A stretch of DNA of 33,965 nt from the IMG/VR virus record IMGVR_UViG_3300033153_005200, positions 1-33,965 of that record. One strand, given 5' to 3'. Under the pieces are notes generated by a model. It saw only the letters and a list, made by a program, of their open reading frames with translations, was not told the DNA's origin and ran no database searches. A program made the translations under genes and the position numbers. This DNA comes from a virus. Shown here one piece after another: positions 1 through 33,965 of this stretch. How positions within the stretch are numbered: position 1 is the stretch's first letter; every line of letters starts with the position of its first letter.

Positions 1-500
1 GCTACACTAGAAGGATCAGTTGGTGGCACCCATGAATCTTGCAATTGCTCCTTCACTGCTTCTCTTGCTACATCACCTTTTGCAAAGACAGTTTCTTGGG
101 TAGGTCTATCTGTGCTTGGGGCAGATTGTGATCTACCTTGGGCAAATTCCAAGTTGAATTCTATTTCACCTACAGTTTTTTGAGATGCTTTCTTTGTATA
201 TGGAAGGGCATAAACTCTGAGGCTACCAAGCACTGGCATATCAAGTGTACCAGCTCCACTTGAATTTAATACTGCTTCAAGGGTGCTCGCATCATCCTGA
301 TAATTTTCCCCATGGACAAAAGCCTTCAGCCTAAATCTTGGGGATAGTCTGCCAATATCTTCAACAAATCTATCAGAGCTGTTTGGGTACTCATGCAGAA
401 TTATGCGCCTACCTGCTTCAGTGAGAATTTCATCTCTAACAGAGAATGTAACACCCTTAAATCTTGCAGTTAATAACTCATCTACTCTACTAATAGTCAT
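1..500 (-). CDS. DNA circularisation / tail protein, Mu gp43 (N)-like, 3' end outside window
   Basis: This reading frame starts at the ATG at 498-500 and runs open off the left edge, so only about 166 N-terminal residues are visible. The N-terminus has the pattern of the phage DNA-circularisation N-terminal domain: FKGVTFSV, then GRRIILHEYP, then a VEDIGRLSPRF segment, a GENYQDDA segment, and GAGTLDMPVLGSLRV. In Mu the corresponding protein (gp43, N) is a virion tail protein encoded directly after the tape measure gene, and this gene sits 9 bases past the tape measure stop. An AAGG sequence lies about 8 bases before the ATG. Position and motifs agree, so the family call is fairly firm. Whether it circularises injected DNA or is only a tail-hub component cannot be told. 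Confidence 0.8.
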   Translation of the reverse strand, partial: MTISRVDELLTARFKGVTFSVRDEILTEAGRRIILHEYPNSSDRFVEDIGRLSPRFRLKAFVHGENYQDDASTLEAVLNSSGAGTLDMPVLGSLRVYALPYTKKASQKTVGEIEFNLEFAQGRSQSAPSTDRPTQETVFAKGDVAREAVKEQLQDSWVPPTDPSSV

Positions 501-509
501 TAGTTTACC

Positions 510-2549
510 TTAGTATGCAAAAGCTACATTAGAACCAGTGTTGAGATTTATGTTGGCATCCTCAACAACTGCACCATCCCTTCCCCTAACTCCAATTTCA
601 CCAGAAACTCTTACATCATTATTTGTCCTTGCCATTGACTGTGTTACTTTTTCTACAGCAACATCTTTTCCAAGGTTTTTAGTATCAATTGGCACATGGT
701 TCATATTAAGATTTACACCTTCTTTCATGAGGCTCATGTTTGGGCTCAGGACATTTTCTTTTTCATAGACTGTTTTTGCATTGTTTAATACACCTAAGAA
801 ATTCTGCTCATTGTTATTTATTACATTGGTGATATTTGAAACACTTTTATCAACCATCTGGGGCATATTGCTATTTGTGGCAAGTGGCTTTACAGCTGGA
901 GAGTTTGCAACTTTACTATAGTTTGCAAAGCTTTTGCTCATTGCATCTGATGTTTTGAGATCTGGGCCAGGCATCAGAGGCATTGCAGGCATCAACTTTT
1001 TGGTTTTATCCACAACCTTGTGGGTTACATCATACCCTAGCTCACCCTTTAAAACATCCCAAGCAGCACCAATCCCCTCACCCATTGATAGGGCAGCTGT
1101 TGCCTTTGCAAGACCTATTATGAGATTGAAAAACCCCTTTATTATTGCTGCAAGTCCGTTGATTACAGCTGCAAATATCTCCCCCCAAGCTTCCAAAGAT
1201 TTACTGCTATTATCAAATTCAACACCAAAACTCTTAAAAAGAAACATTACTATTGTCTTGCCAGCTTTCAGCAATGGCTTAAATGCTGAGGCTAAATTTA
1301 ATATTGATTGTCTAAAAGCTGTTGATTTTGAATATATTCTTGCAAATACAAAACCAAGCCATGCAACAACTGCAATTACTGCAAGTACAGGCAGAGAGAT
1401 GGCTCCAAATGCTCCTGCTATTCCTGCAAATACAGGAAGGGCTGCAGCAGCCATTGAAGTGATGACCCCAATAGCAACCACAGCGGCAGTTATTGCTATT
1501 GTTACAATTGAAAGAATAACACCAAATTGAACAAGTTTAGGATTGTTCTTCACAAATACAAGGATTGATTTACTTAGTTTCAGAATCTTATCTGAGTATT
1601 TGTCAAATAGTTTTATGAAGCCCGTACCTATAGACCTAGAAACCGCTTTAAAAATTTCTACAACTCGTTTACCAGCAGTACTAGACCGCTTCATGTAAAC
1701 TTCCCACTCTTTGTTCATTGATTCAAGTGCTTCATGTGATGATGAAAGCTCGAATGCCTTATCAAGCAGATCTATTTTGGAAACAGCTGATATAACAAAC
1801 TTGCCTGCTTCTTGGCCAAACACCTTAAAGATCTTTGTGGCACGCTCAACATCTTCAAGCTTTGATAGATCCTTGAGCATTTTAAGTGCTGCTTTTTTTG
1901 GGTCATCAAGCATTTTCTGCATCATGCCTGGCATCTTCATCATTCTTGACATCATCATGTTGATGCCAGATGCAGCAAGCTCAGGTGAAACTGTTATTTG
2001 ATCACCGAATGCTGCCCAACCAGCAATTACATCAGTGGGCACATTTAAGGTTTTCATTGTTCCAGATGTACGCTTAACAATCTCAATAATGTGTGCACCA
2101 TTAGCACTTACATTATCAGCAAGAAAGTTAATCTGACTCATAAAGTCTTCTGTTGCCTTCATAGACAGAGTCAAATTATCCCGAATCTTTCCAATGTCTT
2201 CTGCAGCAGCTCCTTCAAGCATGTCAAAGGCATTGGCTGTTTTCATTACAGTGGATAGGAAAGCATCCATCTGATCATTGGCAATACCAAGCTTACCACC
2301 TTGGTATACAATGTCTGCTAGCCCTAGTGCTGACTTGCCAGAGGCAACACTCACTGCTACTATTTTTGCACGCATCTTTCCTAGTGCAGCACCAGTTAGA
2401 CCTGTAGACCTTTGAACATCAGCCATCTTATCATCAAGTGCAGATGCAGCCTTGACAAATGCCCACAAAGCAGCAGTTGCAGCAGCAGTGCCAATAACTG
2501 AGCCAAAATTTGCCATCGCATCTCCAGCAGACTTCAGCCTTTTGCTCAT
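510..2549 (-). CDS. Tail tape measure protein (start uncertain, coding extends upstream)
   Basis: The first ATG gives 679 residues. The protein is alpha-helical and alanine/lysine/methionine-rich at the start, has a long hydrophobic block around residues 340-410 and an Asn/Val-rich tail, as in tape measure proteins that set tail length and pass into the host envelope. It lies between the tail assembly chaperone and the Mu gp43-like gene, the expected place. The frame stays open upstream of the ATG to a stop at 2700-2702. The extra residues (for example AFSVEYLYNIIDKYSGPLAK) look like the usual start of Mu-type tape measures. No ATG, GTG or TTG exists in that stretch, so translation may begin at the ATC at 2673-2675 (about 721 residues) or by another route. 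Confidence is high for function and low for the exact start. Confidence 0.9.
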   Translation of the reverse strand: MSKRLKSAGDAMANFGSVIGTAAATAALWAFVKAASALDDKMADVQRSTGLTGAALGKMRAKIVAVSVASGKSALGLADIVYQGGKLGIANDQMDAFLSTVMKTANAFDMLEGAAAEDIGKIRDNLTLSMKATEDFMSQINFLADNVSANGAHIIEIVKRTSGTMKTLNVPTDVIAGWAAFGDQITVSPELAASGINMMMSRMMKMPGMMQKMLDDPKKAALKMLKDLSKLEDVERATKIFKVFGQEAGKFVISAVSKIDLLDKAFELSSSHEALESMNKEWEVYMKRSSTAGKRVVEIFKAVSRSIGTGFIKLFDKYSDKILKLSKSILVFVKNNPKLVQFGVILSIVTIAITAAVVAIGVITSMAAAALPVFAGIAGAFGAISLPVLAVIAVVAWLGFVFARIYSKSTAFRQSILNLASAFKPLLKAGKTIVMFLFKSFGVEFDNSSKSLEAWGEIFAAVINGLAAIIKGFFNLIIGLAKATAALSMGEGIGAAWDVLKGELGYDVTHKVVDKTKKLMPAMPLMPGPDLKTSDAMSKSFANYSKVANSPAVKPLATNSNMPQMVDKSVSNITNVINNNEQNFLGVLNNAKTVYEKENVLSPNMSLMKEGVNLNMNHVPIDTKNLGKDVAVEKVTQSMARTNNDVRVSGEIGVRGRDGAVVEDANINLNTGSNVAFAY

Positions 2550-2683
2550 AGCATTTATCTTTACTTTTGCTCTTTGAGAAGCAGCAGCAAATCTATCTGT
2601 CTGACGAGAAATTTTGGCTAGTGGTCCAGAGTACTTATCAATTATGTTGTATAGATACTCAACTGAAAATGCGATGGCATCAC

Positions 2684-3351
2684 CTATTTTTTGTTTGCTT
2701 CACGGTTGATTTTTTCTAGTTCATCAATAGCAACACTGCACTCCCAAAGGCACATGTCAAGTGCTGATTGGTAGCTTATACCGCCTGTACTTGCAACGCA
2801 GACTCTGGTTGCTGTTCTTGGGTATTCTTCCCTGCCCCTTCCAAGGGCATACCGAAAAAAGAGCACCATTTTACCGCCATGTTGAATGCATCATCTGGGT
2901 GCATCTCTGACCATAACCCAGGAGTCATAACTTGGATGCCATCAACAACACAGACAGATCGCCTTAGAGTTTTACAAGCCATCTTTTGGAAGATGGAAAG
3001 GAACTCTGAAGCATCAACAGTCTCAGCAGAAAGCAGAGCCATGTGGAGCACTTCTTCAATCCCTGCAGCTTCATCTTCAATAGTTTGAGCTTCATCTTTA
3101 AATGCCTTTACAGCTTCACCAGCAACAACTTGGAGGTCATCCTCATCAATGGCATCTCTAAGGTGCTTGCTATTTTTAGCAATCTCCATTTGAGCACGAC
3201 CAATCATCTGCTTGAGTTTGGTGTATTCTTTGACATGCTCCATTCCAGGCTCACGCAACTCAACAAAAGTAGAGTCAGTTGTTTTACCTTTAATGGTGAA
3301 TGGAATTGATCGTTCTAGCTTGTACTGTGCTGTACCTTCATAAATAGACAT
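2684..3351 (-). CDS. Tail assembly chaperone, long form made by -1 ribosomal frameshift
   Basis: Frame 0 runs from 3351; a second frame, -1 relative to it, ends at the TAG at 2684-2686. The overlap contains T TTT TTC (minus strand, 2860-2854) phased exactly as X XXY YYZ in frame 0. Four bases downstream is a 7-bp hairpin, TGCCCTT-GGA-AGGGGCA (2849-2833), suitable as a stimulator. Shifting gives 166 frame-0 residues plus 56 residues of the second frame, about 222 in all. The second-frame tail contains GGISYQSALDMCLWE, which resembles the downstream domain of other frameshifted chaperones. These short and long products (lambda gpG/gpGT is the model) bind the tape measure protein and recruit tube subunits. 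The second frame should not be read as a separate gene. Confidence 0.85.
2776..3351 (-). CDS. Tail assembly chaperone, short (unshifted) form
   Basis: This 191-residue frame-0 product begins with MSIYEGTAQYKLERSIPF and continues with TFVELREPGMEHVKEYTKL, the beta-rich 'elements then helix' pattern seen in tail chaperones of Mu-like and other long-tailed phages. It is acidic and helical in the middle. It lies between the tail tube gene and the tape measure gene, the conserved place for this pair. Past the slippery site at 2860-2854, frame 0 adds about 25 residues rich in Gln, Glu and Gly and then stops at 2776. The protein is expected in the cytoplasm during assembly and absent from the virion. 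The family call rests on position, the frameshift and general sequence character. Confidence 0.85.
   Translation of the reverse strand: MSIYEGTAQYKLERSIPFTIKGKTTDSTFVELREPGMEHVKEYTKLKQMIGRAQMEIAKNSKHLRDAIDEDDLQVVAGEAVKAFKDEAQTIEDEAAGIEEVLHMALLSAETVDASEFLSIFQKMACKTLRRSVCVVDGIQVMTPGLWSEMHPDDAFNMAVKWCSFFGMPLEGAGKNTQEQQPESALQVQAV
2833..2860 (-). promoter_or_regulatory. Programmed -1 frameshift signal: slippery heptamer plus hairpin
   Basis: On the minus strand, T TTT TTC occupies 2860-2854 with the first T as third base of a frame-0 Ser codon. After the four bases GGTA comes TGCCCTT, a GGA triloop and AGGGGCA (2849-2833), which pair over 7 bp with one G-U. The heptamer phase, the hairpin position and the open -1 frame agree with one another. 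Confidence 0.85.
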
Positions 3352-3426
3352 AATAACTTACCTTGGCTGAGATTAAAAATTCCCATCACCTCCTCCCAGC
3401 CAGGGTGGAGGATCAGGGAAAGGATA

Positions 3427-3831
3427 TTAAGAACGACTCATTTGATCGCCTTCAAACTCGATGCTTACTGTGCCATCTGCACTGGCTTCTCGTTCTACCA
3501 TATTGACAAGAGACATGCTGTCCCATGATAGAGTTACAGAAGTTCCATCAGTGTTGCGTTGAAGTGCTTTAATTGAGTTTGATCCAATTTTCTCTTTTAG
3601 ATCTGCAATAAATGCATCTGTATCTGTTTTGAGATACACATCAAAGCTACACTTGCCAATAGTTCCTTCAGCATCTACTGAATGGACAGACTCATTAAGT
3701 CCACCACCAGCTGATGCAGAACGAACATTGATTTCACCTTCACCACCATCATACTTAAAGCTATTTGGCACAATAGCAATTGGGTCATTGTTGACCAGAA
3801 TTGATGGGACTGATAAAGTTTGATTCCCCAT
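3427..3831 (-). CDS. Tail tube protein, Mu gpM-like
   Basis: This 134-residue protein has the pattern of the Mu-type contractile tail tube family: AIVPNSFKYDGGEGEINVRSA near the start, a central KCSFDVYLKTDTD segment and a C-terminal SADGTVSIEFEGDQ segment. The tube forms the inner conduit of the tail and polymerises around the tape measure. The gene follows the sheath gene directly and precedes the tail assembly chaperone, exactly as in Mu. The length is close to the usual size for the family (about 115-135 residues). A run of Gs and TAGGAGGT lies upstream of the ATG as ribosome binding site. Assignment is strong. Confidence 0.9.
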   Translation of the reverse strand: MGNQTLSVPSILVNNDPIAIVPNSFKYDGGEGEINVRSASAGGGLNESVHSVDAEGTIGKCSFDVYLKTDTDAFIADLKEKIGSNSIKALQRNTDGTSVTLSWDSMSLVNMVEREASADGTVSIEFEGDQMSRS

Positions 3832-3847
3832 TTTTCATACCTCCTAA

Positions 3848-5431
3848 TTAAACTGTAATTTCAGTTCCAGTTGAGCCAACAGTGAAGTCGAACTGTAGTG
3901 AATAGTTGATTGTTCCAAGCTGAGTCACAATAGTTAATGGCCCAGAAATTGTTGCTTTTCGCTCTGATAAAGATACAGTTACTACTGTATTCTGAGCAAA
4001 ATAACTTTCTGCCTCACGACCAGCTTGTGTGAGGGCAAGAGTTGACAAAAATCTGTAGATCCTGAGAAGTTCAGCCTTAATGCTTTCAGCACTTGCCATA
4101 GAACGACCAGGAATCAAAGCACCCTCAGTCAAACGACTTTGAGCATATGTTGATTTAAGGACTCGGAAAAAGATCTCACGACAAACACTACCAGTATCAA
4201 TGAAGTTCAGATAATGGAAGCTGTCATTAACATTCCCACCAGCATCAGTGGTATAGGTTGTAACAACTGGGCCCATAATCATTGCATTACCAGCAGGATT
4301 CACACCATATGTGGTAAACCCATCCTCTTCAAGCTCAAGTTGCTCTTGTGAGGTGAATTGATCAGCAGGAGGTGTAACAGGAGTGCGAGCAATTGGAGTA
4401 TTAAAGTATGGCAAACTCGCAAGAGCTGGCCCACCGAATGCATCTAACTGACCACTGGTTGTAATAATAAAATCAGCAATCGGCGCATCTGTTGTCAATC
4501 GTCGTGCTCGAATACCAGCAAACTCAGCCATAACCCAGTCAGCAGGACGCAAGACCTCTGGTCCTTCATGGTCATCACCAGCAACAACATTACTTCCACC
4601 AACAACAAGTACTTGAGTGTTGAGGGTGGCCACAGCAATCTTTGCATTTGCAAAAGTGGCTGATGTGCCATGGAAAACAGTACCATCAATGATGTTGTTA
4701 GAGGCATTAAACCGTGCAACAAACTCATCAGTGATGATAGTAAGATTAGCAGTCCAGAACTCAGGCCACTCAGCACCTGTGTACCGAATGCCCTCAATAG
4801 GGTCAAGAATGCCAGTTAAGACAGGATCATTTGCACCAGAAGCAAAAGGTGCAGTTGTCACAGTAACACCAGGGACATTTCCAGCAACATCAATGCCATA
4901 GAAATTACCAATTGTGCCGCCATCCGTAGCAGTGAGGGTAACAACTCCTGCCACATTAGCAGCTGTGAATGGAGGATCAGCAAGAGCAGCAATGGCTGTA
5001 ACAAGAGCATCACCAATTTCTGTATCAGTATCATCTTCAAGAACAGTAAGTGTAACTTCAAACTGACGAGCATCAACCATGCCAATGACATATGTGCCAT
5101 CACTTGTGGCTGTGCTGTCAAATGTAATTGTGGCTTCTGCCTCAACAGCTGTGCCACTGGCATCTTTAGAGATGACATCAAGCGGTGAATAACCACCATT
5201 TGATTGCTTCCATGCCAAGATGCGATATGTCAATTCAGAAGTTGCACCAAATAAGGTTTTAATTTCAGTGGTGTTTAATGACTGAATGTCCTGATTTAAT
5301 GCACCATCAACAGCTTCGCCTGCACTTCCTGTCTGACCTACAATCAAGTCTCGACGCTCTTCAAATGCTGTAACAAGTGCAGCAGGCAGTAACTGGATTG
5401 TAATACGTGGGTTGCTTGTTGGCTGTCCCAT
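3848..5431 (-). CDS. Contractile tail sheath protein, Mu gpL-like
   Basis: This 527-residue protein begins with SNPRITIQLLPAALV and VGQTGSAG, as Mu-like sheaths do. An inserted beta-rich domain follows at about residues 85-205, with repeated 'VTLTATDGGTIGN'-type strands; this insertion is common in Mu-type sheaths. The core contains WPEFWTANLTIITDEF, RRLTTDAP and the conserved C-terminal segment with a REIFFRV helix and TIVTQLGTINYSLQFDF. The sheath surrounds the tube and contracts to drive it through the envelope, which makes this phage a myovirus. The gene lies between the DUF2635 gene and the tube gene. The ATG follows GGAGGCGTAAGCC, a good ribosome binding site. Confidence 0.92.
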   Translation of the reverse strand: MGQPTSNPRITIQLLPAALVTAFEERRDLIVGQTGSAGEAVDGALNQDIQSLNTTEIKTLFGATSELTYRILAWKQSNGGYSPLDVISKDASGTAVEAEATITFDSTATSDGTYVIGMVDARQFEVTLTVLEDDTDTEIGDALVTAIAALADPPFTAANVAGVVTLTATDGGTIGNFYGIDVAGNVPGVTVTTAPFASGANDPVLTGILDPIEGIRYTGAEWPEFWTANLTIITDEFVARFNASNNIIDGTVFHGTSATFANAKIAVATLNTQVLVVGGSNVVAGDDHEGPEVLRPADWVMAEFAGIRARRLTTDAPIADFIITTSGQLDAFGGPALASLPYFNTPIARTPVTPPADQFTSQEQLELEEDGFTTYGVNPAGNAMIMGPVVTTYTTDAGGNVNDSFHYLNFIDTGSVCREIFFRVLKSTYAQSRLTEGALIPGRSMASAESIKAELLRIYRFLSTLALTQAGREAESYFAQNTVVTVSLSERKATISGPLTIVTQLGTINYSLQFDFTVGSTGTEITV

Positions 5432-5434
5432 GGC

Positions 5435-5647
5435 TTACGCCTCCTTTTTCTTTGTTGCTTTTTTCTTTGAAACAGCAACAGATTTATTATTTGCTACAAT
5501 AGCTCCATCATTATCCTTCATCCGTCTGCGCCAATTCTTATCAAGTGGTGTGCCATTGACATCAACAGCAACCTTGATTTTGCCACCAGGTTTCAGCCCA
5601 TGAATTGACACAATTGACTTGTTTTCAAGCTCAACTGATTTGATCAT
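5435..5647 (-). CDS. DUF2635-like protein (Mu gp38 position)
   Basis: A small basic protein of 70 residues. Its middle contains VDVNGTPLDKNWRRRMKDND, resembling the 'DPVTGRPLP...WRRRLxDGDV' signature of DUF2635, the small protein encoded just before the sheath in Mu-like phages (Mu gp38). An upstream ATG at 5660-5662 exists, but the ATG at 5645-5647 is preferred because GAGGAG lies 7 bases before it. That start overlaps the stop of the preceding gene (5649) closely, suggesting translational coupling. The C-terminus is a Lys/Ala tail (SKKKATKKKEA). Its role in tail assembly is unknown even in Mu. Confidence 0.7.
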   Translation of the reverse strand: MIKSVELENKSIVSIHGLKPGGKIKVAVDVNGTPLDKNWRRRMKDNDGAIVANNKSVAVSKKKATKKKEA

Positions 5648-5648
5648 T

Positions 5649-6743
5649 CTACTGCTCCTCATCTAAGTTAATATTTGCAGTCATCGTAGCATAATCATCA
5701 TCATGAAGATTAAAGCTATCTTCGATGTCTCTGAATGCAACATCATCTTGCATAGTAAAGCCATCACTAAAGTCAATTGCTGCGGGAAGTTGCCAATCAT
5801 AAACATGGGTAAGATATGAGCTATTGTAAATTCCTGGCCCATGACCAGAAGTTATTGCAACATATGATATTGAATTATCAGCATCTTGGAATTCATATCC
5901 ATAGACAGCCTTTAATAGTGATTTGTAAATTGTATCATAAGCAAGGTCTTGAGCATCTGCCCCTGAAATCTCATCATGGGTGGGTATAAACACAGTTATA
6001 GAAAAGTTTTGCAGCAATCTAAGAAGCATATTGTCTTGGCCTGTAAACCCTGCAATAGCATCATTCTCTGTATGCCTATCTTTTGATGCATCAACATCGC
6101 CCATAATGACAAAAAGATAAGGCTCATCTGTGTTCTGTTTAGAATATGCTGCCTCTGCCCTTTTAAAGTCTGCTGCAGCTGCTATTCTAAATCCAGAAAT
6201 AATCTCAAGGCCATCAACTATACCAGTGGGCATGTTAGGCAGATTAGATATATCAACTGTAAAATTATCATCATCAATGACAGTTGCAACAACTTGAAGT
6301 CCAAGCCCTATATTATCAACTAAATATTGATTGCCATCTGGGGTAGGGGCTATTGTTTCACCATCAGGCAGAACAACTTCAAAAAATCTCCTGTTAGGAA
6401 TACCATCAATATCATGAACTCCATCCCAAACACTACCCCAGCCACCCATAGTTAAGGTCTGATCATCATTAGTCTGACTAGGTTGTATAAGGTCATGGTC
6501 AAATGCAGTCTCAAATCTGACAGTTCCATCAGGGTTTAATGTTGCCCCAACTATTTCATTTCTTGTATCACCAGCACTTATTACAATTTTCTTCCCTGCT
6601 GAGTAGCCATGGTCAGTTATCTCAATTGATAAAACTGAGCCAAGAGATGATGCACCCACAACTGTCTCTTTTTCAGTGAACAGATCAGTTATGATAGGCA
6701 AATATTTTTTTAAATGTTTTGTTATCAGGGATGGAGTAATCAT
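5649..6743 (-). CDS. Tail completion / tail terminator-like protein (Mu gp37 position)
   Basis: This protein has 364 residues. The C-terminal half contains a terminator-like pattern: FRIAAAADFKRAEAAYSK, PYLFVIMGDVDA, LRLLQNFSITVFIP and DTIYKSLLKAVYGYEF, ending with ITSGHGPGIYNSSYLTHVYDWQ. Tail terminators cap the tube and sheath at the neck and present this kind of alpha/beta fold. The N-terminal part (about residues 40-170) is a beta-rich Gly/Asp-rich region and appears to be an insertion, which makes the protein longer than typical terminators (about 130-200 residues). It lies between the gp10-like neck gene and the DUF2635 gene, as expected for a terminator. The precise family name is inferred from position and general pattern only. 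Confidence 0.6.
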   Translation of the reverse strand: MITPSLITKHLKKYLPIITDLFTEKETVVGASSLGSVLSIEITDHGYSAGKKIVISAGDTRNEIVGATLNPDGTVRFETAFDHDLIQPSQTNDDQTLTMGGWGSVWDGVHDIDGIPNRRFFEVVLPDGETIAPTPDGNQYLVDNIGLGLQVVATVIDDDNFTVDISNLPNMPTGIVDGLEIISGFRIAAAADFKRAEAAYSKQNTDEPYLFVIMGDVDASKDRHTENDAIAGFTGQDNMLLRLLQNFSITVFIPTHDEISGADAQDLAYDTIYKSLLKAVYGYEFQDADNSISYVAITSGHGPGIYNSSYLTHVYDWQLPAAIDFSDGFTMQDDVAFRDIEDSFNLHDDDYATMTANINLDEEQ

Positions 6744-7177
6744 TTATATTTTATTCCATTGATGCCATGCTCAATAAGAGCAGATTGAGTATCACGAGCT
6801 TTGTTATTTATAGCAACTATAAGGTGAGGTCTTGCTTTCATTTTCTTTGTTCCATCTTCTAAAAACTTTGCATACTCAACTTTTTCACCTACTACCATTT
6901 GGTATGGACCAGAAACTTTATAGCCTCCAGACCTTGCCAAACGACCGCTTCTATTAGCAGGGGCTTCGGTTGGGGATGATGCTATGTGAATCCTTCCCCT
7001 AAATGAATACTGCCGTCCTGTCCTGTTGCCTGTTCTTATTAATCTTTTTGTTTCTGAAACAACTTCTTGACCTATTTCAATAAGTGCTTTTCTAATTCCT
7101 TCTTGGTGCAAAGATTTCTGTTCTGATATTTCTATTAAAACTTTTTTTGATCTGTTATTTACTTTTACTGTGATCAC
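6740..7177 (-). CDS. Neck / tail completion protein, HK97 gp10-like
   Basis: The protein has 145 residues. It carries the signature of the HK97 gp10-like family: an N-terminal helix with VVSETKRLIRTG, then SSPTEAPANRSGRLARSGGY, VGEKVEYAKFLEDGTKKM and RPHLIVA. Family members sit at the head-tail interface or assist tail completion. The gene overlaps its upstream neighbour (start 7177, upstream stop 7174) and its downstream neighbour (start 6743, stop 6740) by four bases each, so the neck genes are translationally coupled. The lysine-rich C-terminus (NGIKYK) is unremarkable. Confidence 0.8.
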   Translation of the reverse strand: MITVKVNNRSKKVLIEISEQKSLHQEGIRKALIEIGQEVVSETKRLIRTGNRTGRQYSFRGRIHIASSPTEAPANRSGRLARSGGYKVSGPYQMVVGEKVEYAKFLEDGTKKMKARPHLIVAINNKARDTQSALIEHGINGIKYK

Positions 7178-7587
7178 GCCTTAGTGGCCTCAAGGGAATC
7201 TTCACCCCTGTCTGTTACTTGTATAGCTAAGAATTGATTGTCTTCATTAATGTTAGTTACAGATACAACACGAAATCTTTTTTCTCTAAACAGGATAAAA
7301 TAATTGCTGCTTTCAATAACTTCTAATGCAGATGAGTACAGAACATAGAAAATATGAGTTGTTCTCTCATCAATGCTTACTCCACTAAACTTTTTACCAC
7401 CACTAAGGATTCCAGTGACAGTTTCTAAAGTAGATCTTCTTGTGAATACAGTGGCGAATTGCTCAACAGGTTGAGATGAGTCATAATCACTTTCATCAAG
7501 ATCACGGGTTTGAATCCGAATCTTTTTATTAAGATCTCCCCTGCAGAGCTTCTTTCTGGTTGGTTTATGGAACTTGCAATTAGCCAA
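7174..7587 (-). CDS. Head closure protein, phage head-tail joining family
   Basis: The protein has 137 residues. After a short Cys-containing N-terminus it reads RGDLNKKIRIQTRDLDESD, then QFATVFTRRSTLETVTG and FSGVSIDERTTHIFYVLYS, followed by YFILFREKRFRVVSVTNINEDNQ. This is the pattern of the head-tail joining family (SPP1 gp16 / HK97 gp7 type), which closes the portal vertex after DNA packaging. The gene overlaps the connector gene upstream by 8 bases and the gp10-like gene downstream by 4. The order connector, closure, gp10-like is the standard one. Confidence 0.82.
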   Translation of the reverse strand: MANCKFHKPTRKKLCRGDLNKKIRIQTRDLDESDYDSSQPVEQFATVFTRRSTLETVTGILSGGKKFSGVSIDERTTHIFYVLYSSALEVIESSNYFILFREKRFRVVSVTNINEDNQFLAIQVTDRGEDSLEATKA

Positions 7588-8164
7588 AGGTATTCACTAT
7601 TCTGTATTGATTTAATATTGCCCTTGCTGATGATGGAATGCTTATGCCATCACAAGGTGAGCAGTCTCCACGATTAACATACAAGTAGCATACAATAACC
7701 TTGATTGCAGCCTTAATAGGACTAGGGACATCAGCTGCAGCCCCATACCCAGCAACAAATTCAATTTCAAAAGGGTAAGCAATATTATCAACAGCAACTC
7801 CATCCTCAAACAACAGTCTTGAGAATGCTGAACCTAGCTTGATCTCAAAATCAGTGAATGCTTCTTGAGCACTATTAATTGTAATCTCTATGCTTGTTAC
7901 AGTTTTAAGAGGTGCACGCCTTACCTGAATATAGGGAAACTTCTCAAATCTTGAGCATTCAAGTAATTGGAAGAACCCTGTAAAGGTTCTTTCAACAAAT
8001 ACTCTATTTGTAAGTTTTTCAGCAATTTCAGTAGCAGCCCCAATCAGAGCTGTAACCAGAACATCATCGTCATCATCCTCAATTACGCACCACTCTTTTG
8101 CTTCAGCAAGTGTAATAGGAAGTTCAGATGCTGCTGTTTTTAGCACATAATTATCAATTGCCAT
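7580..8164 (-). CDS. Head-tail connector (adaptor) protein, gp6-like
   Basis: The protein has 194 residues. The start of the conserved part reads LPITLAEAKEWCVIEDDDDD followed by ALIGAATEIAEKLTNRVFV, the typical helical opening of gp6-like connector proteins. A beta segment contains RRAPLKTVTSIEI, and the C-terminal helix contains IKAAIKVIVCYLYVNRG. Connectors form a ring below the portal and are the docking site for the closure ring. The start at 8162-8164 overlaps the upstream stop (8154), indicating coupling. Confidence 0.8.
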   Translation of the reverse strand: MAIDNYVLKTAASELPITLAEAKEWCVIEDDDDDVLVTALIGAATEIAEKLTNRVFVERTFTGFFQLLECSRFEKFPYIQVRRAPLKTVTSIEITINSAQEAFTDFEIKLGSAFSRLLFEDGVAVDNIAYPFEIEFVAGYGAAADVPSPIKAAIKVIVCYLYVNRGDCSPCDGISIPSSARAILNQYRIVNTFG

Positions 8165-8588
8165 TTGAAATCTCTGCCAATTCTTTTATAATAGTTGTTA
8201 CAGACTTGCGCCTGTCAACATTGATTTTAAGATTTTCTTCAGCCCATTCTTCTAGCTGAATCTTTGCATCTTCAGCATCAATGGCACAATCAACAATATT
8301 ATTAAGAGTATCTTCAATTGTTGGAGCATCTTCTTTCATTCCAGCCATAATTGCAGAAGAAATAAAGTTGGCTCCATGAGGCTCAGCAACAGGCATAGGA
8401 GTAGTTGCACCCTCAACCTTTACTACCTTATCAAAAGGAGTAATAAAGCTCTTAGACAACAGCATATCAATGAGAGAAGCAGGGATATCAGACTCAGCAT
8501 ATGCCTTATCTTTCTTCATAGAAAATTGAGGTAAATGAGGTTGGGCTTGTGCCCATCGTCCTGACTTCTTAGCAGTATATTTTTTCAT
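8154..8588 (-). CDS. Unknown virion-module protein
   Basis: A 144-residue, mildly acidic protein with a basic N-terminus (MKKYTAKKSGRW), a middle segment with PASLIDMLLSKSFITP and a helical C-terminus with two candidate amphipathic helices. I do not recognise it. The ATG at 8586-8588 is chosen because TTGGAG lies 6 bases upstream. A longer frame to 8636 would begin inside the terminator hairpin at 8599-8630. The place between the capsid genes and the head-tail connector suggests a structural or assembly role, but no domain supports that. Confidence 0.65.
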   Translation of the reverse strand: MKKYTAKKSGRWAQAQPHLPQFSMKKDKAYAESDIPASLIDMLLSKSFITPFDKVVKVEGATTPMPVAEPHGANFISSAIMAGMKEDAPTIEDTLNNIVDCAIDAEDAKIQLEEWAEENLKINVDRRKSVTTIIKELAEISNGN

Positions 8589-8598
8589 AATATTCTCC

Positions 8599-8630
8599 AA
8601 AAAAGCCCAGCCATTACAACTGGGCTTTTT
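8599..8630 (-). terminator. Intrinsic terminator after the small capsid-associated gene
   Basis: AAAAAAGCCCAG (8599-8610) and CTGGGCTTTTT (8620-8630) form a perfect inverted repeat around a 9-base loop. On the minus strand the stem is followed by a run of Ts, giving a Rho-independent terminator; it would also work in the other direction. It lies inside the late operon, 33 bases past the stop at 8662, so it probably attenuates rather than ends transcription. Confidence 0.8.
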
Positions 8631-8661
8631 AATCACAAATTACTTCTTAGCTACAACTACC

Positions 8662-9081
8662 TTACGAGGTGCTATCAGTCTTCAGATATTCACCGCTTTT
8701 CACAGCAAGAATGGAGCCAACAGCTCCATCTGTCACCCCAGTACTAACAAAGCTTGCACGAACATACCGCTTTGTTGAATGCACACCCACACAAGCAATT
8801 GAATCACCATTTGCATGGATGGCACCAAACACAGGGAGTGCACCAATCAGCTTAGTAGTTCCAACAGTAGCAGCATCTGAAAGGTCAGACTCATCACCTT
8901 CTTCAATCAGAAGGGTATGAGATCCATCAGTCCACGCAGTAATAAGGCAAGCAAAAAAGACACCAAGATCAAATTCAGCAGTGTCTACAATTGCACCAGC
9001 ATTTGTTTCATTTCCATCAAGCCCAAGGTTAATTCCAGCAACCTCTACTACTTGATCAGATACATTATCTCGAATAGGCAT
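8662..9081 (-). CDS. Probable capsid-associated or decoration protein
   Basis: The protein has 139 residues, is acidic, glycine/valine/threonine-rich and free of long helices. It contains FFACLITAWTDGSHTLLIEE, DESDLSDAATV and KRYVRASFVSTGVTDGAVG. I recall this sort of pattern from unnamed proteins encoded just after the major capsid gene in other phages, but I cannot give a family name. Its place directly after the capsid gene and its isolation between two terminators suggest a high-copy virion protein such as a decoration or cement protein. That is inference. A GGAGGC lies before the ATG. Confidence 0.65.
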   Translation of the reverse strand: MPIRDNVSDQVVEVAGINLGLDGNETNAGAIVDTAEFDLGVFFACLITAWTDGSHTLLIEEGDESDLSDAATVGTTKLIGALPVFGAIHANGDSIACVGVHSTKRYVRASFVSTGVTDGAVGSILAVKSGEYLKTDSTS

Positions 9082-9116
9082 ATGAGCCTCCTTAAATTGT
9101 ATTTTTATTAGCTATA

Positions 9117-9146
9117 TAAAAAGGACTAAGCCTTATGCCTAGTCCC
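9117..9146 (-). terminator. Intrinsic terminator after the major capsid gene
   Basis: On the minus strand GGGACTAGGC, a five-base loop ATAAG and GCTTAGTCCT pair over 10 bp with two G-U pairs, and TTTT follows. The stop of the capsid gene is 25 bases upstream. The structure fits a Rho-independent terminator and, with the one at 8599-8630, brackets the gene at 8662-9081. Confidence 0.78.
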
Positions 9147-9170
9147 TTTACAAACAATCAGGTCACTTTA

Positions 9171-10475
9171 TTAAGCAGCCTTAATTTTCATGATCTTACC
9201 AGCTTCATAGTTTGTTACAGCACCACCAACACGCTTGGTAGTGTAGAAGCGGATGTATGGCTTCAATGTATAAGGATCACGAAGGATACGGATACCAAAA
9301 CGATCAGCAATGGTATAGAACTCTTGGAAGTCAGCATAGACAAGAGGAAGGGCACTATCAGCCACTGCTGGCATATCTGCCATAAAGGTAACAGGGGCAC
9401 CAAGGAGGATCTTATCAGCACCTTCAGCAATGATGCGAGGATTAAGAAGGTATTTACCTTGAGAATCCTTCAGGGTTGCAATGTTGAACCAAGTTGCACG
9501 CTTCATACCCCATGTTGCACCCATTTGGTAATCTTCAATGAGTGAATTCTGAAGGCCAATAACATCATCACCATCGATGACAGAGGCAGCAGCAGTTTGA
9601 ATCTGCTCAACAGCATTGCGCTGATAAACACCAGCAGCAGACCAAGCAGCATAAGCAAGAAAACCTTTAGGCTTCATAGAGCCATCACCCACAACAAAGG
9701 AGGTATTTTCTTTGCGACCAATACGGCGTTGAACTTTATTAGCAAGCCAAGCCTCAAGATCAAAACCAGCATCATCAACCATCTTCTGAGTTGCTTTTGG
9801 TTGAGCATAGATTTCATGGATAGGAATTTTGATTAAGCCAACTCCAGGGGAGTCAGTATCATCACGGGAATCTACTTCACCTACCCAGCCACAATCTGCT
9901 TCATCATCATCCAAGAGGATTTCAAGGACATCAGAGCCAGTGGTCATGATGTTAGCAAGAGCACGAAGAGGGGAAGTTTCAAAGATACGGGTTGAAACCT
10001 GTGTTGACCGCTCTGAGGAGAGAAAATACCCACCATCAGGATTAGATCCAGCAACAAGATCTTTAACATGACGCTCAACTTCTTCATCAGATGCGCCAAT
10101 CAAGCTCTTCGCAGCAGCATTACGGCAAACTGCTTCAAGTTGATCTTCTTCAATGGCAGTTCCTTTGCGCATGAAACGGGCAAGTGCAGTCTTGTATGCC
10201 TTTTCATCAGCACCATCTTCAGAGTTATTTGTGCCTTTGGCAACAAGCAACTCAAGGTCTTCAATTTGCTGCTTTGAATCTTTTTGTGCAGCAGTAAGTG
10301 TATTTAGTTCTTCAATTGCCTTGGCAGAGTCTTCTTTCATCTTTGCCAGAGCTTCAGCATCAAGTGGGTCAACTTTCTTGCCCATCTCATCACTTTTTTC
10401 TTGAATGGCACGTATTGTAGTGGCAAGGCCATCAAGGGTTGCTTTAATATCTTTTTGAATATCATCATCAGCCAT
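9171..10475 (-). CDS. Major capsid protein, HK97 fold, with N-terminal delta domain
   Basis: The protein has 434 residues. The first 85 or so residues are a charged coiled coil (DGLATTIRAIQEKSDEMGKK and following), as in the delta (scaffold) domain that the prohead protease removes in HK97-like phages. The remainder has the HK97-fold pattern: GGYFLSSERSTQVSTRIFE, SPLRALANIM, IYAQPKATQKMVDDAGFD, then LANKVQRRIGRKENTSFVVGD, GDDVIGLQNSLIEDYQMGA and a C-terminal TLKPYIRFYTTKRVGGAV. It forms the icosahedral shell. It follows the protease gene, overlapping its stop by one base (TAATG), and has AGGAGAAGTATA before the ATG. Confidence 0.93.
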   Translation of the reverse strand: MADDDIQKDIKATLDGLATTIRAIQEKSDEMGKKVDPLDAEALAKMKEDSAKAIEELNTLTAAQKDSKQQIEDLELLVAKGTNNSEDGADEKAYKTALARFMRKGTAIEEDQLEAVCRNAAAKSLIGASDEEVERHVKDLVAGSNPDGGYFLSSERSTQVSTRIFETSPLRALANIMTTGSDVLEILLDDDEADCGWVGEVDSRDDTDSPGVGLIKIPIHEIYAQPKATQKMVDDAGFDLEAWLANKVQRRIGRKENTSFVVGDGSMKPKGFLAYAAWSAAGVYQRNAVEQIQTAAASVIDGDDVIGLQNSLIEDYQMGATWGMKRATWFNIATLKDSQGKYLLNPRIIAEGADKILLGAPVTFMADMPAVADSALPLVYADFQEFYTIADRFGIRILRDPYTLKPYIRFYTTKRVGGAVTNYEAGKIMKIKAA

Positions 10476-11638
10476 TATACTTCTCCTTTGTTAATTGTCT
10501 TGAGAGTCTTTCTCAATATTGCTCCAATTTCTTTCAGCCCATCATCACCATCGCGGTGGCCATCTGAGCTAACATCACGCAAGCCAGAAGACTTTAATGC
10601 TGAAACCATAGCCTTTGCTTTCTTCCCACTCAAGCAAATGCCATCCTTAAATATATTCTCTAAATCCTTTTCACCAAAGGCAGAAAAATCATCAACTCTA
10701 AAAGCAGACTTATCATTAAACGGACTTTCCAAGTCCATCTTCTCGTAATATTTTTCAATATTACGGATAATACTAGGGCGATCCTGTTCAGGTAAATCAA
10801 TGCTGAAACGACCCCCTCTCATAGCCCCTGCAGCTGCGAATATAGCTTTTGGCACTACCGTCAGCACACCATCTATAACATCCGCTATGGGGAGCTTATA
10901 GCTCTCAAACTTCTCTGGGGCTATATTGTAATACCACAGGAATGCTTGTCTGTACCTGCGTTGAATAGCTCCACCCTCAAGGCCATCATCCTCTGCCCCT
11001 GTGAGCTCACGAATACGACCAATTGCACCTTCAGGGTTCCATGCTTTGTCTCTGTCAGCAATAGGCATGTTTGTGAATGGCACAACCTTCTTGGTTGCAA
11101 TATGCTTTGGATAATCTGCATCAGTCAATGCATCATGATCAGACCCAATTCCAACAAGAGAAATTTCTCTCAAAACTGCTTTTGTTAGGTTGTTTGGGTT
11201 TTCAGCATCCTCAAACAACCAATTGCCACCGATACTTAATGCTCTTCCAAAGCCCTTCTGCCATGCTGAAACAGCATCCTTAACTTCATTATTATAGATA
11301 TCAGGCAAGTCACGAAAGAGGAGCTTAAACCATAAGCCCTTTTCATCTTCTTTCAACTCTACAAAATTACCAGCAATGTTAGAAGCAGAAGCCCAATGGT
11401 CAACAAAACAGACAGGGTTCTTGAGCATAAAATCCAAGATATATACAGGCTGATCATTAAAATTAGTAGGGATATCTCCATGTGAGTCTGAGTGACCTTT
11501 TGTATTTGCATATCCAGTAAGGTATATTTTACCATCTTCTTCGGTGACTTTTCTTTCAGTCACTTCAAAAAGTTTCGTATCAAGTGTTGTTTTCTTTTTC
11601 TTCATAGTCTTTCTCACACGGAGTAAATGGATGAGCAT
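10475..11638 (-). CDS. HK97-type prohead protease with an extra C-terminal domain
   Basis: About 387 residues from the ATG at 11636-11638. A TTG at 11644 and an ATG at 11605 (MKKKKTTLD) are alternatives, and the latter is plausible. The N-terminal 180 residues are the protease: YLTGYANTKGHSDSHGD, then a catalytic His in VCFVDHWASA, a Ser in GRALSIGGNW and an acidic residue in LREISLVGIG. This is the herpes/HK97 prohead protease fold (family S78). The C-terminal half is separate, with MPIADRDKAWNPEGAIGRI, YRQAFLWYYN, YKLPIADVIDGVLTVVPKA and DLPEQDRPSIIRNIEKYYEK. Such an extension occurs in other phage proteins next to proteases; its job is unknown. The protease should cleave the capsid delta domain encoded next. 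Confidence 0.85.
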   Translation of the reverse strand: MLIHLLRVRKTMKKKKTTLDTKLFEVTERKVTEEDGKIYLTGYANTKGHSDSHGDIPTNFNDQPVYILDFMLKNPVCFVDHWASASNIAGNFVELKEDEKGLWFKLLFRDLPDIYNNEVKDAVSAWQKGFGRALSIGGNWLFEDAENPNNLTKAVLREISLVGIGSDHDALTDADYPKHIATKKVVPFTNMPIADRDKAWNPEGAIGRIRELTGAEDDGLEGGAIQRRYRQAFLWYYNIAPEKFESYKLPIADVIDGVLTVVPKAIFAAAGAMRGGRFSIDLPEQDRPSIIRNIEKYYEKMDLESPFNDKSAFRVDDFSAFGEKDLENIFKDGICLSGKKAKAMVSALKSSGLRDVSSDGHRDGDDGLKEIGAILRKTLKTINKGEV

Positions 11639-11640
11639 CG

Positions 11641-12453
11641 TCAATTGGCTGTATTGCCTATACTTGCACCTAGAGATACATCACCAGGATGCATTAAGCT
11701 TTGTCCACCCACTATGAATGGCTCTGTTATCTTTACTACTTGAAAATCAGCTGCTCTGTGATTGAAAGGCTTTGTTCTGACAATGCTATCACCCACAGTC
11801 CTCCACTTCTTTGTTGTGCTTGTTCTTACAAAAGAAACAGGCTGTATAATAGAAGGAGTTAAGCCTGATAAAAGCTCTGCCTCTATCAACTTAGTTGCCT
11901 CAGCTGAACTCTGGGTCTCAAAAGAAATAATTGTCCCAACTCTTCCTGAGAATTTTCTTTTTAAGATCACAGCAGCAGTCAAAGCAATATCTCTATCACT
12001 AAATTCATCACCTTCATCAAGGAGATTTTGTCTTGCCTCATCTACAGCATCTTCAATATTTCTCTGGTTGGTATTTGTTATAATCTCAGCTGATTCTGCA
12101 CTATGCTCTTCCAACCATTTAAGAAGGGCAAATGCAAACAAGATTGAATCATCAGATCCTTCTTCAATCTCATCAACCTTAACACCAATACCAAAGAAAG
12201 ACTTGTTAGCAAACTTGCTTACACTTCCAGCAAATTGACCTTGAACTCTATTGTATTGCTTCTGAAGCAACCCTACCCATTCACCTTCAAAAGATGAGGC
12301 ATCTGTTATTCTTCCTGTTGCTGAAAACCTTACTGTAAAATCTTTCACCATTCTTCTGAATAAGCTAACAACTTCTGGCCTGAAAGTCTTTTCAAGCTTC
12401 AGCTTATTCCTAAGATCAGTATTGACCTGTATGTTCTCAGAAGCAACAGTCAT
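11641..12453 (-). CDS. Minor head protein, Mu F-like / SPP1 gp7-like
   Basis: The protein has 270 residues and is mostly helical. The C-terminal third has the Mu F-like pattern: TTKKWRTVGDSIVRT, then a His-containing HRAADFQVVKITEPFIVGGQ and SLMHPGDVSLGASIGN. Most family members end with a Cys-rich NCRC motif, which is absent here. Mu F and SPP1 gp7 are minor head proteins that bind the portal and help DNA ejection. The gene directly follows the portal gene (start 12453, portal stop 12453-12455) and overlaps the protease start, which is the usual order. Confidence 0.82.
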   Translation of the reverse strand: MTVASENIQVNTDLRNKLKLEKTFRPEVVSLFRRMVKDFTVRFSATGRITDASSFEGEWVGLLQKQYNRVQGQFAGSVSKFANKSFFGIGVKVDEIEEGSDDSILFAFALLKWLEEHSAESAEIITNTNQRNIEDAVDEARQNLLDEGDEFSDRDIALTAAVILKRKFSGRVGTIISFETQSSAEATKLIEAELLSGLTPSIIQPVSFVRTSTTKKWRTVGDSIVRTKPFNHRAADFQVVKITEPFIVGGQSLMHPGDVSLGASIGNTAN

Positions 12454-13754
12454 TATAGCTCATCAACCTCAGGCTCATCTCCAAATACATCTTCACCAAG
12501 TGGAATCAAATTTGCCGCTTGGTAAATGGTATCTCCACCATCAACAGGGTCACGTCCAATCCCTGCTCTCAATTCATTTGTGGTCTCAATATTCATCTTA
12601 CTCTGTTCTGCTAACTGTGCAAGCATTCGAGTCTTCAAGGCAGGGATGCTCAATGGATCATAGGAGATTTTCCAATCATCCATAGACACCCCATAGCGAG
12701 GAAGCAAGAACTTAGACAGCCCAGCAAAAATAATATCTGCTAATGGCAGGACAGCTTGGTCATAAAGTAGGCCAATGGCTGTATTAAAGTTGTTAAATGT
12801 AGAGGCATCATTTGAAATCAAAGGGAGTGGGATTTTATACCTGAGATAAATTGCCTGAGTAGCAATGTTATCTAAAGTTGAATAATCCATATCCTTGTTT
12901 GACTTTCCTACCTCTTCAATATTAACATCAGCAGCAGATATTACAGCTACCCTTCCAGCATTAGTTTCACCAGAAAGATCTTCATTGATTCTTTGCTTGC
13001 GCTCCTGATGCTCATCATCATCTATGCCACTCTCATCTTTAAAGGATACAATGAGAGATAATCTACCACCATTTTCAATCAACTTTAAGTTGTGATTGAG
13101 CCCTTTGATCTTCTGGCTAATCTCAAGAGCAATAGCTTGGATAAGAGAATCACCATTCACATTTGCCTCTGAGGAAGAGAAGCCCATAATGTGATAAATT
13201 TCTTTCAAGGCTCCATCCAAGAATCTTGTGCTGCCTCTTTTTTCAATCCTCTTGTATCTCCCTCTACCAGCCCCAGCATTAACATCATAGGTTGCTGGAA
13301 ATAAGTCTCTAATATCTGTTGTTGTATTAACAACTTGAGGCTTAACAGAAAACAACTCAAGAGGAGGGCGGTTGACACTTCCTAATCCAGATATGTGAGA
13401 ATCAGCTGTCAGCAAATAATGCCTGCTCAGGTCTCCTGCTAATTGACTCCATGATTGAAAGCCATTTGGTTGCTTTAACAGCTTTATTACTTCTTCATCT
13501 TTGAAAATCTTCCCATCTTTATTAACAAGTACAGGTTGAATTTGCTCAAAAGTACTAGCAATCATATCAACAGCAGTAGCAAGTGATGAGTTCTTCCTGT
13601 ATAATCTCATTGCCTTATAGGAAGATATCCCTCCACCCCTTAAAGCAGCATCAAGCATTGACCCAGAAGAGATAGGAATGATTACAGAAGAGCCAGACTT
13701 TTTGCCCACAGTCTCTTCTTCCTTATTTTTAGAAAATCTAAACCAGTTTAGCAT
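12453..13754 (-). CDS. Portal protein
   Basis: The protein has 433 residues. After a polar N-terminus it reads SSYKAMRLYRKNSSLATAVD, which matches the start of the HK97-type portal core, then a KLLKQPNGFQSWSQLAG segment typical of portals ('L..PN...s...l'), and GFSSSEANVNGDSLIQAIA, the stem/crown approach. Near the C-terminus, IPLPLISNDASTFNNFNTAI is the conserved portal segment, followed by the helix LYDQAVLPLADIIFAGLSKF. The portal forms the dodecameric ring at the unique vertex and is the docking site of the terminase. In transcription order it precedes the minor head gene but is separated from the terminase by four other genes, which is unusual. Confidence 0.9.
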   Translation of the reverse strand: MLNWFRFSKNKEEETVGKKSGSSVIIPISSGSMLDAALRGGGISSYKAMRLYRKNSSLATAVDMIASTFEQIQPVLVNKDGKIFKDEEVIKLLKQPNGFQSWSQLAGDLSRHYLLTADSHISGLGSVNRPPLELFSVKPQVVNTTTDIRDLFPATYDVNAGAGRGRYKRIEKRGSTRFLDGALKEIYHIMGFSSSEANVNGDSLIQAIALEISQKIKGLNHNLKLIENGGRLSLIVSFKDESGIDDDEHQERKQRINEDLSGETNAGRVAVISAADVNIEEVGKSNKDMDYSTLDNIATQAIYLRYKIPLPLISNDASTFNNFNTAIGLLYDQAVLPLADIIFAGLSKFLLPRYGVSMDDWKISYDPLSIPALKTRMLAQLAEQSKMNIETTNELRAGIGRDPVDGGDTIYQAANLIPLGEDVFGDEPEVDEL

Positions 13755-13756
13755 AA

Positions 13757-15289
13757 TTAACCATTCACCACAGGAGGGATATAAACATACTGCATCCCAA
13801 AAATAATAGTTCTGACACTATCAGACAAATCATCATTATAATACAACTCATATTTTCCACCTTTAGGTAAAAATGGAGGTCTGTGTGTAAGGTCAATTAC
13901 ACCACTTGCCCCTGGCTGAATACCACGATTTATGATAACATCTGTGAAATCCATATTCTTATCTTCAATAAAGGCATGGAAAAGGGCATCAATCCCTGGT
14001 TGTGCATCAGCACGCGCTGTACTTTGTGTTAACCACACATCGCCCGTTGAGAAAAATGCAAACATCAAGTTGCTGAACTCACCTATCTCATCAATTGCTG
14101 TCGATGTGTCTGGTATCGTGAATGCATAACCACTTTCATAATAATCAATCCCAAAACTTGTATCAGGCCCGTACACAGCCACCTCTGTGTCAATATACTC
14201 TATGGTGACAATATAGTAATTCCCAACATTTAGTAATACGTTTGCAGGGTCTTCTGGGGCATCGCCTATTTCTAAATTGTCGAGGAAATATAACCTTTTC
14301 CCACCAATTAAACTAAGAACTGTTCCAGCAGTCCCAACCTGCACACCATCGTCAACTGTAGTCACACCAGAGATAGGCTTATCCACTCCCATATCATACA
14401 TTCTGAAAAGGACAGACCCTGGTACAGGTGTGTAAATTATATTATCCACAAACCCAACTTTGTCATTGCCATCTTGGTCTTCTGTTCTAAAGCCTATACC
14501 AACGATGTCTGTAATGACAGTTGCTGCACCGTCGTCAACCATTGCATCAATGTTAATATCAAAGTGTTCCCATTGATCCTTTAAATTCATTGCAATAGAA
14601 CTACTCTTTGTATTACCAGACCCATCCTCGATAAAGACTTGAAACTTTAATTTATTATATTCCTTGTTTTGTCGAAAATTAAAAGACCCAGTGAATCCAG
14701 TCATGTCTACAGACCCAGGAAGCAACAACATCCACTCATCACCGTTTGTAGACCCTAACATCTCCATTGAATTGCCAGTTTCAGATATACCAGTATTTAA
14801 AACAGCTAGTCTTGCAGAATTAGCCACCCACACAGCCTGTAAGTCCGCATCATCAGTATACTCCTCGAAATCATCCACTAGAACACCAGCGGCAGACTCA
14901 AGGGTGGCATAACCACCGTTTAAATTGTCTTGTGACACTCTGACAATTTGCCCAACAATGTTTGTGGGGGTAACGGTTCCCTGAATTTCTCTTGAGCTTT
15001 CACAATGTTCATTGACTATCTGTGGCCTGATTTTTAACTTATTCAAAGCCCCTTTTGTGACGTTATATGCGCGCTCTTGAGCTGTCATCTTGGTGAATGT
15101 TGCTGGTATTCCTGCACCATATTCTGCTGTTGCTACTGTTTCTCTTATCCATGATCCAGCAAATGTGTATTTTGCCCCAGTATCTTCCTCTAAAAATGTA
15201 GACCCGTGTGGAGCTAAAGTGCCCACTGGCTTTATGTCTGTTGATAGCCCTGTATAGTGGTATGCTCCTGCTATCTTATTAACAGCCAT
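13757..15289 (-). CDS. Putative virion-surface protein, beta-rich, unknown family
   Basis: The protein has 510 residues, is acidic, and is rich in Asp, Thr, Val, Gly and aromatic residues. Residues 140-290 read like a jelly-roll, carbohydrate-binding-module-like fold: VDDFEEYTDDADLQAVWVAN, a VDMTGFTGSFNFRQNKEYNK segment, and DIVGIGFRTEDQDGNDKVGF followed by VDNI. This matches the 'D.FE......W.' and 'ID.I....' frame of such modules. I assign no family. It is the last of four coupled genes and overlaps its upstream neighbour by one base. A role in adsorption or capsid decoration is inferred. Confidence 0.65.
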   Translation of the reverse strand: MAVNKIAGAYHYTGLSTDIKPVGTLAPHGSTFLEEDTGAKYTFAGSWIRETVATAEYGAGIPATFTKMTAQERAYNVTKGALNKLKIRPQIVNEHCESSREIQGTVTPTNIVGQIVRVSQDNLNGGYATLESAAGVLVDDFEEYTDDADLQAVWVANSARLAVLNTGISETGNSMEMLGSTNGDEWMLLLPGSVDMTGFTGSFNFRQNKEYNKLKFQVFIEDGSGNTKSSSIAMNLKDQWEHFDINIDAMVDDGAATVITDIVGIGFRTEDQDGNDKVGFVDNIIYTPVPGSVLFRMYDMGVDKPISGVTTVDDGVQVGTAGTVLSLIGGKRLYFLDNLEIGDAPEDPANVLLNVGNYYIVTIEYIDTEVAVYGPDTSFGIDYYESGYAFTIPDTSTAIDEIGEFSNLMFAFFSTGDVWLTQSTARADAQPGIDALFHAFIEDKNMDFTDVIINRGIQPGASGVIDLTHRPPFLPKGGKYELYYNDDLSDSVRTIIFGMQYVYIPPVVNG

Positions 15290-17313
15290 TATTGGTTACA
15301 CCCAGTGTCAAACTCTGAATTTTGATCAGCAGTCAATACAGGACTATATAAGACCAAAGATAAATTATTTGGGCACCATTTAGTGCCAAACTTGCCAGAG
15401 GCATAAGCCACTATTTCAGCTTGAGTTTTAGGTTGCGCTACTCCAGCAATAAAGAAGAAACCACCACCACTTTCAAGGAGATCTTGGGCAATTAATTCAG
15501 CAACTTCAGGCAGGACATATTTATTATCAGAGTTGTTGAATATATTTGCTTTGTGAAATGTTGCCACAATTATTACCTCGTAAACATATGCCCCGATGTC
15601 ATAAGGGGCTGCCCTGCGCGCCCCGTCGAAATCATCATAGACTGGAGTTTGATATCCTTGCCCGATACTCGCAGTTGATGCCGCCGTTAAAGAGAAATCG
15701 CGAAGTAGTGGGTCTACGTTGTCTGGATCTGCCAGATAAGGCATATCAGTAAGCACATTGTTGTTAAGGGTCGCACCCTCAACACTACTGTCCCGCACTG
15801 CCCATGTATCACCCGTTGCATAGGGGGATGATACTAAATTATTACTGGCATTCATATCTGTTGCACCCTCACTGATCCCTATGCCAGCGTTATCATCTGT
15901 TTGAGCTCCTCCATCATCCCCGCGATATATAGTGTTATTGTATATATCTATTCCTTCAGGTTCCCACTCGATACTGTGCCTACCTATAGAAATTCCTGTC
16001 ACAAAAGGGGATGCCTTTGTAAGGTCAAATATATTATTTCTTACGGTATGGTTATGCCCCGAAAGTTTAAGAAAGATCCTTAAATCCGTGGTGCCGTCTC
16101 TCCCGTGCTGGGATGAACACAAGTTCCTCTCGATTATAATGTCTTGCAATCTTTCATTATAATCATTGGTGCTTTGTGGCCCAATGGATAAATACCAAGC
16201 CCCTGCTTGCCCGAAGATATTATTAGATATTATTGCAAATTGTGTCCTAGTTGGCAATCCACTAGAACCCGTAGAGGCATAATCGCCAATATCATCTTCG
16301 GCTGGCCCGTGCATTTTAAATGTATGTGCTGACCCTGCTGTAGACCCTGAAATATCTGAATGCTCTATGACCCCTTTATCTGCCCACCAAACTCTCACAG
16401 CATGCCCGAAGAACTCAGATACTTTGTTCCCCATAAATGTTAAGTTCTCAGCCCCAATATAAGCCCCATAAGAATGACCAGCATCTAAACGGCAGGACAC
16501 GATTGACATATTAAGGGCATCTGTGCTTGCTGCTCCGTTTCGCCAGTGTGTCCAGTTAATAGGGATATCAAATCCTGTAGTGTCAAGCTTGTGGGCAAGA
16601 AGTCCTTCAAGGTTCATTGAGCCACCGAGGATAGAGGCTCCAGAAGATGTACTTCCGGTGAATTTTAGGTCTAAAAGTCTAATCCCTTGCCTGTTGCTCA
16701 TGTCGATAAAGTCACTGGTATTAGTTGTTGTAATGCTTGGCGCGTTATCGAAGATGCCCCAAGCATCCTCATTCGTCCCTGTCCCATAAGCACCTAGATA
16801 TATACCCTCTTCTCCTGTAGGCAGGCTAAGGGTGCTAGTAGTTGTCCATGCAGCTCCTCTGTTTAGCAAGACCCTTTTCCCTGCCCCAAGATGTGTTTCT
16901 AAGGCTGTTGCCAAATCATCTGTAGTAACTTCTAATGCACCTGTAGGTTTCCCCACGAAATCATCTTGCGCGGTGTCTGAAATACAAATAGTAGCTGTGG
17001 TCGGGAAAACCGTGTCAGGGTCTGTAACTGTAACCTCAAAAGCGTCTGTGCCAATAAGTGCTAATGTTGAGCTATATGTTTTACATGTTACGCTAAAAGT
17101 TCCAGCTGATTCAAACACATGATTCGCACAAGCCCCTATAGCAAAATCTTTATCTTTACCGTTTGCCCAAGTCCCCGCACCACTGTCGTCAAATTCCCAA
17201 TAGTAGTAGTTATCTCTGAATGTTCTGTCAACAGCACCAAGCTCCAAGTCAGCGTTGAAAAAGACTGAAAGAGGGGCTACACCTGTTAACCTGCTTGCTG
17301 CGGCTGGTTCCAT
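15289..17313 (-). CDS. PKD-domain plus beta-helix protein; candidate adhesin or depolymerase
   Basis: The protein has 674 residues. Residues 10-100 resemble a PKD domain: GVAPLSVFFNADL, a YYYWEFDDSG segment, then HVFESAGTFSVTCKTYSS. Residues 130-560 have short, regularly spaced 'NN.I..' and 'G..I' rungs (SNNIFG, RNNIFDLT, YNNTIYRGD, NNNVLTD) typical of right-handed parallel beta-helices. Such folds occur in phage tailspikes and polysaccharide lyases. After about residue 560, a 110-residue C-terminal domain is unlike the helix. Catalytic residues cannot be pointed out, and there is no signal peptide. Being encoded in the head module between terminase and portal is odd for a tailspike; a head fibre is an alternative. 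Confidence 0.72.
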   Translation of the reverse strand: MEPAAASRLTGVAPLSVFFNADLELGAVDRTFRDNYYYWEFDDSGAGTWANGKDKDFAIGACANHVFESAGTFSVTCKTYSSTLALIGTDAFEVTVTDPDTVFPTTATICISDTAQDDFVGKPTGALEVTTDDLATALETHLGAGKRVLLNRGAAWTTTSTLSLPTGEEGIYLGAYGTGTNEDAWGIFDNAPSITTTNTSDFIDMSNRQGIRLLDLKFTGSTSSGASILGGSMNLEGLLAHKLDTTGFDIPINWTHWRNGAASTDALNMSIVSCRLDAGHSYGAYIGAENLTFMGNKVSEFFGHAVRVWWADKGVIEHSDISGSTAGSAHTFKMHGPAEDDIGDYASTGSSGLPTRTQFAIISNNIFGQAGAWYLSIGPQSTNDYNERLQDIIIERNLCSSQHGRDGTTDLRIFLKLSGHNHTVRNNIFDLTKASPFVTGISIGRHSIEWEPEGIDIYNNTIYRGDDGGAQTDDNAGIGISEGATDMNASNNLVSSPYATGDTWAVRDSSVEGATLNNNVLTDMPYLADPDNVDPLLRDFSLTAASTASIGQGYQTPVYDDFDGARRAAPYDIGAYVYEVIIVATFHKANIFNNSDNKYVLPEVAELIAQDLLESGGGFFFIAGVAQPKTQAEIVAYASGKFGTKWCPNNLSLVLYSPVLTADQNSEFDTGCNQ

Positions 17314-18722
17314 TACTCAGCCCCCACTGCGACGAGTATAGCCCCGTTCTGTTCTGTGGTAACTAGCTCTATACTCTTCTGGTATTCTGAAGCAGTTGTT
17401 GGCTCCTCATAGTAGTGCCTTATTGCTATCGATGGTTTATCAGAAGCACCTAGATATACCATGTCTGCTGGAGGTGTTGTCACACCTTCAGTCGGGCCAT
17501 CTGAATAAAAATAGGCAAGGAGTATACCACCCGCAAGCCCTGTAACAGGATTTGAGGTAATACTACCACCACCTGCGTTGTCGTTTTCAGAAGAATCAAT
17601 AGCTGCCCAATCACCTCCACTCTTCTCGATAGTGGTAATTGTGGCTAGTCTAGTATCTGAATAGCTTCCTGTTAAAGTGTAAGATGCTGGCTCTGAACTA
17701 GCTACACGGCTAAAAACATAAGCTTTAGCAGAGTTTGACAGGTTGCTTGTGTTGACACGATCCCATCCTGTCGGAGTCGTTATAACATCGTTACTATTGT
17801 CACATAACGTGCTCATTACCATCATGTCACCATCACTTGTAAGTGCGGGAACATCCACAGTGATAGTATTACTAGCTGAACTTTCAACTGCGTCATCGTA
17901 GTCTTTATATGTTGCTACAGCGGATGATTCTTCACTCATCGTTGCTACAAGAACCTTAGACTCATCAATATCAATACTAAAATTGGGACTTGACCCTGTC
18001 ACATCACCACTGTCAACACCAGTAAATACAGTCTGGTCGTCTGTCCCGCCATAGGTCACCGTCAAGGTTGTTACACCCGAAAGCCCTGCAATTGTGTGAA
18101 CTCCAACAGAATAAGCTGTACCATCTACAGTCAATGTAGAATCACCAACAACTTCAAATTGGAACATATTGATGGTAGCTGTAGTTGGGTCAGAAGGGTA
18201 TTGAATTAGTGGGTCAACATCATCTGTCCAATACCCATCTTTCATTGCTCTAAAATCTGTATCCTGAGTACTCCCCCAAGCTGTCGCAAGCCCTGCTGCT
18301 GCTGTAACTGTTGCTGTGTGCAAACCATCAACACTTATGATGGTGTCGTTAGTTCCGTCACCAACTCCTTCCATTGCTGCGAACACCGCGCCACTACCCA
18401 TGGCAAACTCATAAAGAGTTCCTGCCCCATCACAAGTTAAATCAACTCCATCATAGGTAAAGGTTGCGTCACCAGTGTTTGATGCAAGCCCACCATGCCC
18501 TTTTGCTTCTACAGTGTCACCAATAGCCAAGGTAAGACACGTGCCATCAGTGGCAGTCATGTCATTGCCATTTTTTAAATCTGTCTTGGTGGTGTCTGAG
18601 GCATTTGTGCCATCAAAATAAGCAACCAGCGATTCAGAAAAAGGTGGAAATAGCCCCTTGAGCTTTATTGCTCTTTTGACAGATCTTTTGATAGATCTTT
18701 TTATGAGCCTTTTAGCACCCAT
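17313..18722 (-). CDS. Putative virion-surface protein with C-terminal lectin-like domain
   Basis: The protein has 469 residues. The N-terminus is strongly basic with near repeats of IKRS-VKRA-IKLK (residues 5-22), then acidic, Thr/Gly/Asp-rich sequence. Around residues 75-270 there are short Thr/Gly/Asp-rich strands of no recognised type. From about residue 285 a domain reads NTITVDVPALTSDGDMMVM, TPTGWDRVN, VFSRVASSEPASYTLTGSY and ILLAYFYSDG. This arrangement ('GDLLLL...TPPGWT...y.r.a...eP..yt') occurs in surface modules of several phages. The gene is third in a coupled series, with one-base TAATG overlaps on both sides. The function is inferred as virion surface binding. Confidence 0.65.
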   Translation of the reverse strand: MGAKRLIKRSIKRSVKRAIKLKGLFPPFSESLVAYFDGTNASDTTKTDLKNGNDMTATDGTCLTLAIGDTVEAKGHGGLASNTGDATFTYDGVDLTCDGAGTLYEFAMGSGAVFAAMEGVGDGTNDTIISVDGLHTATVTAAAGLATAWGSTQDTDFRAMKDGYWTDDVDPLIQYPSDPTTATINMFQFEVVGDSTLTVDGTAYSVGVHTIAGLSGVTTLTVTYGGTDDQTVFTGVDSGDVTGSSPNFSIDIDESKVLVATMSEESSAVATYKDYDDAVESSASNTITVDVPALTSDGDMMVMSTLCDNSNDVITTPTGWDRVNTSNLSNSAKAYVFSRVASSEPASYTLTGSYSDTRLATITTIEKSGGDWAAIDSSENDNAGGGSITSNPVTGLAGGILLAYFYSDGPTEGVTTPPADMVYLGASDKPSIAIRHYYEEPTTASEYQKSIELVTTEQNGAILVAVGAE

Positions 18723-19030
18723 TACACAGCTCTGTGGTTAATGACTAGAGGATTAGCACCAAGACCGCTTACAGTCGCCATCAGTGCCTCGCCCACTCCA
18801 TGCTCAAAGATGCCTTCTCCAGCTGTGGTAATGTCTCCATCAGAATATTCAAGGTTTGTATCTGTTCCTGTACCATCTTCTTCACCAATAGTAACTGTTG
18901 CCCCATCAATGTTGGATCTGATCTTGATTTTACTAGCACTAGCATGATTCACAGAATTGGCATAATCACTGCTTTCTGTGGACTTAGTAAGGATATAATG
19001 ATCACCATCTGCTTCAATTGTTGTTTGCAT
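18722..19030 (-). CDS. Small unknown protein, first gene of the surface cassette
   Basis: The protein has 102 residues. It is acidic and beta-prone, with repeated short segments (ASKIKIRSNIDGATVTIGEE, LEYSDGDITTAGEGIFEHGV, EALMATVSGLGANPLVINHR). I do not recognise it. It begins 10 bases after the large terminase stop, with GGAATTGATATGC upstream of the start, and its stop overlaps the next start (TAATG at 18720-18724). Its small size and place suggest a virion component of the same cassette, perhaps a base or anchor for the longer proteins. That is a guess from context. Confidence 0.6.
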   Translation of the reverse strand: MQTTIEADGDHYILTKSTESSDYANSVNHASASKIKIRSNIDGATVTIGEEDGTGTDTNLEYSDGDITTAGEGIFEHGVGEALMATVSGLGANPLVINHRAV

Positions 19031-19039
19031 ATCAATTCC

Positions 19040-20629
19040 TTATATCAAAACTTTTCTTTTCTTATTTGCTGGCCAATATGCCTGAACAAGTGAATCAAAT
19101 AAGTTAGGAGACTTTGCCCCTTCAGGCTTCTTATTGATGATAAGCTTTCCAGATAAATCAGTTGTATATGTTGGTTGGCTTAATTCTGTAATCAATTGCT
19201 CAAGCTCATCAAGCTCTTTAGGCAAGCTTATCATCTCTGTCTCTGGGTATTCATCCCCATAATTGACAAATCTGTAAGTCTTATAGAACCTCAAACGAAG
19301 TTCCCAAGAGCCTTGTGACTTCAGGTTCTTGTAAAAATCTTTATTCAGAGGGCTTTCTTTATCACCAGCAATTATACGGGCTTTAGGGTTAAGAACTCCA
19401 GCACTAGCAGACCAAGGAACAACTTCAACATTCTTTATCTTGCCTTCCTTCTTCAGCCTGTTTGTTTCTGCCTTTGCTCCTGCTCCTACTCCAATGCAAT
19501 CATAATGAAACTCTTGCATTCCTAAAATCTGCCCAGCTGTTACTGCCTTTCTGGTTGATACTCCTGTATCACCCATTGCCCAAGAAGATAAGCCAATTAG
19601 AACTGGGCCTTTGCGAGTTGCAAGGGCATTCTTATCACCACCCTCATCCGCAACATCAAAACCAGAGATAACTTTTCCAGTTTTTTCCAACTTTAAACCA
19701 ACAGCTGCTTTGACCCACTTAGCAGCGATTAGAAGCCCTTCCACCGAAGCCGTATAATCTCTATCGACTTCTTGTGCAAAGATGTGCAACAGACCTTCTC
19801 GCTCTGCTTTCGCCCTTCTACGGTCATACCACTCTTGAGTCTTTAGAGGATTATCTGACCAGTCGAAAATAAAGACTTTGGTAATGCCCCTAGCAATCCT
19901 TTTAGCAGCATCCCAAATTTCACCAGCCATCCGCTTTCTGTAGAAGACGGTTGCTGTCCCATTTACTGAACTAATGTCTATCTGGACATTAGTGTTATCA
20001 CCTAGGGCAGCTTCAATTTGCTCTGGTCTCTCATAGTGAGCAGACTCATCCTTAAAATAGATGGACTTTCTACCACCACGACCAATATTGGATCCAGCCT
20101 CACCTGTAATGGAATTTCCATTCTCAGGATTCAAGATCTTCATATAGGTAGAATGCTCTTTCTCATTCCACCCAACAGGCTGTAATTGCCTAGGAAGGTT
20201 CTGAATAATCATCCTAATTTTCTGGAAGATTGAATCAGGATCACCTAGCCTATCAACAAGTTGCTCTTTTCTACTGCCCCATCCTACAGATGAACCTTCA
20301 ACAAATATAAATAACCAAACTGAAAAAGCAGCACAGCACCAAGTTGCCCCAATGTCTCTTGCCTTTTCTATCATTCCTGATTCTTGCTCATCAAGGCAAG
20401 CTATTAGGAATGTTATAAACTCTTCTTGCCTATCAAATAAAATGAAAGGCATCAGAGCAGGATTGTCACCAATTACTCTTGGATCATAAGTACATGCCCA
20501 ATGATTAATAAACTCAATAGGCTTGTCTGAATAATATGCTCTTGCCCCAACTGGATTTTTAACAAGTGCTTTTAATCTCTCTGCTCTTTGGCAGAATACT
20601 TCAGTATAATCAGGTGGCCAAATTTTCAA
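19040..20629 (-). CDS. Terminase large subunit (TerL)
   Basis: The protein has 529 residues. The ATPase part has a deviant Walker A, EKARDIGATW (about 88-97), and Walker B IYFKDESAH with Asp194-Glu195. The nuclease part starts with SGFDVADEGGDKNAL (Asp325) and has a second acidic site near FHYDCIGVGAG (Asp377). TerL drives DNA into the prohead and cuts the concatemer. The closest general type is the Mu gp28-like group. The start overlaps the small subunit stop by four bases. Both catalytic centres appear intact. Confidence 0.92.
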   Translation of the reverse strand: MKIWPPDYTEVFCQRAERLKALVKNPVGARAYYSDKPIEFINHWACTYDPRVIGDNPALMPFILFDRQEEFITFLIACLDEQESGMIEKARDIGATWCCAAFSVWLFIFVEGSSVGWGSRKEQLVDRLGDPDSIFQKIRMIIQNLPRQLQPVGWNEKEHSTYMKILNPENGNSITGEAGSNIGRGGRKSIYFKDESAHYERPEQIEAALGDNTNVQIDISSVNGTATVFYRKRMAGEIWDAAKRIARGITKVFIFDWSDNPLKTQEWYDRRRAKAEREGLLHIFAQEVDRDYTASVEGLLIAAKWVKAAVGLKLEKTGKVISGFDVADEGGDKNALATRKGPVLIGLSSWAMGDTGVSTRKAVTAGQILGMQEFHYDCIGVGAGAKAETNRLKKEGKIKNVEVVPWSASAGVLNPKARIIAGDKESPLNKDFYKNLKSQGSWELRLRFYKTYRFVNYGDEYPETEMISLPKELDELEQLITELSQPTYTTDLSGKLIINKKPEGAKSPNLFDSLVQAYWPANKKRKVLI

Positions 20630-21114
20630 GAATTTTTAATCATCTGAGAATATGCAGCTGCCGCTTCTTTAGGATCCATCTTTGTATCTATGTTAACATT
20701 GGTTGATTTTACTTCTGAAGCAACCTTATCAATTAATCCTAAATCACGGGCAATTATATTTGGATTAAAGAATCCTACAGATGCTCCAATAAACTTGTTA
20801 TCATAGATGATTGAATCTATATGAGCTATGACTGCCGAGAAATTATCTTTTCTTCTATAATCCGCAAGGGTGCTTCCACCAACATTCATATGGTGGCAGA
20901 AAGCATTAAGTGTATATGGACGCTTCTTTGAGACAGTTCCATTTACAATCACACCCTGATTGCAAAAACATTTATTTTCTTCAAGAGGATTATCATCAGC
21001 CCACTCAAAATATGCGACTGCCTTTTCCCAAAGATCATCTGGAGAATCAAACTTCAACTTCCTTCCTGAAAATGATCGTCTTTTCCAGAATGTGTTTCCC
21101 TTTGGTGGTGCCAT
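20626..21114 (-). CDS. Terminase small subunit (DNA-packaging protein)
   Basis: The protein has 162 residues. It begins with MAPPKGNTFWKRRSFSGRK, then FDSPDDLWEKAVAYFEWADD, a helical core with LNAFCHHMNVGGSTLADYRR and VIAHIDSIIYDNKFIGA, and FFNPNIIARDLGLIDK. This is the pattern of the P22 gp3-like DNA-packaging proteins that recognise the packaging site. It is the first gene of the late operon and sits next to the gene-free, repeat-rich stretch 21115-21465, which might hold the pac/cos region. GAGGG lies before the ATG. Confidence 0.87.
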   Translation of the reverse strand: MAPPKGNTFWKRRSFSGRKLKFDSPDDLWEKAVAYFEWADDNPLEENKCFCNQGVIVNGTVSKKRPYTLNAFCHHMNVGGSTLADYRRKDNFSAVIAHIDSIIYDNKFIGASVGFFNPNIIARDLGLIDKVASEVKSTNVNIDTKMDPKEAAAAYSQMIKNS

Positions 21115-21188
21115 CTTAGCCCTCTAAAAAAATTAAATATATACAGTATAAGCTATATTCTTATGTTACGCTACCCTTTTCTTTAAAA

Positions 21189-21446
21189 TAAGGTTTAGAG
21201 CTTTAAAGGGGTTTACCCCCTACCGCTTATAAGGCTATTTATATAAAAACTTTTATATTTTTATGGTTTCTTCCTCGACACCGGGGTATAGTAAACTTAA
21301 TTTCAGCATTAAACCTTATTATGATAATAGTATTATTAGGTTTATGCTGGTTTATCTTCCCTCCTTAAACCTACCAACAATGAAAATATATTATGTTTTA
21401 TTTGCAATTAAGTTTAAGGAGGTTTGCTAAACCCCTCTTAAACCTA
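21189..21446. repeat. Iteron-like field of TAAACCT / AGGTTTA motifs
   Basis: Copies seen are TAAGGTTTA 21189-21197, GGTTTA 21210-21215, TAAACTTAA 21292-21300, TAAACCTTA 21310-21318 (exact reverse complement of the first), TTAGGTTTA 21336-21344, GGTTTA 21349-21354, TTAAACCTA 21365-21373, TTAAGTTTA 21408-21416, TAAACC 21428-21433 and TTAAACCTA 21438-21446. More AAACCTA copies occur at 24300-24306 and 24433-24439, flanking the early promoter region. Confidence 0.65.
21412..21443. repeat. Imperfect inverted repeat after the primase-helicase gene
   Basis: GTTTAAGGAGGTTT (21412-21425) and AAACCCCTCTTAAAC (21429-21443) pair with one bulge around a three-base loop. It lies 22 bases past the stop of the primase-helicase gene. 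Without a T run it is a poor intrinsic terminator. Its arms contain the iteron core, so a protein-binding or origin role is as likely. Confidence 0.55.
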
Positions 21447-21465
21447 TTCAATATATAACTAGATT

Positions 21466-24228
21466 TTACTTTTTTATCACAGCCCATCTTATGACAGGTT
21501 TCTTTTTATTTGAACACAATTGAAGACCTCCAAAAATTTGGCCATCTATCCCTGATAAATGCTTGCCAACAGACCTTGCATTGTCTGCTTTTGACCCAAA
21601 AATGTCAACAATAGCATCTTTTAAATCAGTTCCAGAACTATTAAATGTACCAATATCACCCCCACTAGCAGCCAATAATATCTCTTTAGCAGTAACAGCC
21701 TTGCCTTTAAACTCTTCAGACAGTTGCTTAAATAAGTTAAGTTTACCTAATGTTAGTGGATCACTATTCTTATTTGAATCAAATACATCTAATAAATCAC
21801 ACCCACTAGCTACTAAAAGCGGAATCCTAACAAACTTATCCCATGATTTAAACCGTGACCCCTTATCTTGCAGCGGTGCATTCTCACCTGACATTATGAT
21901 AGAAATGGCTGCACTCAAGATCTTTTTCCTGTTATCCAATGCCCACTGGCCAATGTCATCTCTCTTAAAAACTCTTTTATCAGGGTCAGAATCATCAGGC
22001 ATTATCTTTATAGTAAGAACACGACTATTAAAATCACCAGCCAACTGAATATTATTACCAGTAAATACCCATAAAACTGCAGCTGCAGCACTAATGGTTT
22101 CATTACTCCCCAACTTCCTCCTAGAGTAAGAATCAGATGTCATAGCCTTAGCAAGTTCATTACTACTAATCTCAGAACCAGCAGGTATATTATCAAACAG
22201 CACACAAGAGTGCCCTTCCATTAAAACTGAAATAAGATGCTTCCCCATTTCTTCATCATCATCACTCCAACCAGTAGCAGCCATAGGACGATTAAAAGCC
22301 GCATGAGAAATGAGTTGGGCCATTGTTGTTTTGCCGGAACTTTGCGTAGGAGATACAATAGCAAATCCAGGAAACCCATCAGCGCCAGCAATAGAAGGAC
22401 GCTGTACAGCAGTAAGAAGAGCACCAACAGCAGTTGCTCTATCCAATTCAGTTGCAAAAGGGAATTCATCAAAAACTTCATATGCAAGATATTTGTATGC
22501 ATCTTTTGGGTCCATTTCTGTTAATTTTAATTTATGGTGGAACATGGCAAAAAGGCCAGTCCTTTGATTATATCCGCTTTCTTGCACTACATTCCATCCA
22601 ACATCAACAAAGGGATTCTCTACAATACCAGATAAACTATTCCAAGGCACACCAGAAATGCCATCTAGTGTATTTAATATATGCCGAGGATAAATCAAAC
22701 CCTTACCATTCTTATTAGTGATTATTACTTCCTTGTTGACTCTTCTCCTTAGACTATCTGTGTCTACTCCATATGGCTTAATAATGGGCATCTTTGGATA
22801 GTCTTTACCTTGCTCATCTAGCTTTGTTAATTGCCTCACTGTCTTTGGCACTTCTACTACAATTCTGGCTAGTCCATTACTTGACATAAATATTTCTGGA
22901 GATTTTCTACTTTGTGCTAGTCTGGCAGCTGTTATGTCTCCAATCTCATTATCTTCAACAATGCCATCTTCCAACTCAATAAGACCTCTACTGAGTCTTT
23001 CTTCAGTTTTCTTATTCTTTGCAAACTCAGCTTTCTCATTATCAATCTGCTCAGCCAATTCCTTAACAACTCGATTCAATACCTGTGGGCCAAATTTTAA
23101 TTTCTTATCAACTTCACAGATAGCAGCTTTAACATGCAATGGATCTAAGTGAACTAGTCTTTGGGCAAAGCCATCCATCAAATCTTTAATATCATCAGTT
23201 TCTTCAATCCACTCCATAGCTTCATCAAAAGTAGGCACATCCACAATGTCACGAGCAGTCTCAACCAAGCGGTCAATATCATCAAATCTCTCTTGCCACC
23301 GATCATCATGCTCAGCAGAAGCATTCATTATACCCTCAATGTGTGCCTTTACCTTTTTAAAGGGAGTATTGGCATTCATCATTGAAAGAGCAAGCCCCCT
23401 AACAGCATCATGGAAGTTTTCACCACTTACAATGCTGCGAGTAGCTTCTGCAATATCAAATTCTGCTTTTTTGTGTGTTAATTTTTGGTCACCCTTACCT
23501 TCTCCCAAGGGGCTTTCATAAATAACCATGTCAGGGTGCCAATTAAGCTCATCATACTCTCTCTTAACAATTCCTAGAGGGCTATCTACAGGATCAGGTG
23601 CACCAGAAGTTATTCTCTTCTGTGTGTATATGGGTTGTGAACATGTGTAGATAGCAGGGTCAATGATATTGCCCCAGCCTTTGTGAGTATTATAAGCCTT
23701 AGCAAAAGACTTCATTTGGAGGTTGTGAACAGGAGTCTCTAACCAGAAAAACAAATGCACCTTTAAAACACTAGGGTCAGTTAAGCCATGAGATGCTGAA
23801 AATTGATATATGAATGTAGCATTTTTAAACTCTCTTGGCAGCTCTTGTCTGACAAATAACTTTACAGCATCTTCATAACTCAATCCTTGAGGTATCTTCC
23901 AACCATCAACATCCACAGGAAAGTATGGCAACTCTCTATCTATAATAGTAGGCTCCAATCCATCCTTTTTATTCTCTCTCTTTCGCCTGACCATATTCTC
24001 TAAGTCAATTCCATCTTTAAATCCACCCACAATCATAAACACAGGAAAGTCTAAAGAAGTTTCAAGAGCACCATATAAATCACCAATGCCTTCACAAGGC
24101 ACGCCATAACCAGTGTAAGTCTTACAACGCGGATAAGATTCAGACAAAGACCATTTACCACCTTCCTTCTTAAAACTTTTAGTTGCAGATTTACTATCCA
24201 AAGGCTTCATAAAATTGATATTAAACAT
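21466..24228 (-). CDS. Primase-helicase: AEP-like primase fused to an AAA+/SF3-like helicase
   Basis: The protein has 920 residues. The N-terminal part looks like an archaeo-eukaryotic primase: catalytic Asp pair in YFPVDVDGW (Asp106, Asp108), SASHG (144-148), VHLFFWLE (157-164) and IIDPAIYTCSQPIYT (Asp190). The C-terminal part is an ATPase with Walker A SPTQSSGKTT (626-635), Walker B CVLFDNI (675-681), sensor FTGNN (722-726) and Arg736 as a possible arginine finger. Together they would unwind and prime phage DNA. The frame is long and intact with no truncation. It is transcribed leftward, diverging from the early genes, and TGGAGA precedes the start. Exact subfamily is uncertain. Confidence 0.85.
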   Translation of the reverse strand: MFNINFMKPLDSKSATKSFKKEGGKWSLSESYPRCKTYTGYGVPCEGIGDLYGALETSLDFPVFMIVGGFKDGIDLENMVRRKRENKKDGLEPTIIDRELPYFPVDVDGWKIPQGLSYEDAVKLFVRQELPREFKNATFIYQFSASHGLTDPSVLKVHLFFWLETPVHNLQMKSFAKAYNTHKGWGNIIDPAIYTCSQPIYTQKRITSGAPDPVDSPLGIVKREYDELNWHPDMVIYESPLGEGKGDQKLTHKKAEFDIAEATRSIVSGENFHDAVRGLALSMMNANTPFKKVKAHIEGIMNASAEHDDRWQERFDDIDRLVETARDIVDVPTFDEAMEWIEETDDIKDLMDGFAQRLVHLDPLHVKAAICEVDKKLKFGPQVLNRVVKELAEQIDNEKAEFAKNKKTEERLSRGLIELEDGIVEDNEIGDITAARLAQSRKSPEIFMSSNGLARIVVEVPKTVRQLTKLDEQGKDYPKMPIIKPYGVDTDSLRRRVNKEVIITNKNGKGLIYPRHILNTLDGISGVPWNSLSGIVENPFVDVGWNVVQESGYNQRTGLFAMFHHKLKLTEMDPKDAYKYLAYEVFDEFPFATELDRATAVGALLTAVQRPSIAGADGFPGFAIVSPTQSSGKTTMAQLISHAAFNRPMAATGWSDDDEEMGKHLISVLMEGHSCVLFDNIPAGSEISSNELAKAMTSDSYSRRKLGSNETISAAAAVLWVFTGNNIQLAGDFNSRVLTIKIMPDDSDPDKRVFKRDDIGQWALDNRKKILSAAISIIMSGENAPLQDKGSRFKSWDKFVRIPLLVASGCDLLDVFDSNKNSDPLTLGKLNLFKQLSEEFKGKAVTAKEILLAASGGDIGTFNSSGTDLKDAIVDIFGSKADNARSVGKHLSGIDGQIFGGLQLCSNKKKPVIRWAVIKK

Positions 24229-24275
24229 TGGCTCTCCAGTAAAGTTAATTAGTAATTATTTAAATAATAGGGTAT

Positions 24276-24306
24276 AGTATAATCTATTTACCACTAAGTA
24301 AACCTA
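24276..24306 (-). promoter_or_regulatory. Possible leftward promoter/operator for the primase-helicase gene
   Basis: On the minus strand TTTACT (24302-24297) and TATACT (24281-24276) are separated by only 15 bases, so the promoter call is weak. The same bases contain an inverted repeat TTTAC-CACTAA-GTAAA (24287-24302) and one AAACCTA motif, suggesting a binding site for a regulator. Confidence 0.35.
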
Positions 24307-24381
24307 AATAAAATATAAAAGCCATTGAAGTTACATGCTTATAAAAAAATACATAAATGTTGAATAAAAGCACTTCTGCCC

Positions 24382-24410
24382 TTTACTTCTGTGAACAGAA
24401 AGGTTATAAT
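24382..24410 (+). promoter_or_regulatory. Early promoter P1 with a perfect dyad in the spacer
   Basis: TTTACT (24382-24387) and a consensus TATAAT (24405-24410) are spaced 17 bases apart. Overlapping the -35 end and filling the spacer, TTCTGT-GA-ACAGAA (24387-24400) is a perfect inverted repeat, a likely operator. The first early gene starts 46 bases downstream. The flanks (GCCCTTTACTT and CAGAAAG) recur at 29921-29953. Confidence 0.75.
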
Positions 24411-24455
24411 GTATTTAAGAGATGAGGGAAACAAACCTAAAAACAAGGAAAGAAA

Positions 24456-24953
24456 ATGAAAATTCAAGAGGAAAAGATGACTATTAAAGAAAAAGTATTA
24501 CAAATTGTTAAAAATAACTTAGGTGGCACAGATGATACGCGCCTTAATCAGCAATGCCTATCAAAAGTCAAAAAGCAGACAGAATGGGAAGAGAAAGGAA
24601 AAATCTTCCCATTTGGCACTTATCCAGCAAAGCTAATTAATTTTGACATCAGACCAGGGAAAACTTGTCTGCTTGTTTCATTAGAATTTGAGGTGGACAC
24701 AGAAGATGGGAAAATTTCAATATTCCATGCTTACCCACTCTGCAAGCCATGCACAGATAGCCTTTTTATAGACCATCAATTCAGAGGGACAGTGTATGTT
24801 TCCTCCATGCTTGATGCTTTAAATATACCTAGAAGTGGCTTAAATTTTCCAGCCCGTTTATCATTAGCAATTGGTGTCAAATCTCAAGTAGTTGTTGAGC
24901 AAAGAGAATTTGACAATACTGTCTGGAATGTAATTGCTGATTGGAAGTTATAA
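24456..24953 (+). CDS. Early protein, possibly DUF669-like / OB-fold
   Basis: The protein has 165 residues and is the first early gene, behind promoter P1. After a lysine-rich helical N-terminus it reads FPFGTYPAKLINFDIRPGK, TCLLVSLEFEVDTEDGKI, then a Cys-containing HAYPLCKPC, DALNIPRSGLNFP and VEQREFDNTVWNVI. The order of strands resembles the DUF669 protein at 32454-32957, which is thought to bind single-stranded DNA. The similarity is by eye only and the call could be wrong. A second ATG lies at 24477-24479. AAGGAAAG before the first ATG supports the start used. Confidence 0.6.
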   Translation: MKIQEEKMTIKEKVLQIVKNNLGGTDDTRLNQQCLSKVKKQTEWEEKGKIFPFGTYPAKLINFDIRPGKTCLLVSLEFEVDTEDGKISIFHAYPLCKPCTDSLFIDHQFRGTVYVSSMLDALNIPRSGLNFPARLSLAIGVKSQVVVEQREFDNTVWNVIADWKL

Positions 24954-24954
24954 A

Positions 24955-25653
24955 ATGAATAATAAAAAGAAAGAAATCATAGACAAAGTTATCAAACTGT
25001 TAGATTTAGCCAATAGTACAAATTCAGATAATGAGTCAGAAGTTGCAAAAGAAAAGGCAGCAATCCTTATGGCCAAATATGATATCAAGGAAATTGAATC
25101 AGAAATAGAGCCTATCTATAAAACTTCTGAGCAAATGCTGAATAGGCAGTCACACATTAAGTATGATACACTCCTTCTAAACATTGTTTCAAGCTTTAAT
25201 GGAGTAGCTTATATAAAGAAACCAAGGCTAGGCTGCAAAGCAAAGAATGTATTTGTAGGTAGAGAGTCTGATGTTGAATGCAATAGCTTCATGATTGAAA
25301 TTTTACAACAGCAAAGGTGGTCTGCATGGAAAAAATATCGTGCTCACCTGAAAGGCAAATATGAAATTGTGCCAACTGATCTTGATAAGAAAAAATGGTT
25401 CATGGGTTTTGCATTTGGCATACAAGAGAAGCTTGATAGCTTAACTGAGATGAAAGAAAGTAAAATTCAAGAGCATGGTCTTGTTCCAGTAAATAAACAG
25501 AAACAAGCTCTTTCTGAATATGAGAAAGATCACAATGTTAAATCATCAAAAAGTAGAAGTGCATCATATAATCCTGATGGATATGAATCAGGGCTTAATG
25601 CTTCTATCCACAAAGGAATATCTGAATCAAACAAAGGAGTTTTATTAGCATGA
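24955..25653 (+). CDS. DUF2786 domain protein
   Basis: The protein has 232 residues. The N-terminal 45 residues read IIDKVIKLLDLANSTNSDNE and KAAILMAKYDI, the DUF2786 pattern ('kLLaLA.s.n..Ea..A...a..Lm.kY.i') seen in many phage and bacterial genomes, followed by a longer basic domain usual for this group. The C-terminus is polar, with SSKSRSASYNPDGYESGLNA. The function is unknown. The ATG at 24955 lies one base after the upstream stop and has GGAAG in front; an upstream TTG at 24934 is less likely. It probably forms one early transcript with its neighbours. Confidence 0.75.
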   Translation: MNNKKKEIIDKVIKLLDLANSTNSDNESEVAKEKAAILMAKYDIKEIESEIEPIYKTSEQMLNRQSHIKYDTLLLNIVSSFNGVAYIKKPRLGCKAKNVFVGRESDVECNSFMIEILQQQRWSAWKKYRAHLKGKYEIVPTDLDKKKWFMGFAFGIQEKLDSLTEMKESKIQEHGLVPVNKQKQALSEYEKDHNVKSSKSRSASYNPDGYESGLNASIHKGISESNKGVLLA

Positions 25654-25796
25654 AACTAAAACTCAAGAAAGTTATCAAATTTGACTGTGGTGAAAAATTT
25701 ACCTTCATAAGAGGTAAGGCAATTATTCCAGGCATGAGGCTGTTTGGTTGCCCAGTAATAATTACACTGAAAGAATTTAATGAGTTGAGAGGATAG
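25650..25796 (+). CDS. Small basic unknown protein (48 residues)
   Basis: The frame begins with MKLKLKKVIKFDCGE and ends with VIITLKEFNELRG. It starts at an ATG overlapping the stop of the DUF2786 gene (ATGA) with AGGAG 11 bases before it. The pattern of alternating charged and hydrophobic residues suggests a small beta sheet. I know no family. It is probably translated because of the coupling and the ribosome site. Confidence 0.55.
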   Translation: MKLKLKKVIKFDCGEKFTFIRGKAIIPGMRLFGCPVIITLKEFNELRG

Positions 25797-25800
25797 TGAG

Positions 25801-25965
25801 ATGATTAAAGGTATTTTTATTGTTGGTGGTTTTACCAGAGATATCCTTCTTGAGAAAATTCCAAATGATGTAGATTATTTGGTTGTAGGTTACACAGTTG
25901 GTGAGTTCTTATCAAATCACATTGGAGCTATTCAAATTGCCAGAAAAATATCATGGCAGAGGTAA
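25801..25965 (+). CDS. Mini-protein resembling the head motif of CCA-adding nucleotidyltransferases
   Basis: The 54-residue product reads IFIVGGFTRDILLEKIPNDV near its start, followed by DYLVVG. The GG-x-x-R-D-x-L-L spacing followed by D-x-D is the nucleotidyltransferase signature of tRNA CCA-adding enzymes and bacterial poly(A) polymerases. The remaining hundreds of residues of such enzymes are missing; downstream frames do not continue the family. It has AGAGG 8 bases before the ATG, so it could be translated as a small protein. It may be a remnant, or a reduced domain doing something else. Confidence 0.55.
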   Translation: MIKGIFIVGGFTRDILLEKIPNDVDYLVVGYTVGEFLSNHIGAIQIARKISWQR

Positions 25966-26031
25966 AATCTGTTCTGAAATAATGATGAATCTGAGAACTT
26001 CAGAGTGGAAAAAGTTAAAAGGAGATTTAAA

Positions 26032-26295
26032 ATGAAAAAGATACTACTATTAATTACAGCAGCCATCCTAGCCTGTTCTACAGCCTTTGCAGAAGAGCAT
26101 GTAACCTATAATGACTATGACTACATCCGCTCCAGTAGCGTCTGCATAAGCGGTAGATTGTTTGTTATCACCTATTCTGGTAGTGGTTATAGTAATGCTA
26201 GAATGCTCTCAACAGTTCAAGTTATGGAAGTTAATGGCAAAGGGCAACTTGATTCTGTTAAGTGCTACAATCCTAAAAATCAATATGGTAGGTAA
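26032..26295 (+). CDS. Small exported protein with signal peptide
   Basis: The protein has 87 residues. It begins MKKILLLITAAILACSTAFA followed by EEHV, a typical signal peptide with a likely signal peptidase I site after AFA; ILAC is a poor lipobox, so a lipoprotein is less likely. The mature part is about 67 residues with Cys residues in SSVCISG and VKCYNP, which could form a disulphide. AGGAG precedes the ATG; a GTG at 26005 would put charged residues before the signal and is not used. Small exported phage proteins often alter the host envelope or block superinfection, but nothing here proves that. Confidence 0.7.
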   Translation: MKKILLLITAAILACSTAFAEEHVTYNDYDYIRSSSVCISGRLFVITYSGSGYSNARMLSTVQVMEVNGKGQLDSVKCYNPKNQYGR

Positions 26296-26297
26296 TT

Positions 26298-26477
26298 ATG
26301 GATTTTGAACTTTTGAATATATCTTTGTATTCTCATTATATCTGCTTTGGGCTCTTTAAAGTTGAATTTGGACTTGGAGATTGGATTGGCCATTTGTTAT
26401 TTTTTGAGTGGCATGAAGGTGATATTAATTGGGATTTCTTATTTTTAAATGGCTGTAAGCCAGATGCCTGTGGGTGA
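26298..26477 (+). CDS. Small aromatic-rich unknown protein (59 residues)
   Basis: The frame starts at the ATG two bases after the exported protein's stop, with GGTAGGT in front, and ends at TGA 26475-26477, three bases before the next gene. The product is rich in Phe, Trp, Leu and His (FGLGDWIGHLLFFEWHEGD) and acidic. I know no relatives. Close spacing on both sides suggests it is a translated member of the operon. Confidence 0.55.
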   Translation: MDFELLNISLYSHYICFGLFKVEFGLGDWIGHLLFFEWHEGDINWDFLFLNGCKPDACG

Positions 26478-26480
26478 ATA

Positions 26481-26951
26481 ATGAGTAAAGGATCAAGACA
26501 GAGTCTATGCATATTGGGAGCAATTAACAGCGGAATAGTCACTGTGTACCGCTTATATCCAGGCTTGGCTCCAAAGCTACTAGCAGATATAGAAAAAATA
26601 AATCAGCTGGTTTTAAAAGCATTCAGGGGATTTGATGACCACAAAGGTGATGATCAGAAAGTCTTAGATTTCCTAGTTGAGTGGGATGAATCACTATTAA
26701 AATCAGGGCTAAAAGATGAGATAAATTTGACAACAATGGTAGCTGTCAGCCAACAAGCTTGTCAAGAGATTTTAGGCAAGATCAGAAACAAAAATAAAGT
26801 TAGATTTGTTAGTGATATTATAGTAGAGTTAGATTCACTCGCATATCTTCTTCAAGAAGGATGCAGTGACAAACACATTATCCCTAAATTTGAAAAGGCT
26901 GATCTTATACTTGATTGCTTATTTGAAGTTATAAAATTTGATAAGAGGTAA
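26481..26951 (+). CDS. Unknown early protein (156 residues)
   Basis: The product is largely alpha-helical. It reads RQSLCILGAINSGIVTVYRL near the start, a DDHKGDDQKVLDFLVEWDES middle and FEKADLILDCLFEVIKFDKR at the end. I do not recognise a domain. There is no signal peptide or clear membrane segment. It begins three bases after the previous stop and is followed two bases later by the next gene, so it is one of a string of small early genes whose products often interfere with host functions. No specific role can be supported. Confidence 0.65.
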   Translation: MSKGSRQSLCILGAINSGIVTVYRLYPGLAPKLLADIEKINQLVLKAFRGFDDHKGDDQKVLDFLVEWDESLLKSGLKDEINLTTMVAVSQQACQEILGKIRNKNKVRFVSDIIVELDSLAYLLQEGCSDKHIIPKFEKADLILDCLFEVIKFDKR

Positions 26952-26953
26952 TT

Positions 26954-27295
26954 ATGAAAATTGAATTAGAAAGTAATAGTTGTTGTGTAACAACTATATG
27001 CCCAAATGGCAAAGGCCACATTGTAAGCTCAAATGAGTGCACAAAGTGTGATGATTATGAGCACAATTTTACAAAAGATGGAAAGAAGTATGTTGAGTGT
27101 TCATTCTCCTCCTTAGTATCAATAAAGAATCAAATTTCTGAAAGTGTTAAAACAATTGAAGCTGGATATGCTGATCTTTTTAAAGCTATTGAAGAACTTG
27201 ATAAATTCAAAGGTGGTGAGCATGATGATTTTTCAGCATTCATTCTATTCAAACTTACTAAGTTAGGCAAAACAATAGAAGAAATTGGAGGCTAA
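26954..27295 (+). CDS. Unknown early protein with Cys-rich N-terminus
   Basis: The protein has 113 residues. The first 35 residues contain Cys in SNSCCVTTICPNGKGHI and ECTKCDDYEHN, in two pairs that might bind zinc. A helical C-terminal half follows (LVSIKNQISESVKTIEAGYA and on). AGAGGTAATT precedes the ATG. I know no family; the domain order of a small zinc knuckle plus a coiled coil is what can be seen. Confidence 0.62.
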   Translation: MKIELESNSCCVTTICPNGKGHIVSSNECTKCDDYEHNFTKDGKKYVECSFSSLVSIKNQISESVKTIEAGYADLFKAIEELDKFKGGEHDDFSAFILFKLTKLGKTIEEIGG

Positions 27296-27364
27296 ATGAA
27301 ACAAACAATAGCAATTTTAACAGTGATTTTACTCAGTATTGACTGGGAACAACTTTTATTTTAA
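27296..27364 (+). CDS. Possible 22-residue hydrophobic micro-protein
   Basis: The frame MKQTIAILTVILLSIDWEQL plus two residues starts directly after the previous stop, with GGAGG four bases before the ATG. The hydrophobic core could span a membrane. Evidence is the ribosome site and position only, so it may be chance. Confidence 0.35.
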   Translation: MKQTIAILTVILLSIDWEQLLF

Positions 27365-27390
27365 GGACTAATTGTGAGTACAGAGGAAAG

Positions 27391-27510
27391 ATGTGGAATA
27401 ACTGCAAAAGAAAGCACAGCCCAGATTTACCAGAAACTGAACGCGCTGTTCTGGTCAGGTTGATTAGATTGCTCTTTGGAAAAAGAAGATTTTTAATAGG
27501 CATTAATTAA
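27391..27510 (+). CDS. Possible 39-residue basic protein
   Basis: The product reads MWNNCKRKHSPDLPETERAV at the start and is basic near the end (FGKRRF). The 'LPETERAVLV' part recalls the start of small phage DUF551-like proteins, but the match is too short to trust. AGAGG lies just before the ATG. It ends 15 bases before the methyltransferase gene. Confidence 0.4.
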   Translation: MWNNCKRKHSPDLPETERAVLVRLIRLLFGKRRFLIGIN

Positions 27511-27525
27511 ATATGGAGGCAACAG

Positions 27526-28524
27526 ATGAATGTACTGAGTTTATTTGATGGAATGAGTTGTGGAAGAGTAGCCCTTGAAAGGGTTGGGGTCACTGTGGGA
27601 AATTACTTTGCAAGTGAGATTGATAAACATGCCATCAAGGTGGCTACCGCTAACTACCCAGACATAATCCAACTAGGCGATATTTCAAAATGGCAAGAGT
27701 GGGATATTGATTTTGGTAGTATTGACCTATTGCTTGCAGGGTTCCCTTGCCAAGCGTGGAGCGTAGCAGGGAAGCAGAAAGGGGACAATGACCCCCGTGG
27801 GGCTTTAGTGCATGACCTAATTGCGGTATGGCAAAAGATTAAAGAGAAAAACCCCAATGTCAAGTTCCTCTTTGAAAATGTGAAGATGAAAAAGGAGTTC
27901 CTTGATTATATAAATGATCTTTTTGGTGTTGAGCCTATCTTGATTAACTCAGCATTACTGAGCGCACAGAACAGGAAAAGATATTACTGGACAAATATAG
28001 CAGACATTGACCAACCAGAAGATAAAGGCATTATGTTAAAAGATATTGTCCACAAGGGTGTTGATGTTGACGAGTACAAAGTACCACTAGATGATTCTTT
28101 TAAGCTGCTTGATAAGGAAGTTGAGAAAGGGAAGGTGGGATATTTCCACAAGGACAGCCAAACGAACAGGGTTTATTTTGTGCATGATAAAGCTGTTACA
28201 TTGTGTGGTTGTGCTGGAGGTGGTGCCACAAAGATGGGACAATATTTGTTTGGGTGTATTACCCCTGGTAGATTAAACAAACGGCAGAATGGGCAGAGAT
28301 TTAGCAAGGGGGAGAAATTCTACACCTTAACAGCCCAAGATAAACACGGCATTTTGACTGAGGGATATATCAGAAAACTAACACCCGTTGAGTGTGAACG
28401 ACTGCAAACACTTGATGATGGCTACACTGATAAAGGAGTTAGTAATGCCCAAAGATATAAGATGATCGGTAATGGATGGACTGTTTCGGTTATAGAACAT
28501 ATCTTTAAAACATTGCAAAAATGA
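27526..28524 (+). CDS. DNA (cytosine-5) methyltransferase
   Basis: The protein has 332 residues with the C5-methyltransferase motifs in order: I, LSLFDGMSCGRVALE (about 4-18); II-like SEID (30-33); IV with catalytic Cys75 in GFPCQAWS; VI, FENV (116-119); VIII, QNRKRYYW (148-155); IX, RKLTPVECERLQTL; X, RYKMIGNGWTVSVIEHI. The target-recognition region between VIII and IX is about 125 residues. It methylates cytosine using S-adenosylmethionine. No restriction endonuclease is encoded nearby, so it probably guards phage DNA from host restriction. Parts of it (27721-27810) are visibly richer in G and C than neighbours, suggesting separate origin. GGAGG precedes the ATG. Confidence 0.92.
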   Translation: MNVLSLFDGMSCGRVALERVGVTVGNYFASEIDKHAIKVATANYPDIIQLGDISKWQEWDIDFGSIDLLLAGFPCQAWSVAGKQKGDNDPRGALVHDLIAVWQKIKEKNPNVKFLFENVKMKKEFLDYINDLFGVEPILINSALLSAQNRKRYYWTNIADIDQPEDKGIMLKDIVHKGVDVDEYKVPLDDSFKLLDKEVEKGKVGYFHKDSQTNRVYFVHDKAVTLCGCAGGGATKMGQYLFGCITPGRLNKRQNGQRFSKGEKFYTLTAQDKHGILTEGYIRKLTPVECERLQTLDDGYTDKGVSNAQRYKMIGNGWTVSVIEHIFKTLQK

Positions 28525-28621
28525 CATAGGATAAGCCTTAAATTATTTTGATAGGCTTTTCCATAGAATGCCCTGATAACCTGCCAGCCATGGCAACTAA
28601 GAACTAATTGGAGCAAATAAA

Positions 28622-28660
28622 ATGAAAAGAAATACAATGCAAAACTTGCCTTATTCTTAG
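28622..28660 (+). CDS. Possible 12-residue leader peptide
   Basis: The sequence MKRNTMQNLPYS is preceded by GGAG eight bases before the ATG. It lies in the 295-base stretch between the methyltransferase and the next gene. It might be a leader peptide; chance is a real possibility. Confidence 0.25.
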   Translation: MKRNTMQNLPYS

Positions 28661-28681
28661 GCACAACTGAAGAGGGATAAA

Positions 28682-28723
28682 ATGACACACCAAGATATTC
28701 CAATTAAAATTAATTTTACATAA
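28682..28723 (+). CDS. Possible 13-residue leader peptide
   Basis: The sequence MTHQDIPIKINFT is preceded by AGAGGG five bases before the ATG and ends just before promoter-like sequence at 28738. Two such mini frames in a row with ribosome sites are noted; neither is proven. The rest of 28525-28819 shows no gene. Confidence 0.25.
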   Translation: MTHQDIPIKINFT

Positions 28724-28737
28724 GGCAAAAATAGTCC

Positions 28738-28766
28738 TTTACTTTACCTTATAAACATTATAAGAT
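28738..28766 (+). promoter_or_regulatory. Possible early promoter P2
   Basis: CCTTTACTT, as in P1 and P3, gives a TTTACT -35 (28738-28743). TAAGAT (28761-28766) sits 17 bases further; TATAAG at 28759-28764 is an alternative with 15 bases. The CAGAAAG element of P1 and P3 is missing. It would serve the gene at 28820. Confidence 0.5.
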
Positions 28767-28819
28767 GCTTTATCAATTAAATAAGGATATATCAATAACA
28801 AAAGCCTAGGAGGCACAAA

Positions 28820-29401
28820 ATGTCAGATCAAGATGAAGCTTATGAAGCGCCAGAAGTATCAAACATGGTCATTAAGTCAACCGATGCAAAAATGTATGGT
28901 TGGAAGCAAATCAAAGGCAAAGATGCAAAGCCCGCAGTTGAAGCTGTAGCTGGAAAATCCGCTATTGCTGCCATGACTGATGAAGATGGAAATGAAACCT
29001 CCCCAGCCCAGCCAGGTGTAAAAGCTGTTAAAGCACAAGATGCTGTTGAAGCAAAAATTGGTTGCCAGCATGTCCATGTCCAAGCAAAGACTATGGAGAT
29101 TCTTGATGAGTGTATTGCCCGTCTTGCAGCTTTAGGATTCCATTTTGCTGATACTGCTGCCCCTGCTGATACTGAGCATGGTGTTGGCATGTGGATCACC
29201 ATTGGCCCAGAGAAGGAAGATATGACTGCTCTTCGTCAAGCCTTTAAGCAGGTTAAAGGTAAAGAGCACTTCAATGCTCCTGGTCTTGCCATTATTAAAG
29301 AAGAAAAGAAGAAAGCAGCTGCAGAAGCCAAAGCAAAGAAGGATGCTGAAAAAGCTGCCGAAGGCTCTGGTGAAAATGAAGAAGCTGAAGGTGATGAGTA
29401 A
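28820..29401 (+). CDS. Unknown early protein (193 residues), possible ssDNA/replication-associated
   Basis: The product is an acidic protein with low-complexity ends. Residues 30-80 are rich in Ala, Val, Lys and Asp with repeated 'KDAKPAVEAVAGKSAI' and 'GVKAVKAQDAVEAK' strings, reading like near-repeats. The middle (about 85-150) looks folded: HVHVQAKTMEILDECIARLA, FHFADTAAP, GMWITIGPEKEDMTAL. The last 40 residues are a Lys/Glu/Ala tail ending EEAEGDE. I recognise no domain. A near-perfect GGAGGCACAAA precedes the ATG, so it should be strongly translated. A terminator hairpin follows directly. Confidence 0.65.
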   Translation: MSDQDEAYEAPEVSNMVIKSTDAKMYGWKQIKGKDAKPAVEAVAGKSAIAAMTDEDGNETSPAQPGVKAVKAQDAVEAKIGCQHVHVQAKTMEILDECIARLAALGFHFADTAAPADTEHGVGMWITIGPEKEDMTALRQAFKQVKGKEHFNAPGLAIIKEEKKKAAAEAKAKKDAEKAAEGSGENEEAEGDE

Positions 29402-29407
29402 AGGCTA

Positions 29408-29450
29408 ACATTCCAACTAGGTTAATCTCCCCTAGTTGGAGTGTTTGCTT
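29408..29450 (+). terminator. Strong hairpin terminator after the 193-residue gene
   Basis: ACATTCCAACTAGG (29408-29421) and CCTAGTTGGAGTGT (29431-29444) pair over 14 bp with one G-U around a nine-base loop. TTGCTT follows, giving a moderately good T tract. It starts seven bases after the stop. A second small hairpin TAGGTTA-GTG-TAGCCTA occupies 29455-29471. Confidence 0.72.
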
Positions 29451-29506
29451 TATATAGGTTAGTGTAGCCTAGTCCAAATATTCCAAGAGGGTGGGAAGCC
29501 CTATTG

Positions 29507-29620
29507 GTGGTTGTAGTTTAATTGGCAAAACTCATTGTTCGAACCTGAGATAATAACGAGGCAACATGCTAGTATATGCCACAGATATGATGAATGCAGA
29601 TTCAATTTCTGCCAACCACT
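29507..29620 (+). tRNA. tRNA-like gene with an interrupted anticodon arm (114 nt)
   Basis: A perfect 7-bp acceptor stem (GTGGTTG 29507-29513 with CAACCAC 29613-29619), T8 and A9, and a D arm (GTTT/AAAC, loop AATTGGCA with A14, G18G19 and A21) are followed by a perfect 5-bp T arm (GCAGA-TTCAATT-TCTGC, 29596-29612). The stretch between D and T arms is 64 bases, about 40 too long. CATTG (29533-29537) can pair with TGATG (29588-29592) as an anticodon stem, leaving a 50-base loop. If TTCGA is the 5' loop side the anticodon could be CGA (Ser), but this is uncertain. No CCA is encoded. It may be a tRNA with an insertion, a decayed tRNA, or a tRNA-like RNA. Confidence 0.5.
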
Positions 29621-29629
29621 TTTATTAAT

Positions 29630-29890
29630 ATGTGTACACATAAGCAAGCACAAAAATTAGCATATGCAGTTATGTATGATGCATTTAAAGATTTAGGGAA
29701 GGCAAAATTCAGAGAGAATGCAGTGGCATTCTTAACTGGAAATGAAGTTAATTTTTGGGCAGAACTTGTAGAAAGATCTCCAAAAGACATAAAAAGAAAA
29801 GCAAAAGAAATTTATAACAATCCAAAATTATTACCAGAAAAGCTAACAAGGACAGTATCCCACTCTGGGAGAAAGTCAAGATATTCTTAA
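29630..29890 (+). CDS. Unknown small basic protein (86 residues)
   Basis: The product is basic and helical: KQAQKLAYAVMYDAFKDLGK, FLTGNEVNFWAELVERSPKD, IKRKAKEIYNNPK. It might bind nucleic acid but has no recognised domain. An ATG at 29594 would extend it by 12 residues into the T arm of the tRNA-like gene, so the ATG at 29630 is preferred; no clear ribosome site precedes either. Its relation to the tRNA-like element is unknown. Confidence 0.5.
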   Translation: MCTHKQAQKLAYAVMYDAFKDLGKAKFRENAVAFLTGNEVNFWAELVERSPKDIKRKAKEIYNNPKLLPEKLTRTVSHSGRKSRYS

Positions 29891-29920
29891 TAAACATTTA
29901 TTTTAAATAAAAACAGTTTT

Positions 29921-29953
29921 GCCCTTTACTTTTATAATCAGAAAGACTATATT
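29921..29953 (+). promoter_or_regulatory. Early promoter P3
   Basis: TTTACT (29925-29930) and TATATT (29948-29953) are 17 bases apart. GCCCTTTACTT and CAGAAAG two bases before the -10 match P1 in sequence and spacing, so the two promoters share an element beyond the core boxes. It drives the gene at 30004. Confidence 0.7.
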
Positions 29954-30003
29954 GTTAATACAGGAAATGAAAAACTTAAAAACTTAAAAATGAGGAACTT
30001 AAA

Positions 30004-30405
30004 ATGAAAATCAACGAAACTTACAAAGCTCTTTCTGGACCAGAACTTGTTAAAGCCTATAATGAAATGGCAAAGAAGCTTGACAAGCCATCTGTAAAGC
30101 GGTTTGCTTCTCGTTCTGCTGGTATTAAAAGAGTTGAGAAATTAGCTTTAGAGCTTGGGGAAATCGAGAAGGCAGAAAGCCCTAAGAAAGAGAATAAAAC
30201 CTCTGACAAGCCTACTATCAGGATAAAAAAGTCTGCTATAAATAAGGTTAGAAGAACTAAAGGTGCTGTCCAAATGTGCCGTGAGGTTTTTTCAAGAAAT
30301 AATTGTGAAGGCTATACCCGCAAGCAATTTGTTGTTGATTGTGTTGAAGCTGGTGTTAAGAAAGCCACTGCCAGCAGGAATTGGCATTATGTTGGTGGTG
30401 AATAA
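30004..30405 (+). CDS. Unknown early protein, possible DNA-binding
   Basis: The protein has 133 residues and is basic. It begins with SGPELVKAYNEMAKKLDKPS and VKRFASRSAGIKRVEKLALE, a helical pattern I have seen at the start of several phage proteins of unknown function. A Lys/Pro-rich linker follows (KKENKTSDKPTIRIKK), then a second region, KGAVQMCREVFSRNNCEGYT and RKQFVVDCVEAGVKKATASR, reads like a winged-helix or helix-turn-helix unit. A role in phage gene control is possible. It lies behind promoter P3 with GAGGA before the ATG. Confidence 0.65.
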   Translation: MKINETYKALSGPELVKAYNEMAKKLDKPSVKRFASRSAGIKRVEKLALELGEIEKAESPKKENKTSDKPTIRIKKSAINKVRRTKGAVQMCREVFSRNNCEGYTRKQFVVDCVEAGVKKATASRNWHYVGGE

Positions 30406-30461
30406 AATATAGCCTGAGCAAGCCTCTTAACTGCTCATAAACTCAAAAGCGAGGAAATTAA

Positions 30462-30857
30462 ATGGAACAAGTTATACTTGATAATATGAGCTGGGAAGAA
30501 TTGGCCAGTGCTCATACAAAGGCAGCAGGCAATTTAGCTGCAGCAAAATCAGCTGAGATGCAACTAAGAATGCATATTTGTGACCAAGTCCTTTTAGATA
30601 AAATCAAAGGAGTTGCCCACAAAGTTATAGATGGCTTTGACTTTGCTGCTACAGCCAAGATCAATATGAGTATTGATAAGGAACTTCTTGAGAATCTTCT
30701 GCCTGATTTATCTGATACAGAGAAATTGTGCATCAGATATAAGCCAGAAGTAGTGGCAAAGACTTATAATGCTCTTGATTCTAAATCAAAACTACACTTA
30801 GCAGTGACAGCAAAGCCTGGCACACCATCATTAAAAATCAAACCAATAAAGGCGTAA
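30462..30857 (+). CDS. Unknown early protein of the recombination module (131 residues)
   Basis: The product is alpha-helical at the start (SWEELASAHTKAAGNLAAAK), then mixed: LLDKIKGVAHKVIDGFDFAA, ELLENLLPDLSDTEKLCIRY, KPEVVAKTYNALDSKSKLHL. The ending TAKPGTPSLKIKPIKA resembles the end of small phage proteins encoded before Sak4-like ATPases and PD-(D/E)XK nucleases. I give it no family name. GAGGAAATTAA precedes the ATG, and its stop sits one base before the next gene. Confidence 0.65.
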   Translation: MEQVILDNMSWEELASAHTKAAGNLAAAKSAEMQLRMHICDQVLLDKIKGVAHKVIDGFDFAATAKINMSIDKELLENLLPDLSDTEKLCIRYKPEVVAKTYNALDSKSKLHLAVTAKPGTPSLKIKPIKA

Positions 30858-30858
30858 A

Positions 30859-31131
30859 ATGTTTGGAAAAGGAAATAAATTCAAATTTGACCTTGGAGAC
30901 AAGACAAAAGATAAAATTACAGGATTTGTAGGGCTTGTAGTTTGCAGAACCCAGTGGCTAAATCAATGCAATACTTATGGGATTAGGTCTCAGACCCTGA
31001 AAGATGGTGCGCCAATTGAGCCTCAGTACTTTGATGAACCTCAAATGGAATTGGTGAAGGGAAAAGTGATGCCAAAGAATCAGCACACTGGTGGCCCAAA
31101 TGGACCTGTTCCACAAACAAACAGACTTTAA
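30859..31131 (+). CDS. Small unknown phage protein (90 residues)
   Basis: The product reads KFDLGDKTKDKITGFVGLVV, then CRTQWLNQCNTYGIRSQTL and FDEPQMELV. The 'LGDkVKD.iTGF.Giv..R..yl.GC..Y.i' pattern is common in small phage proteins, probably an SH3-like beta-barrel, whose function is unknown. It starts one base after the previous stop and ends nine bases before the Sak4-like gene, so it belongs to that operon. Confidence 0.7.
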   Translation: MFGKGNKFKFDLGDKTKDKITGFVGLVVCRTQWLNQCNTYGIRSQTLKDGAPIEPQYFDEPQMELVKGKVMPKNQHTGGPNGPVPQTNRL

Positions 31132-31140
31132 GGAGTAATC

Positions 31141-31827
31141 ATGGCAATTAAACTAACAACAACCGCAGAAGCAACGAAGCATGTCAAGTGCCTAACTTTC
31201 GGTGACTCTGGTACAGGTAAAACAACCCTGTGTAAAACTGCACCTAAACCTATTATTATCTGTGCTGAGCGTGGATTGTTGTCTCTCTCTGATGTTGATA
31301 TCCCTGTTATTGAGGTATCAAATATTGCAGATGTAGTTGAGGCTTATGAGTTTGTAACTGGTGAAGATGGGAAAGAATTTGAGACTGTCTGCCTTGATTC
31401 CATCTCTGATATTGCTGAGACTCTTCTAGCCAAACTCAAGGAAGAGTCAACAGATCCAAGACAAGCTTATGGCAAGTTGAATGACATGTGTGCAGATATC
31501 ATTAAGAAGTTCCGTGATATCCCAGACAAGCATGTCTATTTTACAGCTAAGAATAAGCGGATTGAAGATCAGTTCACTGGCATTACTTCTTGGCAACCAT
31601 CTATGCCTGGTCAGACTCTTGGGCCAGCATTACCTTACCTTTTTGATTTCGTTATTCCATTACGTATTGGTGTGACTCCTGAAAATGTGGAGTACCGCTA
31701 TCTTCAGACAAAGGCTGACATCCAGTATCTTGCCAAAGATCGTTCAGGAAAGCTTGAGCCTCAAGAGGAGCCAAACTTGGGGAAGCTATTTGCCAAGGCT
31801 CTTGACCCTAAAACAAAAAGAAAATAG
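31141..31827 (+). CDS. Sak4-like ATPase (AAA_24-type, RecA-related single-strand annealing protein)
   Basis: The protein has 228 residues. It has Walker A FGDSGTGKTTLCK (about 20-32), a Walker B-like FETVCLDSIS (80-89) and motifs KHVYFTAKNKRIEDQFTG and PSMPGQTLGPALPYLFDFV, typical of the AAA_24 family that includes phage Sak4 proteins. Sak4 proteins are small RecA-core ATPases that anneal single-stranded DNA with help from a phage SSB. The DUF669 gene downstream would be that partner, and a nuclease lies further on. AGGAG precedes the ATG. The assignment to Sak4 rather than another AAA_24 protein is by context. Confidence 0.8.
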   Translation: MAIKLTTTAEATKHVKCLTFGDSGTGKTTLCKTAPKPIIICAERGLLSLSDVDIPVIEVSNIADVVEAYEFVTGEDGKEFETVCLDSISDIAETLLAKLKEESTDPRQAYGKLNDMCADIIKKFRDIPDKHVYFTAKNKRIEDQFTGITSWQPSMPGQTLGPALPYLFDFVIPLRIGVTPENVEYRYLQTKADIQYLAKDRSGKLEPQEEPNLGKLFAKALDPKTKRK

Positions 31828-31859
31828 CCAATAAAGGCTAAAATATTTAAGGATAAAAT

Positions 31860-32228
31860 ATGAATAATTGTGAAGTTGTAGAAATTAATGGAATTGAATA
31901 TGTCAAGAAAGATTCAATTAAGAAACAAGCTAAGACACTAAAGGGGATGAAATATTGTATTGTGCGAACATATTCTGCAGGGGTTTTTGCTGGATATATA
32001 AAGAGTCACACAGGCAAGGAGGTTGTTGTCATAAATGCTAGGAGATTATGGCGGTGGTATGGTGCATCATCTCTTTCTCAGATGGCAATGGAAGGAACAA
32101 AGAAGCCAGATCAATGTAAATTTCCATGTGAAGTTGATTCAATTACTCTGACAGAAGCAATTGAAATTATTGAGTGCACAGAAGCAGCACAGGAATCAAT
32201 TAAAGGGGTGAAGATATGGCAGCAATAG
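31860..32228 (+). CDS. DUF6948-like protein
   Basis: The protein has 122 residues. The pattern KYCIVRTYSAGVFAGYIKS, then GKEVVVINARRLWRWYGASS, LSQMAMEG, and SITLTEAIEIIECTEAAQES matches what I recall as DUF6948, a domain of unknown function found in tailed phages. The tail KGVKIWQQ overlaps the start of the following repeat gene (32216) in another frame. Conserved Arg, Trp and Gly residues suggest a compact beta fold. The function is unknown. Confidence 0.7.
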   Translation: MNNCEVVEINGIEYVKKDSIKKQAKTLKGMKYCIVRTYSAGVFAGYIKSHTGKEVVVINARRLWRWYGASSLSQMAMEGTKKPDQCKFPCEVDSITLTEAIEIIECTEAAQESIKGVKIWQQ

Positions 32229-32395
32229 TTGATGGCGCTGGCGATGGCGATGGCTATGGCTATGGCGATGGCGATGGCGATGGCGATGGCTATGGCTCTG
32301 GCGCTGGCGATGGCTATGGCGATGGCGATGGCTATGGCGATGGCTCTGGCGATGGCGATGGCGCTGGCGATGGCTATGGCTATGGCGATGGCTAA
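32216..32395 (+). CDS. Gly-X dipeptide repeat protein encoded by a hexanucleotide repeat
   Basis: The frame begins MAAIVDGAGDGDGYGYG and continues to the TAA at 32393-32395, 59 residues in all. After five residues it is 27 units of X-Gly, X being Asp (15), Tyr (7), Ala (3) or Ser (2). GGGG lies eight bases before the ATG, which overlaps the end of the DUF6948-like gene. I recall similar Gly/Asp/Tyr proteins as unnamed phage products. Glycine-rich proteins of this type may be flexible or condensate-forming, but that is speculation. The same DNA read in the frame of the DUF669 gene gives Met-Ala repeats and is not taken as the gene. Confidence 0.6.
   Translation: MAAIVDGAGDGDGYGYGDGDGDGDGYGSGAGDGYGDGDGYGDGSGDGDGAGDGYGYGDG
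32231..32392. repeat. GGC[G/T][A/C]T hexanucleotide tandem repeat
   Basis: About 27 six-base units, all GGC plus GAT, TAT, GCT or TCT. Two positions vary between two bases each, the rest is nearly fixed. All frames on both strands stay open through most of the array, so slippage by whole units would never break the frame. Confidence 0.9.
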
Positions 32396-32453
32396 TTTGC
32401 AAAACAGATTAACAAGTAGTACAACTAAACCAAAGACCATAGGAGAAATAAAC

Positions 32454-32957
32454 ATGGCAACATTACCAAGCGCGTTTGATAGTAATCAACATGATGATAT
32501 GCAAGGGGCATTTGACCCAATTCCAGCTGATACTTATCAAGCGCAAATTACTGGCTCTAGTGTTGAAGACACAAAAGCTAAAAATGGCAAGTACATTAAA
32601 CTTGAATTCACAATTCTTTCAGGTGAATATAAAGGTCGTAAAATTTGGACAAATCTGAATATTATTAACCCAAATCCTGTGGCAGTGGAGATTGCCCAGA
32701 AAGAACTTGCTACCCTATGCCGAGCTTGTGGCAAGCCTGTTATTCAGGATACACAAGAAATTCATGGAGTCCCTTTTAATATGAAAGTCAAGATCACTCC
32801 TGCGAAGGGTGATTGGCCAGCTGGAAATGCACCTTGTGGATATGAATCTTTATCTGGTGCTGGTGCTCCTCCTGCTGCCACTGGATCTCACAAAGAAGCT
32901 GAAGCTTCAGGGGATGCATCCGCGCCATCTAGTTCTGGGGTGCCTTGGCAAAAGTAA
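32454..32957 (+). CDS. DUF669 single-strand DNA-binding-like protein
   Basis: The protein has 167 residues. The core reads FDPIPADTYQAQITGSSVED, KYIKLEFTILSGEYKGRKIW, TNLNIINPNPVAVEIAQKEL and ATLCRACG, the DUF669 pattern. DUF669 proteins are thought to be OB-fold single-strand-binding proteins. The C-terminus is a disordered Gly/Ala/Ser/Pro tail ending SSGVPWQK, with an aromatic residue near the end as in SSB tails. AGGAGAAATAAAC precedes the ATG at 32454; an in-frame longer start at 32229 would add Met-Ala repeats and is rejected. It is the probable partner of the Sak4-like ATPase. Confidence 0.78.
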   Translation: MATLPSAFDSNQHDDMQGAFDPIPADTYQAQITGSSVEDTKAKNGKYIKLEFTILSGEYKGRKIWTNLNIINPNPVAVEIAQKELATLCRACGKPVIQDTQEIHGVPFNMKVKITPAKGDWPAGNAPCGYESLSGAGAPPAATGSHKEAEASGDASAPSSSGVPWQK

Positions 32958-32975
32958 TTAGTTGATGAAATACAG

Positions 32976-33043
32976 GGCAAGGGATAATTAATCCTAAGAG
33001 GTAGGCAGGGGTGGAATGAGGCTAGTGCCTTAACAACCTTGCC
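32976..33043 (+). ncRNA. Possible structured RNA (three-way junction) between DUF669 and HNH genes
   Basis: GGCAAGG (32976-32982) and CCTTGCC (33037-33043) can close a junction containing GGAT-AATTA-ATCC (32982-32994) and AGGC-TAGT-GCCT (33019-33030). TTGTGTTTTATT follows. It could be a small RNA, a leader structure or a weak terminator. The helices are short, so this is tentative. Confidence 0.35.
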
Positions 33044-33072
33044 TTGTGTTTTATTAACTAATAGGTGATAAC

Positions 33073-33618
33073 ATGATAAATCAAGAAAGATTGAAAGAAT
33101 TACTCCATTATAATCCAGGAACTGGAATATTTACATGGATGGTTAATAGAAGATCAAACTTGTTGAAAGGGTGCACTGCAGGGTGGAATCAGTTGGGATA
33201 TATTATGATAGGCATTGATGGCCTTATATATCAGGCTCATAGGCTTGCAATCTTGTACATGGATGGCTATTTGCCTGAAGGTCAAGTTGATCACAAAGAT
33301 AGAATTAAACATCACAACTGGTACAGCAATTTAAGGCCAGATGTAACACACCAATGCAATATGAGAAATAAAGGATTGCAGAAAAATAATACATCAGGGT
33401 TTACAGGATTAGCAAAAAGAGGCAAAAAATGGTGTGTATGCATATACATAAATAAACACCAATATAATTTCCATAGAGGAGATGATCTTGTTGAAGCAGT
33501 TGCTCACAGGTTAGCAGCAGAGCAGTGTTTGGATTGGTGTGGTCATGAAAATTCAGATTCTAAGAAATACATAGATAATTATTTAAAGGAGATTAATAAT
33601 GGCACTTTTACCTGTTGA
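33073..33618 (+). CDS. HNH endonuclease, probably free-standing homing type
   Basis: The protein has 181 residues. The N-terminal part reads ELLHYNPGTGIFTW, usual for phage HNH proteins. The HNH core is QAHRLAILYMDG (His56), QVDHKDRIKHHNWYSNLRP (Asp73, His74, Asn82, Asn86) and TQ-type HQCNMRNKG (Asn95). A C-terminal KNNTSGFTGLAKRGKKWCVC is an AP2-like DNA-binding element. Such genes move by cutting alleles that lack them. It overlaps the nuclease start downstream by 20 bases and no intron is seen around it, so it is free-standing. Confidence 0.87.
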   Translation: MINQERLKELLHYNPGTGIFTWMVNRRSNLLKGCTAGWNQLGYIMIGIDGLIYQAHRLAILYMDGYLPEGQVDHKDRIKHHNWYSNLRPDVTHQCNMRNKGLQKNNTSGFTGLAKRGKKWCVCIYINKHQYNFHRGDDLVEAVAHRLAAEQCLDWCGHENSDSKKYIDNYLKEINNGTFTC

Positions 33619-33965
33619 TACAAGATTAAAAACTGAGCAACTTATTGAAGACCAAGAGCTTATTCAGAAACCACGTGAATACCTTGGAATGTCTGGACTG
33701 GGAGGGGATTGCTCAAGGGCAATGTGGTATGGTTTCCGCTTGTGCTCTAAAAGAACAATAACCCCTAGGCAAGCAAGACTTTTTGGAAGAGGGCATAAAG
33801 AGGAGCCTATCATTGTAGAGAGTCTTGAAGCTGTTGGCATGGAGCACTTTGATGACCAAGCTGAGATAGTTGAGTGCCATGGGCACTGCAAAGGCCACTG
33901 TGATGGAAAGTTGCGGAATGTTCCTGATGCCCCTAAAACAGACCACCTTGCTGAATTCAAGACTG
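33599..33965 (+). CDS. PD-(D/E)XK nuclease (RecB/exonuclease-like), 3' end outside window
   Basis: 122 residues are visible before the window ends. After a polar N-terminus the sequence reads LGMSGLGGDCSRAMWYGFRL, then ARLFGRGHKEEPIIVESLEA, and GHCKGHCDGKL followed by HLAEFKT. The Gly-rich opening with Cys/Arg, the GxxxE segment, and the Asp of CDGK with Glu-x-Lys of EFKT form the PD-(D/E)XK active site of lambda-exonuclease/RecB-type enzymes. With the Sak4-like ATPase and the DUF669 protein it would make a phage recombination set: nuclease resection, annealing, ssDNA binding. AAGGAG precedes the ATG. Confidence 0.8.
   Translation, partial: MALLPVDTRLKTEQLIEDQELIQKPREYLGMSGLGGDCSRAMWYGFRLCSKRTITPRQARLFGRGHKEEPIIVESLEAVGMEHFDDQAEIVECHGHCKGHCDGKLRNVPDAPKTDHLAEFKT

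Follow-up and report, generated by a model that had tools for sequence, protein, structure and literature searches.

A tRNA-like phage gene with an enlarged anticodon domain, possibly one of a widely distributed set that carries small inserts

Positions 29507–29620 of a virus record (IMG/VR IMGVR_UViG_3300033153_005200; the whole 33,965-base stretch analysed is termed the window) are confirmed as a tRNA-like gene by its acceptor, D and T arms, with an anticodon domain enlarged by ∼40 nt. Most likely, at a rough probability of 0.5, the element is a genuine phage tRNA gene with an interruption in its anticodon domain and belongs, in a loose sense, to a widespread set of tRNA genes carrying small inserts. 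The features of the element and of its candidate interruptions, all on the plus strand, are as follows.

29507–29620, the whole element, 114 nt, tRNA-like and interrupted in the anticodon region
29507–29513, 5′ strand of the acceptor stem, GTGGTTG, seven of seven pairs Watson-Crick with 29613–29619
29514–29515, T8 and A9, seen in the sequence and in the Rfam alignment
29516–29531, D arm, GTTT AATTGGCA AAAC, four of four pairs, with A14, G18G19 and A21
29532–29595, 64-nt middle in place of the ∼23-nt anticodon arm plus variable loop, an excess of ∼40 nt
29533–29544, reading 1, putative anticodon stem CATTG (29533–29537) and loop TTCGAAC (29538–29544), anticodon CGA
29545–29587, reading 1, putative 43-nt insertion in the anticodon loop, from the excision test
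29588–29592, reading 1, putative 3′ strand of the anticodon stem, TGATG, from the excision test
29536–29575, reading 2, putative 40-nt insertion after nt 29, read from the sequence
29596–29612, T arm, GCAGA TTCAATT TCTGC, five of five pairs, closed by A53-U61
29613–29620, 3′ strand of the acceptor stem, CAACCAC, and discriminator U73, with CCA not encoded

The sequence-only reading had described the conserved tRNA positions and a perfect 7-bp acceptor stem, and these are borne out, together with A9, the complete D and T stems and U73; all 16 pairs of the three arms are Watson-Crick. The closing pair of the T stem is A53-U61, not G53-C61, a variant shared by 12 of 604 ordinary tRNAs. The covariance-model check proposed at that stage (Infernal/Rfam) gave a match to RF00005 at 40.8 bits (gathering score 29; E = 1.6e-7) in a local search of 301 bases. 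The alignment covers positions 1–71 of the 71 in the model and leaves 54 nt unaligned. The acceptor, D and T arms and conserved letters of RF00005 are present in the element, and its contiguous 5-bp anticodon stem with a 7-nt loop is absent. ARAGORN, a gathering-threshold cmscan of the whole window and an RF00005 genome search all miss the element, so that routine annotation would overlook it. A structural scan (acceptor ≥6, T stem ≥4.2, D stem ≥3.2, with T8, A14, A21 and GG required) recovers it and gives 0 matches in 2.0 Mb of shuffled window sequence; this and the Rfam tRNA score confirm that the element is not a product of chance. The predicted fold of the complete RNA is unremarkable (z −0.95).

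From nt 26 up to the T stem the window element has 64 nt, versus 22–24 in ordinary tRNAs and 22 or 23 in almost all ordinary tRNA genes of the fetched viral loci, and the earlier count of 64 bases with a 40-base excess thus stands. A CATTG/TGATG stem around a 50-base loop had also been proposed. The pairing holds, with three Watson-Crick and two GU pairs closing a loop of ∼50 nt, and a terminal stem of this kind arises in 1.8% of shuffled window middles; the entire middle, however, shows no excess folding over shuffles (z +0.7). The inner GTTCGAAC, described as a second T-loop-like element, is no more than a weak T-arm mimic, because CATTG/CTGAG has two mismatches.

Genes with long middles are found in many other phages. 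An IMG/VR pattern search for a phage-style D arm followed by a T loop 50–82 bases further on matched many contigs, and a related pattern run over 257 Gb of prokaryote genomes matched only seven stretches. The 394 viral loci fetched contain 604 ordinary tRNA genes and 199 distinct genes with middles of 44–85 nt. These middles were compared with shuffled ones for a single contiguous deletion that leaves a canonical anticodon arm (5-bp stem, 7-nt loop). One such excision restores the arm in 125 of the 199 genes at p ≤ 0.05 and in 84 at p ≤ 0.01, the p values resting on single-base shuffles. The excision sites are bimodal, lying at nt 28–30, in the 5′ strand of the anticodon stem, and near 37/38. 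Examples of the former are CT|CGA CTTCTAA TCGAG (locus L232), CGT|CC ATTTTAA GGACG (L264) and GTA|CC ATTACAA GGTAC (L257). Restoration at nt 28–30 needs letters from both sides of the insert, and this site is therefore strong evidence. The loop site is weaker, since long unspliced hairpins can also meet the excision score (L233, L239, L344, L179). Inserts at nt 28–30 show a tendency to start with UA and to end with UU or AU. Intron-free alleles were sought among the fetched loci, where the best identity was 0.82, which is not decisive.

Several loci have features of their own. About 14 (among them L281, L349, L383, L387 and L003) have loop-site inserts with a T-arm-like hairpin of the GG-TTCAANT-CC type. 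Six others (L005, L011, L015, L018, L024, L028) combine an anticodon loop of the CTTATAA type (TAT) with a variable region of unusual length in a 47-nt middle. In a large phage, three tRNA-like genes stand in tandem, their middles being 69, 122 and 63 nt long (L021 at 2650, 2774 and 2952; also L033). The Streptomyces phage Yaboi has an unannotated long-middle element within its tRNA array (L155, about 3133–3247), which is ∼86–100% conserved in the best-matching Streptomyces phage records and for which excision is unsupported (p 0.13–0.30). A RAGATH-1 hammerhead ribozyme (L008, 6740–6812; 78.3 bits) is present in one phage contig that has an interrupted tRNA in addition to a cluster of tRNA genes.

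At the level of the inserts themselves, recurring types are seen. The type-A insert consists of a 5–8-bp hairpin and a short spacer, followed by CAGCAA (hairpin plus NNNCAGCAA); 49 distinct cores were counted, and they interrupt many tRNA isotypes in unrelated phages. Each pair of the stem changes on both sides in some sequences, and the covariation score is 0.94 versus 0.25 in shuffles and at most 0.16 in slid controls, a figure that overstates the pairing because the sequences counted had been chosen for having a hairpin. Independent support for type A is its recurrence, both in model matches and in cultured phages: the covariance model finds further copies outside the training set, and a single locus often has several of them. 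Other recurrent 3′ motifs of inserts are TTCCTA, GTTACTT and GTTATC (types B, C and D).

Type-A-like inserts are present in the cultured Aeromonas phages Ahp1 (where the gene is annotated as pseudo), Aeh1, phiAS5 and AsFcp_2, and in phiWae14. Inserts of this type-A-like kind are also found in the Synechococcus phages B23 and BUCT-ZZ01; in the latter, two unlike tRNA genes (Asn and Met) have inserts that share an identical core of ∼33 nt. The joined exons of the Ahp1 tRNA-Asn are 81–88% identical, across the joint, to the intron-free tRNA-Asn of LG08, BRock and Piffle. The Aeh1 insert sits among three consecutive tRNA-like genes that are all interrupted, one of which is listed as a 122-nt tRNA-Val CAC. 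This cassette (L398, 1052–1436) is the same locus in L399, L400 and L401. Its first gene has a second, internal T arm with paired changes between phages and does not fit the excision model; the double-T-arm element is common to four Aeromonas phages.

The window insert stands apart from the recurring types. The type-A covariance model R1 has no match at 29532–29595 with filters off and E ≤ 10, a motif search finds none of the type B, C and D motifs in the insert, and only a few 8-mers, mostly out of register, are common to the window middle and those of other genes. A first, narrower excision test on the window middle gave p = 0.54; with variable loops widened to 3–6 nt, p was 0.015, a post hoc value, with reading 1 as the best solution. 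The product of reading 1, CATTG|TTCGAAC|TGATG, would have two GU pairs and a 3-nt variable loop. That of reading 2, CAT|AT GCCACAG ATATG with anticodon CAC, would be perfectly paired but would have C33 and a 6-nt variable loop. ARAGORN recognizes the 3′ arm of reading 2 in artificially excised products, a result that is non-discriminating, as the program also accepts 289 of 330 shuffled controls. The two readings are incompatible and compete; either may apply to the window, and neither is decisive. The excision model for this copy is accordingly graded as suggestive only. Among the explanations offered by the sequence-only reading, that of a novel insertion or intron in a tRNA has the best support, which comes mainly from the interrupted genes of other phages.

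The window record represents a tailed phage. Its minus strand has the genes for terminase, portal, capsid and tail, and its plus strand those for methyltransferase and for Sak4-like, SSB-like and HNH proteins. Neither ARAGORN nor a gathering Rfam scan finds another tRNA in the contig. The element lies between a 193-aa gene without an assigned family (28820–29401) and a small open reading frame (29594–29890, 98 aa) whose first ATG is at the edge of the T stem; the 98-aa form has no PHROG match and its 86-aa internal-start form no Pfam match. Directly upstream is a hairpin, CCAAgAGGG-TGGGAAG-CCCTaTTGG (29483–29507), whose end is the first base of the tRNA, and an inverted repeat, CCAACTAGG/CCTAGTTGG (29413–29439), occupies part of the stretch that separates the tRNA from the upstream gene. 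The window proteins searched, which were part of the open reading frames of a possibly incomplete contig, include no recognizable RNA ligase or splicing protein. The sequence-only reading would have been refuted by the lack of a covariance-model match together with a lack of conserved acceptor/T-arm pairing in related phages; the match exists, and DNA, four-protein and tRNA searches found no relative carrying the element in which the pairing might be compared. Positions 28800–30500 have no DNA similarity to phage records. The four-protein search recovered near-identical 4-kb contigs (L002, L038) via other genes, and TerL relatives, at up to 58%, have no interrupted tRNA in the stretches scanned. 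Among 39 relative records, tRNA matches were found in seven, all of ordinary length.

Known systems offer partial parallels. Group I introns are hundreds of nucleotides in length and have a conserved catalytic core. They occur in bacterial and phage genes, including the anticodon loops of bacterial tRNAs (PMC3984707). The phage inserts similarly interrupt tRNA genes, and the spliced product would be a normal tRNA, but they are about 25–57 nt long and have no Rfam group I match. The same is true of the window, where Rfam finds no group I core and the insert is ∼40 nt, in agreement with the earlier remark that it is too small for a known self-splicing intron. Archaeal and eukaryotic pre-tRNA introns are removed by a splicing endonuclease (PMC4090602, PMC8450103). 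The phage inserts resemble these in being small and in having sites that include the canonical 37/38 or noncanonical positions. They differ in occurring in phages of bacteria and in having no bulge-helix-bulge above chance; the central helix of that motif is found at a frequency of 0.08 in excisable inserts and 0.07 in shuffled ones, and helices of this kind are present in five of 66 inserts at nt 28–30 and six of 38 at the loop site, as in shuffles. In addition, the main phage site, nt 28–30, is within the anticodon stem, and type A has a recurrent structured core. The small phage tRNA inserts are most likely neither group I nor bulge-helix-bulge introns.

The tRNAs annotated as pseudo or undetermined in Aeh1, Ahp1 and Synechococcus phage B23 are probably the same kind of object, although the window sequence shows no homology to them. 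In the parts of the literature consulted they are not read as intron-bearing; a table of T4-like genomes, Aeh1 among them, in a genome paper of 2006 lists predicted pseudo-tRNAs and a Val CAC tRNA (PMC1524935). The window element also shares a tRNA-like elbow plus extra sequence with YrlA, other tRNA mimics and tmRNA. Unlike YrlA and tmRNA, it has its arms in normal tRNA order and an open acceptor, and it has no Rfam match to them. Full-text searches of open-access PMC turned up group I introns and archaeal or eukaryotic tRNA introns, but no description of inserts this small in the tRNA genes of phages; with this corpus as the scope, their novelty is provisional.

Could the window element be an RNA that is never spliced? 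The elbow would then be kept for tRNA-handling proteins, with RNase P, the CCA-adding enzyme, EF-Tu or a host defence nuclease as candidate recognizers, while the middle would serve, for example, as a decoy or in regulation. This is unlikely, yet it is the alternative that survives best. It would fit three perfect arms flanking a middle without excess structure, and tRNA supply is a weak motive in a contig that has no other tRNA. Moreover, conserved long-middle elements that resist excision do exist, as in the Streptomyces phages and in the Aeromonas double-T-arm element. Against it, excision restores the anticodon arm in most of the long-middle genes sampled, and neither a conserved motif nor a conserved structure was found in the window middle.

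Somewhat less likely again is a decaying tRNA gene, in which a recent insertion broke the anticodon arm and the other arms are still intact. The unstructured middle, the insert that matches no recurring type and the ambiguous anticodon are all compatible with decay, and a comparable element of a cultured phage is annotated as a pseudo-tRNA. However, all 16 pairs of the acceptor, D and T arms remain Watson-Crick, and the A-U closing pair of the T stem represents a change on both sides from the usual G-C, which suggests continuing selection. A chance assembly, or a group I, archaeal-type or tmRNA-type element, is highly improbable, as the similarity is superficial and is countered by the empty scan of 2 Mb of shuffled sequence, the lack of group I, tmRNA or YrlA matches in Rfam, an insert far too short for group I and, for the set of excisable inserts, a bulge-helix-bulge-like helix that is about as frequent as in shuffles.

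For the preferred reading, an interrupted tRNA gene, we infer splicing from the sequences of the phage genes as a group. The window transcript would fold via its intact acceptor/D/T elbow, its ends would be trimmed by RNase P and 3′ processing, and the insert would be cut out and the halves joined to give a tRNA of ∼73 nt. The excised segment would be either 29545–29587 (loop site, CGA) or 29536–29575 (after nt 29, CAC). Cutting and joining might be carried out by RNA catalysis, or by a nuclease with an RNA-repair ligase. It is possible, at a little under even odds, that the window element and the set form a new intron class of ∼25–57 nt, some members having the hairpin-plus-CAGCAA core, removed perhaps by an RNA-catalysed reaction.

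If spliced, these would be phage tRNA introns outside the group I, group II and splicing-endonuclease types, and they would represent either the smallest self-splicing RNAs or an unrecognized pathway of tRNA splicing in the phage or its host. Interrupted genes escape standard tRNA finders or are called pseudogenes by them, and phage tRNA repertoires are therefore undercounted. Perhaps a split anticodon stem could hide the tRNA precursor from host anticodon nucleases.
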